DNA of 64,000 nt from Bacteroidia bacterium (GTDB lineage: Bacteria > Bacteroidota > Bacteroidia > Chitinophagales > Chitinophagaceae). Shown here in pieces: positions 1-64,000 of the stretch; position 1 is the first letter of the stretch, and each line of letters opens with the position of its first letter. The stretch covers positions 2,036,806-2,100,805 of the forward strand of contig JAUICZ010000001.1 of the NCBI GenBank assembly GCA_030429205.1, read 5' to 3'. The translations under genes were made by a program, and so were the position numbers. The notes beneath the pieces are model-generated. The model was not told where the DNA came from, ran no database searches, and saw only the letters and a list, made by a program, of their open reading frames with translations.

Positions 1-49
1 TTTTAAAGGTTTTCTTATTTTTGCCTACGCTAATATTTAAAACACACTA

Positions 50-760
50 ATGGGTAGGATATTTGAAGTTAGAAAGTCGAAGATGTTTGCTCGCTATGAT
101 AGGATGGCGAAGCAGTTCACTCGTATCGGTAAAGAAATAAACATTGCCGTAAAGGCGGGTGGACCTGAACCGGAGAACAACCCTGCATTACGTAGGTGCA
201 TGCAAAACGCGAAAGCTGTAAACATGCCGAAGGATCGTGTTGAAGCGGCCATCAAAAATGCACTGGGTAAAGACACCAGCAACTACGAGGAGGTATTGTA
301 CGAAGGTTATGGCCCGCATGGTGTGGCTATATTGGTAGAAACTGCAACAGATAATACTACACGTACTGTGGCTAACGTGCGTTCTCACTTCAACAAAGAG
401 AATGGCAGCTTGGGTAATAGCGGGTCTGTAGCATTTACTTTTAAGCACGTAGGTAGCTTTAAACTAAAGAGTGAGGGGCTGGATCAGGAAGAGCTGGAAC
501 TGGAGCTGATAGATGCAGGGCTTGAAGAAATGGGAGAAGATAGCGAAAGCAACCTGGTGATACGTTGTGCCTTTAACGATTTTGGTAACATGCAAAAGGC
601 GCTTGAAGAGAAGGGGCTAGAAACAATATCTGCAGAAACCGACTGGATACCACAAAATGTTGTTGAGGTAACAGACGAGCAGGCAGATGATATATCTAAA
701 CTAATAGAGCGTTTAGAACAAGATGATGATGTACAGCGAGTATTCCACAATATGGGGTAG
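50..760 (+). CDS. yebC: YebC/PmpR family protein
   Basis: This 236-residue protein has the full length and typical opening of the Bacteroidota YebC family ([20 protein letters not shown]) and the conserved acidic domains that follow. YebC-family proteins are cytoplasmic and described as transcriptional regulators; more recent work also links them to translation of difficult sequences such as proline runs. The ATG at 50 gives the family's usual N-terminus. The gene stands alone and ends in a strong rho-independent terminator. The family assignment is secure; the exact role in this organism is not shown by the sequence. Confidence 0.95.
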
Positions 761-785
761 TGCTGGTTTAATAATACTAAGTAAG

Positions 786-808
786 AGCAGGCTGTATGGC
801 CTGCTTTT
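786..808 (+). terminator. Rho-independent terminator of yebC
   Basis: A GCAGGC stem closes over a short loop with GCCTGC and runs into TTTTTT, 26 bases after the yebC stop codon. Confidence 0.85.
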
Positions 809-827
809 TTGTTTGAGATAAGGGTTC

Positions 828-862
828 GGCATGTTCGGCACTATGCCGAGGCCGCCGAGGTG
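828..862. repeat. GC-rich palindromic repeat, copy 1 (degenerate)
   Basis: A GC-rich patch containing GTTCGGCA twice, ATGCCGAGG and GCCGAGG in otherwise AT-rich DNA. It lies just downstream of the 870-1772 gene and resembles the patches at about 1812-1842 and 2785-2879, which sit at the other ends of the duplicated gene pair. The shared words are TCGGCA/TGCCGA, with TCGG replaced by GCGG in places. Confidence 0.6.
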
Positions 863-869
863 ACTATTC

Positions 870-1772
870 TTACAGTTTTCTGCCGTTTACTTCTACCGTG
901 TTTTGCATATTCATTTTGTATTTCTCTTTTTCATGTTCACTTACATTAGCTTCAAATGTAATAATAAAGTTGTTTTGTATAATAGCATTTAGAGGCCAAT
1001 GGTCTCTTTCCCTAAATTGTCCATTTGCAATATAATCTCCATTAATGTCTATGACATCAGCTTGAGTGGATTTTTCTAAACTCGTCTTTACGTCTTTAGT
1101 ATTCATGAGTTTTCCGGTTGCAGAGACACTTACTGTATTGTCCTTATTTCCCTTAACTTTTAAAGAACATTTGTAATCAAAAAAATCTTTTTTACTGCCT
1201 TTTAACTGTACTATATTTTCCCATATACCACCATTCTCAATTTTTTCAGTATATAATGTATTTAAGTAGTGGCAAGTTAGGGTCAGAAAAGCAGGCCCTA
1301 GCATTGTCATTGTTTCCTGTAGGTGGTCCTCATTTGCCATGCCTTTTAATACATGTTTCCAAAAGTCTTCAATTTTTATTACTTCTAGTTTGTTAGTCGT
1401 GTATACTTCAAACTCTTTGTTTAAAATACTTTTCATTAGAGCCATAGATTCTATACTTAAACTATCAAGCCCCGTCGTGTCAACATCTCTTGTCGAAACC
1501 AGTACATTCTTTTCAGGCATTTCATACTGCATCTCGATATTTGTTAGATATGATTTGAATTTTATTGAATCCGACTTTACTTCTTGTACTTCCATTATCA
1601 TATCAGCATTCATCTCTAAATGCATATAATAAGAGATGACCGTTGTTTTTGAGGTCATTTTACAGTTAAAAGCATATCGTTCACCTTCTTTTACATTCAG
1701 TAGTAGAGACTTTTGTGCATAGCTAATTGAGGAGAACACCAAAAGGGTTACAAGTATGGATATGTATTTCAT
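870..1772 (-). CDS. Secreted protein of unknown function, tandem paralogue A
   Basis: A 300-residue protein with a clear signal peptide ending near residue 19 (SYAQ), followed by a beta-rich soluble domain. I do not recognise a named function; the start after the signal (KSLLLNVKEGERYAF) and the length resemble the uncharacterised Bacteroidota DUF6263-type secreted proteins, but that is a weak match by eye. It is a clear paralogue of the next gene (1855-2748), with the same signal peptide, the same first mature residues and the same C-terminus (VEVNGRKL versus VEIKGRKL). Both are on the minus strand, 82 bases apart, and the upstream and downstream flanks are also duplicated, so the pair arose by tandem duplication. 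Probably periplasmic or exported. Confidence 0.8.
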   Translation of the reverse strand: MKYISILVTLLVFSSISYAQKSLLLNVKEGERYAFNCKMTSKTTVISYYMHLEMNADMIMEVQEVKSDSIKFKSYLTNIEMQYEMPEKNVLVSTRDVDTTGLDSLSIESMALMKSILNKEFEVYTTNKLEVIKIEDFWKHVLKGMANEDHLQETMTMLGPAFLTLTCHYLNTLYTEKIENGGIWENIVQLKGSKKDFFDYKCSLKVKGNKDNTVSVSATGKLMNTKDVKTSLEKSTQADVIDINGDYIANGQFRERDHWPLNAIIQNNFIITFEANVSEHEKEKYKMNMQNTVEVNGRKL

Positions 1773-1811
1773 GTCTGCTAATATAGGGTATAATTATTCC
1801 TTTCTCTTCCC

Positions 1812-1842
1812 CTCGGCGTGCGGCACTACGCCGCGGGTGCCG
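1812..1842. repeat. GC-rich palindromic repeat, copy 2
   Basis: A GC-rich patch (TCGGCGTGCGGCACTACGCC, then GCGGGTGCCGCGG) between the two paralogous genes. It is followed by GTGACTGTTCTTACAGTTTT, which matches the flank of copy 1 (GTGACTATTCTTACAGTTTT) and contains the stop codon of the adjacent gene. Confidence 0.6.
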
Positions 1843-1854
1843 CGGTGACTGTTC

Positions 1855-2748
1855 TTACAGTTTTCTGCCTTTTATTTCAACAGTTGTATAGAATGTAATA
1901 GTTTGCGGCTGATTATTGTAATCCTCATGGTTTATATTCAAAGTCATAGCAAGTGTGTTTTTTACAATAACATGTTTTGGCCAGTGCTCTTTTTTAGATA
2001 GTTGTGCATCGGCGTAGTATTTGCCATCTATATTTGTCATGGTAATATTCGGGTCTTTGTTTAATGCGGTTAATACTTCTTCCGGGTTTTTAAGTACACC
2101 TTTTCCTGTAACATGTGTTATATCACTTTCTTCTAATTTGAAGTTGCATTCATAATCAGTATAAGATTTTGTAGTGCCTTTTAGTGATGCTGTATTTTGC
2201 CATTTTTTCTTTTTTATGTTTTTATCAGAGTATATAGTGCTCAGGTAGTGATTGCTAAACGATAATATAGAAGGTCCTATTATACCAATTGCCTTTTCTA
2301 GATTTGAATTTTTCACCCCATCAAGCATTGTTTCCCAAAAACCTACTATATCTATTAGTGAAAAACTCTTATCTGTATATATATCAACCTTTTTGTTCAA
2401 TGTGCTTCTAAGTAGGGTTCTTTCTTCTCTGTCAGTACTGTCATATTCGGATGTGTCTACGTTACGAGTAGTTATAGTTTCCTGAAAGTATAGCATATCC
2501 ACTTTGAGTTCGATATTCGTCATGTATATATTGAACTTGATTTTATTAGCGTTTACTTCTTGCACTTCGATAATAAGATCAGCGTTTATTTCAGTATATA
2601 AAGTATCTTTTCCTCCTACCGTATTACTGTATATTTTGTAGTCATAAGCATATCGTTCACCTTTTTGCACATTCAGTAGTAGTGACTTTTGAGCATGGCT
2701 AATTGAGGAGAACACCAGAAGGGTTATAAGTATGGATATGTATTTCAT
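1855..2748 (-). CDS. Secreted protein of unknown function, tandem paralogue B
   Basis: A 297-residue protein with the signal peptide MKYISILITLLVFSSISHAQ and a soluble domain alignable over its whole length with the gene downstream at 870-1772. The two proteins have diverged strongly in the middle but keep both ends, including the shared sentence-like patterns NADLIIEVQEV / NADMIMEVQEV and YLSTIYSDK / YLNTLYTEK. No catalytic motif is visible and I cannot name a function. The upstream 40 bases are nearly identical in the two copies (CTGCTAATATAGAGTATAAT), so each copy probably carries its own copy of the same promoter region. Confidence 0.8.
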   Translation of the reverse strand: MKYISILITLLVFSSISHAQKSLLLNVQKGERYAYDYKIYSNTVGGKDTLYTEINADLIIEVQEVNANKIKFNIYMTNIELKVDMLYFQETITTRNVDTSEYDSTDREERTLLRSTLNKKVDIYTDKSFSLIDIVGFWETMLDGVKNSNLEKAIGIIGPSILSFSNHYLSTIYSDKNIKKKKWQNTASLKGTTKSYTDYECNFKLEESDITHVTGKGVLKNPEEVLTALNKDPNITMTNIDGKYYADAQLSKKEHWPKHVIVKNTLAMTLNINHEDYNNQPQTITFYTTVEIKGRKL

Positions 2749-2784
2749 ACCTGCTAATATAGAGTATAATTATTCCTTTCTCTT

Positions 2785-2827
2785 CCCCGCGGCATACCGC
2801 GGCATATGCCGCGCCCGCCGCGGTAGG
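2785..2827. repeat. GC-rich palindromic repeat, copy 3
   Basis: CGCGGCATACCGCGGCATAT followed by GCCGCGCCCGCCGCGG lies just upstream of paralogue B. It uses the same word (CGGCAT) as the perfect palindrome 11 bases further on, but with GC in place of TC next to it. Confidence 0.65.
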
Positions 2828-2837
2828 GTATTATGTG

Positions 2838-2879
2838 TGGTTCGGCATACCTCGGCATATGCCGAGGTATGCCGAACCA
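2838..2879. repeat. Perfect 42-bp palindrome
   Basis: Each half is TGGTTCGGCATACCTCGGCA plus T; the second half is the exact reverse complement, with no loop. Each half itself contains two TCGGCAT words. It lies between the divergent starts of the secreted paralogue pair (minus) and the rlmB-type gene (plus). It has no T-tract, so it is unlikely to be a simple terminator. Confidence 0.9.
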
Positions 2880-2921
2880 AGACTGTGATAATCCATAGCA
2901 AAACAATATTACCTTTACAGC

Positions 2922-3677
2922 GTGAATAAAAGAACCAATGCACTACCACTGGTAGTAGGGCGCAAACCATTGTTAGAAGCTATATCCTCGGGCAAAACGG
3001 TAGAAAAGATATTTTTGCTGCGCACTGCTACGGGTGATGAGATCAGCCTGATTAAGAAATTATCTAAGGAGCATAATATTCCCCTTAGTTTGGTGCCTGT
3101 AGAAAAGTTGAACCGCCTGACACGTGTAGAGCATCAGGGCGTAGTAGCATGGACCAGCCTGATAGATTATGTTGAACTGCAAGATGGTATTTCTCATATA
3201 GTAGAGCAGGGGCAAACACCGCTAATGGTTTTGCTGGACGGTGTCACCGATGTGCGCAACGTGGGGGCTATTGCTCGTAGTGCGTTATGCTGTGGTGCTC
3301 AGGCAATTATACTGCCTACTTCTTCATCTGCTTCACTTACAGAGGAGGCTGTGAAAGCATCGGCAGGCGCTTTGCAACAGATCATACTGTGCCGCATTGC
3401 TTCTACTCAGCAGGCTATAGATGTGTTAAGCCTGAATGGTATACGGGTTGTTGGTACACAAATGCATGGCAGCACGCCAATACATAAAGCAGACCTTACA
3501 GGACCAAGCTGCATTGTAATGGGGGCAGAAGATAAGGGTATTGGTAAAGATGTGCTGAAGCGTGCAGATGAGTTGGTACATATTCCCATGACGGGAGAGT
3601 TCGACTCGCTGAACGTATCTGTTGCTACGGGTATGGTACTGTACGAAGCCCAGCGGCAGCGCATTACAGCAGAGTAG
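2922..3677 (+). CDS. rlmB: 23S rRNA guanosine 2'-O-methyltransferase (RlmB/TrmH-like)
   Basis: A 251-residue SpoU/TrmH-family (SPOUT) methyltransferase. It has the N-terminal substrate-binding domain (VVGRKPLLEAI, about residues 10-20) and the three SPOUT motifs: DGVTDVRNVGAIARSA near 107-122, VMGAEDKGIG near 200, and IPMTGEFDSLNVSVATG near 225-241, which form the knotted SAM site. RlmB methylates the ribose of G2251 in 23S rRNA; other TrmH paralogues act on tRNA or other rRNA sites, so the target is inferred. The GTG start at 2922 places the N-terminus where the family normally begins. A second TrmH-type gene lies at 54090. Confidence 0.85.
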   Translation: MNKRTNALPLVVGRKPLLEAISSGKTVEKIFLLRTATGDEISLIKKLSKEHNIPLSLVPVEKLNRLTRVEHQGVVAWTSLIDYVELQDGISHIVEQGQTPLMVLLDGVTDVRNVGAIARSALCCGAQAIILPTSSSASLTEEAVKASAGALQQIILCRIASTQQAIDVLSLNGIRVVGTQMHGSTPIHKADLTGPSCIVMGAEDKGIGKDVLKRADELVHIPMTGEFDSLNVSVATGMVLYEAQRQRITAE

Positions 3678-3723
3678 TATGTCCTGTTAACAAAAAAAGA
3701 CTTTCCATTTAAAATTAAACCTA

Positions 3724-3731
3724 TACTTTTG
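3724..3731 (+). promoter_or_regulatory. Bacteroidota -7 promoter box of the cobalamin operon
   Basis: TACTTTTG fits the TAnnTTTG -7 element. It lies 5 bases before the 5' strand of riboswitch stem P1, so the transcript would start almost exactly at the aptamer. No clear -33 TTG is seen. Confidence 0.6.
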
Positions 3732-3736
3732 TGCTG

Positions 3737-3896
3737 CTGAGGTTCTCGCTCTGCGGGATGAAAAGGGAATCAGGTGTAAATCCTGAACATTACCCGATGC
3801 TGTAAGCTTCAAAACCAATCTTTTGTTTCCTCAAGCCACTGTTCATAGCGAGCGGGAAGGCGCAAAAGACGAAGTGAGTCAGAAGACCTGCCTTAG
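3737..3896 (+). promoter_or_regulatory. Cobalamin (B12) riboswitch
   Basis: The hallmark blocks are present in order: GATGAAAAGGGAATCAGGTG then TAAATCCTGA (P3 region, 3759-3786), ACCCGATGCTGTAAGC (3792-3807), GCCACTG (3836-3842), GCGGGAAGGC (3852-3861) and the B12 box AGTCAGAAGACCTGCC (3877-3892). Stem P1 can be drawn between 3737-3743 (CTGAGGT) and 3890-3896 (GCCTTAG). Riboswitches of this class turn down B12 uptake or synthesis genes when adenosylcobalamin or a related cobalamin binds. It lies 121 bases upstream of a predicted B12-uptake operon, which fits. Confidence 0.95.
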
Positions 3897-3947
3897 TAGA
3901 TATTATATCGCTGCTTTCGGGAATAGAAGCACAGATAACACTAAGGC
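3890..3947 (+). promoter_or_regulatory. Possible expression-platform switch stem
   Basis: GCCTTAGT at 3890-3897 pairs perfectly with ACTAAGGC at 3940-3947. The first strand is also the 3' strand of the riboswitch P1 stem, so this hairpin and P1 exclude each other. There is no T-tract after it, so if it matters it probably acts on translation or through a further downstream fold. The pairing is seen; the switching role is inferred. Confidence 0.5.
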
Positions 3948-4016
3948 GAAGTACACCTTCTTTGTTTCTGAAACTATCTCTAAGCTGCGTAATTGTTTAA
4001 CTTTTTAAGAACTTTT

Positions 4017-5012
4017 ATGCGCAAAATCTTTACAATCGCATCTGCACTATTACTTAGTGCAACAGTAAACGCTCAAGTCGTTTCAACTTTCGACAGTCTG
4101 ACTTTATCAGGTACAGACACTTTTTATGTAAACTATAGCAAGCCCGCTACCAATGTTGGTTTTACCAGTGGTGCAGCTGTTTTCGAAACAGTATACGATA
4201 CTGCAGGTTACTCCGGCCTTCGTCGTGGATTTGTGTACAGCAATATGACCGATAGTGTGACCAGTGGTTTTACCAATCAAAACTCTGCAAAAGCTGGTAT
4301 CGGTTACAATGGCTCATCGCAATATGCTGTAGCTTTTGTTACCGATAGCGTTGTTGTTGGTATGAAAGATACTGCTGCAAGTGCCAGCACCCAACCTCAG
4401 GGCTTCTACATTACCAACAATACTTATGCTTATAATAGTATGAAAGATGGTGACGGTTTTGCCAAGAAATTTGGAGGTGTACCTAATGTAGATAGCGACT
4501 GGTTTAAAGTAACGGTAAACGCATACTATATGGGCAACCTGAAGACGGACTATGTAGAGTTTTATCTGGCAGATTTTCGTGACCCGGATAGTACAAAAGA
4601 TTATATCATGAAAACATGGGAGTGGGTAGACCTTACTCCGTTGGGTGAAGTAGATAGCTTGAAGTTCTCTTTGTCATCAAGTGATACGGGATCATGGGGT
4701 ATGAACACTCCTGCATATTTTTGCATGGACGATATGAAGATAAATGTAGCTTATGTATCAGTAAATGACATAGTAAAAGCTCCTGCTGCAAAAGTATACC
4801 CAAACCCGGCGGTTAATCAATTGTATGTAGAGGTGTTGGATGCTGCAATACAACAAGTAAGCATTTATGACATGACGGGTAAAGTAGTAGCAATGCAAGA
4901 AGCTAAACAATCAAAACTGAGCTTTAATGTTGCACAACTACCGGCTGGTAACTACATCATCAGAATGAGTGGTGATAATGGAGTAGCCGTTTCTAAATTT
5001 GTAAAACAATAG
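4017..5012 (+). CDS. DUF4465 surface protein with T9SS type A sorting domain
   Basis: First gene of the riboswitch-controlled operon. The 331-residue product starts with a signal peptide (MRKIFTIASALLLSATVNAQ), continues with a DUF4465 domain (about 30-250; note MKTWEWVDLTPLGEVDSLKF and the end ...NTPAYFCMDDMKIN) and finishes with a T9SS type A sorting domain (VYPNPAVNQLYVEV to the C-terminus, about 258-331). DUF4465 genes often sit in B12-regulated loci of Bacteroidota, where surface proteins help bind cobalamin. T9SS export would place it on the cell surface. I chose the ATG at 4017 over a TTG 24 bases upstream because it begins the signal peptide exactly. The next gene starts after one spacer base. 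Confidence 0.85.
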   Translation: MRKIFTIASALLLSATVNAQVVSTFDSLTLSGTDTFYVNYSKPATNVGFTSGAAVFETVYDTAGYSGLRRGFVYSNMTDSVTSGFTNQNSAKAGIGYNGSSQYAVAFVTDSVVVGMKDTAASASTQPQGFYITNNTYAYNSMKDGDGFAKKFGGVPNVDSDWFKVTVNAYYMGNLKTDYVEFYLADFRDPDSTKDYIMKTWEWVDLTPLGEVDSLKFSLSSSDTGSWGMNTPAYFCMDDMKINVAYVSVNDIVKAPAAKVYPNPAVNQLYVEVLDAAIQQVSIYDMTGKVVAMQEAKQSKLSFNVAQLPAGNYIIRMSGDNGVAVSKFVKQ

Positions 5013-5013
5013 G

Positions 5014-6006
5014 ATGAAGATATTCGTAACTATAGTCTTTTCACTATTAACTTGTACGTCTGCTGTGGCGCAGTTTGCGCCGCAGGCAGGTGTAGCAGGC
5101 AGCGATGCTATAAGTGCGACGGACAAGCGGTTTGTAGCATGGGCTACTACCTGCGATCTGGAAAGAGGTTGGGTTGATATTGCGGATAAAAGCAAAGGAC
5201 AAACTACACTGGGTAACAAAGCGGCTGCTTTAGGTAAAAGAGATGGATCGTTAGTGAGCCTGGGTGATAGTGGAGTAGCAACAGTCACTTTCCCGGGTAA
5301 ATTATATAATGGCCCGGGACCTGATTTTGCAGTATTCGAAAATGGATTTACAAATCCCGCCAACCCGGAAGAAGCATTTCTTGAGTTTGCATTCGTTGAG
5401 GTGAGCTCCGATGGTATCAACTTTGTACGTTTCCCTGCAAGTTGTCATATCGATACACCGCAAATACCCGGATCGGGAGTGTATGCCAACGCGCGTAAGG
5501 TGAACAATTTGGCAGGTAAATATATAGCAGGGTATGGCACGCCTTTCGATCTTGAGGAGTTAAAAGGTACACCCGGGTTAGATGTGAATAGTGTATCTCA
5601 TGTAAGAATAGTAGACGTCATAGGGACTGTAACAGGTAACGGAAGTTTAGATAATGAAGGCAAAGTTATTAACGACCCTTATCCTACACCGTTTCCATCT
5701 GGTGGTTTCGACCTGGATGCTGTAGGTGCCATACATATACCCGGTTGGTGGCCGCAATCTGTAAATGATATACAAGAGCAACAAGTTAGTATAAGCCCCA
5801 ATCCTGCTTCAGACTATGTTCATCTGTCTGTAAAAAACGAGGGAGTGCTAACGATAATAGATGCTATAGGCAGAGTTGTATATAAAAAGAATAGTACAGC
5901 GCAGGTAGTAACGGTAGATCTTCGTAATTTTCATAAAGGCGTGTATTACTTAACGTTCGTTAACCGACAAGGTGAAATATGTACAAGCAGTTTCAGCAAA
6001 TATTAA
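5014..6006 (+). CDS. Surface protein with T9SS type A sorting domain, B12 operon
   Basis: A 330-residue protein with signal peptide (MKIFVTIVFSLLTCTSAVAQ), a beta-sandwich-like domain of about 230 residues (motifs FAVFENGF, LEFAFVEVSSDG, DLDAVGAIHI) and a T9SS type A tail (ISPNPASDYVHLSV, about 258 onward). It starts one base after the stop of the DUF4465 gene and overlaps the next gene by 28 bases, so all are probably cotranslated. The central domain is of a type annotated only as cell surface protein, and is often beside BtuB in Bacteroidota. A role in capturing cobalamin at the surface is inferred from the riboswitch and neighbours. Confidence 0.8.
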   Translation: MKIFVTIVFSLLTCTSAVAQFAPQAGVAGSDAISATDKRFVAWATTCDLERGWVDIADKSKGQTTLGNKAAALGKRDGSLVSLGDSGVATVTFPGKLYNGPGPDFAVFENGFTNPANPEEAFLEFAFVEVSSDGINFVRFPASCHIDTPQIPGSGVYANARKVNNLAGKYIAGYGTPFDLEELKGTPGLDVNSVSHVRIVDVIGTVTGNGSLDNEGKVINDPYPTPFPSGGFDLDAVGAIHIPGWWPQSVNDIQEQQVSISPNPASDYVHLSVKNEGVLTIIDAIGRVVYKKNSTAQVVTVDLRNFHKGVYYLTFVNRQGEICTSSFSKY

Positions 6007-7070
6007 TAGTAACCTTTGTTCTATTGTCCATTGGTTGTGCTAAAAATAAATCTGCACAGCCGGTAGGTAATGGTAACGGTGTGCCTAATACAAATCCTGA
6101 AGCAAGGAATGTATATGTGGCGTGCGAAGGGAGCTTTGGCAGTGGCAATGCCTCTTTGTTCATCAAAGACCTTAATGCCCAAACTGAGTTCGAAAATGTG
6201 TATCTCAATAAAAATGGCTCTGTGCTGGGTGATGTGTTTCAAAGTATGCAACGTATTGATGACAGGTTCTTTTTGTGCATCAACAATTCAGATAAGGTTG
6301 TAGTAGTAGATGCAAGTACGTTGGAGTATATCGGAGAAATAAGTATTCCCAAACCAAGATATGTGTTGCCTGTTACAAATGGTAAAGCTTATGTGAGCTC
6401 TTTGTACAGTAATAAAGTATATGTTATAGACCCTAACGATATGGTTGTAGAGGGTACAATAGATATGCCGGCGCAAAATACTGAAGGGATGGTGGCTTTA
6501 AGTAATTATGCTTACATATGTACATGGGATACTGCTTGCAATAAGGTATACATGGTAAACACAGTTACAGATAAACTTGCTGATAGTTTTACCATAGCAG
6601 GCAGAGCACCACATAGTGTTGGGGTAGATAGAGATGGAGCAGTTTGGGTATTATCCGGTAATGTGCAAAAGGGCAAAAATGCAGCACTGACGCGTCTGGC
6701 TCCGTTGTCGTCAGATGTGATGCAGTCTTATCAGTTCAAGCAAGGACAAGATCCGATAAAGTTAGTGTTCAATCAGTCGCGTGATGCTATGTATTTTATT
6801 GGGGTTAATTACGATGGACAATCTAAATATAACGGCGTATTTAAAATGCCTATCAACCAAGGGGCATTACCGACAACACCATTTATACCAACCAGTGGAG
6901 TGCAGTATTATTGGGGTTTAGGAGTAGATCCTGTTACGGATGAAGTATATGTGGGCGACCCTAAAGGTTTTATACAAAAAGGCAGTGTGTCTGTTTACGG
7001 TGCAAATGGAGATCAGATACGTACTTTTGGGGTAGGTATTGGTCCGGGTTTTTTCTTTTTCGATGAATAG
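5979..7070 (+). CDS. BtuG-like beta-propeller lipoprotein (DUF5074/YncE type)
   Basis: A 363-residue lipoprotein: signal peptide with lipobox ending LLSIGC, so Cys20 would be lipidated. The mature part shows repeating propeller blades (NKVYVIDPND..VEGTIDM; NKVYMVNTVTDKLADSFTI; DEVYVGDPKG). This is the layout of BtuG, the surface lipoprotein of gut Bacteroides that binds B12 with very high affinity and caps BtuB. The position directly before a TonB receptor and behind a B12 riboswitch strongly supports that role. The ATG at 5979 lies inside the preceding gene (28-base overlap), and the next gene's ATG overlaps this stop, so translation is likely coupled. Confidence 0.8.
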   Translation: MYKQFQQILIVTFVLLSIGCAKNKSAQPVGNGNGVPNTNPEARNVYVACEGSFGSGNASLFIKDLNAQTEFENVYLNKNGSVLGDVFQSMQRIDDRFFLCINNSDKVVVVDASTLEYIGEISIPKPRYVLPVTNGKAYVSSLYSNKVYVIDPNDMVVEGTIDMPAQNTEGMVALSNYAYICTWDTACNKVYMVNTVTDKLADSFTIAGRAPHSVGVDRDGAVWVLSGNVQKGKNAALTRLAPLSSDVMQSYQFKQGQDPIKLVFNQSRDAMYFIGVNYDGQSKYNGVFKMPINQGALPTTPFIPTSGVQYYWGLGVDPVTDEVYVGDPKGFIQKGSVSVYGANGDQIRTFGVGIGPGFFFFDE

Positions 7071-8997
7071 GCTTTACAGCATAAAAATATTATACAAGTG
7101 GGCAGTATTACTGGTAGTGATGCTGTCTTCTTTTTATACAGTAAAGGCACAGGTCACAGATACGCTTAAAGAAGCTAAAGTAAAAGCAAAGAGCCCTGCA
7201 AAGTCTACTGATGCCCGTATAAATACATTTAGCCCCGGGCAAACAATAGTTAGTATAGACAGTGTTACGATAGAGCAATATAAGTTTACAAGTATGGCCA
7301 ACTTGTTGTCTCAACAGGTTCCTGTATTCGTAAAGTCTTATGGGCTAAATAATATAGCCACACTCAATTTTCGTGGTGCATCAGCCGCACAATCGCAAGT
7401 GTACTGGAATGGTGTGCCGATACAAAATGCAGCGTTGGGTATTGCAGATGTTTCATTGCTGCCCGTTGAATTGATGAACAATATTAATGTGGTGTATGGT
7501 AGTTCTTCCGCATTGTGGGGCAGTGGAAATGTTGGTGGCGCTTTAATGCTGGAAAACACTTTGCCGTCGTTTTCAGATGAAGCTGATTTTACATCTAAAG
7601 TATCGGCTGTGGCAGGTAGTTTTCAGCACTATCGGTTTGGTATAAAAACAGCGTTAACTAATAAGAGGTTTGCTATTGGCATCAATGCACTTGCCAGAAC
7701 AATTAAGAATAACTTTCCTTACACAGATGCAAAAGGAAACTCGTACCGTATGTACAATGCTCAATTGGCAAATGGTACAGGGTTGTTACAAGCTGCATAT
7801 AAACTCAATGAAAAAAACACCATCAGTTTCAAGGGGTGGTATCAGCAATATGAGCGAGAGATACCGCCTGCAATATTCGAAAGTACATCTGTAAAACAAC
7901 AACGCGACGAAAGTTTGAGGTTATTGTTGTCGTGGGATAGAAAAGGAAATAAAACGAAGTATTATGTACGTAGCTCTTACATAAGAGATTTTATGTGGTA
8001 CAGAGATAGCTTGGTACAGGTAAATAGTAAGAACATTACCAATCAGATATATACTGAAGCGGGTGTTGAACATCGTTTTAATAAGCATCACCATTTATTA
8101 GCATACACGCCTGTACAAATAGCATGGATTGACAGGATAACACTAAAGGATATTAATTATCAGAATCGCTATGCACTAGCATTGGCATATTTGTATACTG
8201 CATTTGATGATAAGCTCAATGTATCATTAAACGGAAGGGGAGAAGTGATCAACGACTTGGGAATAATACTGCCGGGCGTTAATGCCTCGTATAAGGTTGC
8301 CGGATGGTTGTTGTTAAAAGGTAATGTGCAAAGAACCTACCGTGTGCCAACGCTCAATGAGTTGTACTACACCCCGGGAGGTAATTCTAGTCTAAAACCG
8401 GAACAAGGGTGGAACGAGGATATAGGGTATGTAGTAAGAAAGAGAGGGAAAGTAAGTGTTGAGCATAGTTTATCGTACTATAATCGTGTGATCAACGACT
8501 GGATATTATGGTTTGGCGGAGCCATCTGGACACCGCACAATATAGCTACTGTACATAGCAGAGGTTTGCAAACAGAAAATACGATCACCTACAGACTAAA
8601 CGGAAAACTAAAACTCAAGCTGGGGGTAAACGGCTCTTATACTTTAGCTACCACACAAAGTAGTTACATTCCTAACGATGGTAGCATCAATAAGCAGATC
8701 CCTTACACTCCGCTTTACCAGGCACAGTTCAATATCGGTTTTAGTACCAAAAACTTGTTCTTCAATTATAATCACACATACACAGGCATCAGGTATATTA
8801 CAACAGATGAGTCTTATTATTTGCCTGAGTATACTTTAGGTAATATTCAATTATTGTATACAAGCGTGTTGGGTGGCAAGCAGATTCAACTTACAGTACA
8901 GGTCAACAATATATGGGGGGCAGATTATTATGTGGTAAACGCAAGACCTATGCCCGGCGTTAACTGGCTGGCAGGCATTAGCTACATGTTGTATTGA
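7063..8997 (+). CDS. btuB: TonB-dependent outer-membrane receptor, BtuB-like
   Basis: A 644-residue TonB-dependent receptor. Signal peptide to about residue 30 (FYTVKAQ), then a plug domain (MANLLSQQVPVFVKSYGLNN, IATLNFRGASAAQSQVYWNG, about 80-150) and a C-terminal 22-strand barrel with alternating aromatic strands ending in ...WLAGISYMLY. It is about the size of BtuB and lacks the extra carboxypeptidase-like N-terminal domain of SusC proteins. As the last gene behind the B12 riboswitch it most likely imports cobalamin through the outer membrane with energy from TonB. The ATG at 7063 is preferred over an upstream TTG because it begins the signal peptide. No btuFCD genes follow, so inner-membrane transport is encoded elsewhere. 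Confidence 0.85.
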   Translation: MNRLYSIKILYKWAVLLVVMLSSFYTVKAQVTDTLKEAKVKAKSPAKSTDARINTFSPGQTIVSIDSVTIEQYKFTSMANLLSQQVPVFVKSYGLNNIATLNFRGASAAQSQVYWNGVPIQNAALGIADVSLLPVELMNNINVVYGSSSALWGSGNVGGALMLENTLPSFSDEADFTSKVSAVAGSFQHYRFGIKTALTNKRFAIGINALARTIKNNFPYTDAKGNSYRMYNAQLANGTGLLQAAYKLNEKNTISFKGWYQQYEREIPPAIFESTSVKQQRDESLRLLLSWDRKGNKTKYYVRSSYIRDFMWYRDSLVQVNSKNITNQIYTEAGVEHRFNKHHHLLAYTPVQIAWIDRITLKDINYQNRYALALAYLYTAFDDKLNVSLNGRGEVINDLGIILPGVNASYKVAGWLLLKGNVQRTYRVPTLNELYYTPGGNSSLKPEQGWNEDIGYVVRKRGKVSVEHSLSYYNRVINDWILWFGGAIWTPHNIATVHSRGLQTENTITYRLNGKLKLKLGVNGSYTLATTQSSYIPNDGSINKQIPYTPLYQAQFNIGFSTKNLFFNYNHTYTGIRYITTDESYYLPEYTLGNIQLLYTSVLGGKQIQLTVQVNNIWGADYYVVNARPMPGVNWLAGISYMLY

Positions 8998-9055
8998 CTA
9001 TAATATAATCAAGATTCTATAAATAGTCAATATTTTAATATCAGGGTTTGTATTA

Positions 9056-9063
9056 TATCTTTG
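9056..9063 (+). promoter_or_regulatory. -7 promoter box of the cytochrome gene
   Basis: TATCTTTG matches TAnnTTTG and lies 26 bases before the start codon at 9089; no convincing -33 TTG. Confidence 0.5.
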
Positions 9064-9088
9064 CCTATGTATTAAGTAAATCGCCCTT

Positions 9089-10072
9089 ATGAAAAAGAAG
9101 ATATTCAAGTGGATTGGCGGAATAATTCTTACAGTAGTGCTGCTTGTTTTTCTGCTAGTAGGTTATATACTGAACTTTAAGCCGGGTATAGAAGCTCCTG
9201 ATCTTAAAGTTGATGCGACACCTGAAAGAATAGCCAGAGGTAACTATTTAGCAAACTCTGTTTGTGTATGTATGGATTGTCACTCTACAAGAGATTGGAG
9301 TAAGTATGCAGGGCCAATAACGCCTGGTACCTATGGAGCAGGTGGTGAACGCTTTGACAGAACAATGGGTTTCCCTGGCATATTTTATTCGAAAAATATT
9401 ACTCCGTTTGGTGTTGGCGACTGGACAGATGGGGAGCTGTACAGGGCAATAACATCCGGTGTTGACAAAGATGGAGAACCATTATTTCCTGTAATGCCAT
9501 ACCATTATTACGGTAAAATGGATGATGAGGATATACACTCAATTATAGCATATATACGTTCTTTACCTTCAATAGAGTCAGAAGCACCACCAAGAGAAGT
9601 GGACCCGCCGCTAAATATATTCATGAGGTTGATACCCCAAAAAGGAGAGCCAAGAACAATGCCGGCACCTAGTAATCAGTTGGCATATGGTAAGTACCTA
9701 ACCAATGCTTCCGGTTGTATAGAGTGTCATACCCCGGCAGACGAAAAAGGAATCATTAAACTGGATTCTGCTTTTGGTGGCGGTAGATTGTTTCAAATGC
9801 CATTTGGAGCGTTACGCAGCTCAAACATATCTCCGCATAGTTCAGGTTTAGGTTCTTGGAACGAAGATATGTTTATAGCAAAGTTTAAGCAGTATCAAGA
9901 CTCTAGTTATCAATCTCCACAATTAGACATGATGAATGGCGATTTCAATACCATCATGCCTTGGATGATGTATAGCACAATGAAAGAAGATGATTTGAGA
10001 GCTATTTACGCATACTTGCAAACAGTAAGGCCAATTGAGAACGAAGTGACAAAAATGAAGCTGAATAAGTAA
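9089..10072 (+). CDS. Diheme c-type cytochrome, membrane-anchored
   Basis: A 327-residue protein with one N-terminal membrane helix (about 8-29) and two c-type haem sites, CMDCH at 61-65 and CIECH at 210-214, each beginning a cytochrome c domain. Likely axial methionines lie in PVMPYHYYGKM and TIMPWMMYS. The layout, two cytochrome domains with GNYLAN..C and GKYLTNASGC before each haem site, resembles the cytochrome subunits that feed electrons from periplasmic dehydrogenases to the respiratory chain. No dehydrogenase gene is next to it, so its electron donor is unknown. It has its own promoter box and terminator. Confidence 0.9.
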   Translation: MKKKIFKWIGGIILTVVLLVFLLVGYILNFKPGIEAPDLKVDATPERIARGNYLANSVCVCMDCHSTRDWSKYAGPITPGTYGAGGERFDRTMGFPGIFYSKNITPFGVGDWTDGELYRAITSGVDKDGEPLFPVMPYHYYGKMDDEDIHSIIAYIRSLPSIESEAPPREVDPPLNIFMRLIPQKGEPRTMPAPSNQLAYGKYLTNASGCIECHTPADEKGIIKLDSAFGGGRLFQMPFGALRSSNISPHSSGLGSWNEDMFIAKFKQYQDSSYQSPQLDMMNGDFNTIMPWMMYSTMKEDDLRAIYAYLQTVRPIENEVTKMKLNK

Positions 10073-10095
10073 AGTGTTAAAATTATAAGATGTGT

Positions 10096-10126
10096 AATGC
10101 AGCAAATTGATTTTTGCTGCATTTTT
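10096..10126 (+). terminator. Rho-independent terminator of the cytochrome gene
   Basis: AATGCAGCAAA pairs perfectly with TTTGCTGCATT around a 6-base loop and runs into more T residues. The next gene begins 7 bases later, so this hairpin also forms the leader of that gene if there is readthrough. Confidence 0.85.
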
Positions 10127-10132
10127 ATATCT

Positions 10133-10780
10133 ATGAATTTACCCGCTGTAAAACCATTAACTGTATTTGCTGTATCTACTCTGCTGTTTTGTGCATCGTG
10201 TAGTAACATGTTGCTGAAGATGTACGGAATAAAAGAAGCAGAGCCTATGTCTGTACAAGAAGTAATAACATTGGCAAAAGAATATAGCTTACCTGTTGGT
10301 GATGTTTATATGCTGGACAGTAATTACAAATCGTTTATTTACGGAGAAAGCAGTAGTAATAGTGTTGTGACGTCTGGTGCTGATATTTGTATTATGGATG
10401 ACCTGAAGTTTAGCCTAAACCAACCGGCACAGTACATGCTTTTTGACAGCAGTAAAAAGCTGATATCACATACGGTAAATTGTAATGCAGGTGGTTTTCC
10501 TAATTTAAAATGGAATAGAGGAGGTAATTTTGACGTATTTCCACCTCGTTCTTTGAAAAAAGTAGATAGTAGTTTTTCCTTATCGCAAATAGAGCAATAC
10601 TTTATTCCTGTACAACATTCAACAGACGCCAAGAATTACAAGTATTACTGTGTGGTGTATTGGAATGAGTTTATGGGTAGGCAAAGTGATCATTTGCTTG
10701 AACTGGCTAAGAGAAGCGACAAGGAAAATGTGAAGATGATGTATGTAAATGTTGATGATTACTTCTCTGATAAACTATAA
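10133..10780 (+). CDS. Lipoprotein of unknown function
   Basis: A 215-residue protein with a lipoprotein signal (VSTLLFCASCSNML; lipidated Cys about 22). I do not recognise the family. The mature part has alternating strands and helices with a C-terminal stretch YYCVVYWNEFMGRQSDHL and MMYVNVDDYF that recalls a thioredoxin-like fold without a CxxC active site; this is only an impression. The start at 10133 is chosen because it begins the signal peptide; an ATG at 10097 is inside the terminator hairpin of the previous gene. The end overlaps the convergent FkbM gene by 6 bases. Confidence 0.75.
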   Translation: MNLPAVKPLTVFAVSTLLFCASCSNMLLKMYGIKEAEPMSVQEVITLAKEYSLPVGDVYMLDSNYKSFIYGESSSNSVVTSGADICIMDDLKFSLNQPAQYMLFDSSKKLISHTVNCNAGGFPNLKWNRGGNFDVFPPRSLKKVDSSFSLSQIEQYFIPVQHSTDAKNYKYYCVVYWNEFMGRQSDHLLELAKRSDKENVKMMYVNVDDYFSDKL

Positions 10781-11596
10781 TGCATCTCCTTCATCAATGT
10801 CTTTCAAATAATCAGGATAAGCTTGGCTTTTAGGTAACAATAGCAAATGGCACCGGCCCCTATGCGCTATTTGTTCTGCTTCGGTAAGTTGTTTGTGTTC
10901 TTTCATGTAATAGGCCTTGTAGTTGTTTTCATTGCACCAGTTTAATATCAATTGTGCATTCTTTGCCATAGGCATTTCATCAGGCCCATGCATTTCAATC
11001 AGGAATGTGGTGTTTTGCTGTTTTGCTAGGTTGGCAGCACCTGCCAATACAAAACTTTCCGCAGCTTCTACATCTACTTTTATTAGTTCAGGAGCAAAAC
11101 CAGTCATAGCTACTACATCATCCAGGCGGATAGTTTCTACCATTGAGTAGGCATTTACTTTACTGGCGCTATCTGCATGGCTACCGAACATACTACCTGC
11201 AGAACCTGCTCCGAGAGTAAAAAACTTAACGTGCGCACCGGTATTATCGCTGATAAATGCGGTCATATACTCTTTGTTAGTGCCTAAACCGTTGATTTCC
11301 AGATTTGTTTTAGCAAGAGCAATAGCATCTTTATTAGGGTCTATCAGTAGTATTCGCTTTTCGGGCTTGTTAATTGTAGCAAGTATGGCAGAATAGCCTA
11401 CATTAGCCCCTATGTCATAAATATTTTCATGTTTGTTTGATAAAGCATACCACCAGGCATCATCTTTATCTGCTTTTTTGTTAACGATGCCAGATGATAA
11501 CGTCATTGACTTGCCCAATACAGTTGTTTGTTCAAATCTTGGTTTTTGCCCGAAAAGCTTCACCCTGTATGCAGAAATGAGTTTTCTAATGTTCAC
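10775..11596 (-). CDS. FkbM family SAM-dependent methyltransferase
   Basis: A 273-residue class I methyltransferase of the FkbM family: glycine-rich SAM motif YDIGANVGYSAILA (near residue 57), acidic ribose-binding end of strand 2 (LLIDPN), the family motif LIKVDVEAAESFVL, and FLIEMHG near the end. FkbM enzymes O-methylate sugars, polyketides or other small molecules; the substrate cannot be told here. Start is GTG at 11596. It is not next to glycosyltransferases, so a link to polysaccharide synthesis is only possible, not shown. It is convergent with the lipoprotein gene. Confidence 0.85.
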   Translation of the reverse strand: MNIRKLISAYRVKLFGQKPRFEQTTVLGKSMTLSSGIVNKKADKDDAWWYALSNKHENIYDIGANVGYSAILATINKPEKRILLIDPNKDAIALAKTNLEINGLGTNKEYMTAFISDNTGAHVKFFTLGAGSAGSMFGSHADSASKVNAYSMVETIRLDDVVAMTGFAPELIKVDVEAAESFVLAGAANLAKQQNTTFLIEMHGPDEMPMAKNAQLILNWCNENNYKAYYMKEHKQLTEAEQIAHRGRCHLLLLPKSQAYPDYLKDIDEGDAL

Positions 11597-11813
11597 AATA
11601 TCAATGATATACAGTAAATATACGATTATAACTCATCAATAAAGGTTTTAACCATATTTTGCGCCGCAGTATGCTGAAAATCAGCGTTTAGCTTCTTATA
11701 TTAGCTATTGATAAAACTATTTTGTTAACCTTATTTTAATAAGTAACGATATTACCCAACTATTCTGCAAATGCAGCAGTCTTATATGGTTGTAATTAAT
11801 TAAGACCCGTTAC

Positions 11814-12389
11814 TTGCCTATAGCTTTGGCATATACTGTACCTGGACAGCAAAGTGAGTTAGAAGAACTCATAAATGGATGCGCGAATAACAATCGAGCT
11901 TCTCAAGAAAAGCTGTACAAACTTTTTTACCCCCGTATGATGGGTGTTGTAAGAAGGTACATAGACCACTATGAGCAAGCAGAAGAGGTTTTAAATAATG
12001 GTTTTTTAAGAGCGTTTCAGAAAATTGAGCAGTACACGTTTCAAGGTTCTTTTGAAGGTTGGTTGAGGAAAATAGTATTTCATGCAGTGTCGGATTATGT
12101 GAAGCAGAACACGAAATACAATGAGAAAATACTACTGGTTGAAAAAGACGAGTATGTAGAAAAAGATTTAGCAGACAAGTTGTATTACGATCAACTGTTA
12201 GAGTTAGTCCAGGGTTTACCCGATGCAACAAGGTCTGTTTTTAATATGTACATCATGGAGGGGTTTTCGCACAGAGAAATTGGTAAGATGTTGGGAATAA
12301 GTGAGGGAACATCAAAATGGCATCTATCGGAAGGTAGGCGAATGTTAAAAGAGAAGATTGAGAAATTACAACTACATTATAAAAAATAA
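11814..12389 (+). CDS. ECF RNA polymerase sigma factor (sigma-70 family)
   Basis: A 191-residue ECF sigma factor. Region 2 spans about 20-90 (QEKLYKLFYPRMMGVVRRYI, EAEEVLNNGFLRAFQKIEQY, GWLRKIVFHAVSDYV) and region 4 about 130-185 (LVQGLPDATRSVFNMYIMEG, HREIGKMLGISEGTSKWHLS as the helix-turn-helix). The start is a TTG at 11814; an in-frame stop at 11793 rules out a start much further up, and the first ATG (about 11938) would cut region 2. The next gene begins 8 bases after the stop and looks like its membrane partner. Confidence 0.9.
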   Translation: MPIALAYTVPGQQSELEELINGCANNNRASQEKLYKLFYPRMMGVVRRYIDHYEQAEEVLNNGFLRAFQKIEQYTFQGSFEGWLRKIVFHAVSDYVKQNTKYNEKILLVEKDEYVEKDLADKLYYDQLLELVQGLPDATRSVFNMYIMEGFSHREIGKMLGISEGTSKWHLSEGRRMLKEKIEKLQLHYKK

Positions 12390-12397
12390 TTATCCTA

Positions 12398-14215
12398 ATG
12401 GATAAAAACATGATCAAAATTGACGACTTGCTGAAACAGCGCCTTGGTGATGCCGAGGAGCATGAGCGTGCCGGCGCATGGACAAACATGCGTGATCTGC
12501 TCGATCAGCAAATGCCTACTACTGTGGCAGCGTCTACAAACTGGCGTCGTATGCTTGTATACGTAGCCGGTATCTTAGTATTGGCAACTGTTGCAGTTGG
12601 CGGTTACGAAATGGTAGACAGTTTTAGTGGTAGTGGTACAAATGAAATGGCAATGAATAGTAGCACAGATAATAACCATTCGGGTATTATTGCTACAGCT
12701 ACAGCTAAATTGCCTGAAGGAGCAACAGCTAATACCGTTAATACAGTTAACGAAGAGAATAGTACGGTAGCAACACCTGCTCCTGTTCAGCAAACTGCTG
12801 TTAATCACAACAGTGCTGCGGCTTCTACTCCTGTAATGGCTGGTACAAGTAATAAGCCATCGGTTGCTGATAAGGAAACCCCACAGACTACACTTGAAAA
12901 AGCTAAAGCAGTTATTCCTTCAAGTGGTAACAACAATCAAAAAGCTCCGACTGAAAACATCGCAGCTAATGCTCCAGTATCAAAAGATGTATCTCCTGCT
13001 CAAACGGCACAAACAGCAGCAGAGACGCAAAATGTAGTTGGTAATGATAATGGAGTAGCAACTAATAACCAGAATAATAACACAAATCAGAATAGTAACA
13101 ATCCAAATAAGATAGGTAGAGAAAAAGAAGAGCTTTCTCAAATGCCAACTTCTGAGCCTCAATTGGCGAAGAATGATGTAGATGGGCCTCAGTTTGACGA
13201 AGAGAGAAGAGAGGTGAGACTAGTAGAAATGAGAAAAAGGCTAAATGAAAATGGTGAGCTGGAGAAAGATACTATGTCTGATAGAACAGAGGAGTTAGTA
13301 ATTAGAACTGAAAAACAACAGACTGCTCCTTCTGCCGGAGAAGTGAATACGGATGAAGACGATAATAGTGGTTCTAACATCATGCCAGCTTCTGCAGCAC
13401 CTTCTGATGTAGCACAGGCTAACAGTGCGGCAGATGAGAATAATGGAAATGTAGACTCTAGAGGAGGCAAAAATAAATACAAAAACCCTCGTCGTTTTGA
13501 AGAGTTAGTGAAGAATGCTAAGGTGAGAATGGGTAAGATGAAGTTTTATCCTGGTGTAATTGCAGGTGCTAACACTTCATTCAGCAAAACAAATATCTCA
13601 GGCTTTAACTTAGGGTTTGCTGGTAAGTTAACTATAGATGAACGTTGGAGTATCTTAACAGAAGCGAAATACCTATATCGTTTTAACGGTAAAGAAAGGT
13701 TACAAGACGATTACATCACAAATGTTAAGTCTGTAGCTATTAATGGTCAATCTCTGTTAGCATACGACTCTGTAGAGCACTACTATAACTTTAATAATTA
13801 TGGTAGCATAGAGTTGCCAATAGCAGTTAACTATAACCTTTACAAACGTTTTGATGTGTTTGGCGGTGTGAACATGACTTATAACTTCAAGATCAATAAT
13901 CTTCAGGAAGTTGAATTGATACACAGTAAAGAAGCCGGAGCAACATCAACTAATGTAAATGTTTCTGCAACAGATAAGAGCATATTGTTGAGCGACTTTA
14001 AACCAAGCTTTGGTTTGGGTTATGTAGCGGGTGTTGGTTTACAGGCTACAAACAACATAAGGTTAGACTTAAGGGTTACACAACCATTGTTGATGAGAAC
14101 GAAAACTACAGGTCAGCAAGAAATCGCAGACAGGTTATATAAAATGCCGAATGTACAGTTTAATATGACTTTCAAGTTTGGAGGTAATAAGTACAAGCCA
14201 TACAAGAAATACTAG
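12398..14215 (+). CDS. Sigma-factor partner: transmembrane protein with C-terminal outer-membrane barrel
   Basis: A 605-residue protein with an unusual architecture. Residues 1-48 are a charged helical cytoplasmic segment, 52-71 a single membrane helix (MLVYVAGILVLATVAVGGYE), about 75-360 a low-complexity linker rich in Ala, Thr, Asn, Gln and Glu, and about 370-605 a barrel-like domain (FYPGVIAGANTSFSKTNISG ... FNMTFKFGG) of the PorT/OmpA-like outer-membrane type ending in aromatic residues. It is cotranscribed with the ECF sigma factor. The likely job, by inference, is anti-sigma or signal transfer from the outer membrane to the sigma factor. The N-terminus has no recognised zinc-binding anti-sigma motif. 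Confidence 0.8.
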   Translation: MDKNMIKIDDLLKQRLGDAEEHERAGAWTNMRDLLDQQMPTTVAASTNWRRMLVYVAGILVLATVAVGGYEMVDSFSGSGTNEMAMNSSTDNNHSGIIATATAKLPEGATANTVNTVNEENSTVATPAPVQQTAVNHNSAAASTPVMAGTSNKPSVADKETPQTTLEKAKAVIPSSGNNNQKAPTENIAANAPVSKDVSPAQTAQTAAETQNVVGNDNGVATNNQNNNTNQNSNNPNKIGREKEELSQMPTSEPQLAKNDVDGPQFDEERREVRLVEMRKRLNENGELEKDTMSDRTEELVIRTEKQQTAPSAGEVNTDEDDNSGSNIMPASAAPSDVAQANSAADENNGNVDSRGGKNKYKNPRRFEELVKNAKVRMGKMKFYPGVIAGANTSFSKTNISGFNLGFAGKLTIDERWSILTEAKYLYRFNGKERLQDDYITNVKSVAINGQSLLAYDSVEHYYNFNNYGSIELPIAVNYNLYKRFDVFGGVNMTYNFKINNLQEVELIHSKEAGATSTNVNVSATDKSILLSDFKPSFGLGYVAGVGLQATNNIRLDLRVTQPLLMRTKTTGQQEIADRLYKMPNVQFNMTFKFGGNKYKPYKKY

Positions 14216-14237
14216 AATTTAAGCATAGACATAAGAT

Positions 14238-14276
14238 GAAACGGCTGCTATTGCATAGCGGCCGTTTTCATTTTTT
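14238..14276 (+). terminator. Terminator after the sigma-factor operon, overlapping the convergent gene's stop
   Basis: GAAACGGCTGCTAT pairs with ATAGCGGCCGTTTTC around TGC and is followed by ATTTTTTT. The stop codon of the convergent gene (14248-14250) lies inside the hairpin, so both genes share it. Confidence 0.8.
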
Positions 14277-15021
14277 TAGCAACATCCTCACCCAGGTATT
14301 TGTCTATCATTCCTTCCGCAATATAAATTACAGGGGTAAGTAGGAGGGCCATTAATGCTTTGTAAGAGTAATTTACAAGACCTATTGCGATCACTCTTTG
14401 TACAGACCAGTCGCTACCTAAATGAAATGCAATGTACAGTACAATAAAGCTATCTACCAGTTGAGAGAATAGGGTAGAGCCTGTAGCTCTTAGCCAAACT
14501 TTTTTATCGCCGGTTATTTTCTTTATCTTATGGAAAACCCAAACGTCCAATAGCTGACTGACAAGAAATGCTACAAGACTTCCAAAAATAATCCACATAC
14601 CTTGGCCGAGTATACTGGCAAAAGCTACTTGCATGTTGGGTACTCCATCAGCTTTTTTACTGCTTACCCAAAATGATTTATCTGCCGGAACCTCTATAGC
14701 CATATAAAACATAATAAAAGCATAGCTGATGAGTGCTATTGCTATATACGATATACGCCTTACTGCTTTGGGGCCATAATATTCGTTCACAATATCCGTC
14801 ATCACAAACTCTATAGGCCATAGTAATACACCGCAGGTAAGTACATAGGTGAGTCCGTCTTGACCAAGTAAAGAAAAAGGAGAAGGTTCTAAACCAACTA
14901 ATACTTCAAGAGAAAATAGTTTTGTGCCGATGCATTCTGCAATAAGAGCATTGGCAACAAAGAAAGACGTTAGAATAACAAATAGCTTTGTTGGCTTGTC
15001 TTTAAGTATGTATTGGATCAT
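14248..15021 (-). CDS. yhhQ: Queuosine precursor transporter (YhhQ/VUT family)
   Basis: A 257-residue integral membrane protein with about six helices and the family signatures ANALIAECIGTKLF (near 24), WPIEFVMTDIVNEYYG (near 68-83) and LFSQLVDSFIVLYIAF. Members import the queuosine precursors preQ0 or preQ1 across the inner membrane for modification of tRNA wobble guanine. It is single, with a convergent terminator downstream. The family assignment is firm; the precise precursor is not known from sequence. Confidence 0.88.
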   Translation of the reverse strand: MIQYILKDKPTKLFVILTSFFVANALIAECIGTKLFSLEVLVGLEPSPFSLLGQDGLTYVLTCGVLLWPIEFVMTDIVNEYYGPKAVRRISYIAIALISYAFIMFYMAIEVPADKSFWVSSKKADGVPNMQVAFASILGQGMWIIFGSLVAFLVSQLLDVWVFHKIKKITGDKKVWLRATGSTLFSQLVDSFIVLYIAFHLGSDWSVQRVIAIGLVNYSYKALMALLLTPVIYIAEGMIDKYLGEDVAKKMKTAAMQ

Positions 15022-15066
15022 TTGATAAGTTGAGTGTTCTTACCTCAAGATACAGAATACACTGTA

Positions 15067-15618
15067 TTAGTATGTAAGATCCCAGTCGTTATCAATTTCA
15101 GATGTGCTGTTGTTGGATAGAAGTTGATTGTCGTTTTCCATCTCGTAGTAATTCCATATTTGCTCACTACCATCTTCGTCAAAAACTCTCTCGCCTAAAT
15201 ATGTAAAACCAATTGCGTGATATAATTCATTTTCAATGATGCCTTTTTCAGCCCTTGCACAAACTTTATCCAGATTTAGCTCGTTGAATGCATAGTTGAT
15301 CAGCTGATCTATTATCATGCTGTACCCAACTTCTTCAACATATTTAGGAGAGATAATGCAAACTGTTTCGTAGAGCTTTGTTGCATTTAAAAAACGTAAA
15401 CCTGCTAAGCCTACAACTTTGCCGTAAGGGTTAATGAGGCAGCCAAGCCCTAAACCATGCTCTTGTTGATGAGCCTTAAGGCTATCTAAGAATTCATCAA
15501 TGTGAAGTCCCTTGCAGAAAGAGTTGTTTTCTTTTTGTAGCTCAATTAATAATTGTTTGAATAATGGCTTGTTGCCTTCTTTCAAATATTGTATCGAGAT
15601 GTCTTTTGCAGGTAACAT
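15067..15618 (-). CDS. GNAT family N-acetyltransferase
   Basis: About 183 residues with the GNAT fold of the RimJ/RimL type: GLGLGCLINPYGKVVGLAGL (strands 2-4), ETVCIISPKYVEEVGYSMII (the acetyl-CoA-binding strand 4/helix 3), CARAEKGIIENELYHAIGF and a C-terminal Tyr-rich WNYYEM. The pyrophosphate-binding loop is not the usual Q/RxxGxG/A, so CoA binding may be weak. The ATG at 15618 is chosen over an upstream TTG (15657) because the conserved part begins just after it. The substrate is unknown. Confidence 0.75.
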   Translation of the reverse strand: MLPAKDISIQYLKEGNKPLFKQLLIELQKENNSFCKGLHIDEFLDSLKAHQQEHGLGLGCLINPYGKVVGLAGLRFLNATKLYETVCIISPKYVEEVGYSMIIDQLINYAFNELNLDKVCARAEKGIIENELYHAIGFTYLGERVFDEDGSEQIWNYYEMENDNQLLSNNSTSEIDNDWDLTY

Positions 15619-15886
15619 TTTTGATCTTTTATCGAAATGGAATGTAAAGGTAATCAATTTTATACATAATATATTAATATCAATATTTGTTACTAGGATT
15701 GCTTGCTGATGATAGTCGTCTTTTTAGTTAAGTCTTGTAAAGTGCTGACAATCAACTGAAATATGATAAGGTTGCCTTGTTTGGCATAACTGTGTGTAAT
15801 TCGATTGTCATAAATAATTATTATTTAACATTTGACCCAAACCCTTGGCACAGTTTTTACGTTTATATAAGTATAAAGCACAGCTT

Positions 15887-16297
15887 ATGCGATTGAAAAT
15901 ATTATTAACAGGAAAAGACGAACAGCAGCAGCAGCCTGATGCTGAACTGCTATCGCAAAGAGGGTTTTTGGTTTATCGTTGTGGAGAAAATGTAGTTGGT
16001 GACATGATAGACGAGATTCACCCTGATGTAGTAATTGTTAATCCGATTGAAAAAGACAACACTACAAGTTCTACGCTTTATGAAAAGCTATTGAATAACA
16101 TTAAGTATGCAAGATTGCCACTTATCTACACACTTTCAGAAGACGATGTGTATTTAGTAAATCGTAGACGTACTGCAACAAGAGGTAAAAGAAATTTTAT
16201 TGCAGATAATATTATAGATGGTATTAAAACTGCCTTAGGTTTTAACAAGGATAACACAAGGGGCATACCAGGCTTAAATTTGGGCATGGCATCCTGA
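15887..16297 (+). CDS. Receiver-like protein lacking the phosphoacceptor aspartate
   Basis: A 136-residue protein whose first 70 residues follow the strand-helix order of a response-regulator receiver (LKILLTGKD, then a helix, GFLVYRCGEN, a helix with DEIHPDVVIVNP). The position where receivers carry the phosphorylated Asp (PDVVIVNP, normally PDLVLLD) has Asn, and the usual acidic pair near the N-terminus is missing. There is no output domain; the end is a basic helix and a Gly-rich tail. It could be a pseudo-receiver or an unrelated Rossmann-like fold. The ATG at 15887 is chosen over a TTG at 15845. Confidence 0.65.
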   Translation: MRLKILLTGKDEQQQQPDAELLSQRGFLVYRCGENVVGDMIDEIHPDVVIVNPIEKDNTTSSTLYEKLLNNIKYARLPLIYTLSEDDVYLVNRRRTATRGKRNFIADNIIDGIKTALGFNKDNTRGIPGLNLGMAS

Positions 16298-16298
16298 T

Positions 16299-16700
16299 CT
16301 ACTTTTTATCAACAGCATATTTGCCTGCACCTATGAATAATAGGCCGGCAAAAACAAATGCTAATTCAATAGCATGAGATGCTCCCATAATTCCATCGCC
16401 TGCATTGATGTGTTTAAATGCAGCAACGAGCATTGTAATCAGTAGCAGCACATTCGCCAGCCTGAACTGCCAACCAACTGCAACCAATAATCCACCGACA
16501 GCTTCAGCAAAGGCTGCCATAAAACCCCAGAACGCAGGATATATATCAATACCCAAATCTCCCATAGCAGCTCCGATCTTCTGCCATTTCTCTGGCCCTC
16601 CAATAAGTTTAGGGTAGCCGTGTAATATCATCATTACCCCTACGCCTAGTCTGAGTATCAATAATCCAAAGCTGTTGTATCTGCCAAGTTTAGCTAACAT
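16299..16700 (-). CDS. DoxX family membrane protein
   Basis: A 133-residue, four-helix membrane protein with DoxX features: GLLILRLGVGVMMILHGYPK at the N-terminus, PAFWGFMAAFAEAVGGLLV in the middle and AIELAFVFAGLLFIGAGKYA near the end. DoxX proteins are linked to quinone or redox metabolism but have no single agreed role. Convergent with the receiver-like gene, one base apart. Confidence 0.88.
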   Translation of the reverse strand: MLAKLGRYNSFGLLILRLGVGVMMILHGYPKLIGGPEKWQKIGAAMGDLGIDIYPAFWGFMAAFAEAVGGLLVAVGWQFRLANVLLLITMLVAAFKHINAGDGIMGASHAIELAFVFAGLLFIGAGKYAVDKK

Positions 16701-16861
16701 AAATGTTGGGATTGTTTCTGCTAATGTAACGCAAGTTCTTCTTTTGAAAATCTTAAACGTCTGTTAATCGTTTACAAAGTGTATGTTATTCATAGTGTGA
16801 AATATTAATAAGTGTAGCTTGTCAGGTTATATTTGGTAACATATAAAAAACACCCCCAGCA

Positions 16862-18109
16862 ATGGATATACAATTTACAGGCTACCAACCAATACAGAAA
16901 GGCATCAATGCCATGCAGCTTGTATTTGATAAGGTTGATAAGAGATTGCCTCAAAATAAAGAAGAACAGATAAACATTCCGTTCAACAAACCATATATGA
17001 CAGGTTTTGAACAGAAGTATATAAATGACGTTCTTTCAACGGGTAAACTATCAGGAGATGGTACGTATACAAAGCGTTGTCAAGAGTATTTTAAAATGAT
17101 GTACGATGTAAAAGAGTGTTTCTTAACTACATCTTGCTCCGATGCATTAGAGATGAGTGCAATTTTGTTAGACATTCAGGAGGGGGATGAAGTAATTGTA
17201 CCTTCTTATACATTCGTTTCTTCTGCCAACGCTTTTATTATGCGTGGTGCAAAAATAGTCTTCGCAGATAGTAGAGCAGACCATCCCGGTATAGATGAAG
17301 ACAGCCTTGAAAGTTTAATAACAGAAAAGACAAAAGCGATTGTTGTTGTCCATTATGCTGGTGTAGCATGTGATATGGACAAAGTGATGGATGTGGCAGA
17401 CAGGCATAATATATATGTTGTAGAAGATGCTGCACAAGCAGTTGATGCATATTATAAAAACAAACCATTAGGGACTATTGGTCACTTGGGAACACTGTCT
17501 TTCCACGAAACAAAAAACATAGTAAGCGGAGAAGGGGGAATGTTGTTGATTAACGATGACAGATTTATAGAAAGGGCCGAGATCATTCGAGAAAAAGGAA
17601 CCAACAGGACCAAGTTTATGCGTGGGGAGGTTGATAAATACGGTTGGGTTGATATAGGTTCTTCGTACTTGCCAAATGAAATGACCGCTGCATTTTTATA
17701 TGCGCAGTTGGAGCAGCTACAAAAAATACAAGCCAAAAGAATAGCTGTTTGGAATAGGTATATGGAGGAGCTGAAAGAGCTTGAGGTACTAGGTTTTGCG
17801 CAAATGCCTAAGGTGCATGATTATGCAGTACACAATGCGCACATGTTCTATATTGTATTGCCAGATCATGATACAGAAGAAAGGCTAAGAAAGTATTTGG
17901 TCTCTAGTGGGGTTAAAGCTGTGTTCCATTATAATCCGCTGCACAACTCTAAATATTTTGCTGATAAGCATGATGGTAGAGTGTTGCCAAACTCAGAAAA
18001 ATACGATAACTGTTTACTTAGGTTACCATTATATACAGGGATGACTACTTCTGAGCAAAAGGTGGTTATCAATAAGGTCTGGCGCTTTTTCTTGAGGGAG
18101 CATAAGTAA
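16862..18109 (+). CDS. wecE: dTDP-4-amino-4,6-dideoxygalactose transaminase (DegT/WecE type)
   Basis: A 415-residue PLP-dependent sugar aminotransferase of the DegT/DnrJ/EryC1 family, closest in pattern to WecE/RffA: INIPFNKPYMTGFEQKYI, GDEVIVPSYTFVSSANAF, YVVEDAAQAVDAYYK (with the Asp and Gln that hold PLP) and LSFHETKNIVSGEGG, where Lys in HETKN forms the Schiff base. WecE makes dTDP-4-amino-4,6-dideoxygalactose for surface polysaccharide. The first about 40 residues before INIPFNKP are longer than usual; a start at an internal ATG (16913) is possible. A terminator-like hairpin follows. Confidence 0.85.
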   Translation: MDIQFTGYQPIQKGINAMQLVFDKVDKRLPQNKEEQINIPFNKPYMTGFEQKYINDVLSTGKLSGDGTYTKRCQEYFKMMYDVKECFLTTSCSDALEMSAILLDIQEGDEVIVPSYTFVSSANAFIMRGAKIVFADSRADHPGIDEDSLESLITEKTKAIVVVHYAGVACDMDKVMDVADRHNIYVVEDAAQAVDAYYKNKPLGTIGHLGTLSFHETKNIVSGEGGMLLINDDRFIERAEIIREKGTNRTKFMRGEVDKYGWVDIGSSYLPNEMTAAFLYAQLEQLQKIQAKRIAVWNRYMEELKELEVLGFAQMPKVHDYAVHNAHMFYIVLPDHDTEERLRKYLVSSGVKAVFHYNPLHNSKYFADKHDGRVLPNSEKYDNCLLRLPLYTGMTTSEQKVVINKVWRFFLREHK

Positions 18110-18135
18110 GTAAAAAATATATAATTGGTTATTAG

Positions 18136-18171
18136 TCAGGGCAAGTATTGTAATATTTGCCCTGATATTTA
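18136..18171 (+). terminator. Terminator-like hairpin after wecE
   Basis: TCAGGGCAA pairs with TTGCCCTGA across a 12-base loop, followed by a short T-rich run (TATTTAT). Confidence 0.65.
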
Positions 18172-18233
18172 TAGGTGAGTTTTGCTGAGCGTAGTGTGTA
18201 AAGAAAGTAGCACAATAATAAGGGCGTTTTGAT

Positions 18234-18241
18234 TAAATTTG
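18234..18241 (+). promoter_or_regulatory. -7 promoter box of pruA
   Basis: TAAATTTG matches TAnnTTTG, 18 bases before the start codon at 18260. No clear -33 TTG at the expected spacing. Confidence 0.5.
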
Positions 18242-18259
18242 CTGGCAAAATAATAATTC

Positions 18260-19891
18260 ATGCATAACGCTTATTTCGAATACGATGAGCCGGTAAATGA
18301 GCCGGTATTAAGTTACGGTCCTGGTACTCCTGAAAGAACTGCATTGCAGGCAGCAGTCGCTGATTTGAAAGCTCAACAAAGGGATATACCAATGTATATC
18401 AACGGGCAGGAAGTACGCACCGGCAATACAAGAGAAATTCGTCCTCCGCACGAAACAAGTCACTTACTGGGGCATTTCCATCAGGGAGAAGTAGAGCATG
18501 TACAGCAGGCGGTAGATGCAGCATTGGCAGCTCGTGAGCAATGGGCAAATACTACATGGGAGCACCGTGCAGGTATCTTTATGAGAGCTGCGGAATTGCT
18601 GGCAACAAAATATCGTTACCGCATGAATGCTGCTACTATGTTGGGGCAAAGTAAAAATGCTTTCCAGGCAGAGATTGATTCTGCTTGTGAGCTGATAGAT
18701 TTCTTGCGCTTTAATGTACATTACTTGAGTGAAATATACAGGCAACAACCTTTATCTCCGGAAGGCATTCATAACCGTTCAGAGTATCGTCCGTTAGAAG
18801 GGTTTGTGTTAGCTGTAACTCCATTCAACTTTACGGCAATTGGTGGTAACCTGCCAACAGCACCAGCTATGTGTGGTAATGTTGTGGTGTGGAAGCCTGC
18901 TAATACCCAGATATACAGTGCTAGTGTTTTCATGGAAATATTAAAAGAAGCAGGTTTGCCTGATGGTGTTATTAATCTGGTATACGTTAGTGGACCTACA
19001 GTAGGTGATGTTTGTTTCGATCATCCTGACTTTGCTGGTGTACACTTCACTGGTTCTACAGGTGTATTCCAAACTATGTGGAAGACGATAGGTATTAACA
19101 TAGCCAAGTACAAAACATATCCGCGTATTGTTGGTGAAACGGGGGGTAAAGACTTTGTTATGGTACACCCAACAGCAGATGTAGATACTGTAGTTGCCGG
19201 TATTGCTCGTGGTGCGTTTGAATATCAGGGACAGAAATGTTCAGCTGCCAGCCGTGCTTACTTACCAAGCAACTTAGCTGCAGAGATCAAAGAAAAATTG
19301 GTTGCAGAAGTGAAGACCATGAAAATGGGTGTAGTTGATGACTTTACCAACTTTGTGAATGCAGTTATCGATGAGAAATCATTCAACAATATAGCTAAGT
19401 ATATTGATGGTGCTAAGAGTAGTAAAGACGCAGAGATAATTTGCGGCGGTAACTACGATAGTTCTAAAGGGTGGTATGTAGAGCCAACAATTGTTGAAGC
19501 AAAAGACCCTAAATATGTTACAATGTGCGAAGAGATCTTCGGACCTGTATTGACCATTTATACTTATGATGCAGACAAGTGGGAAGAAACACTTGATTTA
19601 GTGGATTCAACTTCTCCATATGCTTTAACAGGAGCAATTTTTGCAACTGATCGTTATGCTGTTGAGAAGATGACGCAAAAGCTGGTAAACGCTGCTGGTA
19701 ACTTTTACATCAACGATAAGCCTACTGGAGCTGTAGTAGGGCAGCAGCCATTTGGTGGTGCACGTGCATCGGGTACTAACGATAAGGCTGGTTCTGCATT
19801 GAATCTATATCGTTGGTTAAGTGCAAGAACAATTAAAGAAACATATGTAGCACCTGCTGATTATCGTTATCCATTTCATCAGGCAGACTAA
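18260..19891 (+). CDS. pruA: L-glutamate gamma-semialdehyde dehydrogenase (P5C dehydrogenase)
   Basis: A 543-residue aldehyde dehydrogenase of the single-function PruA group used for proline breakdown. It oxidises glutamate-5-semialdehyde to glutamate with NAD+. Visible are the NAD-binding FVLAVTPFNFTAIGG and GVHFTGSTGVF, the catalytic Glu in VGETGGKDFV, the catalytic Cys in YQGQKCSAASRAY, the EEIFGPVLTIY motif and PFGGARASGTNDK near the end. Length is typical. No proline dehydrogenase gene is next to it. A small lipoprotein gene begins 5 bases after its stop. Confidence 0.95.
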   Translation: MHNAYFEYDEPVNEPVLSYGPGTPERTALQAAVADLKAQQRDIPMYINGQEVRTGNTREIRPPHETSHLLGHFHQGEVEHVQQAVDAALAAREQWANTTWEHRAGIFMRAAELLATKYRYRMNAATMLGQSKNAFQAEIDSACELIDFLRFNVHYLSEIYRQQPLSPEGIHNRSEYRPLEGFVLAVTPFNFTAIGGNLPTAPAMCGNVVVWKPANTQIYSASVFMEILKEAGLPDGVINLVYVSGPTVGDVCFDHPDFAGVHFTGSTGVFQTMWKTIGINIAKYKTYPRIVGETGGKDFVMVHPTADVDTVVAGIARGAFEYQGQKCSAASRAYLPSNLAAEIKEKLVAEVKTMKMGVVDDFTNFVNAVIDEKSFNNIAKYIDGAKSSKDAEIICGGNYDSSKGWYVEPTIVEAKDPKYVTMCEEIFGPVLTIYTYDADKWEETLDLVDSTSPYALTGAIFATDRYAVEKMTQKLVNAAGNFYINDKPTGAVVGQQPFGGARASGTNDKAGSALNLYRWLSARTIKETYVAPADYRYPFHQAD

Positions 19892-19896
19892 TAATA

Positions 19897-20232
19897 ATGT
19901 TTAATAAAGCTGCATACATACTAATACCATTATTACTGGTTTTTGCATCGTGCGATTGTACCAGGTATACTAATGGATATGTGGCTGATTATGAAACTCG
20001 AAAAGTCATCAAGGGAGCATTGATACGTAGTCATGCAGCCCTTGATGGCAAAACGAGTGATGAACGTTTTCGATACACAGATAGTTCGGGTTGGTTCGAA
20101 ACTGCTTTTTCTCTTAAAGGGGTTGCAAAGTGCGGGTCGTTAAAAATAGAGGTAAGTAAAGACGGTTACCAAACAGTAAGGTTGGTAGACATGGCGATTG
20201 GCGACACCGTATTCCTATTCAGGCAAAACTAG
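19897..20232 (+). CDS. Small lipoprotein with carboxypeptidase-regulatory-like fold
   Basis: A 111-residue lipoprotein: lipobox LLLVFASC, lipidated Cys about 19. The mature part (GYVADYETRKVIKGALIRSH ... RYTDSSGWFETAF ... SLKIEVSKDGYQTVRLVDM) follows the pattern of CarboxypepD_reg/transthyretin-like beta-sandwiches that are common in Bacteroidota outer-membrane proteins. It is tightly behind pruA, which may simply mean shared transcription. Function unknown. It is convergent with pth, sharing no bases. Confidence 0.75.
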   Translation: MFNKAAYILIPLLLVFASCDCTRYTNGYVADYETRKVIKGALIRSHAALDGKTSDERFRYTDSSGWFETAFSLKGVAKCGSLKIEVSKDGYQTVRLVDMAIGDTVFLFRQN

Positions 20233-20790
20233 CTACTTATTGTAAGCGTTCATTGTATTCTGTATCCCTCTAAACACAAAGCTTTCTACCATTTCTACTG
20301 CTGTTACTATTTTCTCTTTCACAATAGTAAGTTCGTCTCCTGTCCACTTACTCAATACAAAATCTGCTTGTCTTCCTTTAGGAAAATCATTACCTATACC
20401 AAACCGTAAACGAGGGTATTTAGCTCCGATCAATTCTTGTATACTTTTTAAACCGTTGTGCCCGCCGTCGCTACCTTTTCCTCGCATTCTTAACGTGCCC
20501 AATGGTAGGGCCAGTTCATCAACGATTACCAGAATATTCTCTATAGGGATGCTTTCTTTATCCATCCAATACTTCACCGCTTTACCGCTTAGGTTCATAT
20601 AGGTAGTTGGCTTTATTACAATCATGTTACGCCCCTTATATTTTAACTGAGCTACATCTGCCAGCCTGTCGCTTTTATATGTTTGCTCGTTTTTCAATAC
20701 AAGTACGTCCGCCACATCAAACCCTATGTTATGTCTTGTTCCGTCGTATTCTGCTCCAATGTTTCCTAATCCTACTATAAGATACTTCAT
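20233..20790 (-). CDS. pth: Peptidyl-tRNA hydrolase
   Basis: A 185-residue Pth that frees tRNA from peptidyl-tRNA released by stalled ribosomes. Conserved active-site parts are visible: LIVGLGNIGAEYDGTRHNIG with Asn and the catalytic His near 20, KPTTYMNLSG with Asn68-like residue, VIVDELALPLG with the catalytic Asp near 91, and GSDGGHNGLKSI near 108-119 with the second Asn. Full-length, own start ATG. Confidence 0.95.
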   Translation of the reverse strand: MKYLIVGLGNIGAEYDGTRHNIGFDVADVLVLKNEQTYKSDRLADVAQLKYKGRNMIVIKPTTYMNLSGKAVKYWMDKESIPIENILVIVDELALPLGTLRMRGKGSDGGHNGLKSIQELIGAKYPRLRFGIGNDFPKGRQADFVLSKWTGDELTIVKEKIVTAVEMVESFVFRGIQNTMNAYNK

Positions 20791-20973
20791 CTCGTAAAGA
20801 CTCTTTAACTAAAAGTAAATAATTGTTAGTTAGTGTTTAACAAATAGAAATAAAAAAGAATATAATGTTGTGTAACCCAACTTTATAGCTGAAAACATAA
20901 GTCTTTTTGTTAGGCTAAGATACGTTTTAGCCAATAGTATATTATACAACCTACTTGCGATAAATATTTTAAA

Positions 20974-22845
20974 ATGAAAAAGGCCTTTTACTTACTAGCT
21001 ACAACAGCAATTGTACTCTGCTATACATCTGTTCATGCTCAGATAGATACATGTAATCTTCCATTCGTTGCTACTGTATCAAATCCGGTATGTTCGGGTA
21101 AAGATGCCCAGTTGAGTGTTACTCTTTACCCTAATACAACATATACATGGTCAAAGCCGGGAGTCAACCCAGTGTATTCGCCCTCAGTAAATAACAGAAC
21201 CCCCAGTATATTAAACTTAACAGCTGCTCATTCTGGTACATATACAGTTGTTGGCACAAGGGGAGTGTGCAATTACCAGGCAACAGTAAATGTAACTGTT
21301 AACCCAACTCCGTCTGTAGGTAATGTATTACAAACAGGCCCTGTTTGTCCGGGGGAGAATGATAGCATTAATCTGCCAAACGTAAATGTGCCTCTAGGTG
21401 GAAATGTTATTGCTTTTGGAAGTTTTCCGGGATCTCCGGTTGTGTTTAACCCCAATGGATATTTTTTAGCTAAAAACAATGTAATGCCTGCTGATGCGGG
21501 TACCTATTTTGTATATGCGGTGAATAATGGTTGTTTTTCTGATACCGTAGCATTTGATTTTAAAGTTCATCAGGGTGTAACAGCTGATTTTGATTTTGAC
21601 CTTACAGAAGGTTGCAATGAAGATAAAGTGGTGTTTACCAATACCTCTACTGGTCAAACAAAAAATAGCTGGAACTTTGGTGATAATACAAACGGAACAG
21701 ACTGGAGTCCGATACATTCTTATGTTGTGCCTAAGCCCAACAATGCGTCCAGAACATATGCGGTGAAATTAGTTGCCAGTAATGCTTTTTGTGCAGATAG
21801 TATTACCCAAAATGTAATAATCAATCACCCGATTACATCTGTATTTACAATAGATGATGATAGTATTTGTGAGGGAACTGAAATTACATTTACAAACAGC
21901 TCTGTTGTAAAGCCGGGAACAGGTATAAATGTTCAGTGGGATTTTAAAGATGGTAATACGGACAATACATATGATACTAAGCATGTTTTTGATAAGCCGG
22001 GGATTTACCATCCGGAGCTAACTGTAACAGATTTTCTGGGTTGTGTAGAAAAACAAACAGTAGAACTTGTAGTAGATCCTAATGGCTATATCTCTTTTGT
22101 AACAGATAAAGATGAAGTATGTGTAGGCGATGGCATAACGTTAAATGGAGATTATAACGATTGGGGTGTGCTTAGTGTGAATTGGGATTTAAAAGATGGT
22201 GCTGATGTTAACGGGACAGACAAAGAAGTATTTCATTCTTACTTAAATGAAGGAATCTATACTGTTAGCTACAGTGTAGATTACCGTATTTGTCCTGACC
22301 TGAACTTTGAAAAGGATATTACTGTAAAACCACTACCAGAAGTATTTATTGGTAACGATACTACAATATGCCCTAACAGTACGCCTATCAGGTTGAGAAA
22401 TATTCTTGATGCCAATAATCCATCTGCAATTACTTATAAATGGAATAATATCACACGTGATGTTGCTGATAATATTACTGTCAGGTCGCCGGGTATTTAT
22501 GCTGTTACAGCAGAAATGGATGGTTGTGTAGCATCGGACTCATTAAAAGTTTCCAGAAGTTGTTATATCAATATTCCAAATGCTTTTACACCTAACGGAG
22601 ATGGAAGAGGAGATTACTTTTTACCTCATCAAATACTATCAAGAAACGTGAATAAGTTTGAGATGAATATATTCAATAGGTGGGGGGAGAGAGTTTTTGC
22701 AACAAATAATGTTGATGGTAGAGGATGGGATGGAAAGTATGGTGGTGAAAATCAGCCTGTTGGGGTATATATATATACAATCTCTGTAGAGTTTGAAAAT
22801 GGGGTTTATGAAAAATATAAGGGAAATGTGAGCTTATTGAGGTAG
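20974..22845 (+). CDS. PKD-repeat surface protein with T9SS type B (gliding-associated) C-terminal domain
   Basis: A 623-residue exported protein. Signal peptide to about residue 22, an Ig-like segment (FVATVSNPVCSGKDAQLSVT), at least two PKD domains recognisable by NSWNFGDNT, VQWDFKDGN and VNWDLKDGA, and the CHU_C/gliding-motility-associated C-terminal domain (INIPNAFTPNGDGRGDYFLP ... WGERVF ... GWDGKYGGENQPVGVYIYTI). T9SS type B cargo is secreted and held at the surface. Likely an adhesin. It is a paralogue of the gene at 23077. Confidence 0.88.
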   Translation: MKKAFYLLATTAIVLCYTSVHAQIDTCNLPFVATVSNPVCSGKDAQLSVTLYPNTTYTWSKPGVNPVYSPSVNNRTPSILNLTAAHSGTYTVVGTRGVCNYQATVNVTVNPTPSVGNVLQTGPVCPGENDSINLPNVNVPLGGNVIAFGSFPGSPVVFNPNGYFLAKNNVMPADAGTYFVYAVNNGCFSDTVAFDFKVHQGVTADFDFDLTEGCNEDKVVFTNTSTGQTKNSWNFGDNTNGTDWSPIHSYVVPKPNNASRTYAVKLVASNAFCADSITQNVIINHPITSVFTIDDDSICEGTEITFTNSSVVKPGTGINVQWDFKDGNTDNTYDTKHVFDKPGIYHPELTVTDFLGCVEKQTVELVVDPNGYISFVTDKDEVCVGDGITLNGDYNDWGVLSVNWDLKDGADVNGTDKEVFHSYLNEGIYTVSYSVDYRICPDLNFEKDITVKPLPEVFIGNDTTICPNSTPIRLRNILDANNPSAITYKWNNITRDVADNITVRSPGIYAVTAEMDGCVASDSLKVSRSCYINIPNAFTPNGDGRGDYFLPHQILSRNVNKFEMNIFNRWGERVFATNNVDGRGWDGKYGGENQPVGVYIYTISVEFENGVYEKYKGNVSLLR

Positions 22846-23076
22846 TCAATAATTGAAAAAAGATTAGTACATAAAGTTGTGAATACTAGCGTGTTGATTA
22901 ACTATTGGCAATAAAACATCCATGTATTTAAATATATACTAATGTTTAAAAATATTTATTTGCTTCACCCAACTAAAATACTTAATTTTTTGTCCTATTT
23001 TAGTAGCTATTATACTATTAGGATACCTGTATGTGTACAGGATTAACTTTTTAGAAACAAATAAAATATATATATA

Positions 23077-25425
23077 ATGCGAAAGGTCCTACTCTTTCTA
23101 ACAGCATTGTTAACAGTTAGCGTTGTAGATAGTAATGCACAGACATTCTTTTGTCTGACTCAAACAAACGGTAACCAAACCATTGGTGGAGTTACTACTA
23201 CAGTTACACGCTCAACACCAGCACCGAACTCAAATAACTTTTGTGGTGTTGGCCCTTATCAAATAGGTAAGGATTATTCAGACTGGTATAACTATGCCTT
23301 TAATACACCTGTTACACATGCTAGGTTACAAATGGTTCGTTTTCATGACGATGATACTGTGAGGCTTTATGTAAATGGTGTACAGTGGGACCCTACGGGT
23401 AATACTCAAGCTTTTGCCGGTAGTTGTGCTCAACCATCTGCAAATATTACTACAGGTCCATGGGGTATATCAACTACAGGTCACCAAACAGGTTCCGGTA
23501 ATGGTATTCAGGTAAATATTTCACTAACACCTGCATTAATCAATAGCATTCGCGTAGAACACATCAGAGCAGCAACTAATAACATTGCAAGTGATGTGTA
23601 TTATTCTATGTGTTTTGCTGATGACTCTTGTTCTCTAGGTTTTGTTGCAACAATTGATACCCCGCAATGTTCGGGCAGAGATATTCAATTGGATGTAACG
23701 AACATGCCTAATACTACATATTCCTGGACTCAGGTAGGTACGGTTAACAACCCTACTTATTCGCCTTCTAATACAGTAAGAAACCCTCAGCTTACATCCG
23801 TGAACGCAACACACAATGGCCAGTACATTGTAACAGGTACAAGAGGTACATGTGTTTATAAAGACACCATTCCTTTGTTGGTTACACAAACACCTTCAGT
23901 GGGTGTAGTAAATCAAGCAGGTCCTGTATGTCCTAATGAACCAGATTCTCTTTTCTTGCCGAGTGTAAACCTCCCAACAGGTGGTAGGGTATATATACAG
24001 GCACCATATGGTTTCGATTCGTTTAATAATGTATTTGAGAAGTACATCCCGACTATGACTACAGCATATGAAGGGGTATATAGAATATTTGCTATTGGTA
24101 CACAAGGTTGTGTTTCTGATACAATTGACTTCAACATGACTATGAAGCCTGATGTTAGTGCCTCATTTACATATGAAGTAAAAGAAGGTTGTGACAGAGA
24201 TACGATAATTGTAAAGGATAACTCAACTTCGGGTTCTATCATTAACACATGGTGGTGGGACTTTGACTTCCCTGCAGGTGCAACCAGTAACAAACAAAAT
24301 GACACTTTCTACTATCCAATTCCTGCTGTTGATACAGATACCAGAACATACACAGTACGTTTAGGTGTTACTAACGGGGCTTGTTACGATTCTATGCAGG
24401 TTAATGTCAATATCAACCATAGGTTGTGGTCTCATTTTGATATTGATGATGATAGTGTGTGTCAGGGTGCTACAATTACCTTTACAAACAATTCGTTTGT
24501 AAAAGCGGCTACAATACCTAAATATCAATGGTCTTTTGGAGATGGTACAGAGGATACTACTTATGATGTATCTCACCAATATAATTTATCAGGCGTTTAC
24601 GATGCGGTGTTTACTATAACAGACTACTTAGGTTGTATAGATAGCTTTAAGAGAACCATTGTTGTGGATTCTGCCGGTGGTATATTCTTTGAAACTAACC
24701 AAGATGAAGTTTGTTTGGGAGAGGAAGTGGTATTTACGGGTAACTTCTCTTCTGCAGGATACAACAGTATTACATGGGACTTTAAAGATGGTGTTACGAT
24801 ACCTGATTCAACAAAAGTGTTCCACTCTTACGAGAGCGCAGGTACTTTTGATGTTACATTCTCTGCTGATTACAGGATATGTCCGGATACATTCTATGAG
24901 CGGACTATCACAGTTAAGCCATACCCTAATGTTTATTTAGGAGAGGATACAAGCATATGCCCTAATGGTAAAGAGTTATACATTAAAGACCTTGTAGAAG
25001 AAGCAGGAGTTACGTATGCTTGGCATACACCTACAAAAGATGTAACTTCTGGTATCTTCGTTCGCCATCCTGGTAAGTACTCAGTAACAGCAGAACTTGA
25101 CGGTTGTACCGCTGCTGATACACTAGAGGTGAAGAAAGATTGTTACATAAATATTCCAAACGTATTCACTCCAAATGGAGACGGTCGTGGAGATTACTTC
25201 TTGCCACGTCAGCTACTATCAAGGAGCGTGTCTAACTTTGAAATGGTTATCTACAACCGCTGGGGAGAAAAGGTATTTGAAACCAAAACACTGAACGGCC
25301 GAGGCTGGGATGGTAAGTATGGTGGAGAAGATCTTCCGGTAGGTGTTTATATATACCAAATGAAGGTTGCATTTACCAATGGAGTAACTGAAAATTATCA
25401 AGGAAACGTCACGATGTTGCGTTAA
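23077..25425 (+). CDS. Larger PKD-repeat surface protein with T9SS type B domain
   Basis: A 782-residue paralogue of the previous gene with about 180 extra residues after the signal peptide (FFCLTQTNGNQTIGGV to DVYYSMCF), which look like a separate beta-sandwich with paired cysteines. From FVATIDTPQCSGRDIQLDVT onward it follows the shorter protein: Ig-like segment, PKD motifs (WWWDFDFPAG, YQWSFGDGTE, ITWDFKDGV) and the type B tail (INIPNVFTPNGDGRGDYFLP). Its own leader of about 230 bases precedes it, so it may be expressed apart from its neighbour. A strong terminator follows. Confidence 0.88.
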   Translation: MRKVLLFLTALLTVSVVDSNAQTFFCLTQTNGNQTIGGVTTTVTRSTPAPNSNNFCGVGPYQIGKDYSDWYNYAFNTPVTHARLQMVRFHDDDTVRLYVNGVQWDPTGNTQAFAGSCAQPSANITTGPWGISTTGHQTGSGNGIQVNISLTPALINSIRVEHIRAATNNIASDVYYSMCFADDSCSLGFVATIDTPQCSGRDIQLDVTNMPNTTYSWTQVGTVNNPTYSPSNTVRNPQLTSVNATHNGQYIVTGTRGTCVYKDTIPLLVTQTPSVGVVNQAGPVCPNEPDSLFLPSVNLPTGGRVYIQAPYGFDSFNNVFEKYIPTMTTAYEGVYRIFAIGTQGCVSDTIDFNMTMKPDVSASFTYEVKEGCDRDTIIVKDNSTSGSIINTWWWDFDFPAGATSNKQNDTFYYPIPAVDTDTRTYTVRLGVTNGACYDSMQVNVNINHRLWSHFDIDDDSVCQGATITFTNNSFVKAATIPKYQWSFGDGTEDTTYDVSHQYNLSGVYDAVFTITDYLGCIDSFKRTIVVDSAGGIFFETNQDEVCLGEEVVFTGNFSSAGYNSITWDFKDGVTIPDSTKVFHSYESAGTFDVTFSADYRICPDTFYERTITVKPYPNVYLGEDTSICPNGKELYIKDLVEEAGVTYAWHTPTKDVTSGIFVRHPGKYSVTAELDGCTAADTLEVKKDCYINIPNVFTPNGDGRGDYFLPRQLLSRSVSNFEMVIYNRWGEKVFETKTLNGRGWDGKYGGEDLPVGVYIYQMKVAFTNGVTENYQGNVTMLR

Positions 25426-25446
25426 TAATAATAATTGATATAAATA

Positions 25447-25484
25447 AATAATAAAGGCGGCTAATAGCCGCCTTTATTATTTTA
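25447..25484. terminator. Bidirectional rho-independent terminator
   Basis: A 15-bp perfect stem (AATAATAAAGGCGGC with its complement) around TAATA, with A residues on one side and T residues on the other. It serves the plus-strand surface protein gene and the minus-strand DUF4920 gene. Confidence 0.92.
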
Positions 25485-25498
25485 GTATTGTAAGAAAA

Positions 25499-26008
25499 TT
25501 ATTCAATAATAACTCCTGTAGCTAAAATTTGAAGCTCTTCTTTTGGTTCTGTGATTTTGGCAATCTCTTCAGCCGTAGCACCTGCATCTGCAGCATAGTG
25601 TTGTAGATCTGCTACAGGTGTAATCTCTTTTGTTGCTTTACCATATACTGTAGCTTGTCTGCCCGCAGCATCTTTAGGTGCAAAGAAGTCATGACCTTCG
25701 AATTTTACAAAAATATCTTCACCGCCATCATTCTTTAGTTTCACCCAACAGCCCATTTTCTGGCAAACCTCAGATAACTCTCCTTTAACAGTGACATTAT
25801 TTATACTGTCACTCTCTGCTATTTCTTTTGATAGATCAGCTACGGTAATCGGGTTGCTGGCGTCAAACTCTGCACCGAATAAACCGGACTTTCTTTCTTC
25901 TGCTACTTCTTCAGTAGCACTTTCAGCTGCCTCTTCTTTAGGCGCTTCTGACTGACATGCATAAAAAGCAATGCTCGATGTTACGAACAGAATAAATAGT
26001 TTTTTCAT
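25499..26008 (-). CDS. DUF4920 lipoprotein
   Basis: A 169-residue protein with a lipoprotein signal (SSIAFYAC, lipidated Cys about 18), an Ala/Glu-rich spacer and a DUF4920 domain (about 50-135) of OB-fold appearance: VTVKGELSEVCQKMGCWVKL, IFVKFEGHDFFAPKDAAGRQ and ATVYGKATKEITP. The two cysteines in VCQKMGCW are typical of the family and could bind metal. Function is not known. Last gene of a likely three-gene minus-strand operon with hldD and the His-rich protein (spacers of 13 and 19 bases). Confidence 0.85.
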   Translation of the reverse strand: MKKLFILFVTSSIAFYACQSEAPKEEAAESATEEVAEERKSGLFGAEFDASNPITVADLSKEIAESDSINNVTVKGELSEVCQKMGCWVKLKNDGGEDIFVKFEGHDFFAPKDAAGRQATVYGKATKEITPVADLQHYAADAGATAEEIAKITEPKEELQILATGVIIE

Positions 26009-26021
26009 AAATCAATTTTTA

Positions 26022-27002
26022 TTAAAAGTATAAACCTTTTTCCAGATAATTGGTAACATAGTCGCTTACACCATCCTCTAAGGAGGTGATAGGCTGATCA
26101 TACCCGCTGCTTGTAAGCTTGTTCATATCGGCCTCTGTATAGTACTGATACTTGTCTCTGATATCCTCAGGTGTATCAATATAGTCTATATGAACGGGCA
26201 GATTTAAGGTGTTGAATATGGCAATTACAAGGTCGTTAAAAGTACGAGCAGTGCCTGTACCTACATTATATAAGCCGTTTTGCGGTTGATTTTGCATAAG
26301 CCAATAGCAAATATTGGCAGCATCTTTAACATAAATAAAGTCTCGTAGTTGTTCCCCGTTTTTATAATTAGGATTATGAGATCTGAAGAGCTTTACTTTA
26401 CCGTTATTCTTTATTTGGTGGTAGGCATGAAAGATGACGGACGCCATTCTGGCTTTATGATATTCATTAGGCCCATATACGTTAAAGAATTTTACTCCAG
26501 CCCAGAAAGGTGGTTGTTTGTCTTGTTGAAGCGCCCAAATGTCAAACTCATTCTTAGATATGCCGTATGGGTTTAGCGGTTGTAATTTAGATATGATATC
26601 ATGATCATCTTTGTAACCTAGTTCTCCGTTACCATATGTGGCTGCAGATGATGCGTATACAAGTGGAATGTTTTTGCTCGCACACACTTGCCACAATTGT
26701 TGAGTATATTCAAGGTTGAGTTTTCTGTGTACTTCATAGTCCATCTCTGTAGTGTCGGTTCTGGCACCAAGGTGGAATATATATTGTACATCAGTGTCGT
26801 TAGCTTCCAGCCACTTGATGAAGCTGTTACGCTCTATCTTTTGAAGAAAATCTTTGGATAAGAGGTTCTCTTTTTTGTAATCTTTACTGAAGTCGTCAAC
26901 GAGTATCAGACGCTGATAACCGGCACGATTGAGCAACCCTACAAAGTAGCTGCCAATGAAACCCGCCGCACCTGTAACTACTATTGTGTCGGTGGTTTGC
27001 AT
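26022..27002 (-). CDS. hldD: ADP-L-glycero-D-manno-heptose 6-epimerase
   Basis: A 326-residue short-chain dehydrogenase-type epimerase of the HldD/RfaD group. Visible are the Rossmann motif VVTGAAGFIGSYFVG, the acidic end of strand 2 (LVDDFSKDYKKENL), YASSAATYGNG, the catalytic Tyr and Lys in NPYGISKNEFD, and the family's FNVYGPNEYHKARMASVIFH. The enzyme interconverts ADP-D- and ADP-L-glycero-manno-heptose for the lipopolysaccharide core. Other heptose genes are not in this window. Confidence 0.92.
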   Translation of the reverse strand: MQTTDTIVVTGAAGFIGSYFVGLLNRAGYQRLILVDDFSKDYKKENLLSKDFLQKIERNSFIKWLEANDTDVQYIFHLGARTDTTEMDYEVHRKLNLEYTQQLWQVCASKNIPLVYASSAATYGNGELGYKDDHDIISKLQPLNPYGISKNEFDIWALQQDKQPPFWAGVKFFNVYGPNEYHKARMASVIFHAYHQIKNNGKVKLFRSHNPNYKNGEQLRDFIYVKDAANICYWLMQNQPQNGLYNVGTGTARTFNDLVIAIFNTLNLPVHIDYIDTPEDIRDKYQYYTEADMNKLTSSGYDQPITSLEDGVSDYVTNYLEKGLYF

Positions 27003-27021
27003 AAATGTTTATTTATATAAA

Positions 27022-27285
27022 TTAATGGTGCTCTTCTTCGTGTGCTTCGTGCTCATCTGCGTGATGCCCTTCATCATGACTTTCATGTTCAGTAGCTTCA
27101 TGATGTGCAGGTGCACTATGCTCAGTAGCGTGTCCTTCACCATGTCCTCCTTCTTCATGGCCCATGATCTCTACAAAGTTTACCGCACTTATAAATAAGA
27201 ATGCTAGTAACAGCATGAATAAGATAGAAGACGTGTAAGAAGATTTTATGCTTTTGCCCTCAGTGTTATTAGTATCGTGTGACAT
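27022..27285 (-). CDS. Small membrane protein with His/Glu-rich tail
   Basis: 87 residues: a short cytoplasmic start, one membrane helix (SILFMLLLAFLFISAVNFVE, about 20-39) and a tail of about 45 residues made mostly of His and Glu (GHEEGGHGEGHATEHSAPAH and on). The tail is predicted to face the periplasm and could bind divalent metal such as Zn, Ni or Cu. Genes of this kind are frequent in Bacteroidota, but no function is known to me. First gene of a probable operon with hldD. Confidence 0.75.
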   Translation of the reverse strand: MSHDTNNTEGKSIKSSYTSSILFMLLLAFLFISAVNFVEIMGHEEGGHGEGHATEHSAPAHHEATEHESHDEGHHADEHEAHEEEHH

Positions 27286-27308
27286 CGATGAAAAATTTAT
27301 TAATTGTG

Positions 27309-27316
27309 CAAATCTA
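27309..27316 (-). promoter_or_regulatory. -7 promoter box for the His-rich protein/hldD operon
   Basis: On the minus strand TAGATTTG matches TAnnTTTG, 23 bases before the start codon of the His-rich protein gene. Confidence 0.5.
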
Positions 27317-27359
27317 AGTCTTTAGCTTGGTTTTTCTATGCGTTTACCGCTACAAAATA

Positions 27360-27887
27360 CTATTTAGCTAATGTAGGTTTTGCCATAGCTTCTCCACAGT
27401 TTTTACATGTGCTCTTTTCAGGGTCAGCATAAAAACGCTCCATAATAGGGGGTAGCTGCTTTACAATATCATCTAGTTTAAAGTACTCGTCGTATAGCTT
27501 CTCATGACAGTTTTCACAGAACCACATAAAACCGTCAGTATCATTATCATCACGAACCTTTTCTATTACAAGTCCGATAGATCCTGATGAGCGTTGTGGA
27601 GAGTGGGGCACCTTAGGGGGCAGTAAAAACATATCTCCCTCTTTAATCTCAACGTCTTTTATTTTACCGTCTTCAACAATACGTACTACTATATCTCCTT
27701 CTAGCTGGTAAAAGAGTTCTTCACTTTCATTATAGTGAAAGTCTTTTCGACTATTAGGGCCTCCAACAATCATCACTATGAAATTGCCTGCTTCTTTATA
27801 TATACATTGGTTACCAACTGGTGGTTTTAGTAAGTGTCTGTTGTCTTCTATCCATTGTTGTAGATTGAAAGGACTCTGAATAGCCAT
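27360..27887 (-). CDS. nbaC: 3-hydroxyanthranilate 3,4-dioxygenase
   Basis: A 175-residue cupin dioxygenase that opens the ring of 3-hydroxyanthranilate on the tryptophan-to-NAD (kynurenine) route. The iron ligands are visible in DFHYNESEELFYQLEGD (His and Glu) and LPPKVPHSPQRSSGS (His), with the substrate-binding Arg in the latter. The C-terminus has two Cys pairs (WFCENCHE and TCKNCGE) forming the rubredoxin-like iron site of the bacterial enzymes. The ATG at 27887 is chosen over a TTG three codons upstream. No other kynurenine gene is near. Confidence 0.93.
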   Translation of the reverse strand: MAIQSPFNLQQWIEDNRHLLKPPVGNQCIYKEAGNFIVMIVGGPNSRKDFHYNESEELFYQLEGDIVVRIVEDGKIKDVEIKEGDMFLLPPKVPHSPQRSSGSIGLVIEKVRDDNDTDGFMWFCENCHEKLYDEYFKLDDIVKQLPPIMERFYADPEKSTCKNCGEAMAKPTLAK

Positions 27888-27913
27888 AATGTTCAATTTT
27901 TGCCAGTGATAAA

Positions 27914-29188
27914 TTAATTCAAAATTTTCATTTTCACAGTTTCTATCCTCGTATCGCTAACTCTAAGTACATCAAATTCAAAATGCTCTATTACAATACG
28001 TTCTTTAGGGTTAGGTATTGCTTCATGTTTAGCAATAATATAACCCGATAGCGTTTCAATATCTTCTGTGTTAAAGTTTAGGTTGTACTTTTCGTTTAGA
28101 TAATCTAACTCAAGCCTCCCAGAAAATAGATACTCGTTTTTAGATAACTGTTCTTCTACATATTCTTCCGTATCAAACTCGTCATTTATATCCCCAAATA
28201 TCTCCTCCAGTACATCCTCCATAGTAACTATGCCTGCTGTTCCTCCAAATTCATCAACAACCCATGCTATACTTTTGCGATCTTTTGTAAACCTATTCAT
28301 TAGGTCAACTGCACTTAATGTTTCCGGCACAGCAGTTATGTTATGTAGCACCTCTTGTACTTTCTTGGGTTGTCTGTTTAGGTCAAGGTGGTGTATATAG
28401 CCAACAATGTTGTCTATACTCTCTTTGTATACTATGATTTTTGAGAGTTTAGTCTCAATAAACTTTTCAGACACTTCATGTATTGGTGTAGAAATTTCAA
28501 TGGCTTGCACTTCATTTCTAGGTACCATACATTTCCTGATCTTAACGTTTACCAAGTATAATGCATTCTCAAAAAGCTCTGTATTCAGTTCTGTATTATC
28601 ATCCTGCCCATGCATTGTTTGTTTTACAAAGTGCTCTAGATCTACACGGTTGAATATTTGTTTCTTTTCGCTAATGCGTACGTTAAATAAATACTTTAAA
28701 ATAAACTCTGATAAAGCAACAAATACTTTTGCAACCGGGTACAAGATGATGTAAAGGAGTTGCATAGGTATGCTGAAGAATGCTAGCAGTCGTTCTGCTT
28801 TAGAACGAAATATAGCCTTAGGTAAAAACTCTGCAAAGAACAGAATAACAGCAGTAGCTATCAACGTGTCAGCAAACAAATGGAAATATTCAGAATTAAA
28901 AGGGTAGGGTAAATGTTGTAGGATAAGCTTATAGGTGATCTCGGTCATATTTAAACCGTATATCACTAATAGTACATTAACACCTACCAGGCTGGTACCG
29001 ATAAACTCAGCCGGATTTTCCATGAAATGAGCCAGTATCCTGCCTGTTAGCGTGCCTTGCTTTTTGCGTAACTCTATGTTCAACTTATTTACGGAGATAA
29101 ATGCAATCTCTATCCCTGCAAAAAAACCTATTAATAGTATGCATCCTACTATATATAGTATCTGTGTTAGTAATTCCGGATTATCCAT
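27914..29188 (-). CDS. CNNM/CorC-type membrane protein with CBS domains
   Basis: A 424-residue protein: DUF21/CNNM membrane domain with three or four helices (about 5-190; FFAGIEIAFISVNKLNIELR is the family start), a CBS pair (about 210-330; MVPRNEVQAIEI, VVDEFGGTAGIVTMEDVLEE) and a C-terminal CorC_HlyC domain (YLFSGRLELDYLNEKYNLNF). Members export or sense Mg2+/Co2+; the Bacteroidota gliding protein GldE belongs to the same family, so that alternative stays open. Sits 26 bases upstream of the dioxygenase gene. Confidence 0.88.
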   Translation of the reverse strand: MDNPELLTQILYIVGCILLIGFFAGIEIAFISVNKLNIELRKKQGTLTGRILAHFMENPAEFIGTSLVGVNVLLVIYGLNMTEITYKLILQHLPYPFNSEYFHLFADTLIATAVILFFAEFLPKAIFRSKAERLLAFFSIPMQLLYIILYPVAKVFVALSEFILKYLFNVRISEKKQIFNRVDLEHFVKQTMHGQDDNTELNTELFENALYLVNVKIRKCMVPRNEVQAIEISTPIHEVSEKFIETKLSKIIVYKESIDNIVGYIHHLDLNRQPKKVQEVLHNITAVPETLSAVDLMNRFTKDRKSIAWVVDEFGGTAGIVTMEDVLEEIFGDINDEFDTEEYVEEQLSKNEYLFSGRLELDYLNEKYNLNFNTEDIETLSGYIIAKHEAIPNPKERIVIEHFEFDVLRVSDTRIETVKMKILN

Positions 29189-29244
29189 TTTTGAATGTTA
29201 TAATAAAGATAAGGAAAGTGGATATCAAAAACAGCATATTGGGA

Positions 29245-29829
29245 CTACTCATCAGGCTCATCACCCGATAAAAAGTCTGTTACGGTATTAGTTAGCTTAT
29301 TAGTGGCTATTTTTAGGTCGTCATTAATAATAATTGCATCAAACTCTGGAGCGGAATGTTGTTCTGCTTTAGCTTTATTAATGCGCTCTTCTAGTGTTTC
29401 CGGTGTTTCAGTTCCTCTCTTTATTAATCTGTTCCGAAGCTCTTCTAATGATGGAGCCTGAATAAATATGCTAAGTGATGAGTGTGGGTACTGTTTTTGT
29501 AAATTCATGGCTCCTTGAACATCAATATCAAAAATTGGAGTTTTCTTATCTTCCCAAATACGTTCACATTCAGATTTTAAAGTGCCGTAAAATTTACCTT
29601 CGTATACCATTTCCCACTCCAGAAAAGCCCCTTTGTTTGCCAGATTTTTAAACTCTTCAACAGAGTAAAAGTAGTAGTCTTTGCCATGTACTTCGTTTTC
29701 TCGCGGCGATCTTGTGCATGCAGATATAGAAAAGGCTAAGTCCGGTACATTTTTCATGAGCTCTTTTACAAGTGTTGTTTTGCCCGATCCCGATGGTGCA
29801 GTAATAATGATAATCTTCTTGTCCTCCAA
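29245..29829 (-). CDS. gmk: Guanylate kinase
   Basis: A 194-residue enzyme that phosphorylates GMP to GDP. The P-loop IITAPSGSGKTTLVKEL is at residues 8-24; the GMP-binding part follows in SACTRSPRENEVHGKDYYF and FLEWEMVYEGKFYG; FDIDVQGAMNL and the lid RLIKRGTETPE complete the family set. It starts at TTG 29829; there is no usable ATG upstream in frame. Confidence 0.95.
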   Translation of the reverse strand: MEDKKIIIITAPSGSGKTTLVKELMKNVPDLAFSISACTRSPRENEVHGKDYYFYSVEEFKNLANKGAFLEWEMVYEGKFYGTLKSECERIWEDKKTPIFDIDVQGAMNLQKQYPHSSLSIFIQAPSLEELRNRLIKRGTETPETLEERINKAKAEQHSAPEFDAIIINDDLKIATNKLTNTVTDFLSGDEPDE

Positions 29830-29852
29830 AACTCTAGATTGATGCTATGGAG

Positions 29853-29860
29853 CAAAAATA
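29853..29860 (-). promoter_or_regulatory. -7 promoter box of gmk
   Basis: TATTTTTG on the minus strand matches TAnnTTTG, 23 bases before the TTG start of gmk. Confidence 0.45.
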
Positions 29861-29891
29861 AAATAAAAATATACAGTATATAATTTGTTGA

Positions 29892-29924
29892 AAAGAAAAA
29901 CCCTCTGTAAGAGTACAGAGGGTG
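29892..29924 (-). terminator. Terminator of the M56 peptidase gene
   Basis: ACCCTCTGT pairs with ACAGAGGGT around AAGAGT; read on the minus strand it is followed by TTTTTCTTTTC. Lies 23 bases after the stop codon of the 29947-31878 gene. Confidence 0.85.
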
Positions 29925-29946
29925 GTTAATACTACGGTGTTACTAC

Positions 29947-31878
29947 TTAGTCAGTAACATTTATACTAATGCTTCTTTTATTGCCTTTTATAGTCATGTT
30001 TTTAGCATCCATCATAGGCTCATATTTCTTAAATACCTCCTTAGACTGTTTTATGCCATCTATATAAAGTACACTGCCTTTTTTCTCTACTTTATATCCT
30101 TTTGATTTATTGATCAATCCGTCTTTTTCTAAGCTTTCAATTAGCTCATCTTTACTGCTTGAAATATGTATTCGAGAGCTAGCTGTACTTAATTGTTTTT
30201 TACGTAAATCCCTTCTCGTTTCTTCCAGTTCTCTAGTTGCGCTTAGTTGTTTTTTGCGTAAATCCCTTCTCGCTTCTTCCAGCTCTCTTCTTGCTTCTTC
30301 CAGTTCTCTTCTTGCCTCCTCTAGCTCTAAATTAGCTTCCCTCATATTAGTGCTATGCACTTTTTTTGCTACTACAATATGCTTGTTTGCATTTGTAGTA
30401 GCCTCTTTTGTGGCGTCTTGAGCTTCTTTTATTTCCTGTTTAATTTCATCCCAATCAATACTCTGCAAAGCACTGTCTATGATCTCTTCAATATCTATTT
30501 CTTTTAATACTTCTGACGCTGTACTGATAGCAACTTTTGCCGCATTTGTAGCTGTAGCGGCTGCGTCACTCACATCGTCGATGTCAATTGTAATCTGGTG
30601 GTTGTCATTACTGCTCCTGTCAAAGTCGATGTCATCCGTAGTGTATGCTTTTACCAGTACTTTCTTTTTCGGCCCGATGAGTATTGTTGCATCAGATCCT
30701 TCAAACATCTTTTCTAGTTTTTCTCTTTCCTTTTTAGGAACATCCTCCAAGGAGGTATATACCTTTTTCTTGCCATTGTCATCTACAATAACAATTTTCT
30801 CTTCTTTTATTACTACCGTTTTTTCTATTTTCTTTTTGTCTTTATCATCTTTCTTTTGAGCGTAAATATTGCCTGATAAGAATATTACAGATGCTATGGT
30901 TAACAGTGCAACTATAGAAACTGTAATTAGCTGAGATTGATTGATGTTCGTTTTTTTCATCTCCATAATTCTTTTTATACGATTTAATAGATAGTTTTTG
31001 TTTCCTGTAGCAGCCATAGCAACATGCTCCGGCAATTGTCGATAGCTTTCTATAGAGGCCAGCGCTTTGGCATAAGGCATTTTTTGGTCGGTATTTTGTA
31101 CTACTATATCATCACAGCAGTGTTCTCTTTCTTTACGAATAATAGATGACATAAGCCATGTGAATGGGTTGTAAAACATGATTGTTTCTATTATCATTTG
31201 AAATAGGTTGACAAGGAAATCGTTCCTTTTTATATGTGCCAACTCATGCAGGAGTATGGCTTCTGCTTCTTGTATTGATAGCTGGTTGGCAATAGCAACT
31301 GGTATAAGAATTACCGGTTTAAAGCTCCCCATTGTAATAGGGGTGTCTACTTTTGTAGAAAAGTAAATCTGCACATATCGGTTAATCTTTATTTTTTGTA
31401 AGCAACTGCTTATTGCCTGTTGCCACTGATTGTCTATTTGACTAATGCCACTTTTCTTTAAGGATTGCGTGTTATATATATTATAAGCTAAACGTATAAT
31501 AAGCAAAGAGATGCCTATTGTATACAATCCTGATATAAGCCCTGTGTTGTTATTATATAAGATGATTAATTGAGTGATCGCTCCTGTAGATGTAACGTTT
31601 TCTACTGGTGCCGGGTCAATATTTGTAATTGGGGTTGCATTGCCGGGTGTAATAAGTAGAGCTGTTCCATGATATCCAAGGTTATTAATGATATTGCTGA
31701 AAAACCAAATAACCTGTATTGTAATAAAACTAATTGCAGTATAGTACCTGGCAGCGCTATACCTTCCCGGTATAGATTTTAGAACGATTTTTAGTAGGAC
31801 ATACAGCAGTAACCCTTGCCATAAAGAGTGGAGTATAGCCCAGCCTAAAGGTTGCGTTAGTGTTTGTAAAGTTTCCAT
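29947..31878 (-). CDS. M56 (BlaR1/MecR1-like) membrane metallopeptidase
   Basis: A 643-residue sensor-type peptidase. Four membrane helices lie in about 1-330, with the zinc motif HELAHIKRND between helices three and four and the last helix near 315-335 (LITVSIVALLTIASVIFLSG). Instead of a penicillin-binding sensor domain it has a periplasmic part of about 300 residues with a charged linker, an Ala-rich region and a coiled coil of repeated ELEEARR and RDLRKKQLS units (about 515-575). It is 10 bases behind a BlaI-family repressor; such pairs cleave the repressor when the sensor is triggered. The signal sensed is unknown. Confidence 0.88.
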   Translation of the reverse strand: METLQTLTQPLGWAILHSLWQGLLLYVLLKIVLKSIPGRYSAARYYTAISFITIQVIWFFSNIINNLGYHGTALLITPGNATPITNIDPAPVENVTSTGAITQLIILYNNNTGLISGLYTIGISLLIIRLAYNIYNTQSLKKSGISQIDNQWQQAISSCLQKIKINRYVQIYFSTKVDTPITMGSFKPVILIPVAIANQLSIQEAEAILLHELAHIKRNDFLVNLFQMIIETIMFYNPFTWLMSSIIRKEREHCCDDIVVQNTDQKMPYAKALASIESYRQLPEHVAMAATGNKNYLLNRIKRIMEMKKTNINQSQLITVSIVALLTIASVIFLSGNIYAQKKDDKDKKKIEKTVVIKEEKIVIVDDNGKKKVYTSLEDVPKKEREKLEKMFEGSDATILIGPKKKVLVKAYTTDDIDFDRSSNDNHQITIDIDDVSDAAATATNAAKVAISTASEVLKEIDIEEIIDSALQSIDWDEIKQEIKEAQDATKEATTNANKHIVVAKKVHSTNMREANLELEEARRELEEARRELEEARRDLRKKQLSATRELEETRRDLRKKQLSTASSRIHISSSKDELIESLEKDGLINKSKGYKVEKKGSVLYIDGIKQSKEVFKKYEPMMDAKNMTIKGNKRSISINVTD

Positions 31879-31888
31879 AGCAGGTTTT

Positions 31889-32269
31889 TTATTTCTGTTT
31901 GGTTTCTATTTTTTCCAGATATTCTTTAATCTCTTTCAATTCTTCTATGCTGGCTTTGTGGTTACCCAGTGCTTGTAATACCATTTGAGAAGCAGAGCCA
32001 TTGAACGCAGTATCTATCATTTTCTTAATCAGCTGCCCTTGTGTTTGTTTTTGTGTAACAGCTGCTTTAAAGATGTGTACTTTGGCACTACTATCTCTTG
32101 TTACAAGACCTTTATCGTCCATTATCTGCATTAGTTTAAGAGTTGTAGTGTAGCCAGATTTTTTTGTCTGCTCAATTACTTCATGCACTTGCCTAACACT
32201 GCAAGCACCTTTCTGCCAGAGTATATTAAGTATTTCCAGCTCTGCTTCTGTAGGTTTAGTATTTTTCAT
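31889..32269 (-). CDS. BlaI/MecI family repressor
   Basis: A 126-residue winged-helix repressor: TEAELEILNILWQKGACSVR, the recognition part QVHEVIEQTKKSGYTTTLKL, MQIMDDKGLVTRD and a C-terminal dimer region (QLIKKMIDTAFNGSASQMVL) that holds the usual cleavage site. In this family, cleavage by the partner M56 peptidase releases the operon. It is the first gene of the pair and probably represses itself through the inverted ACGAA repeats just upstream. Confidence 0.92.
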   Translation of the reverse strand: MKNTKPTEAELEILNILWQKGACSVRQVHEVIEQTKKSGYTTTLKLMQIMDDKGLVTRDSSAKVHIFKAAVTQKQTQGQLIKKMIDTAFNGSASQMVLQALGNHKASIEELKEIKEYLEKIETKQK

Positions 32270-32276
32270 AAGCTCT

Positions 32277-32314
32277 ACGAATTGTTTCGTAAACGAATGT
32301 ACGAAGCTTTTCGT
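32277..32314 (-). promoter_or_regulatory. Likely BlaI-family operator
   Basis: Within 40 bases upstream of the repressor gene there are ACGAA at 32277, a perfect palindrome TTCGTAAACGAA at 32286-32297, and ACGAA facing TTCGT across four bases at 32301-32314. This is a cluster of inverted half-sites as expected for an autoregulated BlaI/MecI promoter. The half-site differs from the classical TACA/TGTA, so binding is inferred. Confidence 0.6.
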
Positions 32315-32358
32315 TAATAAGGTATGCTCTCGAGTAAAAAAAATGTTAAAAGAAAAAA

Positions 32359-32393
32359 AGTCCCGTTTCTGAAAAGAAACGGGACTTTTAAAT
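32359..32393 (-). terminator. Terminator of rpsT
   Basis: AAAAGTCCCGTTTCT pairs with AGAAACGGGACTTTT around GAAA; T-rich when read on the minus strand. It lies 16 bases after rpsT. Confidence 0.9.
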
Positions 32394-32408
32394 ATGGTAG
32401 ATGTAAAC

Positions 32409-32663
32409 TTAAGCCATAGTGTTTACCTTATTGGTAACACCTCTTTTTAAGTTACTAGCTTTGTTCTTGTGAATGATATTACGTTTAGCTAATCTGTCAA
32501 TCAAAGAAATCACTTTTGGCATCGCGTCAGTAGCTTCCTTCTTGTCAGTCATAGCCAATAAGTTACGAATCGCATTACGTGTTGTTTTACCATAGTAACG
32601 GTTGTGGTCACGACGTTTAGCGTTTTTACGTACACTTTTCTTTGTAGCCTTATGATTTGCCAT
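32409..32663 (-). CDS. rpsT: 30S ribosomal protein S20
   Basis: An 84-residue, strongly basic protein with the S20 pattern: MANHKATKKSVRKNAKRRDH at the start, IRNLLAMTDKKEA in the middle and LAKRNIIHKNKASNLKRGVT at the end. It binds 16S rRNA in the small subunit. Own promoter with both Bacteroidota boxes and own terminator. Confidence 0.96.
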   Translation of the reverse strand: MANHKATKKSVRKNAKRRDHNRYYGKTTRNAIRNLLAMTDKKEATDAMPKVISLIDRLAKRNIIHKNKASNLKRGVTNKVNTMA

Positions 32664-32686
32664 TTATATAAACAATTTTGAGGGTG

Positions 32687-32716
32687 CAAAGTTAAATTAA
32701 AAAAACATTATGTCAA
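32687..32716 (-). promoter_or_regulatory. Promoter of rpsT (-33 TTG and -7 TAACTTTG)
   Basis: On the minus strand TTG (32716-32714) is followed after 19 bases by TAACTTTG (32694-32687). This matches the Bacteroidota sigma consensus of TTG, 19-21 bases, TAnnTTTG, and lies 23 bases before the start codon. It is the clearest promoter in the window. Confidence 0.75.
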
Positions 32717-32733
32717 AAATATTTTTTCAGGAA

Positions 32734-33819
32734 TTATAGGCCTAATTCTGCGTATACATCCTGACTGCGTTTTTCAAGGTAGTTCTTGCTTTTGAGGAAC
32801 TTGCTCACCTTGTCTTTGGGTAGTCGCAGCTTATATTCTTCAGAAGGGTAGGTGTTGTACTCAAACAGTTCATAGTCTTCGTTCCAGTCCTTCAGTATTT
32901 TACTGTCTACGCCTAATTCTTGTGCCATAACCTCTAAATGTATTGGTGTGGATATACGCACAATAGCCATATTCTTAAGCTCGTCTTCTGTAAAAGGCGA
33001 CTTTTCGATACGCTCTTTAATTATAGACTCTTTAGTAGGAGGTTTTACATAGCTGATAACGGATGGGATGTTAGAACCTATGTAATGGTCTAACTTTTCA
33101 AAAATAGTAGCTGTCGCTACAAATGCTAATACATGCCCTTGTGTTTCTCTGGGTAAGTATCTTTTTATATCCCAGAAGTTTGTACTTCCAGTACGTTTTA
33201 CTGCTTTTCTCACAGGCCCCGGCCCACTGTTGTATGCTGCAATAACCAATAACCAGTCATCTAGCTCTTCATAGAGTCTTATCAAGTACTTTGCAGCAGC
33301 GTTTGTAGATCTTCCCCAGTGTTTTCTGTCATCTCTGCTACCGCGTATCACCAAGCCCATCTCTCTGCCTGTGTATGACATAAATTGCCATGGCCCAACA
33401 GCACCAACTCTGGAGCGTGCATGATTATTCAGTGCACTTTCAATAACCGCAAGATACTTCAGCTCTTTAGGCACATTATACGTTCCCAGTATGCTGTCGA
33501 TCATAGGAAAAACGTTTTCGCCCCTTTCTTGAACTGTTGTTAGCGTTCTGTTGTGAGATTTTAAATACTTCTCAGTATAATTTGAGATGTAATCTACTTT
33601 AGTGCCAAAGTATGATGTGTCAATAGCTAAAGGAATATGTTTGTATTCCTTTGGTTTGTTAGCTTCTAAATTTGCAGCATACAATTTAGGGTCAATACCT
33701 TTCCTTACAACAATTACTTCTTTGCGTTGCTTGTAAAAGCTAGCATCCAGATCTTGCCCAATGCAGCTTATGTACGAGGCAAATAATGCCGAAGTAATTA
33801 AAAAGGTTTTTAATTGCAT
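32734..33819 (-). CDS. Lytic murein transglycosylase (MltD-like)
   Basis: A 361-residue exported enzyme. A signal peptide (ending about ASYISCIGQ; a lipobox is possible at Cys19) is followed by an SLT domain: the catalytic Glu in VIESALNNHARSRVGAVGPW, then QFMSYTGREMGL, AAYNSGPGPVRKAV. The C-terminal part (KNMAIVRISTPIHLEVMAQE) resembles a cell-wall-binding LysM-like region (LGVDSKILKDWN). It cuts peptidoglycan glycan strands. Length agrees with the family. Confidence 0.88.
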   Translation of the reverse strand: MQLKTFLITSALFASYISCIGQDLDASFYKQRKEVIVVRKGIDPKLYAANLEANKPKEYKHIPLAIDTSYFGTKVDYISNYTEKYLKSHNRTLTTVQERGENVFPMIDSILGTYNVPKELKYLAVIESALNNHARSRVGAVGPWQFMSYTGREMGLVIRGSRDDRKHWGRSTNAAAKYLIRLYEELDDWLLVIAAYNSGPGPVRKAVKRTGSTNFWDIKRYLPRETQGHVLAFVATATIFEKLDHYIGSNIPSVISYVKPPTKESIIKERIEKSPFTEDELKNMAIVRISTPIHLEVMAQELGVDSKILKDWNEDYELFEYNTYPSEEYKLRLPKDKVSKFLKSKNYLEKRSQDVYAELGL

Positions 33820-33894
33820 ACTTACGTTTCAATCCACTAATGACCAGCAGTGCAGCACTAGCAGATTTGCAGATTTAGGTTAGTAACAGTTCCT

Positions 33895-34119
33895 CTATTT
33901 TGATTTTTTATCTCCGCTGTCTGTCATTCCAGCCTCAATTTCATCTTTAACTCCTTTCTTAGCATCGTTGAATTCACGAATACCTTTACCGATACCGCGA
34001 GCTAACTCAGGAATCTTTCTACCACCAAATAAAACTATGATAGCAATCAAGATGATGATCCATTCACTACCGCCGGGCATACCTAATAATAATACCGGAC
34101 TAATCGTTAACAAAGACAT
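33895..34119 (-). CDS. tatA: Sec-independent translocase subunit TatA/TatE
   Basis: 74 residues: one membrane helix (EWIIILIAIIVLFGGRKIPE), the Gly/Arg hinge FGGRKIPELARGIGKGIREF and an amphipathic helix with a charged tail. It forms the pore part of the twin-arginine pathway for folded proteins. No tatC is adjacent. Start ATG at 34119. Confidence 0.9.
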   Translation of the reverse strand: MSLLTISPVLLLGMPGGSEWIIILIAIIVLFGGRKIPELARGIGKGIREFNDAKKGVKDEIEAGMTDSGDKKSK

Positions 34120-34143
34120 ATTTGTGTTTTTAAGCTATTTATA

Positions 34144-34151
34144 CAAAATTA
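34144..34151 (-). promoter_or_regulatory. -7 promoter box of tatA
   Basis: TAATTTTG on the minus strand matches TAnnTTTG, 24 bases before the tatA start codon. Confidence 0.45.
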
Positions 34152-34233
34152 AGGTTAATAAATGATTAATATAGCGTTTTAGGTCTTTTTCTTATTAAAA
34201 TTTTAATTGTCTGATAATCAGGTGTTTGGGTGA

Positions 34234-35313
34234 TTATCCCATCTTTTCTTTGGTTTGTTTACTCATCCCTTTTGTGTAAGTACGCCATTTTTCTATTACC
34301 TGTACCATATCATCTGGCAGCTCAGAATTAAAGAGTACTTGCTTTTTTGTTGCAGGGTGTTCAAAACCAAGCTCCTTTGCATGTAGTGCATGCCTGGGCA
34401 TTATCTTAAAGCAGTTTTCTACAAACTGTTTGTATTTAGTGAAGACAGTACCTTTTACAATTTTATCACCTCCGTATGTTCCATCATTAAATAAAGGGTG
34501 TCCTATCATTTTCATGTGTACACGAATTTGATGAGTACGACCGGTTTCTAATCTTAACTCTACGAGTGTTACGTAATTAAAACGTTCAATAACCTTGTAG
34601 TGTGTAACAGCTTCTTTCCCATATTCACCGTCGGGGAAGGTTTCCATTTTTTTACGATGTTTTGGGTGTCTGCCAATATGAGCTTCAATCGTACCTTCAT
34701 CATTTTCCAGATCTCCCCAAACAAGTGCAATGTATCTTCTATGTACGGTATGAGCTTTAAACTGTTTGGCTAAATATGTCATAGCCAATTCTGTCTTTGC
34801 AATAACCAGTAATCCGCTTGTGTTTTTATCAATTCTGTGTACTAAGCCTACTCTTTGCAGGTTGGTTGTATCTACATTCTGTTTGTTTAGGTAATGTAAT
34901 AAACCGTTCACAAGAGTACCGGTATAGTTTCCATTGCCGGGATGTACAACCATACCAACAGGTTTATGGATGATCATCACATCATCATCTTCATAAACTA
35001 TATCAAGTTCCAGCTCTTCGGGTATTACTTCTGTGCTTTCTTGAGACCTGGTTTCAAACACAGTGATTTCATCTAAAGGCCTGATCTTATAGTTTGCTTT
35101 TGTAGGCAAACCATTTACAAGTATAACTTCCTGCTCAATGGCTTGTTGTATTTTGTTGCGAGTAGCATGTTCTATTTTGCTCATCACAAACTTGTCTATA
35201 CGAGTAGACTCTTGTCCCTTATCTACAGTTATTTTAAGCCGTATTACAGGTGGGGTGTCACTCTGTTCATCCAACTCGTCATCATCAATAATATCGTCAA
35301 TGTCGTCTATCAT
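34234..35313 (-). CDS. RluA/RluD family pseudouridine synthase
   Basis: A 359-residue enzyme with an N-terminal S4 RNA-binding domain (about 37-95; RIDKFVMSKIEHATRNKIQQ) and a catalytic domain with the diagnostic GLVHRIDKNTSGLLVIAKT near residue 160, where Asp is the nucleophile. GRTHQIRVHMKMIGHPLFND is also present. RluD makes pseudouridines 1911, 1915 and 1917 of 23S rRNA; other RluA paralogues exist, so the exact target is inferred. The N-terminal acidic stretch of about 15 residues is an addition. Confidence 0.9.
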   Translation of the reverse strand: MIDDIDDIIDDDELDEQSDTPPVIRLKITVDKGQESTRIDKFVMSKIEHATRNKIQQAIEQEVILVNGLPTKANYKIRPLDEITVFETRSQESTEVIPEELELDIVYEDDDVMIIHKPVGMVVHPGNGNYTGTLVNGLLHYLNKQNVDTTNLQRVGLVHRIDKNTSGLLVIAKTELAMTYLAKQFKAHTVHRRYIALVWGDLENDEGTIEAHIGRHPKHRKKMETFPDGEYGKEAVTHYKVIERFNYVTLVELRLETGRTHQIRVHMKMIGHPLFNDGTYGGDKIVKGTVFTKYKQFVENCFKIMPRHALHAKELGFEHPATKKQVLFNSELPDDMVQVIEKWRTYTKGMSKQTKEKMG

Positions 35314-35333
35314 GCTATTGGCAAAAATAAAAA

Positions 35334-35362
35334 ACTGCTACCGGTAAAGTAGCAGCTTTTAA
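35334..35362 (-). terminator. Terminator of the small lipoprotein gene
   Basis: CTGCTAC pairs with GTAGCAG around CGGTAAA; on the minus strand it is followed by TTTTTTATTTTT. It lies between the lipoprotein stop and the rluD-type start. Confidence 0.8.
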
Positions 35363-35390
35363 ATATGTTTAGTATATAACGGTATTCCTA

Positions 35391-35639
35391 TTAATATAAA
35401 TCACAGGTTTCTACAGTTGTTACGCCGTTTTCTGTACTTTCTTTAGAGTTTTCTTTACAAAGAGATTCAGCATTTTTCTTGGTATCCGTTAGCGTATACT
35501 CTGTTATTAAGGTATCCGGAAGGCCTGGTTTACCAGTATAAGCTATTTCGCACTGACAAATATAATCGCGAGTACAAGAACTGAGCCCAAATATAAAAAC
35601 AGATGCAATTGCTACTAATAGCCCTGTGCGTAGTTTCAT
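35391..35639 (-). CDS. Small cysteine-containing lipoprotein
   Basis: 82 residues from the ATG at 35639. The signal ends in FGLSSC (lipidated Cys about 22). The short mature part (RDYICQCEIAYTGKPGLPDT ... VETCDLY) has further cysteines in YICQCE, SLCKEN and TCDLY that could form disulfides. A longer reading from 35681 would put 14 residues before the signal and is less likely. Function unknown; similar small cysteine lipoproteins are common in Chitinophagaceae. Confidence 0.7.
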   Translation of the reverse strand: MKLRTGLLVAIASVFIFGLSSCTRDYICQCEIAYTGKPGLPDTLITEYTLTDTKKNAESLCKENSKESTENGVTTVETCDLY

Positions 35640-35785
35640 GTAGTTGTTATTTAACGGTTGAAGATAAAATGAATTTTTCATTCACACAAACACAAATTTC
35701 TGTGAAATATATGTTTAAGTGAATGTTAGGTAAACAATCGCCTTGGTTTTATTCTTACATTAGTAGTTACAGAGTGGAATAAAAG

Positions 35786-36685
35786 ATGCTTTTAGAACAA
35801 ACACACATAGATAATCTTGAACTGATAGCTAAACAGGTTGTGGAAGGTTTTATCATTGGGTTACACAAAAGCCCTTTTCATGGTTTTTCTGTAGAGTTCG
35901 CAGAACATAGGTTATATAATAATGGAGACCCGTTGCGACATATAGATTGGCGAGTTTATGGTAGAACAGATAAACTTTTTGTGAAAAAGTATGAAGAGGA
36001 GACAAATTTAAGGTGCTGTATAGCTATTGATACGTCTTCATCAATGTATTTCCCGCAGAACAGACCAAGTAAGTTGCAATATTCTATTGTTGGTACCGCC
36101 AGTTTATTGCATTTGCTTAAAAAGCAGTTAGATGCAGCATCGCTGGTGTTATTTGATGAGGATATCCGATATTTTTCAGCGACACGTTCATCTGCAAGTC
36201 ACTATAAGTTGTTGATGCACCAGTTGGAAACTGTACTTGCAAAAGAAATAAATGCTCAAACAGGTACAGGAGCAGCAAGGGCCTTGCATACTATTGCCGA
36301 TCAGATGCATAAAAGATCTCTGGTTGTAGTTTTTAGTGATATGTTAGACGATGCGGCGCAAATAGAGGAGGTGTTTTCTGCTCTTCAACACTTAAAGTTT
36401 AACAAACATGAGGTAATTCTTTTTCATACGCTGGATAAAGAGCAGGAGCAGCTTTTTGAGTTTGATAACAGACCTCTTGAGTTTGTAGATATGGAAACTG
36501 GTGAAAGGGTTAAATTGCAGCCGCAGCAAGCCAAAGAAGAATATATGGCAAAGATGGAAGCTTTCAGAAAGGAAATAGAGAGTAAGAGCCATCAATATAA
36601 GATAGACTACGTGCCTGTAGACCTTTCTGAGCCAATGGAGAAAGTTTTACACGCGTTTCTTTTGAAAAGAAATAAATTGCAGTAA
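35786..36685 (+). CDS. DUF58 family protein (vWA-like)
   Basis: A 299-residue DUF58 protein. The N-terminal part has the family start GFIIGLHKSPFHGFSVEFAE and YNNGDPLRHIDWRVYGRTDK; the rest is a von Willebrand A-like fold with the metal-site motif AIDTSSSMYF and a later LVVVFSDMLDD. DUF58 proteins are usually encoded beside a MoxR ATPase and help build a membrane complex, but no moxR gene is visible here. The ATG at 35786 is a good start. Confidence 0.88.
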   Translation: MLLEQTHIDNLELIAKQVVEGFIIGLHKSPFHGFSVEFAEHRLYNNGDPLRHIDWRVYGRTDKLFVKKYEEETNLRCCIAIDTSSSMYFPQNRPSKLQYSIVGTASLLHLLKKQLDAASLVLFDEDIRYFSATRSSASHYKLLMHQLETVLAKEINAQTGTGAARALHTIADQMHKRSLVVVFSDMLDDAAQIEEVFSALQHLKFNKHEVILFHTLDKEQEQLFEFDNRPLEFVDMETGERVKLQPQQAKEEYMAKMEAFRKEIESKSHQYKIDYVPVDLSEPMEKVLHAFLLKRNKLQ

Positions 36686-36707
36686 TTCAGTATAAATTCT
36701 TACCTTT
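36676..36707 (+). promoter_or_regulatory. Promoter of the DUF177-rpmF-plsX operon
   Basis: TTG at 36676-36678 and TACCTTTG at 36700-36707 are separated by 21 bases, a full match to the Bacteroidota -33/-7 pattern. The TTG lies in the last codons of the preceding gene. The leader to the first start codon is about 100 bases. Confidence 0.7.
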
Positions 36708-36813
36708 GCAGCCCGTTGAAGGTTTTTGATAAGTAGGGTTCTTTGTAAGAGTAGTAAGGGTAAGTAAAACAAGTAGTTACATATTATTGGTAGTTGTTTT
36801 GTGATTACCGGTA

Positions 36814-37389
36814 ATGCCAAATAGTCAAAAAATGAAAAGCCGCCGCGAGTTTGAAATAGCATGGGAAGGGTTGAAGCAGGGGGCTAGTGTTTTTGAGTAC
36901 GAGTTAGATGACAGCTTTTTTACTGCCGATGATGCTGAAAGAGACTACAGAGATCTGGATGCACAGGTAACATTAAAATTTGACAAGAAAACCAGTTTTT
37001 TTCTTTGTCATTTTGATATAGATGGAAGTGTTACAGTACCTTGCGACAGATGCGGACAGGATTTTAAGCTTAGGCTTTGGGACGAGTTCGACCTGTTGAT
37101 TAAGCTTGGTAGTGCAGATGATATGGAAGTGAGGGATGATGATGCAGATGTAGTATTCATTCCGCGTAGTGAGACAGTGATAGATATAAGGGATTGGTTG
37201 TATGAGTTTTTAACCTTGAGTATTCCGTTACAAAGAGTGCATCCCGACAAAGCAAACGGAGAAGAGGGGTGCGACCCTGAAGTGTTGAAGCTGTTAAATA
37301 AACTGGCAGCCAGTGAAGAGGAAGAAAAGCCAAAATCAGATATCTGGAAAGGTTTAGATGCCTTGAAAGAGCAAAATAAACGTAAATAG
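36814..37389 (+). CDS. yceD: DUF177 (YceD) family protein
   Basis: A 191-residue protein with the YceD/DUF177 signature: HFDIDGSVTVPCDRCGQDFK near residue 67 with its Cys pair, and IDIRDWLYEFLTLSIPLQRV. In bacteria and plastids this family is linked to 23S rRNA accumulation and is almost always encoded just upstream of rpmF, as here (21 bases). The start could also be the internal ATG at 36832. Confidence 0.88.
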   Translation: MPNSQKMKSRREFEIAWEGLKQGASVFEYELDDSFFTADDAERDYRDLDAQVTLKFDKKTSFFLCHFDIDGSVTVPCDRCGQDFKLRLWDEFDLLIKLGSADDMEVRDDDADVVFIPRSETVIDIRDWLYEFLTLSIPLQRVHPDKANGEEGCDPEVLKLLNKLAASEEEEKPKSDIWKGLDALKEQNKRK

Positions 37390-37410
37390 AATTAACTTAA
37401 ATTAATAGAA

Positions 37411-37617
37411 ATGGCCCATCCAAAACGACGCCAATCGCAACAACGTACTGCTAAACGCCGTACTCATTACAAGGCAACTCCTGAAACTTGGAGCGTAGAT
37501 AAAACTACGGGTGAAACTCACCTTCGTCACAGAGCGCATTGGTCTGAAGGTAAACTATACTATAAGGGTAACGTAGTAGTAGATAACACACCTTCTGTAG
37601 AAGAAGATAATCAATAA
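37411..37617 (+). CDS. rpmF: 50S ribosomal protein L32
   Basis: 68 residues with the L32 start [20 protein letters not shown]. It has no cysteines, so it is the zinc-free form; the fold is kept by other contacts. The tail ([10 protein letters not shown]) is acidic. It is located between yceD and plsX as in many bacteria. Confidence 0.95.
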
Positions 37618-37641
37618 TAGCTCAACAGGTTAACCTATTTG

Positions 37642-38598
37642 ATGAAAATAGCGTTAGATATAATGGGCGGAGATTTCGCCCCGGAAGAAGCTATAAAAGG
37701 TGTACAGCTGTTCTTTGATGAATATCAGGGGCAGGATGTACACTTGTTGCTTATTGGACAGCCGGAAGCTGCTAATGAGTATATGCATCTTTTAGAATCT
37801 CATAAGGGTAAGTTTACCTTTGTTGAGGCTTCTGAGGTGATAGGTATGAATGAGCACCCTACCAAAGCTCTTAAAGAAAAGCAGAACTCAAGTATTGCCA
37901 TCGGTTTTGGTATGCTTCAAGCTAAAAAAGTAGACGCTTTAATTGGTGCGGGTAATACAGGTGCCATGATGGTTGGTGCTATGTACTCCGTTAAAAATAT
38001 TGATGGTGTGCAGCGCCCTACAATTGGTTCGCCTGTGCCAAGGGCAGATGGTGGAGCTAACCTGCTTTTAGATGTGGGGTTAAATGCAGATTGTAAACCA
38101 GAGAATTTGGTGCAATTTGCTGTCTTAGGCAGTATGTATGCCAAACATGTTACCGGTATAGATAATCCTAAGGTAGGGTTGCTTAATATTGGTGAAGAAG
38201 AGGGGAAAGGAAATATCCTGGCACAGGCTACATACCCGCTTTTAAAAGAGCAAAAAGACATCAACTTTGTTGGAAATGTAGAAGGAAGAAGTGTGTTTGA
38301 CAACAAAGTAGTAGATGTTATTGTCTGCGAAGGTTTTGTTGGTAACGTTATGTTGAAAATGATGGAGTCTATGCATCACATATTCGTTACTGAAAGAAAT
38401 TTAAAAGACGAATATTTAGATTCTTTAGACTACGAGCAGTTTGGTGGTATTCCTATTCTTGGTATTAACGATATCGTCATAATCGGACACGGTATTTCTC
38501 ATGCAACCGCGTTTAAGAATATGATAGAAAATGCAAGAAGGAATGTAGCTGCAGACTTGCCGAATATTTTAAAGTCGTACTTTAAGGCAGAAGCCTAA
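37642..38598 (+). CDS. plsX: Phosphate acyltransferase PlsX
   Basis: A 318-residue enzyme that turns acyl-ACP and phosphate into acyl-phosphate for phospholipid synthesis. The family start MKIALDIMGGDFAPEEAIKG and the motifs GMNEHPTKALKEKQNSS, ALIGAGNTGAMM and NVEGRSVFDNKVVDVIVCEG are visible. It begins 24 bases after rpmF. In most relatives fabH follows; here a convergent lipoprotein gene overlaps its stop by 4 bases instead, so the usual plsX-fabH link is broken. Confidence 0.94.
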   Translation: MKIALDIMGGDFAPEEAIKGVQLFFDEYQGQDVHLLLIGQPEAANEYMHLLESHKGKFTFVEASEVIGMNEHPTKALKEKQNSSIAIGFGMLQAKKVDALIGAGNTGAMMVGAMYSVKNIDGVQRPTIGSPVPRADGGANLLLDVGLNADCKPENLVQFAVLGSMYAKHVTGIDNPKVGLLNIGEEEGKGNILAQATYPLLKEQKDINFVGNVEGRSVFDNKVVDVIVCEGFVGNVMLKMMESMHHIFVTERNLKDEYLDSLDYEQFGGIPILGINDIVIIGHGISHATAFKNMIENARRNVAADLPNILKSYFKAEA

Positions 38599-39284
38599 TC
38601 GACCATCTCAATACCTTTACTTTCCACATAATCTTTTACAAAATTAGACGCATCAGCAATGCTGATACTCGAGTGGTATTCGTATGGTATGGTGATGCCG
38701 TTATTGATATTTACAAACCATATCATAGGAGTGAAGTATTCATCTGAGTATTCTGATGATAATCCCATAATGCCCACAATATGATCGTTATACCAAAAAG
38801 CTTTCTGTATTTCGCAAGAAGGGCCGCAGAACAATAATCTTGTTTTTGTTTTCTTAGCAATGTCAACAACAGATACTTCGTGATCTACCTCGCCACCTCT
38901 GGCAGTAAGCTTCCCATTTTTGTCAGCTTCAATAATTAACGAGTAGCTTAAAGGGTCTATGAATTTACTGGAATCTTTGTTGTACGTAATCAGTCTTTCA
39001 TAGTGTTTGAAGAATGTATCAGAAAGGTTTGCAGTTGTAGTGTACAACTCACCTGATATGGTGTCCGTCAGTCTGAAGCTATCTATGGAAAAGCTAATGT
39101 CCTCCTTACTATAAAATTCATCCCAACTTTTATAAATATCATCGTTCACATTCAATGATATTGTATTTGTCGTGTCAACATTTATAATGGCAACATCTTC
39201 AGTCGGTTCTTCCTCAGTACACGACTCAACAAATACTAAAGTGAATAAGCAAAGAAAAAATGATATATAGTTTGCCCCTCTCAT
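38595..39284 (-). CDS. Lipoprotein of unknown function
   Basis: 229 residues from the ATG at 39284. The signal ends in TLVFVESC (lipidated Cys about 22), then an acidic run TEEEPTED. The domain that follows alternates strands and helices (SLIIEADKNGKLTARGGEVD, LLFCGPSCEIQKAFWYNDHI) and has a CGPSC pair that might be redox-active or disulfide-bonded. I do not recognise the family. It converges on plsX with a 4-base overlap. Confidence 0.75.
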   Translation of the reverse strand: MRGANYISFFLCLFTLVFVESCTEEEPTEDVAIINVDTTNTISLNVNDDIYKSWDEFYSKEDISFSIDSFRLTDTISGELYTTTANLSDTFFKHYERLITYNKDSSKFIDPLSYSLIIEADKNGKLTARGGEVDHEVSVVDIAKKTKTRLLFCGPSCEIQKAFWYNDHIVGIMGLSSEYSDEYFTPMIWFVNINNGITIPYEYHSSISIADASNFVKDYVESKGIEMVD

Positions 39285-39364
39285 AAATATATCCACAAGG
39301 TACAATGAATATTACACAGATAGAACATTTAATATGCCTATTACATTATCTTTAGAAGTATTCT

Positions 39365-40012
39365 ATGACTGATATATATTGCATTAGCGGACTGGGTGCA
39401 GACGAACGCATATTTGCAAACCTATCCATCAGAAACGCAAACCTCATTCACATTCCCTGGCCGGAATATGATGTGCACGACGAGTTGCCTTGTTATGCAC
39501 AAAAAGTATCAGCATTGATCAAGGCTGAGAACCCTATAGTAATGGGTGTGTCTCTGGGAGGGATGTTAACGGTTGAAATTGCCAAGATGAGGCCGGTTAA
39601 AAAAACTATCCTCGTATCTACAGCAAAAACAACGTCGGAGTTACCCCCATATGATGGGCTGTTTGGTAAGCTGGTAAAATCTAAGATTGTGCCGGCATTT
39701 GTTTACAAAATGCCCAATAGAATATTAATGAATTTGTTCGGTGCAAAAAGTGAAGAAGATGATGCTTTAGTAGCTGCTATTTTAAAAGACTCTGATGGTA
39801 AGTTTATGAAATGGGCTATGCGTGCAATTGCTTTGTGGCAAAACGATACCTTCAAAGAACCTTTGACGCATATACATGGCACAGATGATAGGATGTTGTT
39901 TCCAGACACTGTCCATGCAGAACATTGGATAGAAGGAGGTGGGCATATGATGATATATAACAGGGCAGATGAAATAAGCAGAATAATAGAAGATGAGCTT
40001 AGGGTGATATGA
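39365..40012 (+). CDS. Alpha/beta hydrolase
   Basis: A 215-residue hydrolase: opening strand IYCISGLGADERIFANL with an oxyanion-like GLGAD, the nucleophile elbow VMGVSLGGML (Ser near 62), a probable acid in IHGTDDRMLFPD and the final His in IEGGGHMMIYNRA. Substrate unknown; such small enzymes are often esterases. Its stop overlaps the next gene's start by 4 bases (ATGA), so it is cotranslated with the DNA repair gene. Confidence 0.82.
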   Translation: MTDIYCISGLGADERIFANLSIRNANLIHIPWPEYDVHDELPCYAQKVSALIKAENPIVMGVSLGGMLTVEIAKMRPVKKTILVSTAKTTSELPPYDGLFGKLVKSKIVPAFVYKMPNRILMNLFGAKSEEDDALVAAILKDSDGKFMKWAMRAIALWQNDTFKEPLTHIHGTDDRMLFPDTVHAEHWIEGGGHMMIYNRADEISRIIEDELRVI

Positions 40013-40539
40013 TAAGCACAGCAAAAATAAAGACACCGGTAGGCGATATGATAGCAGGGGCTACAGACAATGGCATCTGTATGCTGGATTATGAGTATCG
40101 TAAAATGTTGCCTGCTATACAGAAACGTATAAGTAATCACCTTCAGGCTGATTTTGTTGAGCAGGAACACCCGCTTTTTATTGAACTGAAAACACAACTA
40201 GACGAATACTTTGCCGGTGAAAGAAAAGAGTTTGATTTACCCTTAGTGCTGTCTGGTACCGATTTTCAACAAGCAGTATGGAAGGCTTTGTTGCAAATAC
40301 CTTATGGCAAAACCAGAACCTATATGGAGCAAGCAAAGTTGCTTGGGGATGTAAATGCAATAAGAGCTGTGGCAAGGGCTAATGGGGAGAACTGTCTCGG
40401 TATTATCATTCCCTGTCATAGAGTAATAGGTAGTGACGGAAGCCTCACAGGCTACGCAGGTGGCTTAAGAGCAAAGAAATGGTTGCTGGAGCATGAAGCT
40501 AAATATGCAGGAGCTGCAGTACAACAAGCCATGTTTTAA
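40009..40539 (+). CDS. ogt: Methylated-DNA-[protein]-cysteine S-methyltransferase
   Basis: A 176-residue repair protein that takes alkyl groups from O6-alkylguanine onto its own cysteine. The active site is in ENCLGIIIPCHRVIGSDGSL (Cys in PCHR), preceded by the DNA-binding helix VWKALLQIPYGKTRTYMEQA and followed by GYAGGLRAKKWLLEHE. The N-terminal domain is short, as in Ogt. It overlaps the upstream hydrolase gene. Confidence 0.93.
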   Translation: MISTAKIKTPVGDMIAGATDNGICMLDYEYRKMLPAIQKRISNHLQADFVEQEHPLFIELKTQLDEYFAGERKEFDLPLVLSGTDFQQAVWKALLQIPYGKTRTYMEQAKLLGDVNAIRAVARANGENCLGIIIPCHRVIGSDGSLTGYAGGLRAKKWLLEHEAKYAGAAVQQAMF

Positions 40540-40549
40540 CTTATTTATC

Positions 40550-40557
40550 TAATTTTG
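40550..40557 (+). promoter_or_regulatory. -7 promoter box of the RNase P RNA gene
   Basis: TAATTTTG matches TAnnTTTG and ends 7 bases before the predicted 5' end of the RNA. Confidence 0.6.
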
Positions 40558-40563
40558 CAAGAT

Positions 40564-40910
40564 TACATGCCGGGTTATCGCGCTATTTAATTAGTGAGGA
40601 AAGTCCGAACAGCACAGAGTAGCACACCACCTAACGGGTGGGGTCGTGTAACAGCGATACAGATAGTGCCGCAGAAAATAACCGCCACAGCTTGCTGTGG
40701 TAAGGGTGAAAATGTAGGGTAAGAGCCTACGCGAGATCATGGTAACATGGTTTCGGGGTAAACCTTGTGTGCTGAAATGCCCAATAGGTGGATGCTTGAG
40801 GGTGACTCGCCCGATGTTCATGGGTAGGCAGATACAGGTGTTGTGTGAGCAACATCGCAGATAAATGATAACCGCCCGTAAGGGTACAGAATTCGGCTTA
40901 TAAGCATGTA
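40564..40910 (+). ncRNA. rnpB: RNase P RNA
   Basis: The catalytic RNA of RNase P, which trims tRNA 5' ends. The universal blocks are present: GAGGAAAGTCCGAACAGCAC with ACAG (CR-I region, 40597 onward), AAGGGTGAAAATGTAGGGTA then AGAGCCTACGCG (40699-40734), and ACAGAATTCGGCTTAT (40886-40901) at the 3' side. The terminal stem P1 pairs TACATGC (40564-40570) with GCATGTA (40904-40910), which sets the ends. Length, about 347 bases, is normal. It follows ogt by 24 bases but has its own promoter box. Confidence 0.95.
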
Positions 40911-40949
40911 TTAAATAAAAGAGCCCCGTACGGGGCTCTTTTATTTAAT
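40910..40949. terminator. Bidirectional terminator after rnpB
   Basis: A 40-bp perfect palindrome centred at CCCCGTACGGGG and ending in A-rich and T-rich arms, directly after the RNase P RNA. It also ends 2 bases before the convergent gene's stop codon at 40952, so it serves both. Confidence 0.92.
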
Positions 40950-40951
40950 GT

Positions 40952-41338
40952 TTAATAACTGATACAAAAAATACTTTCTCCTTCAACAAAGTTGTCAATA
41001 AAATTTTCTTTGAAGTTTTTCAAGTTCTCATCAAAGTATTCATCTTTTTTATTTAAGAAATTGTATGCAAAGATCACATCGCTTAAGGAAAGGTACGGTT
41101 TCTCATTTTCAAAATGATCAAAGAAATCTCTGGCCATTCCCTTTCGCTGATAGCTCACCACTTCAAAATATAATGCGTCCGAAGGGTCTGCTTCAGTGTC
41201 CGGAGATGGTACAAACAAATGCTGATACTTCTTAATGTACCCAGGAGCTTCTTTTAATTCATTCATTGAGAAATAATCGAAAGCATTCTTTTCGGGAGGG
41301 CTTTCAACTGGCTTTACATGATATATGTCTAACCCCAT
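40952..41338 (-). CDS. Protein of unknown function
   Basis: A 128-residue soluble protein with many aromatic and acidic residues (MGLDIYHVKPVESP, DYFSMNELKEAPGYIKKYQH, FFDHFENEKPYLSL). No signal peptide, membrane helix or known motif is visible, and I cannot name a family; the opening MGLDIYHV recurs in small Bacteroidota proteins. It starts 3 bases after the stop of the upstream copper-monooxygenase fusion gene, so both are probably on one transcript. Confidence 0.7.
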   Translation of the reverse strand: MGLDIYHVKPVESPPEKNAFDYFSMNELKEAPGYIKKYQHLFVPSPDTEADPSDALYFEVVSYQRKGMARDFFDHFENEKPYLSLSDVIFAYNFLNKKDEYFDENLKNFKENFIDNFVEGESIFCISY

Positions 41339-41341
41339 TTC

Positions 41342-42940
41342 TTAATGTTGTATTATCACTTTTTCTGTGAACTTATTGTGTGTGGTTCGCAGTTGTAATA
41401 TATAATTGCCATCAGGTAAGTCAGTAACAGAATACGGAGTTGCATGATAACCAGCAGCTGTTTGTTCGTCGCGTGTAAATTTCTTTACAATACGTCCTTG
41501 AATATCTATCAGGCTGATACTTACCTTGTCTGCTTTTTTCAAATAATACTTCACAAATAACTCCTTACTCGTAGGGTTTGGATAAGGGGTAAACATTTGT
41601 TGGTTATCGTAAGCAGTTAAGTTTTGAGATTTGATACCAACAGGGGTAGATGTATCGATGTAGATATTTTCATCTCCTGTTTGGTATTGTGTCCATATCA
41701 AATAAGTGATCATCATCTCATCCGTAGTAGCGTCCCCTGCTGTAACCTGTTTTGGTGGGTTACTAGGATTGTACGGATTATTGGTCGTGTTATCGTAAAA
41801 TGCTTCAGAGTGAATTGTGTTGCCTTTTTCAAGCCTTTTTAACTTTCTGAATAAATAAAAGCCTTGCCAGCTAAAGTCCCATTTGGGAATGTCTATAAAC
41901 TTGGTAGTGTCTGATCCTTTTACAGCATAACAATTAATGCTTCTGCCTATCAAGTGCATATGCGGTGCTACTCCAAGAATAGTAGCATCTGTTGGTAACA
42001 GGCTAAGAACGCTTGATGTTTGTTTATACAGCTGTGTTTGATTGGCAGGTATGTTCAGCGTAGAGGGTTGCATCTGGCAAAAAGCAGCCCCGAAATGATT
42101 CATTACAGGGTCTATTCTTACATTACGTGTGCTGGATGCACTGGTTAGGTAGAACTTGATCTTAGTACTATCTATTTGCCCCTGTGAGCCTGCCGGGTAG
42201 TGTATTTGAATAACTATATCTGCATTTTTAGGTATTTGTACCCCAAATCCGTTAGGGAAAGACATGGGTTGCGTGCCTGGTACCCAACCGCCAAGCATGA
42301 TGGCATCATTAGTGCCCGGTCCGCCAAAGCTTACATAACCAGGCCCGGGATGGTTAGCATCTAATTGAGCACAAACACCTGATGTGTCCGCATATACTAA
42401 TACGTGGTGTACTATATCTCTGTTGCCAGGTATAGCTTCAAAAGCGGTAATATACTGGTCTATAGATTGGTTGCTGGGTACTACAAAACACTGGTATACA
42501 TCCGCAGCATTAGCAGTCGATGTAAATGTAGGTATTTGAGTAACTAGATCAGGGGTGCCTGTAAGATCTCCGTCTTTACTAAAAGTAGGTGGAGGCGGGG
42601 CTAAATTGGGATCTCCCTGCGGCGTTCCGTTTGCTGCCCAATCTTTTATTGTTTGAATCTCTTTTTGGCTTAATAAGCGCTCATGCGCCAATCTGCTAAA
42701 GTTTGGGTCTGGTGGCCACGGTGGCATGTATCCTGTTTGTACAGCAGAAGATATAGCTCCCGCTTTATTTACAGCATCTTGATAGGTCATTAGCTCAAAA
42801 GGGCCAATGCCCGATGGCCTGTGACACGATGCACAGTTGTTGTATAATATAGGGGCCACATCTGTACTCCATTTTGGTGTTTGAGCCTGTATTGTGCTGA
42901 TGGATAACAGGGAACAAGTTAATAATAGTAGTTTTTTCAT
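41342..42940 (-). CDS. Cytochrome c/type II copper monooxygenase fusion with T9SS tail
   Basis: 532 residues. Signal peptide to about 20 (STIQAQ), a c-type haem site CASCH at 36-40 with the following MPPWPPDP typical of its domain, then a domain with every copper ligand of peptidylglycine hydroxylating/dopamine-beta monooxygenases: DIVHHVLVY (two His), VIQIHYPAG (third His), APHMHLIGRS (His-x-His) and TTDEMMITY (Met). The C-terminus is a T9SS type A sorting domain (PYPNPTSKELFVKYYLKK). It would act at the cell surface; the substrate is unknown. A paralogue lies at 49003. Confidence 0.85.
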   Translation of the reverse strand: MKKLLLLTCSLLSISTIQAQTPKWSTDVAPILYNNCASCHRPSGIGPFELMTYQDAVNKAGAISSAVQTGYMPPWPPDPNFSRLAHERLLSQKEIQTIKDWAANGTPQGDPNLAPPPPTFSKDGDLTGTPDLVTQIPTFTSTANAADVYQCFVVPSNQSIDQYITAFEAIPGNRDIVHHVLVYADTSGVCAQLDANHPGPGYVSFGGPGTNDAIMLGGWVPGTQPMSFPNGFGVQIPKNADIVIQIHYPAGSQGQIDSTKIKFYLTSASSTRNVRIDPVMNHFGAAFCQMQPSTLNIPANQTQLYKQTSSVLSLLPTDATILGVAPHMHLIGRSINCYAVKGSDTTKFIDIPKWDFSWQGFYLFRKLKRLEKGNTIHSEAFYDNTTNNPYNPSNPPKQVTAGDATTDEMMITYLIWTQYQTGDENIYIDTSTPVGIKSQNLTAYDNQQMFTPYPNPTSKELFVKYYLKKADKVSISLIDIQGRIVKKFTRDEQTAAGYHATPYSVTDLPDGNYILQLRTTHNKFTEKVIIQH

Positions 42941-43050
42941 TTGTAAGTACTTGAAGACACTAAGTTAAGTAAAAATGTAATACGTGTTTTTTTAACATTA
43001 TATCGCATTAGACGATAAAAGGTTACACATCCTTTTAGTTATATTGGTAT

Positions 43051-43058
43051 TATCTTTG
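43051..43058 (+). promoter_or_regulatory. -7 promoter box of valS
   Basis: TATCTTTG matches TAnnTTTG, 30 bases before the valS start codon. Confidence 0.55.
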
Positions 43059-43087
43059 CAACCTTTAATTAGCACGTAGCAAGAACA

Positions 43088-45718
43088 ATGGAATTAAGTA
43101 AGAATTTTCAGCATCAGGATGCTGAGTCGCGTTGGTATGAACATTGGAACAATTCAGGGTACTTTACTTCAACCCCTGATGAAAGACCTCCTTATACGAT
43201 AGTCATTCCGCCACCCAATGTAACAGGGGTGTTGCATATGGGGCATGCTTTGAATGATACTGTACAGGATATACTCTTGCGTCGTGCAAAAATGCAGGGG
43301 TATAATACTTGTTGGGTACCGGGTACAGACCATGCTTCCATAGCCACAGAGGCTAAAGTGGTGAATATGCTGAAGGAGCAGGGTATAGATAAAAACAAGC
43401 TTTCTCGTGATGAGTTCTTAAAGCATGCTTTTGAGTGGAAAGAAAAGTACGGCGGCATTATTCTACAGCAATTAAAGAAATTGGGATGTAGCCTCGACTG
43501 GAATCGTACTCATTTTACTATGGATGATGAGTATTACGCAGCTGTAATACGAGTGTTTGTAGACCTGTATAATAAAGGTTACATCTATCGTGGAGTGAAG
43601 ATGATCAACTGGGATCCTCAGGCACAAACTGCACTAAGCGATGAAGAGGTAATACATAAGCAGACAAATTCTAAATTATACTACGTACGTTATAAGCTGG
43701 ATGGTGATACTGATGAGTATATTACTATCGCAACGGTACGTCCTGAAACAATACTAGGTGATACAGCGGTTTGTGTACATCCTGATGATGAACGTTATGC
43801 TCATTTGAAAGGGCGTAAATGTATCATACCAATAGTGAATAGAGAGGTGCCTATCATATTCGATGATTATATTGATCTTGAGTTTGGTACTGGTGCGTTG
43901 AAGGTGACGCCGGCACATGATATTAATGACTACAATCTAGGTCAGAAGCATAACCTTGAAGTAATAGATACTTTAAATGCTGATGGTACAATGAGCAAAG
44001 CGTCAGGACCTTACGAAGGTCAGGATAGATTTGCTGTACGTAAGCAAATAGTGAAAGATCTGGATGCTGCAGGACATTTAGTAAAAGAAGAAGATTACAG
44101 TAACCAGGTTGGTTTCTCTGAAAGAACAAATGCTGTTATTGAGCCTCGCTTGTCTATGCAGTGGTGGTGCAATATGGAAGAGATGGCTAAGCCTGCTTTG
44201 GATAATGTGTTAAATGATAACATCGAGTTTCATCCTGCCAAGTTTAAAAACTTGTATAAGCACTGGATGGGTAACATTAAAGATTGGTGTGTAAGCCGCC
44301 AGCTTTGGTGGGGACAGCGTATACCTGCATGGTACGACAAAGAGAATACCATCTATGTTGCTAAAACAGAAGAAGAAGCATTAGCACAATACAAAGAGAA
44401 GAAACCGGAGCTTGCTGCTCTAGAACCTACACTACGTCAGGACGATGATGTATTGGATACATGGTTCAGTAGCTGGCTGTGGCCGATGCAGGTGTTTGGG
44501 TGGAATGAGAATCCGGATAATGAAGAATTGAAGTATTACTACCCGACACAAACCCTGGTAACTGCGCCGGAGATCATATTCTTTTGGGTTGCACGTATGG
44601 CTATGGCAGGGTATGAATTCTTAGGGGAAAAACCATTTGACAAAGTATACTTCACTGGTATTGTAAGAGACAAGCAGGGCCGTAAGATGAGTAAGTCTTT
44701 AGGTAACTCTCCTGACTTGTTGAAGCTGATTGAAGATTACGGAGCAGATTCTGTACGCTTTAGCGTAATGATATCATCACCTGCAGGTAACGACCTGTTG
44801 TACGATGAAAACTCTCTGGAGCAAGGCAGAAATTTCAGTAATAAAATGTGGAATGCGCTTAAGCTCATTAAAATGTGGGAAGAGCGTGTTGATGATAGTC
44901 CTCATGATGAGAATGCAGACTTTGCAATCAACTGGATGAGTAACAGAATTACAGAAGTGAGTGTGCAGATAGAGAAGCTGATGAAAGACTTCCGTTTAAG
45001 TGAAGCGCTGAAGTCTATATACTCACTTATATGGGATGACTATTGCTCTTGGTATCTGGAGTGGGTGAAGCCGGCACAAGGTGCTGCTATGAGTAAGCAT
45101 GTGTATGAACAAACAATTGACTTGTATGAGCAACTGTTGCAGTTGATACACCCTTACATGCCTTTTGTTACAGAAGAGATATTCCACCAGTTGCGTGAGC
45201 GTAAAGAAGGCGACGATTTGATTGTGAAACAACTGGCTGAAATAACAACACCTGATGCAGCTGTGCTTAAACAGGGTAGTATGCTTAAGGAGTTGATAAC
45301 AGCTATACGTGATACACGTAACAAGAACCAGCTGAAGAATAAAGACAGTATTAAAATTTGGGTAAATACACAGCAAGAAGACTTTTATAATCTGGTAAAA
45401 GGTATCTTAAGTCGTCAGGTAAATGCTGAGGAAGTAGGTTTTACAAAAGAAGCTAAAGAGGGTAGTATTTCTGCCGTAGTACAAACAGATAAGTTATACA
45501 TAGAAACAGATGCTGTTTTAGATACCGGAGCGCAAAAAGCAGAGCTGCAGAAAGAGCTGGATTACCTGAAAGGGTTTTTGATAAGTGTAGATAAGAAATT
45601 GGGTAATGAGCGTTTTGTGCAAAATGCAAAACCTGAGATTGTAGAAAACGAACGCAAGAAGAAGGCCGATGCTGAAGCTAAAATAAAAGTAATAGAAGAG
45701 AGCCTGAGCTTGCTGTAA
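43088..45718 (+). CDS. valS: Valyl-tRNA synthetase
   Basis: A complete 876-residue class I synthetase that charges tRNA-Val. The HIGH-type motif is in PPPNVTGVLHMGHALN near residue 40-55, the editing domain follows (ATVRPETILGDTAVCVHPDD), then the KMSKS motif in RKMSKSLGNSPDL near 536, the anticodon-binding helical domain, and a C-terminal coiled coil (KAELQKELDYLKGFLISVDK). Own promoter box upstream. Two genes follow closely. Confidence 0.97.
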   Translation: MELSKNFQHQDAESRWYEHWNNSGYFTSTPDERPPYTIVIPPPNVTGVLHMGHALNDTVQDILLRRAKMQGYNTCWVPGTDHASIATEAKVVNMLKEQGIDKNKLSRDEFLKHAFEWKEKYGGIILQQLKKLGCSLDWNRTHFTMDDEYYAAVIRVFVDLYNKGYIYRGVKMINWDPQAQTALSDEEVIHKQTNSKLYYVRYKLDGDTDEYITIATVRPETILGDTAVCVHPDDERYAHLKGRKCIIPIVNREVPIIFDDYIDLEFGTGALKVTPAHDINDYNLGQKHNLEVIDTLNADGTMSKASGPYEGQDRFAVRKQIVKDLDAAGHLVKEEDYSNQVGFSERTNAVIEPRLSMQWWCNMEEMAKPALDNVLNDNIEFHPAKFKNLYKHWMGNIKDWCVSRQLWWGQRIPAWYDKENTIYVAKTEEEALAQYKEKKPELAALEPTLRQDDDVLDTWFSSWLWPMQVFGWNENPDNEELKYYYPTQTLVTAPEIIFFWVARMAMAGYEFLGEKPFDKVYFTGIVRDKQGRKMSKSLGNSPDLLKLIEDYGADSVRFSVMISSPAGNDLLYDENSLEQGRNFSNKMWNALKLIKMWEERVDDSPHDENADFAINWMSNRITEVSVQIEKLMKDFRLSEALKSIYSLIWDDYCSWYLEWVKPAQGAAMSKHVYEQTIDLYEQLLQLIHPYMPFVTEEIFHQLRERKEGDDLIVKQLAEITTPDAAVLKQGSMLKELITAIRDTRNKNQLKNKDSIKIWVNTQQEDFYNLVKGILSRQVNAEEVGFTKEAKEGSISAVVQTDKLYIETDAVLDTGAQKAELQKELDYLKGFLISVDKKLGNERFVQNAKPEIVENERKKKADAEAKIKVIEESLSLL

Positions 45719-45731
45719 ACTTTTATATAAA

Positions 45732-46211
45732 ATGAAAGGGATATTCCGTTTGTCATTAGTTGCGATCATGGCTTGTGTGGTTGTTACTGCACTTGCAGAT
45801 GAGAAAGATGATAAGAACAAGAAAAAACCAAAACCTGTAAAGGTGGCTGTTTACTTTGGAAAAAGTGATATAGATAGTGGTATTCTTGTTAAGCCTGCTT
45901 TTGATTCTTTACTGAAACAAGGCCTTACATCGAAAGATAGTAACGGTAGAGTTTTTGAAGTAAAGAGTTTTATGATGACCTTTTGTGAAAGGAATATTTA
46001 TGAAGATTCTGTTGGGAACTTGATGCCGGTCACTGATTACCTTTCTGAATATAGTTTTGATAGCAAACTGAAACCATACCAGCTTACTTATGTGTTAGAG
46101 CATAGGAAAAAAGGAGATACGATAATTTTCGAGCATATCAAATTGCAGTCTGTAGATAGTGTTAAGGCAGGTGCAAATGGTAAACCGTTTAGGATAATAG
46201 TAGGCAGGTAA
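45732..46211 (+). CDS. Exported protein of unknown function, possibly GldM-C-like
   Basis: 159 residues: a signal peptide (MKGIFRLSLVAIMACVVVTA), a lysine-rich linker (DEKDDKNKKKPKP) and a beta-rich domain of about 115 residues (FEVKSFMMTFCERNIYEDSV ... GDTIIFEHIKLQSVDSV ... PFRIIVGR). The domain order and the end recall the last domain of the gliding/T9SS protein GldM, but this is by eye and uncertain. It starts 13 bases after valS and its stop is directly followed by miaE, so all three may be cotranscribed. Confidence 0.7.
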   Translation: MKGIFRLSLVAIMACVVVTALADEKDDKNKKKPKPVKVAVYFGKSDIDSGILVKPAFDSLLKQGLTSKDSNGRVFEVKSFMMTFCERNIYEDSVGNLMPVTDYLSEYSFDSKLKPYQLTYVLEHRKKGDTIIFEHIKLQSVDSVKAGANGKPFRIIVGR

Positions 46212-46814
46212 ATGAGTACTTCTGACAATAGCATACTTGGTTTAGAATTGCCTACAGACCCTCGTTGGGTAGATCTGGCATCCATCTCATTAGAAGAAAT
46301 ATTGACAGACCATGCTTATTGTGAGCAAAAGGCTGCAACACATTGTGTGAGTATTATCCAATTGTATTCTGATAAACAGGATATAGTGGATACTCTTTCT
46401 CCTATTGTTACAGAAGAGTGGGGGCACTTTAGGATGGTATGGGCAGAGATGAAGAAGCGAGGCTTTGAGCTGGGGTGGCAGCGTAAAGATGAGTATGTAA
46501 ACGGGTTGTTGAAGTACATGCCCAAAGGGTTGCACCGCGAAGAAGTTTTGCTGCACAAATTGATGGTTTGCGCTATGATAGAGGCGCGTAGCTGTGAACG
46601 TTTTCGTTTGTTGAGCGAAGAGTTGGAAGAAGAAGCTTTACGTAAGTTTTATCATAAGTTCATGGTGAGTGAAGCCGGCCATTACCGTTTATTTATAGAC
46701 CTTGCAGAAAAATACTTTCCTAAAGAAGAGGTGCGCACTGCCTGGAAGCATTGGTTGGCTAATGAAACTGAAGTGCTTAAAACTCTTGAGCCCAGAGGGG
46801 ACAGGATGCACTAG
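46212..46814 (+). CDS. miaE: tRNA-(ms2io6A) hydroxylase
   Basis: A 200-residue diiron enzyme of the MiaE family that hydroxylates 2-methylthio-N6-isopentenyl-A37 of tRNA. The iron-binding helices are visible: ILTDHAYCEQKAATHCVSII, VTEEWGHFRMVWAEM (ExxH), AMIEARSCERFRLL and VSEAGHYRLFIDLAEKYF (ExxH). The family start LGLELPTDPRWVDLA is typical. It begins at the base after the previous stop codon. Confidence 0.93.
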   Translation: MSTSDNSILGLELPTDPRWVDLASISLEEILTDHAYCEQKAATHCVSIIQLYSDKQDIVDTLSPIVTEEWGHFRMVWAEMKKRGFELGWQRKDEYVNGLLKYMPKGLHREEVLLHKLMVCAMIEARSCERFRLLSEELEEEALRKFYHKFMVSEAGHYRLFIDLAEKYFPKEEVRTAWKHWLANETEVLKTLEPRGDRMH

Positions 46815-46824
46815 TTGCACTAGT

Positions 46825-47043
46825 TTACGATATCATCAAAAGATACAGATCCTCAACCTCTTTTCTCGCCCATGGTGTTCTTCTTAAAAAAGCCAGGCTC
46901 GATTTGATACTAGGGTCGTACCTAAAGCAACGGATGTTGATACGGTTGCCCAGTTCTTCAAAACCATAAGTAGCTACCAATTCTTCCAACATCATTTTTA
47001 AAGTAATGCCATGTAATGGATTGTTCTTTTGAGTTTCTGCCAT
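46825..47043 (-). CDS. VF530 family DNA-binding protein (DUF2132)
   Basis: 72 residues that match the VF530 family over the full length: [60 protein letters not shown]. These small proteins are reported to bind double-stranded DNA and some share a SAP-like fold; no role is established. It lies 9 bases downstream of the MFS exporter gene on the same strand. Confidence 0.9.
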
Positions 47044-47052
47044 GATGTAAAG

Positions 47053-48300
47053 TTAGTCTAACTCCAGTTTTCTCAGCTTAGGTGCCTTAAAATAAGTGGT
47101 GGCTACAACGCCCAGTGTCATGATGCCGCCAAATACAACAGCAGTTACAGTGCCCATCAGCTTAGCTGTAAAGCCGCTTTCTGCAGCACCCAACTCGTTG
47201 GACGATGAAATGAACATAGTATTTACTGCAGCTACTCTTCCACGCATTTCGTCTGGTGTGTTTAATTGTAAAATGGTCATCCTGATGACAACACTCACTG
47301 CATCAAACATACCACCCAGCAACAACATAGCAAATGATAGTGCAAAGTTTTGACTGATACCAAATACAATGGTGGTGATTCCGAAACCTGCTATACATGC
47401 TAAAAGCTTTTTACCGGCTCGTTTTTGCAATGGGATGAACGACAGTATCATCAAAGTAAGTATAGCGCCAATACCCGGTGCTGCTCGTAGCCATCCAAAA
47501 CCTACTTCACCTACATTTAAAATGTCAGCTGCATAAACGGGGAGTAGTGCAACAGCACCGCCAAACAATACCGCAAACATATCCAGCGCCAGTGCGGCAA
47601 GTACCAACTGTGTATTAAATACAAAACTCAAACCTTGCTTTAAGCTGCGTAATATAGGCTCTTTCTTTTTTTGCATGATAGGCTTCTTCTTGATACGAAG
47701 TGTACCCCACAATGCAACTGTTTTTACAAAAAACACAGCGATAAGACTTATTTGAAAACCTGCACCTGCCATCACCAAGCCTGCAAATAGGGGCCCCAGT
47801 ACAGCACCTAGTTGCCATACAGTACTGCTCCAGGTGGTTGCATTTGCATATAGCTTTTTAGGTACAATAAGGCTGAGCAATGCAAAGTTTGCAGGGCTGC
47901 CAAATGCCCTTAGTGCACCACCTATGAACACACCAAGATATATTGCCCATACGGTGTGCTTTATGCCTATCTGATTTTGAAGTGAAGGTTGTGCCAGTAA
48001 CAGGTAGTATAGCGCCAATGCCATAAAGCCTATTACACACCACATGAATAAGGTGCGTTTCTCTCGCAGATCTACAAAGTGCCCGGATATAATAGAAAAG
48101 CCTATGGCGGGTATTACCTCGCATAGGCCTATCATGCCTAAAGTAAGGGGATCTTTGGTTAGCTGATAGACCATGTAACTAACAATGGTCATTTGCATAT
48201 GCAAGCCCAGCATTAGTGCAAAACGCACTGTTAAGAAGCTGCGAAACTCAGCAAACCGTAGAGACTTATTCTTTATTAAAAATGATATATAAGGACGCAA
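47053..48300 (-). CDS. MFS transporter (EntS-like exporter)
   Basis: A 415-residue transporter with 12 predicted membrane helices. Motif A of the superfamily is seen as SGHFVDLREKRTL near residue 75, and the two halves join at the basic loop KKKPIMQKKKEPILRSLKQG. It resembles the EntS/MFS_3 exporters used for siderophores or drugs. No siderophore genes are nearby. The start is a TTG at 48300; there is no ATG early enough to keep helix 1. Confidence 0.85.
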   Translation of the reverse strand: MRPYISFLIKNKSLRFAEFRSFLTVRFALMLGLHMQMTIVSYMVYQLTKDPLTLGMIGLCEVIPAIGFSIISGHFVDLREKRTLFMWCVIGFMALALYYLLLAQPSLQNQIGIKHTVWAIYLGVFIGGALRAFGSPANFALLSLIVPKKLYANATTWSSTVWQLGAVLGPLFAGLVMAGAGFQISLIAVFFVKTVALWGTLRIKKKPIMQKKKEPILRSLKQGLSFVFNTQLVLAALALDMFAVLFGGAVALLPVYAADILNVGEVGFGWLRAAPGIGAILTLMILSFIPLQKRAGKKLLACIAGFGITTIVFGISQNFALSFAMLLLGGMFDAVSVVIRMTILQLNTPDEMRGRVAAVNTMFISSSNELGAAESGFTAKLMGTVTAVVFGGIMTLGVVATTYFKAPKLRKLELD

Positions 48301-48336
48301 AAACTACTTGTTTGCGTGCAAAGGTAGGGCTTACAA

Positions 48337-48945
48337 TTAAGAAGCTCTTTTTATAGTACAACCTATAGATTTAGTACTGTTCGGGTCAACTGTTTTACCG
48401 CTCAGCATATTGTCAATCGCATCTTTTAAATACATGCTTTCAGACTCTGAAGGGTTAACAGGATTATCTTCCATAGCCCCTTTGTATATCAGTATTCCCT
48501 CACCGTTAAATAAGAAAACTTCAGGTGTGCGTGTAGCCCCAAATGCATTTGCCAGTTCAGAGTTCTCGTCTACAACATAAGGTACTTTATAACTTTGTTT
48601 TTTGGCATATTTAGCCATTGCCTTGTAAGAGTCGTCACCATCACGCTTGGCTTCGTTTGAGTTTACAATGACCATGCCTATGTTGTGTTTCATAGCGTAG
48701 TCTATCATCTCTTTTGTACGCTCCTGACTTTTTATTACGTATGGGCATGTATTGCAGGAGAACATAACCAAAAGCCCTTTGTCTGTTTTAGCATTTGCAA
48801 GAGATACACCATCTTTACTTACAGATGTCATTGTTGTGCTGCTCATAGGTATATCGCTACCTATATCAATACTTGTAATATTGTTTTGTGCTATGCTGTA
48901 AAAAGAAAAAAGTGTTGCAGTTGCTGCTAGTAATAATCGTTTCAT
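48337..48945 (-). CDS. Exported thioredoxin/peroxiredoxin-like protein
   Basis: A 202-residue protein with a signal peptide (ATATLFSFYSIAQ) and a thioredoxin fold of the AhpC-TSA type. The CxxC active site is in LLVMFSCNTCPYVIKSQER near residue 69-77; the cis-Pro loop is TRTPEVFLFN. These enzymes act in the periplasm on disulfides or peroxides. It is the usual length. The copper/haem protein encoded upstream might be a client, which is only a thought from position. Confidence 0.87.
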   Translation of the reverse strand: MKRLLLAATATLFSFYSIAQNNITSIDIGSDIPMSSTTMTSVSKDGVSLANAKTDKGLLVMFSCNTCPYVIKSQERTKEMIDYAMKHNIGMVIVNSNEAKRDGDDSYKAMAKYAKKQSYKVPYVVDENSELANAFGATRTPEVFLFNGEGILIYKGAMEDNPVNPSESESMYLKDAIDNMLSGKTVDPNSTKSIGCTIKRAS

Positions 48946-49002
48946 AAAATGTTGTTTTACCTGTAAGGGCTAAAGTTAAGTCAGTTAAGTGGATAGGAAA
49001 TG

Positions 49003-50379
49003 TTAATTCTCTACGTCTTCAGGTACCAGGCTGATGTGCTCATCGCCTTCTTTGTACATAACATAGGTAACAATAAACTGAAACATCTCATCTGTGGCAC
49101 GCATACTCCCGTCGTTGTCTCGTACTAGTCTGGGGGGGCTGTATGGGTTGTTCAGGTTTTTACGCGTGTTGTCGTAAACTCCTTCTGCAATAATAGTACT
49201 GCCCTTGGGTATCTTCACCATCTTTTTAAATGTGTAGAAGTACTGCCAGTGGAAATCCCAGCGAGGGATATTTATAAGCCTGATGGTATCTCCATTTGGC
49301 TTAAGTGCATAAGCTTTAAAGCTTACACCCAGCAAGTGCATGTGCGGGTTGATGGTGAGTACAGATATATCTTCTGGCACAACGATTTTAGTATGTACGT
49401 TTTTAACCGTGTTGGGTTGTATTACAAGGTCCGGTAGTACGGGAGAAACACCCAATGTCCCCATCTGAAACTCAAGCACAGGACGCTTAGGCGGTTTTTT
49501 AGCATAGAAGATGTTAATGTAAGAGCTGTCCCATACAGGCTCGTCTGTAGTAAAGCCGTAGTGCAGATCGTTTAACAAGAACGCCCCTTTACGTGGCATT
49601 TTATATCCGCCTATACCTTTAGGATATTTTTGACCATATGTACCCGGAAGGTAGTTTACAACAGATTTCTGCAGAACAGGGTATGTCCCATCATCATTAG
49701 GTAACCCCAGCTTTTCAAAGGCTAGTTTTATAGTGCTGTCGTGTACCATATTGGTTACGTATTCACCTTCATAAACGTTCTTCTTTTTATGATACTCATA
49801 TTTGATCATATCTCCGTTTACGTGGTGTACCACGTTGTGTCTGCCGGGTACAAACTCTACCAGACTGGCAAAAGTATCTTCGGGTAATTCAAAAGGGACT
49901 TTTACAATTAAGAAGGTGTCGTAATTATTAGCCCTTAGGTATGTAGGTATAACAGGGATGGTTACATCGGGTTCTCCAACCAAAGATCTGCTTGGGTATT
50001 CTGGTAACTCAGGCATTTCGTGTTTGGGACCTTCCTGCAAACCGTCTTCCACCCATTTTTTTAAGATCGCAATTTCTGTTTCCGTCATTACTTTTTGCCC
50101 TACAAACTCTGTGTAATGCGGGTCTGCCGGCCATGGTGGCATCAATCTTTCTTTTGCAGCAAATGCCATACCTCCTGCATATCTTTTAGCATCTTCATAT
50201 GTGATCAGATCAAAATGCCCGATACCTTCGGGTCTGTGGCATATAGTACAGTTTTTGTACAGTATGGGTGCAACATGTTGCGTGAAGTTTACTCTGCCCG
50301 GTACATTGCTACAAGAGCTTTGCAGTATAAAAAAGAGGGTAGTAAATATTAAGCTAAGCTTCTTTCTTCTTTTCAGCAT
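49003..50379 (-). CDS. Cytochrome c/type II copper monooxygenase fusion, lipoprotein-like
   Basis: 458 residues, paralogue of the gene at 41342 but without the T9SS tail. N-terminal hydrophobic segment with a possible lipobox (FILQSSC, Cys23), haem site CTICH at 44-48 with MPPWPADP behind it, then the copper site: NVVHHVNGD, LNDLHYGFT, INPHMHLLGVS and ATDEMFQFIVTY. The shared tract IPRWDFHWQYFYTFKKM is nearly the same in both proteins. It overlaps the YihY-type gene upstream by 26 bases, so the two are likely cotranslated. Substrate unknown. Confidence 0.83.
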   Translation of the reverse strand: MLKRRKKLSLIFTTLFFILQSSCSNVPGRVNFTQHVAPILYKNCTICHRPEGIGHFDLITYEDAKRYAGGMAFAAKERLMPPWPADPHYTEFVGQKVMTETEIAILKKWVEDGLQEGPKHEMPELPEYPSRSLVGEPDVTIPVIPTYLRANNYDTFLIVKVPFELPEDTFASLVEFVPGRHNVVHHVNGDMIKYEYHKKKNVYEGEYVTNMVHDSTIKLAFEKLGLPNDDGTYPVLQKSVVNYLPGTYGQKYPKGIGGYKMPRKGAFLLNDLHYGFTTDEPVWDSSYINIFYAKKPPKRPVLEFQMGTLGVSPVLPDLVIQPNTVKNVHTKIVVPEDISVLTINPHMHLLGVSFKAYALKPNGDTIRLINIPRWDFHWQYFYTFKKMVKIPKGSTIIAEGVYDNTRKNLNNPYSPPRLVRDNDGSMRATDEMFQFIVTYVMYKEGDEHISLVPEDVEN

Positions 50380-51298
50380 TTTTCTCCTTGTTCTTTTTTA
50401 CTACCAGTACACTTACATTCAGGTCGTAGCCAATGAGTATTACCAGTGTGTTCAGCCATATCCAAAGCATAAAGGCCATTAGCGTACCAATAGAGCCATA
50501 CACCTTGTTATAGTGTATAAAGTTATTTACTAAAAAGAAGAATACCGCAGAGGTAATAAAGCACAGTAGTGTAGCTACTACAGACCCCGGAGAGCCAAAT
50601 TTTGCTCGCTGGCTTAACGATGGGCCATACCTGTATATGATATTAATAGCCACAAATACAATAAATAGCACTACTATAATACTCACCAGCCTGATAAGTA
50701 ATAGGTTGTCAAACAGGTTTAGCAATATCTCGTTCAACGCGCGGCTTTGTATGATGAGCACAGCTATGCTCAATAGTGCTACAATCAATAACAATACGGT
50801 CATTTTGATAGCGGTCCAGCGTTGCATCAGGTCTGACCGGGGTACATGAACCGACAGGTGCTGACGCTCGAAACTGCGGATAAGCCCCATTAACCCGTTT
50901 GAGGAGAAGAGTAGTGTTAATAATATACCCGATGATAATACACCGGAGCGTTCGTTATTAATAAAGTCTACTATTACAGAGCTCATAGAGTTGTATATGT
51001 TCTCGTTGGGGGCTATCAGGTGTAAGGTTTCTAAAATAGTAGCCTGTACGCCTTGTAGTGGTAAATATGGTACAAGAGAGAATAACACCAGCAATGTTGG
51101 TGGCATTGCCATAACAAAGTTGTAGGTAACGGCAGAACAGCTATCAAACAGGCGGTTGCTATCCATCTCTTGATAGAAGAACTTGCTGATAGAGTACAAA
51201 GACAGTTTTCCTGTACCGGGTACAATTATCTTTTTCATAACTGCCGCCAGTAGTTGCATGGGAGCACTGTCGAATATTAGCCTTTCCAGCTTCGTCAT
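50354..51298 (-). CDS. YihY/BrkB family membrane protein
   Basis: A 314-residue inner-membrane protein with six predicted helices and the YihY pattern: SCSAVTYNFVMAMPPTLLVL near residue 55, LFSSNGLMGLIRSFERQH, KFGSPGSVVATLLCFITSAV and YGSIGTLMAFMLWIWLNTLV. The tail is Lys/Glu-rich. The family was once called ribonuclease BN, which was a misassignment; its role is unknown. Confidence 0.88.
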   Translation of the reverse strand: MTKLERLIFDSAPMQLLAAVMKKIIVPGTGKLSLYSISKFFYQEMDSNRLFDSCSAVTYNFVMAMPPTLLVLFSLVPYLPLQGVQATILETLHLIAPNENIYNSMSSVIVDFINNERSGVLSSGILLTLLFSSNGLMGLIRSFERQHLSVHVPRSDLMQRWTAIKMTVLLLIVALLSIAVLIIQSRALNEILLNLFDNLLLIRLVSIIVVLFIVFVAINIIYRYGPSLSQRAKFGSPGSVVATLLCFITSAVFFFLVNNFIHYNKVYGSIGTLMAFMLWIWLNTLVILIGYDLNVSVLVVKKNKEKNAEKKKEA

Positions 51299-51313
51299 AC
51301 CCTAAAAGTACGC

Positions 51314-53491
51314 TTATAGATTGTTGAGAACGAAATTGGTCATTTTATTGAACAGATGAAGACGTGTATTTCCACCTGATATACCATGATGCTTATCAGG
51401 ATAGTATTCACTTTCAAACTCTTTGTCTGCTTTAATTAAAGCATCAGTAAGCATTACCGCGTTTTGGAAGTGTACATTATCATCAGCAGTACCATGAATT
51501 AATAAGTACTTACCTTTTAAACCTTTTGCCATTTTCTCCGGTGCATTGTTGTCATACCCCGATTGGTTTTCTTGCGGTGTGCGCATATAACGCTCTGTAT
51601 ATATATTGTCGTAGTACCTCCAGTTAGATACCGGTGCTACGGCTATAGCCATCTTGAAAACATCGTTTCCTTTAAACAGGCAAGTACTGCTCATAAAGCC
51701 ACCATAGCTCCATCCCCAAATACCTATTCTGTTTTTATCTACATATGGTAGTTTGCCCAGTTGTTTGGCTACGGCTATATGATCGTTGCTTTCTAAGTTG
51801 CCTAATTGTAAGTATGTTTTTTTCTTGAATTCTTCTCCACGAGATCCGGTGCCTGTTGGGTCTACACAAACAATAATGTATCCCTTTTGTGCCAGCATTT
51901 GGTGCCAGAAGTAATAACCCAGAGGATACCTGTCCATTACCTGCTGAGAGCCCGGACCACTGTATTGATACATTAATACAGGGTATTCTTTGTTTTCGTC
52001 AAAGTTAGGCGGTGTCATCATCCATGCGTTCAGGTCTTCTCCCAAATCGCTTTTGAAGGTTTTAAATTCAACTTTACCCAAAGCATATTTCTCGAGCTTC
52101 AATACAAACTTCAGGTTGTCTTCCAGCGTACGTACTTTTTTGCCTTTGTTGTCTATCAAGTAGTATACAGGCGGTTCGTTGATAGATGAGTGTTGGTCGA
52201 GGAAGTAATTGTAACCCTCGATAGCTGTAATGTTGTGTGTGCCTTTTCCTTGAGTTAATAATGTATGTCCTTTACCATTCCAGTTTACAGAGTACAGTTG
52301 TCTTTCCAGTGGGTTGGGCAGTGCTGCCGTATAGTAAACTTTCTTGCGCTTTTCATCAATACCGATAATGCTAGCTATATCATAATTGCCCGGGGTTAGC
52401 TCTTTAAGGTCTTTGTTCTTCCAGTCCCACGAGAACAGGTGGTTATACCCATACATTTCGCTGGTGAAGATGAAGGAGTGACCATCTTTTAAGAACTTGA
52501 TATTGTCGTTAATGTCTATGTAGTATTTATTCTTTTCTGTGTAGATGATCTCTGTATTGCCATTATCCGCATCGGCCAGTAGCAGGTCCAGGTGGTTTTG
52601 TAACCTGTTCAGTCTGTATATACAAAGCTTATTGGGTGCTGTAGTCCATTTAATACGCGGAATGTAAATATCTGTTTCTTTACCAATGTTTGTGCTTACG
52701 GCTGTATTATTCTCCAGGTTGTGAATGCGTATCTCTATGATAGAATTATCTTCTCCTGCTTTAGGGTATTTGTATGTGTAGTTTTTAGGATACAAACCAT
52801 TGTATATCGGTAGGGTATATTCTTTCACTCTGCTTTCGTCAAAACGGTAGTAAGCAATATGTTTACCATCTGGCGACCATTGGTATGCCTGTGTAAACCC
52901 AAACTCTTCTTCGTATACCCAGTCGCAGTTACCGTTGATGATGTGGTTCCATTTACCATCGTTGGTAATAGCAGTGGTCTTTTTATCGCTCAGGTTGTGG
53001 TAGTACAGGTCGTTGTCTTTTACAAAAGCTACTTTGCTGCCATCGGGAGAGAAAGCTGCATGTAGTATTTTTTCATCGTCTACTTTGGTGATAGCACCGC
53101 TTACCATATCGTATACGTACACTATGTATTTTGCAGAACGACGGTAGATGCTTTCTCTTTTTGTTTTGATGAGTAGTTTCTTTTCATCATCGCTAAAGCT
53201 GTAGCTGCTCAGTCTTATTACCTCGTTATTATACTTTACCTGCTGATTGTTGAAAATGGTTTTCACCCAGCTGCCGCTACTTAAGTTGTAAATGCTGATG
53301 GTTTGTTTACCCTTCTTGGTTTCCAGTTTGGTGTAGTGCAGCCCGTCTTTCATTGCCCTGAAACCCGGTACAGATTTCATACGGAATGTTCCTTTTTTCC
53401 AAACGTCATCTAAGGTGATCTCTTTTTTGCCGTTTTGAGCAAAAGAGGTGGTGCTGAAAATAATAGCGAGGAATAATACTAGAATACGCAT
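51314..53491 (-). CDS. S9 family peptidase (dipeptidyl peptidase IV-like)
   Basis: A 725-residue exported serine peptidase. Signal peptide to about 18 (STTSFAQ), N-terminal beta-propeller (about 40-480) with the substrate Glu pair in CDWVYEEEFGFTQAYQWSPD, and a C-terminal alpha/beta hydrolase domain with Ser in GIWGWSYGGFMS, Asp in IHGTADDNVHFQNA and His in YYPDKHHGISGG. This is the DPP IV set, removing Xaa-Pro or Xaa-Ala dipeptides from peptides in the periplasm. Confidence 0.92.
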   Translation of the reverse strand: MRILVLFLAIIFSTTSFAQNGKKEITLDDVWKKGTFRMKSVPGFRAMKDGLHYTKLETKKGKQTISIYNLSSGSWVKTIFNNQQVKYNNEVIRLSSYSFSDDEKKLLIKTKRESIYRRSAKYIVYVYDMVSGAITKVDDEKILHAAFSPDGSKVAFVKDNDLYYHNLSDKKTTAITNDGKWNHIINGNCDWVYEEEFGFTQAYQWSPDGKHIAYYRFDESRVKEYTLPIYNGLYPKNYTYKYPKAGEDNSIIEIRIHNLENNTAVSTNIGKETDIYIPRIKWTTAPNKLCIYRLNRLQNHLDLLLADADNGNTEIIYTEKNKYYIDINDNIKFLKDGHSFIFTSEMYGYNHLFSWDWKNKDLKELTPGNYDIASIIGIDEKRKKVYYTAALPNPLERQLYSVNWNGKGHTLLTQGKGTHNITAIEGYNYFLDQHSSINEPPVYYLIDNKGKKVRTLEDNLKFVLKLEKYALGKVEFKTFKSDLGEDLNAWMMTPPNFDENKEYPVLMYQYSGPGSQQVMDRYPLGYYFWHQMLAQKGYIIVCVDPTGTGSRGEEFKKKTYLQLGNLESNDHIAVAKQLGKLPYVDKNRIGIWGWSYGGFMSSTCLFKGNDVFKMAIAVAPVSNWRYYDNIYTERYMRTPQENQSGYDNNAPEKMAKGLKGKYLLIHGTADDNVHFQNAVMLTDALIKADKEFESEYYPDKHHGISGGNTRLHLFNKMTNFVLNNL

Positions 53492-53594
53492 ATGATATAT
53501 TTAGAGTGGTATCAAAAATAACATCTTACCTGCATAGGTTAAAATATAATGGCGTTATAATAGGGGGGAATCCCTGCGGTATTTTTAGTCATCA

Positions 53595-53622
53595 AAAAAG
53601 CCCCTGATCGTTCAGAGGCTTT
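53595..53622 (-). terminator. Terminator of clpS
   Basis: AAAGCC with CTGA pairs with TCAG and GGCTTT around TCGT, followed by T residues on the minus strand; 23 bases after the clpS stop. Confidence 0.8.
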
Positions 53623-53644
53623 CTTATGTATGTCTTTATTACTA

Positions 53645-53947
53645 TTAATAGTCTATTGTAGCCTGTATGCCACGGTCGATGAGTGCTTCTGCCTTAGGGC
53701 GTAAGAAGTCGAAACTCCCTTTCTTAACACCGTACTTGCCTTTGTGATGTATGAATAGCGCACACTGTTCTGCCTGCTCTGCACTGTGCTCGCAAATGTC
53801 TACCAGCGATTCTATAACATGGTCGAAAGTGTTCACATTGTCGTTCCAAACAACAAGGTTGTGCATCTCTTCCACCAATATATCCTCATCTGCATCCTCT
53901 TGTGTTTGCCACTGTATACTGTTTTGCATATACTCGTTAATGCTCAT
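53645..53947 (-). CDS. clpS: ClpS, adaptor of the Clp protease
   Basis: A 100-residue adaptor with the ClpS core: LVVWNDNVNTFDHVIESLVD (the N-degron pocket uses the Asn-Asp region), CEHSAEQAEQCALFIHHKGK and YGVKKGSFDFLRPKAEALID. It hands proteins with destabilising N-terminal residues to ClpA/ClpC-ClpP. Short N-terminal extension as usual. The gene is divergent from the methyltransferase at 54090. Confidence 0.9.
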   Translation of the reverse strand: MSINEYMQNSIQWQTQEDADEDILVEEMHNLVVWNDNVNTFDHVIESLVDICEHSAEQAEQCALFIHHKGKYGVKKGSFDFLRPKAEALIDRGIQATIDY

Positions 53948-54047
53948 CTCTATTCTGGGTTTTTGCTTAAATCGGCCGTAAAGTTACGAAAGAGTTGGCA
54001 AACAGAAATAATTAATCTTAATGTTTTTAATAGATTTCTAATACAAC

Positions 54048-54055
54048 TACCTTTG
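54048..54055 (+). promoter_or_regulatory. -7 promoter box of the TrmH-type gene
   Basis: TACCTTTG matches TAnnTTTG; start codon at 54090. A T-run (TGTTTTT) stands about where -33 would be. Confidence 0.5.
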
Positions 54056-54089
54056 CCTGCTTACAATACACACTGTACAAAACTGATAT

Positions 54090-54611
54090 ATGTTTCGTAA
54101 GAAAACAATGGAAGAGCTCAACAGGCTCAGCAACGAAGAGGCACAACAGGCAGATAAACACCCTATTATAGTAATACTGGACGATATACGCAGTATGCAC
54201 AATGTAGGTGCAGCCTTCAGAACATCGGATGCGTTTTTTGTACACAGTTTGTATTTGTGCGGCTATACTCCCCAACCTCCCCACAGGGATATTCATAAAA
54301 CAGCACTGGGTGCTACCGAAACGGTAAATTGGCAACATTTTGAAACCACTTTACAGGCAGTAGAGCAGGCAAAAACTGATGGTTATAAAATTGTAGCCAT
54401 AGAGCAGGCGCACGATAGTATACCCCTGAATGAATACAAATGGGACAGGCAGGAAAAGATAGCCCTGGTATTTGGAAACGAGGTAACAGGCGTTAGCGAC
54501 GAGGTGATGCAAGTAGCAGATGCCTGTATAGAGATACCCCAATACGGTGCTAAACACTCCATTAATATCTCTGTGTGTATGGGTGTAGTGCTTTGGGAGC
54601 TGGTAAGGTAG
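54090..54611 (+). CDS. TrmH family RNA 2'-O-methyltransferase
   Basis: A 173-residue SPOUT methyltransferase without the N-terminal extra domain of RlmB. The three motifs are ILDDIRSMHNVGAAFRTSDA (near 30), ALVFGNEVTGVSDEVM and IEIPQYGAKHSINISVCMGV. It methylates a ribose in tRNA or rRNA; the size fits TrmH/TrmL-like enzymes. The target cannot be told. Second SPOUT gene of the window besides the one at 2922. Confidence 0.88.
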   Translation: MFRKKTMEELNRLSNEEAQQADKHPIIVILDDIRSMHNVGAAFRTSDAFFVHSLYLCGYTPQPPHRDIHKTALGATETVNWQHFETTLQAVEQAKTDGYKIVAIEQAHDSIPLNEYKWDRQEKIALVFGNEVTGVSDEVMQVADACIEIPQYGAKHSINISVCMGVVLWELVR

Positions 54612-54616
54612 TAAGT

Positions 54617-55705
54617 CTACTTCTTAAACCTGAAGGCTAAAGAACCGGTAACTACATAGTTGTCGTTATAACCTGCGGCAGAGTCACGTCTTCTAAACAA
54701 TGGATTAGCATTAGCATAACCCTTTGCTTCTACACGCCATAGTATGTTTTTAGTAACCCATCTGTCGTACCCCAGGCTGTATGCCCATAGGTAGTAACCA
54801 CCGTTGATAGGTACGTTAGCATTAGCAGGCATAATATTCAGGTAGGGGTCGTTAAAGTATTCTCCGCGTGCTGTAATTGCCGATTGGCGAGAAGGCTTTA
54901 CTGTAAATATCAAAGATGTACCCATCCACTCTTCAAGGTCGTTTGCGGCATTTTCCTGCAAGCCGGCATCTAGTGTGTATGATATAGATATGCGTTTGCT
55001 TAACTGTGCAATAGCATAGAAGTCTGCAAAATATCTTGCCTTGTTTGTACCGTTAGATGGTGCACCTACGTAAGTACTTAAGTTAAGAGTTAGCTTGTCT
55101 GTTGGCTTATACATAAGCTGTAACCCGCCGCCCGGCATATAGCTGTTGTTGGGTCTGTAAATACGTTGCCATCCGTTTAAATGTAGTAGTGCTATGTACC
55201 ATTTCTGGTTGATGGTAGTATAACTCAGACGTATACCAGCCTCGTAGTAAGGAGAACCCTCTGCCGTTAAGCTACGGGTAAGTGTAGGGCAATCCATACT
55301 GATGGCACCCTCTGGCCCTATGTGCGATTCAAATACACCTGCATCGAACCACAGTTCTCTTTTCTTAGTGATTTTAATACCTGCATTGGCTTCGTAAATA
55401 TTTCTGGCTACGCCGGGCTCTGCCGCTAAATTAGCATTGGCATATGTGCCCGCCATGATGCCTACATTGGCACGCACACGATCTTTTCTGTATTGTGCGC
55501 GTAGCATAGCAAGGTTTACATTCACCTCGTTGTGCCTGTTGTGAGAGTATACAAACCTTGGTCGGTTATTACTTCTGGGGCTGCCAAAATCAAAACCATA
55601 ATACATTTCTCCATAGCCTTCGAAAGTGAAGGTTTTTTGCTGACGTTGTGCAAAGGTGCTTACTGTTAGTAGTAATAATACGGCTGTTGCAATGTATTTA
55701 ATCAT
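54617..55705 (-). CDS. Outer-membrane beta-barrel protein (porin-like)
   Basis: A 362-residue outer-membrane protein: signal peptide to about 19 (LTVSTFAQ), then amphipathic strands rich in Tyr and Arg (GYGEMYYGFDFGSPRSNNRP, LWFDAGVFESHIGPEGAIS, PYYEAGIRLSYTTINQKWYI) ending in the outer-membrane signature ...VTGSLAFRFKK. It resembles the BBP2-type putative porins. Cargo unknown. Convergent with the methyltransferase gene, 5 bases apart. Confidence 0.82.
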   Translation of the reverse strand: MIKYIATAVLLLLTVSTFAQRQQKTFTFEGYGEMYYGFDFGSPRSNNRPRFVYSHNRHNEVNVNLAMLRAQYRKDRVRANVGIMAGTYANANLAAEPGVARNIYEANAGIKITKKRELWFDAGVFESHIGPEGAISMDCPTLTRSLTAEGSPYYEAGIRLSYTTINQKWYIALLHLNGWQRIYRPNNSYMPGGGLQLMYKPTDKLTLNLSTYVGAPSNGTNKARYFADFYAIAQLSKRISISYTLDAGLQENAANDLEEWMGTSLIFTVKPSRQSAITARGEYFNDPYLNIMPANANVPINGGYYLWAYSLGYDRWVTKNILWRVEAKGYANANPLFRRRDSAAGYNDNYVVTGSLAFRFKK

Positions 55706-55772
55706 ACTATAAAATTAATATCTTCTGTTTAGCATACAAGTTTTCTAGATTTATACCCTAAACAGAATAACT

Positions 55773-56624
55773 ATGCGTTGGAAAGGCAGACAAGCAAGCA
55801 GAAACGTAGAAGACCGCCGTGGTAACAGAGGAGGAAAGGTTGTTGGCGGTGGTATTGGTGTGTTGGTAATAGCTGTTATTGTATATTTTATGGGGGGCGA
55901 CCCTACAGAGGTGTTGCAGCAGGCAGGTAATGTATCTACACAACAAACTACGGATTATCAACCTACTGCAGCAGAGAACGAAGCAGCAGAGTTTGTAAAA
56001 GTGGTATTAAGAGAAACCGAAGTGTATTGGCAAAAGGAGTTCCAACGCAGTGGGTTTGGTACTTATCATGAGCCGACACTGGTATTGTTTATAGGAAGTA
56101 CACAAACAGCATGCGGACAAGGGGCTGCAGCTACAGGACCTTTCTACTGTCCTTTAGATAAGAAGATATACATAGACCTGAGCTTTTACGATATGTTGCA
56201 CAACAGGTTTGGTGCACCAGGCGACTTTGCTATGGCGTATGTGGTAGCGCACGAGGTGGGGCATCATGTACAAACACTACTGGGTATATCAGAGAAAGTT
56301 AGAGCATTGAAACAAAGAGGAACACAGGTAGAAGCCAATAAGCTATCTGTAATGCAAGAGTTGCAAGCTGATTTCTTTGCGGGACTTTGGGCACACTATG
56401 CCGATCGTTTTGAAGGCATACTGGATGATGGTGATATTGAAGAAGCACTAAATGCTGCTAATGCCATTGGCGATGACAGACTGCAAAGAGAGCATGGCAG
56501 CGGCAGGGTAGTACCCGATGCATTTACACACGGTACATCTGAACAGCGTATGCGCTGGTTTAAAAAAGGATATACTACGGGAGATATAGGGCAGGGAGAT
56601 ACTTTTGGGGCTACTCGCTTATAG
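55773..56624 (+). CDS. ypfJ: Neutral zinc metallopeptidase (YpfJ/KPN_02809 family)
   Basis: A 283-residue membrane-anchored protein: MRWKGRQASRNVEDRRGNRG start typical of the family, one membrane helix near 29-47, the zinc motif VVAHEVGHHVQTLLG near residue 164-178 and the downstream LQADFFAGLWAHYAD with the third ligand. Its physiological role is unknown. The end overlaps the convergent DASS transporter gene by 6 bases. Confidence 0.92.
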   Translation: MRWKGRQASRNVEDRRGNRGGKVVGGGIGVLVIAVIVYFMGGDPTEVLQQAGNVSTQQTTDYQPTAAENEAAEFVKVVLRETEVYWQKEFQRSGFGTYHEPTLVLFIGSTQTACGQGAAATGPFYCPLDKKIYIDLSFYDMLHNRFGAPGDFAMAYVVAHEVGHHVQTLLGISEKVRALKQRGTQVEANKLSVMQELQADFFAGLWAHYADRFEGILDDGDIEEALNAANAIGDDRLQREHGSGRVVPDAFTHGTSEQRMRWFKKGYTTGDIGQGDTFGATRL

Positions 56625-58073
56625 ATCTATCTTAGCCAGGTGAACCAAGTGTGGTAACAAGTATGCACAAAATGCTGTAATGAGAATGGCGGATACAATG
56701 TTCATCACTAACCCTGTAGACGTCATGTGTTTTAGTTTTAGCTGACCACTGGCAAACACAATAGCATTGGGTGGTGTACCCATCGGCATCATACTGGCGC
56801 AACTGGCTCCTAAGGTCATAGCAATACCTACAGGTAGTGGGTCTATATGCATGGCCTCTGCCATACCCGTAATAACAGGGGCAAACACTATTACCTGCGC
56901 TACATTACTCATAAACTCGCTGATGAATATCGAGATGACTGTTACTGCAAATATGAGTATGATACCGCCCGATGCAAAACCTGCCGTCCATTGCCCGATG
57001 CTTTCTATAATACCCACCTTCTGCAACTGACCTGCCAGGCAAATACCACCACCAAAGAGTATCAGTATACCCCATGCCATTTTCTTAGTATCGCTCCATG
57101 CTAATAATGGCTTATGCTGTTCTGCTTTACCTGCGGGAACAAGAAACATCATCAACCCGCCTATCATAGCAATAATAGGGTCGGTGAGTTTGAAGGAGGT
57201 TTGCCAATCGTTGATGAACCCTTTGAAGATCCATAAGAAAGCAGTGCATACAAAAATGAACAACACTCTTTTTTCTGATGTACGTAGTTTGCCCAAAGCG
57301 ATGAGCTCTTTACCGATCATCTGCTTTGCCTCTTTACTGTCTTTAATATTATTGGGGTAGAGTACTCTGGTCATCAACAAGTATAAAGACCCCAACAGTA
57401 TGAGTGATAGCGGAAGGCATAGTTTCATCCAGTCGGCAAACTGTATGGTAGTGCCGCTGTGTTTTTCTAAAAATGCAGTGTAGGCTACATTGGGTGGTGT
57501 ACCCACTATGGTAGCGATACCACCAAAGTTGCTGGAGTAGGCAATGCCTAACAACAGGCACACATTCAGGTTTTTTAAATTACCCTCGCTGGTGTTCGAT
57601 TCCATTACGCTGATGACACTTAGCGCGATGGGGTACATCATCATAGTAGTGGCGGTATTACTGATCCACATACTGAGCAACCCCGATGAGATGATAAAGC
57701 CCAGTACAATTCTGTTGCCACTAGTACCTGTGTATTTAATAATGGTGAGTGCACCACGTTTATGCAGCTCCCACTTTTCTATGGCCAGTGCTATGAGGAA
57801 ACCACCCATGAAGAGGTAGATGATGGGGTTGGCGTAAGACGGTGCCAGCTCTCGCATATCAGCCACATTCATCAGCGGGAAGAGTATGAGCGGGAACAGT
57901 GCCACCACCGGCATGGGCAAAGCCTCGGTTACCCACCATGCGATCATTAGTATGGCAACTGCCAATACCTTATTGGCATCCTCGTTTAAGCCAAACGGAT
58001 TAATAAAGAGCATGCAACAAAACAGAATGAGCCCTGTTACAATGTATATGATGCGGTTAGTATTCTTAGGCAT
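56619..58073 (-). CDS. DASS family sodium:anion symporter (SLC13-like)
   Basis: About 484 residues with 11-12 helices and the two SLC13 sodium/substrate loops, ISNTATTMMMYPIALSVISV and FMSNVAQVIVFAPVITGMAE, each an SNT/SNV motif. GTPPNVAYTAFLEKH and MPMGTPPNAIVFASG also fit. Probable substrates are dicarboxylates, citrate or sulfate, which cannot be separated by eye. The ATG at 58073 is preferred over one 10 codons upstream, because it starts directly before the first helix. Confidence 0.9.
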   Translation of the reverse strand: MPKNTNRIIYIVTGLILFCCMLFINPFGLNEDANKVLAVAILMIAWWVTEALPMPVVALFPLILFPLMNVADMRELAPSYANPIIYLFMGGFLIALAIEKWELHKRGALTIIKYTGTSGNRIVLGFIISSGLLSMWISNTATTMMMYPIALSVISVMESNTSEGNLKNLNVCLLLGIAYSSNFGGIATIVGTPPNVAYTAFLEKHSGTTIQFADWMKLCLPLSLILLGSLYLLMTRVLYPNNIKDSKEAKQMIGKELIALGKLRTSEKRVLFIFVCTAFLWIFKGFINDWQTSFKLTDPIIAMIGGLMMFLVPAGKAEQHKPLLAWSDTKKMAWGILILFGGGICLAGQLQKVGIIESIGQWTAGFASGGIILIFAVTVISIFISEFMSNVAQVIVFAPVITGMAEAMHIDPLPVGIAMTLGASCASMMPMGTPPNAIVFASGQLKLKHMTSTGLVMNIVSAILITAFCAYLLPHLVHLAKIDL

Positions 58074-58131
58074 GGTTGATGATCTAAGTATCAAGATAAG
58101 CAACCACTTTGTAATATTAGAATGAGTGTAC

Positions 58132-58656
58132 TTACATCACCCGGTTGATGGCTTGCACTTCTGCATCTGCCAGATCTACAATGGCATATATGGTGACGTT
58201 GTTGATGAGCATTTCATCTAGTGTGTTTACCAGATCTTGATACTGCGAAGAGCTGTCGGGCTTGATGAGTACCTGTATTTTACGGGCATTGTTTGAGTAG
58301 CTGTCGGGCAACCGTTTCAGGTTGCTTTGCTTTTGTGTGATGATACCCCTTAACTGATGTATGGGTATTACCTCTATCGCTACATCGTTTGTAAAAGCAC
58401 CATGATAATATGCTACCCTGTGTTTGCTGACAGGTATGATGGTGAGCGTGCTGGTATCTATAAACTTAGTGGGCGACTCTACAGGTTGTGGCTGATAGGG
58501 CATGTTGATGACCAGCCTTTTGCCTTTAGATAATGTGGTGGTGAGCATAAAGAAAGTTATGAGCAAAAAGCCCAGGTCTACCATTGGGGTAAGGTCTACC
58601 CGCGGGGCAATGTTCCTTCTTCTGCTGTTTCTGTCTTTGGTTTGTATCTCTGCCAT
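58132..58656 (-). CDS. exbD: ExbD/TolR family protein
   Basis: A 174-residue protein with one N-terminal helix (APRVDLTPMVDLGFLLITFF, Asp at the ion-binding place) and a periplasmic domain. ExbD/TolR proteins work with an ExbB/TolQ channel to power TonB or Tol. Here it is on its own, without exbB next to it, as is seen for extra ExbD copies in Bacteroidota. The C-terminal periplasmic part (VLIKPDSSSQYQDLVNTLDE) is standard. Confidence 0.9.
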   Translation of the reverse strand: MAEIQTKDRNSRRRNIAPRVDLTPMVDLGFLLITFFMLTTTLSKGKRLVINMPYQPQPVESPTKFIDTSTLTIIPVSKHRVAYYHGAFTNDVAIEVIPIHQLRGIITQKQSNLKRLPDSYSNNARKIQVLIKPDSSSQYQDLVNTLDEMLINNVTIYAIVDLADAEVQAINRVM

Positions 58657-58737
58657 GGTTGTTGGTTTATTAGTAAGACCATGGGTTGTGTTTTTTCCAT
58701 AACACTACAATACATCATTTCGAATGATAGAAACACC

Positions 58738-58814
58738 TGTCACCCTGAACTTGATTCAGGGTCTCGAGAAACACATTGCAAAACGCGAGATGCTGAATCA
58801 AGTTCAGCATGACA
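58738..58814. repeat. Nested palindromic repeat beside the GIY-YIG gene
   Basis: Two 29-base arms (58738-58766 and 58786-58814) form an inverted repeat with small differences; each arm is also a small palindrome on its own (CCCTGAA..TTCAGGG and GCTGAA..TTCAGC). The arms begin TGTCA and end CTCG. The unit lies 38 bases upstream of the GIY-YIG gene. A related element with the same ends lies at 62931-63009. Confidence 0.85.
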
Positions 58815-58851
58815 AAAAATAAAGGGATATGAGAAATAAGTATATTGAACT

Positions 58852-59136
58852 ATGAACAATTACTCTGTTTACATCATGACCAATCCTGACAATAATGTAT
58901 TATATATAGGTGTTACCAATGATTTGGAACGTAGAGTTTGGGAACATAAAAATGGTGAAGGGAGTGAGTTTACTAATAAATACAAGTGTTCAAAACTAGT
59001 CTACTATGAAGATTATAATAACATCAAAACAGCTATTAACAGAGAAAAGAATCTAAAGGACTGGAAACGTAAATGGAAGTATGACCTAATTATAGAAAAC
59101 AATCCACAAATGAATGATTTGTCCTTAGAATGGTAA
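58852..59136 (+). CDS. GIY-YIG single-domain nuclease family protein
   Basis: 94 residues, a stand-alone GIY-YIG domain of the UPF0213/YhbQ type. The two tyrosine strands are NYSVYIMTNPDNNVLYIGVT and the Arg/His helix is NDLERRVWEHKNGEGSEFTN; the metal-binding Glu is in NREKNLKDWKRKW. Such small proteins are multicopy in Bacteroidota genomes and often lie beside palindromic repeats as here. Function unknown; a DNA structure-specific nuclease is inferred. Confidence 0.88.
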   Translation: MNNYSVYIMTNPDNNVLYIGVTNDLERRVWEHKNGEGSEFTNKYKCSKLVYYEDYNNIKTAINREKNLKDWKRKWKYDLIIENNPQMNDLSLEW

Positions 59137-59205
59137 TCCGACATTATCCTGTAAGCTATGCCCGGTATGACGAATAATAAATGAACAGTAAAATTTAAGC
59201 CTCTA

Positions 59206-59598
59206 TCACTTTTGCAGGATGAGTTCCTTCACCGTCCAGCTGCGTTCTTTCAGGTGTTTGGGATATTCTTCTGCCTTCAGGTACAGCAGTGGTAGGTCTA
59301 GCCTTTGCAGGTTTGCTCCCTTTAGTTTGTAATGGTCTCTGCGTTTTCTGCTGCGTTCTTCGCCCAATACATTCATCACCATGTATAGGTATATAATATC
59401 GCGCTCAATAATATAAGTGCCGTTGAAGAGCCTGCCACCCATAACGGTGTTGTTCCGTTCCTCCCAGGTGCCGTCTTCTCTTAACAGCAATTCTATGGGG
59501 CCACCCATGGGTACATCGGCAAAGTAAAACAAACCACTTATTTGTGCAGAGGCTGTAGTGGCAAAGCATATCGCCAGTAGGATCATCAGGTGTTTCAT
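59206..59598 (-). CDS. Small secreted protein of unknown function
   Basis: 130 residues with a signal peptide (MKHLMILLAICFATTASAQ) and a beta-rich domain whose central signature (ELLLREDGTWEERNN ... LFNGTYIIERDIIYL) is shared in outline with the protein at 62098 (KLIFKKNGTYSYIF ... SVNGTYIQKGDSIVL). The two probably belong to one lipocalin-like family, which is an inference. No catalytic motif is visible. It lies at the left end of the repeat-rich region. Confidence 0.7.
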   Translation of the reverse strand: MKHLMILLAICFATTASAQISGLFYFADVPMGGPIELLLREDGTWEERNNTVMGGRLFNGTYIIERDIIYLYMVMNVLGEERSRKRRDHYKLKGANLQRLDLPLLYLKAEEYPKHLKERSWTVKELILQK

Positions 59599-59729
59599 AT
59601 CTATTAAAGATACAATATCTGAGCAGGATTTACAGATGCTGTTTTGTTTTATTATAATTGTATTTTTGTTATTGATATAATTGTTGTATTATTGTGGTGT
59701 AAAAATAATCACTGATAAACAATATCACC

Positions 59730-60800
59730 ATGACAGAAGAAGAAAAACGACAACTCGAAGAACTCTACAACCGCAATCCCAAAGCCCGTATACTGGCACA
59801 GAAAATGCGTGAAGAACACATACGCCTGTGGCATCCGCCGCAAAACGGCAAGATGGGCATCTTTACCGTAAAAAGCGGTAACGAGTGGTTGAAAGACGCA
59901 TCGCAACTGACCATACCCAAAATGCTGTTTGATGAGTTTTGGTACGAAGATGAGGTGTGCATACTCTTTGCCGACACCAACACGGGCAAAAGCATACTGG
60001 CAGTACAAATAGCCGAAAGCATCAGCAGTGGTGTACCCATACCGGGTTTTAGATTGCAGGCAAAGGCACAGCCGGTAGTGTACTTTGATTTTGAGCTGAG
60101 CGAGAAACAGTTTGAGCGCCGCTATAGTGCCGATTTTAAAGATCACTATGTTTTTCATGAGAACTTTTACCGTGCAGAGATTGATGTGGATGAAGAAACG
60201 CCCGACAAGTACCCCACTTTTGAAGATTACCTGCAGGCGTCTATAGAGTCGATGTTGAAGGATACCGAAACCCGAATACTGGTGATAGACAACATCACCT
60301 ACCTGAAGCACGATAACGAGCGCGCTAAAGATGCACTACCGCTGATGAAACAACTGAAGCGCATTAAAAAACAATACGACGCCAGCATACTGGTACTGGC
60401 ACACACCCCCAAGCGAGACATGACCAAACCCATGACCCGCAACGACCTGCAGGGCAGTAAAATGCTCATCAGCATATGCGACAGTAGCTTTTGCATTGGC
60501 GAGAGTACACAGGCACAGGGCCTGCGCTACCTGAAGCAGATAAAGATGCGCGCCAGCGAGGGTATATACCACACCGATAATGTAGCCCTGTGCACCATAG
60601 AAAAGCCACACAACTTTCTGCAATTCTCTTTTGTGAGCTTTGGTACAGAACGGGAGCATTTGAAGGAACGTAGTGAAATGGACAAATCTGAAAGAGACGA
60701 AATGATTTGGCAGTTGAAAGAGGAGGGGCTAAGCCAGCAAAAGATAGCAGACAAATTAGGTATTGGTGCAGGCACAGTAAACCGGGTACTGAACTCTTAG
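59730..60800 (+). CDS. RecA-fold AAA ATPase with C-terminal helix-turn-helix (RepA-like)
   Basis: A 356-residue ATPase. An N-terminal segment (RNPKARILAQKMREEHIRLW) precedes a RecA-like core: Walker A ILFADTNTGKSILAVQIAES (first Gly replaced by Ala), VVYFDFELSEKQFERR, Walker B TRILVIDNITYL and ILVLAHTPKRD. The C-terminus carries a helix-turn-helix (EEGLSQQKIADKLGIGAGTV). This family (AAA_25-type) contains replication helicases of plasmids and integrated elements, and it lies near a Toprim gene. The codon usage is more GC-rich than in the flanking AT-rich orphan gene. Confidence 0.82.
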   Translation: MTEEEKRQLEELYNRNPKARILAQKMREEHIRLWHPPQNGKMGIFTVKSGNEWLKDASQLTIPKMLFDEFWYEDEVCILFADTNTGKSILAVQIAESISSGVPIPGFRLQAKAQPVVYFDFELSEKQFERRYSADFKDHYVFHENFYRAEIDVDEETPDKYPTFEDYLQASIESMLKDTETRILVIDNITYLKHDNERAKDALPLMKQLKRIKKQYDASILVLAHTPKRDMTKPMTRNDLQGSKMLISICDSSFCIGESTQAQGLRYLKQIKMRASEGIYHTDNVALCTIEKPHNFLQFSFVSFGTEREHLKERSEMDKSERDEMIWQLKEEGLSQQKIADKLGIGAGTVNRVLNS

Positions 60801-60860
60801 CATTCCAACCGTTCCACTCATTCCATACACTATAACTGGAATGGTGGAATGAATGGAATA
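60801..60860. repeat. GGAAT-rich palindromic repeat, left copy
   Basis: Starting one base after the ATPase stop codon are three TTCCA words (CATTCCAACCGTTCCACTCA ...) and then, after a short A/T spacer, three GGAAT words (GGAATGGTGGAATGAATGGA) forming an imperfect inverted repeat. The 16-base stretch GTGGAATGAATGGAAT (60844-60859) is repeated exactly at 61875-61890 on the other side of the orphan gene. Confidence 0.8.
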
Positions 60861-60882
60861 GAAAGTAATATCTTTAAGCATC

Positions 60883-61839
60883 ATGAAAAATTACATAACA
60901 ACGTTCGACATATTTGAATATTTAGCACCAATAAACATCAAAAAGGAAATTTTGTTTTTTGATAAGGTTTTGTTGTTGAATGGTAATTTAGAAATAGCTG
61001 AAAGTCTTATAAAATCTGCAACAAAGGAGGGTGAGGAAAACTTCTATAACAACTTAAAAACAATTGATTTTTTAATTGATAGAGGTCTGTGTGAAAAATT
61101 TTCGTTTGAAGATGGTGAATCTATTGTCAAAAACTCTGAAAAAGAAAAAGATCCTTTATCAGTTGAGTCGACAAAGAGCATAAACAAAATAACAGAATTG
61201 AAGATTATGTTGAGAAAAGGAACAGAGATTCTTGGTGAAAAGGAGAATACAATGAGTAATATACAGATGTTATATAATTTGTTTAATCAAGGTGATTATG
61301 TTGATGCGAGATTTTGGGCACTACTCCTAGCATCAGTTAAAGATGAGATATATTATCCTATAATTAAGAAAGATATAATAAGTAACCATGTAGTGGAAAA
61401 GAAACAAGAAGTAACGAACTTTTTATTCAATAAAATACCAGTACTTGACCCTAATTCTTCTTGGGAAGAGATATTAGAATATAAATCAGATAAAGATGCA
61501 CAAAGAAAGTACTATGCTTTGATTAATTGGGTAAATGAAATGTCCATTAGTAATATGAGTACTGCTGAAATAAAAGATAAGTTCGAGCATTTGTACAGAG
61601 AGTATGAGCATCAATTAAACCTGCACAAGAAAAAGAAAAGTACCACTACGTTTCAGGTAGTTGTAAATGCTCCGTTAGAGGCAATTGAAAATTTAGTTAA
61701 GCTTCGTTTCAGCAAGATACTTAGTCCCTTTTTTGATGTAACAAAAGCGGAAATGGATCTACTTGAAGCAGAAACTAAAATAACAGGAAGAGAGCTTGGG
61801 TATATTTTTGATGTAAATGAAAAATTAGGAAAGAAATAA
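60883..61839 (+). CDS. Orphan protein of unknown function between two repeats
   Basis: A 318-residue soluble protein, mostly helical and rich in Lys, Glu and Asn; the DNA is clearly more AT-rich than the ATPase gene before it. No signal peptide, membrane helix or known catalytic motif is visible. Some order can be seen: an N-terminal region (FDIFEYLAPINIKKEILFFD, then KVLLLNGNLEIAESLIKSA), a helical middle, and a C-terminal helix with FDVTKAEMDLLEAETKITGR. The gene is framed by related palindromes on both sides. Possible roles such as defence or element maintenance would be guesses. Confidence 0.7.
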   Translation: MKNYITTFDIFEYLAPINIKKEILFFDKVLLLNGNLEIAESLIKSATKEGEENFYNNLKTIDFLIDRGLCEKFSFEDGESIVKNSEKEKDPLSVESTKSINKITELKIMLRKGTEILGEKENTMSNIQMLYNLFNQGDYVDARFWALLLASVKDEIYYPIIKKDIISNHVVEKKQEVTNFLFNKIPVLDPNSSWEEILEYKSDKDAQRKYYALINWVNEMSISNMSTAEIKDKFEHLYREYEHQLNLHKKKKSTTTFQVVVNAPLEAIENLVKLRFSKILSPFFDVTKAEMDLLEAETKITGRELGYIFDVNEKLGKK

Positions 61840-61840
61840 G

Positions 61841-61892
61841 CCGTTCCAACATTCCATTCCAATAGTATGGAATAGTGGAATGAATGGAATGA
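61841..61892. repeat. GGAAT-rich palindromic repeat, right copy
   Basis: CCGTTCCAACATTCCATTCC, then AATAGTAT, then GGAATAGTGGAATGAATGGA form an imperfect inverted repeat that begins one base after the orphan gene's stop codon. The right arm differs from the left copy's right arm by one base over 22, and the 16-base core GTGGAATGAATGGAAT is identical. Confidence 0.8.
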
Positions 61893-61899
61893 CCCACTC

Positions 61900-62029
61900 C
61901 CGTCATTACGAGGAGGTAGTTACCGGTTAACTAGCGACGTGGTAATCTCGCAATAACAAGGTCTGTCCCTCGCGTTACGAGATTGCTTCATGCATAACGC
62001 TGTAAGCGTTACTCCTTCGCAATGACGAG
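61900..62029. repeat. MITE-like repeat with CGTCATT ends
   Basis: About 130 bases with inverted ends: CGTCATTACGAGGAG on the left and CTCCTTCGCAATGACG on the right. Inside are GGTAATCTCGCAATAACAAG and CGAGATTGCTTCATGC, so it has further internal pairing. Elements with these ends are dispersed in many bacterial genomes. No reading frame is kept inside. It lies in the 258-base gap before the 62098 gene. Confidence 0.75.
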
Positions 62030-62097
62030 AGTCGGGTACTCACAGAAATGACCAAGTACTAACAAAGAGCAAAAAGTAAACACATAAATTTATCAAC

Positions 62098-62487
62098 ATG
62101 AAACACCTGCTTATCATAATGCTGATATTCTATTCGGTAACAACATCGGCACAGGTACGGCGTGCTTTCACAACAGAGCCACCGAGCTTTTTAAAAGAGA
62201 AGCTGATTTTCAAGAAAAACGGAACGTACAGCTATATCTTTCACACCTGCTATTATACCAGGTCTGTAAACGGAACATATATACAAAAGGGAGACAGCAT
62301 CGTACTACAGAGTTTTCATATGTCACCGGCATATTCGCCATTTGGCGAAGATACGGCCAACAGTATATGTTGTAACTACGGTAAAATGAAGTACATGATA
62401 CTGGGTAAAAAGAAGTTGACATTTGCCGATACAGCGCGCAAACCCAACTACCTTATAAGAAGAACACTCATCAACAGACTTTTTTAA
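62098..62487 (+). CDS. Small secreted protein of unknown function
   Basis: 129 residues with a signal peptide (MKHLLIIMLIFYSVTTSAQ). The beta-rich rest includes KLIFKKNGTYSYIFHTCYYT, SVNGTYIQKGDSIVL and CCNYGKMKYM with paired cysteines. It resembles the minus-strand protein at 59206 in signal peptide (MKHL...TTSAQ) and in the NGTY motif order, so the two probably share ancestry. Function unknown. Confidence 0.72.
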   Translation: MKHLLIIMLIFYSVTTSAQVRRAFTTEPPSFLKEKLIFKKNGTYSYIFHTCYYTRSVNGTYIQKGDSIVLQSFHMSPAYSPFGEDTANSICCNYGKMKYMILGKKKLTFADTARKPNYLIRRTLINRLF

Positions 62488-62505
62488 AACCAACCACCAT
62501 GATAA

Positions 62506-62748
62506 CTAAGTATTACTCCAGTTCACCGTAAATATAAACAGTAGTAACAATGCCAGTAAAAAGTAGAATACGGCTCTGGCTATATTGTAAGCCAATTCGT
62601 AACGCTGGTGTTTCTCTGATCCCTTTTGCTGGTTGGCCAAAGACCATTTGCATAATGTTTTTACGATATACATCACCACAACAGCAATGCCCAGCATTAT
62701 AAAACCCAGTCCCAATGCCATGCCTCCTTGTAGTAACACAATGTTCAT
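62506..62748 (-). CDS. Small membrane protein of unknown function
   Basis: 80 residues from the ATG at 62748: a first hydrophobic stretch GLGFIMLGIAVVVMYIVKTL, a basic loop (KWSLANQQKGSEKHQRYELA) and a second helix FYFLLALLLLFIFTVNW. It could start 11 codons further up at a GTG. The helices and loop are consistent with a two-helix inner-membrane protein, but without a known family I regard it as probable rather than certain. Confidence 0.5.
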   Translation of the reverse strand: MNIVLLQGGMALGLGFIMLGIAVVVMYIVKTLCKWSLANQQKGSEKHQRYELAYNIARAVFYFLLALLLLFIFTVNWSNT

Positions 62749-62841
62749 AAGTATCACTAAAATAATAAAACCATGAAACACAATCTATTTTCATCCGAAG
62801 CCTGGCAGCGCAGTAGTACTGTCGTTGCATCAGTGCGACAC

Positions 62842-62909
62842 CCGATACCGTTGAAGCTTTAGGTATCGGCGCCTTTTCTTTCGTTCTTTCTTTAGGCGAG
62901 TAAAGAAAG
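62842..62909. repeat. Two neighbouring hairpins in the intergenic region
   Basis: CCGATACC pairs with GGTATCGG (62842-62869) and CTTTCTTTA pairs with TAAAGAAAG (62886-62909). A similar pair of hairpins is common in intergenic repeats of other genomes. They are not placed as terminators for either neighbour. Confidence 0.55.
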
Positions 62910-62930
62910 GACAGTAAAAAATATTCATAA

Positions 62931-63009
62931 CGCGAGACCCTGAATTGCGAAGCACTCATTGAGGTAGCTAAAAGACATCGTGAACGAGATAAATAAATTC
63001 AGGGTGACA
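62931..63009. repeat. Long-loop relative of the 58738 palindromic repeat
   Basis: On the minus strand this reads TGTCACCCTGAA, a roughly 50-base insert, then TTCAGGGTCTCGCG. Its ends are the same as the left arm at 58738 (TGTCACCCTGAA..TTCAGGGTCTCG), but the 5-base loop there is replaced by the insert. It ends 25 bases before the Toprim gene. Confidence 0.75.
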
Positions 63010-63033
63010 GATAAGATTTAAAAACCAACCACC

Positions 63034-64000
63034 ATGAATTACAGATACACACTAGAAAAGTATGCAGGTCCTTCGACAAGGTATGCCTGTCCGCAGTGCG
63101 GCATAAAGCGCACCTTCACCCGTTATATAGATACCGAGACCAACCAACACCTGTCTGCCGAGGTAGGGCGTTGCAACCGAGAGCAGAAATGTGGGTATCA
63201 CTACAAGCCCAAACAGTATTTTGCGGATCACCCGGAACAAGTAACACACCCCCAACCCCTCTCAAGAGGGGAGGGCAAGAAACACTTCCCCTCCGAGGAG
63301 GGGTGCAGGGATGGGGCATCTACCATCCACGATACCAAAGCTCAGGAGGTCACTCGCGGCAAGCCACTCGAGACGACGAACATTAATAAACAATCCTTCT
63401 CCACAATGCCACTTAGCACTATGCAAGAGAGTTTCACCCAGTACGATTGTAACCACTTTGTACACTACCTGCGTAACAGGCTGGGGGATGAGCGGGCCTT
63501 TCATCTGGCGAAGCAATACCATGTAGGCACCAGTAATTATTGGGATTGCAGTACCGTTTTCTGGCAGGTAGATGCACAACAACGCATCCGTACGGGCAAG
63601 GTGATGCTGTACAGGCCAGACAATGGCAGGCGCATCAAAACACCCCGCAACTACATCACATGGATGCACAGTGTGCTTAAATGTCAGGACTATCACCTGC
63701 AGCAATGCCTCTTCGGCGAGCACCTGCTCACCGGCAGATGTATGAACATAGGGTTGGTAGAAAGCGAGAAAACAGCCATACTGGCATCGGCACATTTCCC
63801 CGAATATACCTGGCTGGCAACTGGTGGACTTAGTAATATAGGTGCAACGCTGCTCCAAGTGTTAGACGGGCATAACGTCACCCTTTTTCCCGATGCGGGT
63901 GCGGCACATAAATGGGCAGTGCTACAAGGGCAGCTGCGCAAGTGCAGATTGTCTTACCTGCTGGAGCAACACGACGACCTCATCAACAATGGCGACGACC
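63034..64000 (+). CDS. Zinc-finger/Toprim protein (DUF6371-like), cut off by the window end
   Basis: An open reading frame runs from the ATG at 63034 to the end of the window with no stop (322 codons). The N-terminus has a zinc-finger pattern: C19-P-Q-C22 and C47..C53 with H56. After a linker follows a domain (about 115-322) with Toprim features: NIGLVESEKTAIL (Glu243) and VTLFPDAGA (Asp287). This layout fits the DUF6371/CHC2-Toprim type found with RepA-like ATPases in Bacteroidota. Residues about 72-97 (THPQPLSRGEGKKHFPSEEG) are encoded by an inserted-looking palindromic DNA repeat. The C-terminus is outside the window. Confidence 0.8.
   Translation, partial: MNYRYTLEKYAGPSTRYACPQCGIKRTFTRYIDTETNQHLSAEVGRCNREQKCGYHYKPKQYFADHPEQVTHPQPLSRGEGKKHFPSEEGCRDGASTIHDTKAQEVTRGKPLETTNINKQSFSTMPLSTMQESFTQYDCNHFVHYLRNRLGDERAFHLAKQYHVGTSNYWDCSTVFWQVDAQQRIRTGKVMLYRPDNGRRIKTPRNYITWMHSVLKCQDYHLQQCLFGEHLLTGRCMNIGLVESEKTAILASAHFPEYTWLATGGLSNIGATLLQVLDGHNVTLFPDAGAAHKWAVLQGQLRKCRLSYLLEQHDDLINNGDD
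63248..63318. repeat. Palindromic repeat inside the Toprim reading frame
   Basis: Two perfect hairpins: CCCCTCTCAAGAGGGG (63256-63271) and CCCCTCCGAGGAGGGG (63288-63303), flanked by CACCCCCAA and GATGGGG. This C/G-run repeat type is dispersed in Bacteroidota genomes, normally between genes. Here it stays in frame between the zinc finger and the Toprim domain. Confidence 0.8.

Follow-up and report, generated by a model that had tools for sequence, protein, structure and literature searches.

Why does a single AT-rich gene stand between two nearly identical palindromes directly behind an ATPase gene? This question is raised by the 3' part of the window, i.e., the complete stretch of 64,000 nucleotides that was analysed here, and the relevant features are compiled in Table 1. 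The stop codon of the ATPase gene ends at position 60800 and the left palindromic array begins with the next base, with its first unit at 60802, while the right array (61843 to 61890/92) starts 3 nt past the stop codon of the enclosed gene, hereafter designated as cargo. The first-pass annotation had located both palindromes one base behind the respective stop codons; its other figures hold, but the distance of the right array has to be corrected to three nucleotides. The near identity of the two palindromes that it described is borne out by their right arms, which match at 22 of 23 positions (TGGAATGGTGGAATGAATGGAAT vs TGGAATAGTGGAATGAATGGAAT), and by a shared 16-mer that is present in exactly two copies in the 64 kb, compared with 0.11 expected (up to two mismatches). 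Elsewhere in the genome we found one chance match of this 16-mer with zero to one mismatch, which is located inside a coding region, and a GGAATG site 40 kb away was rejected as a further array site for the same location within coding sequence. Arrays of the window unit are confined to the window locus, the arrays of all module units of this genome occur only at module loci, and in shuffled sequence our array finder retrieved 0 arrays per 20 kb.

Table 1. Features of the investigated locus (positions within the window).
Feature	Position	Strand	Remarks
AAA_25 (RepA/DnaB-type RecA-fold) ATPase with C-terminal HTH	59730..60800	+	Pfam; homologues found
C-terminal HTH of the ATPase	60663..60797	+	recognition helix IGAGTVNRV; part covarying with the array unit
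Left array	60801..60860	no strand	three ATTCCA-type units, then three inverted; spacings 9, 9, 17, 8, 9
Cargo gene (957 nt), 318-aa protein	60883..61839	+	function unknown; 30% GC
Right array	61843..61892	no strand	unit as in left array; right arm 22/23 identical
Dispersed repeat starting CGTCATTACGAGG	61900..62032	no strand	adjoins right array; copy at C12:197187
DUF6371 + zinc-ribbon primase-like protein	63034..64000	+	gene cut by window end; true stop 64026

The window ATPase is characterized by Pfam matches to AAA_25 (4.9e-23, above cutoff), DnaB_C (7e-6, a weak similarity) and HTH_23 (3.5e-4). The arrays share a common design of about six half-sites of 7 nt on a 9-nt grid, three in forward and then three in inverted orientation, with half-sites 8–9 nt apart and a centre spacing of mostly 9, 18 or 27 nt. 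An array, counted as such if it comprises at least four units with both orientations represented, is located directly 3' of the homologous ATPase gene at 60 of 80 GTDB loci vs 38 of 1510 control windows (2.5%). The unit varies by locus (TGTTACA, TGTTCAC, TCGTACC, TGTCCCA, TGTTTCA, TGTTCCA, CATTCCA and others), and its similarity across 58 loci is correlated with that of the HTH (Spearman rho 0.48, p 0.001); the equivalent value for the ATPase body is rho 0.03. Within the cargo loci described below, Lys at position 3 of the recognition helix is associated with C at position 4 of the unit, and Arg vs Lys at helix position 8 with unit positions 6–7 (p 2e-4 to 5e-4 in per-position tests that, like the helix frame, were chosen post hoc). 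If the analysis is restricted to the 19 cargo loci, the correlation of the unit with the full 42-aa HTH is weak (rho 0.16, p 0.06), and for the recognition helix it amounts to rho 0.23 (p 0.018) in a test that was framed post hoc. One example of the correspondence is the CATTCCA unit, which is common to the window (IGAGTVNRV) and L045 (IGAATVNRY). Another example is the TGTTTCA unit of L046 and L050, both of which have the helix ISAATVNR though they are apart on the tree. Because of this covariation, the HTH of the ATPase very likely reads the neighbouring array, a match that had been missed in the first-pass annotation together with the usual mirror relation of the arrays and the downstream primase gene, whereas its observation of a bracketed gene was correct. 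In ATPases with an ISEGTVR-type helix (L053, L059, L062, L083, L102, L107, L123, L124) the ATPase gene is immediately followed by a different gene, and the array is not located right behind the ATPase stop.

Our comparative analysis revealed 20 loci at which two arrays bracket a cargo. They comprise 19 ATPase loci (the window; C8 and C4:980k of the window genome; G003; L045–L052; L054; L068; L169–L172; L183) and a single locus of a congener (G002), where the ATPase has decayed to its HTH end beside a TATTCG array pair and an intact Abi-alpha cargo. The two-array form occurs in the genus of the window, in its sister genera and, farther away within the family, at L183. The second array is situated 1–2.2 kb downstream of the first, with a 1–2 kb AT-rich cargo in between, and starts 0–8 nt past the cargo stop codon at nearly all loci, the exceptions being L051 (~90 nt) and L172 (76 nt). 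The orientation of ATPase-linked cargo is always that of the ATPase gene, and its GC content is 32% vs 44% in the flanks (p 1.5e-5). Thirteen of the 18 array pairs scored are inverted, as are the terminal repeats of a TIR transposon (10 of them clearly), two are ties and three are direct; the window pair itself is ambiguous with scores of 59 direct and 55 inverted. In the clear mirror pairs, the inverted copying includes the loop and the spacers. On a quick tree with long branches, the two-array state requires 4 changes vs 17.4 in shuffles, which does not amount to proof of a single origin.

The type of cargo changes at almost every locus. The spectrum includes pentapeptide-TIR, Fic, SIR2, an OLD-type ATPase, bSEFIR, AIPR/AbiU, DUF2971 (twice), TIR/NDT-like proteins (twice), Abi-alpha, several membrane proteins, unknowns and a fatty-acid desaturase (L183). 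PADLOC matches (E<=1e-5) were obtained for 10 of the 17 ATPase-linked cargo loci scanned vs 1 of 10 neighbour genes, and measured against this small control the locus family represents a slot enriched in defence genes. The cassette of C8 (L040 7457–8851) contains three genes, one of them for an XRE-type HTH regulator, thus indicating that the cargo can be a small operon. Four contigs with this system of Bacteroidota are filed under Azovibrio or Acidobacteria MAGs (L046, L047, L113, L114) and were probably mis-binned.

Pairwise comparisons of related loci allowed us to retrace the exchange of cargo. L046 and L047 exhibit 95% DNA identity from ~200 nt upstream of the ATPase gene to position −108 from its stop and are unrelated thereafter; L171 and L172, which reside in one genome, are 91% identical up to −125 from the ATPase stop and then likewise unrelated. 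The identity of L047 and L048 (91%) extends through the left array and is followed by different cargo. L049 and L068 are 82% identical through the left array, harbor OLD and AIPR cargo, respectively, and their homology resumes at the right array. Finally, L045 and L047 share a downstream flank (93%) and differ in HTH, arrays and cargo. The ATPase core is hence conserved among related loci, with the break at the HTH or at the first array, and these alignments document that either the HTH, the arrays and the cargo change jointly on a constant core or the cargo alone changes between constant arrays. The earlier proposal of a cassette between repeats is substantiated by 20 loci of the same architecture with different cargo, and by related loci that swap the cargo and keep the ATPase core.

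The window cargo conforms to this pattern in its composition, which had correctly been described as unlike that of the ATPase gene (30.0% GC vs 47.3%; 39.6% for the window). A single-sequence search retrieved no homologue in 58 relatives, viral contigs, phages and plasmids, and a pattern-based scan of 84,980 GTDB genomes retrieved none either. The same slot of L050 contains a protein with 43% identity, there behind TGTTTCA arrays, and the homology of the two genes continues past the stop codon up to the array edge. A two-sequence profile of both proteins detected distant homologues (~30%) in other Bacteroidota, which lack arrays and at least one of which is located near an integrase-like gene, and the designation as an orphan gene can therefore not be maintained. 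The window cargo has no PADLOC match and no Pfam match above cutoff. Weak Pfam matches (TSP_NTD, Myb) were rejected as they fall below the cutoff, and the AF2 model was discarded (pLDDT 42). We conclude that the window slot is occupied by an accessory gene without an assigned function, for which the slot would suggest a role in defence. The presumed accessory or defence setting is supported for the slot, where about half of the cargo genes match defence families; the window gene itself would be a candidate defence gene.

Where does the ATPase come from? The DUF6371 gene of the window has Pfam matches (DUF6371 1.8e-57, Zn_ribbon_16 1.4e-29). The AF2 model of a homologue from the same genome (pLDDT 80) has T7 gp4 and DnaG as top Foldseek matches (TM ~0.4–0.5), and the family model also matches the Twinkle primase; DUF6371 with its zinc ribbon thus models like a DnaG/T7 gp4-type primase. 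In two DUF6371 genes (window 63034–64000; L041 6000–6980), the segment that joins the zinc ribbon to the primase domain resembles dispersed repeats that have been inserted in frame and translated. The pair of ATPase and DUF6371 is present in circular elements of the Tn4555 type, which also possess genes for integrase, excisionase and mobilization, and DUF6371 is listed within Tn4555 (PMC13183296). We also found the pair in islands that are located downstream of mnmE-like genes and contain integrase-like ORFs; their gene names were read from ORF starts, and here a single array lies between the ATPase and DUF6371 genes. This occurrence in integrative elements suggests a helicase-primase replication module, of which the intervening array may represent the iteron-type site.

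A search for the TGTCCC array in four genomes documented that bracketed genes are not restricted to the vicinity of an ATPase. Three array-bracketed genes without a nearby ATPase, namely, L201 in genome IBVUCB1 as well as L198 and L200 in LGM1, were found in addition to one solo array. These trans cassettes represent one unit only, and both genomes harbor a resident ATPase of that unit; the window genome has no trans cassettes for its own units, and PADLOC matches are absent from the trans cargo. In L201, a GldM-domain gene is located between a mobA-like gene and recA. Homologous GldM-domain cargo is present in the layered cassettes of IBVUCB1 (L201 2440–3927) and G348 (L226 4649–6139), directly beside recA in the former and ~2.5 kb from recA in the latter. 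In LGM1, it is the ATPase locus L052 that adjoins recA in place of the GldM-domain cassette.

Synteny of the window site is lost in the congeners, and the comparison of an empty with a filled site worked for L200 in a genus related to that of the window. Here LGM1 contains a 2.0 kb insert, the flanks of which are 57 and 39 bp apart in two sister genomes. At its borders, the empty site has array layers and dispersed repeats instead of a single clean pair of arrays, and no clear target-site duplication was observed with flanks that are only ~80% and ~73% identical. The left layers of L200 read TGCCCA, GCTCAC, TGTTCA, TGTTCG, TGTAAC and TGTCCC from the outside to the cargo, and the right layers TGTCCC, TGTAAC, (TGTCCC), TGTTCG, TGTTCA and GCCCAA from the cargo outward. 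Five unit types are present on both sides, and each of them matches better in inverted than in direct orientation, narrowly so for TGTAAC. L201 and the homologous G348 cassette are layered as well.

We propose that the locus serves as a slot for exchangeable cassettes, each with one accessory gene or rarely a small operon between two array copies of 50–75 bp and ~6 half-sites, which are usually inverted relative to each other. The array is the predicted binding site of the HTH on the neighbouring ATPase, and both would change together. ATPase and DUF6371 primase were probably inherited from integrative mobilizable elements, in whose replication module the single array between the two is plausibly an iteron-type origin; in the lineage of the window, this array would have been doubled around a cargo. 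The ATPase, together with the primase where present, would bind the two arrays and recognise them as cassette ends, act on the cassette as helicase and primase, and promote the copying, transposition or other mobilisation of the enclosed genes, which are mostly anti-phage effectors, within a genome and from one genome to another. The whole reading, in which a sequence-specific helicase-type ATPase recognises the ends of mobile cassettes, is, judged from sequence comparisons, evenly poised between right and wrong. Tentatively, it may represent a new class of cassette mobility that does without a conventional transposase: a helicase-primase pair with sequence specificity would copy or move accessory and defence genes flanked by mirror arrays, and nested layers would reflect their stepwise re-capture by systems with new specificities. 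The main gaps of the mobility reading are that no recombinase, be it a transposase or an integrase, was recognised near the cassettes, and that no clear target duplication was found.

The main rival to mobility is a purely regulatory role, which we regard as possible but rather unlikely. Bound to both arrays, the ATPase would form a switchable roadblock or loop, with the effector gene kept silent or insulated until its release on infection, and the cargo would be swapped by homologous recombination. The fixed position of the arrays at nearly all loci, directly past the ATPase stop on the left and 0–8 nt past the cargo stop on the right, and the constant orientation of the cargo fit regulation well, and the invariable co-orientation with the ATPase suits it better than free movement. 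The cargo is moreover often a toxic-type effector in need of control, and the lack of a recognised recombinase near the cassettes is in line with this explanation. It does not account for the near-perfect mirror copies including loops and spacers, the array-bracketed genes far from any ATPase, the empty site of L200 and the mirrored nested layers of several units; mirrored whole arrays, trans cassettes and nesting are unexpected from regulation alone. At G002, the Abi-alpha cargo is intact beside the decayed ATPase, thus indicating that constant repression is not essential there. Mobility and regulation could both be true, and part of the cargo swapping could go back to recombination between the conserved ATPase cores.

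It is improbable that the arrays are just origin iterons of decayed mobilizable elements, with the cargo as a passive leftover and a bracket without present function. The single-array modules in integrative elements and Tn4555-like circles, the decay at G002 and the failure to find DUF6371 at over half of the cargo loci could be understood as traces of such relics, but the ATPase genes are intact at 19 loci with an HTH matched to the array, two arrays are present at every cargo locus, the cargo has been exchanged repeatedly, and the position of the right array is adjusted to the stop codon of the cargo even where the genes are unrelated. A far-fetched explanation is that the palindromes are bidirectional hairpins for RNA termination which follow each gene by chance. 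The arrays do fold well as RNA (z ~−5 to −8) and follow stop codons, but this explanation was rejected since no terminator-like site with a T-run was found, and their units on the 9-nt grid covary with the HTH and occur in the window genome only at module loci.

The system of mobile cassettes proposed here shares traits with several known ones. The mobilizable integrative elements of Bacteroides such as Tn4555 harbor the same ATPase family beside a DUF6371 gene (PMC13183296 for the Tn4555 listing), but they possess integrase, excisionase and Mob genes, whereas neither an integrase nor a Mob gene is in view at the window and the other cargo loci, and the window family brackets its cargo with two arrays. 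Inspection of the ORFs at 52–64 kb of the window and to ~11 kb beyond it revealed no recognisable integrase or mobilization gene. Integrons resemble the family in their single-gene cassettes with a palindromic site (attC) directly past each stop codon, their exchangeable cargo including defence genes and an anchoring platform gene outside the cassette. In contrast, no gene for an IntI-type integrase was recognised among the ORFs of the window locus, each cassette has two mirror sites, and these sites are arrays on a 9-nt grid whose unit varies with the HTH of a helicase-type ATPase. Non-autonomous TIR transposons likewise have cargo between inverted ends, dispersed trans copies and empty sites in sister genomes; in the window family, each end is a multi-site array that is palindromic in itself and matches a helicase-type ATPase, layers of different specificity are nested, and no transposase was recognised near the cassettes. 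Iteron replicons, i.e., iteron plasmids and those with an RSF1010-type RepA helicase, have a RepA-like ATPase, a primase and clustered short repeats in common with our loci, whereas the inverted arrays of the latter are chromosomal, surround a cargo and are, to judge from covariation, read by an HTH on the helicase-type protein itself. Phage-defence hotspots and islands are equally variable slots with TIR, SIR2, SEFIR, OLD, AIPR, Abi-alpha and similar genes, but in the window family it is an ATPase with its cognate arrays that defines the slot, and part of the cassettes are also found away from it.

Our literature search, which mostly covered sources other than subscription papers and preprints, retrieved no description of paired helicase-matched arrays around exchangeable genes; the parts are known, and the arrangement is to our knowledge new. 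If the proposed explanation is true, bacteria would have a route besides integrons, transposons and prophages for collecting and swapping anti-phage genes, the recognition helix of the HTH and the repeat unit would constitute a readable protein-DNA code, and the nested layers would be a record of past specificities. The paired arrays could moreover be used as a search tool for new defence genes between them.

Two additional features recur in the vicinity of the cassettes. Repeats of the CGTCATTACGAGG type, like the one downstream of the right array in the window, adjoin many other cassettes (C4b, L045, L046, L048, L170) and may have a role in cassette movement. A small GIY-YIG gene is located near the module at window position 58852–59136, and related GIY-YIG genes are present near L051, L052, L171 and L172.
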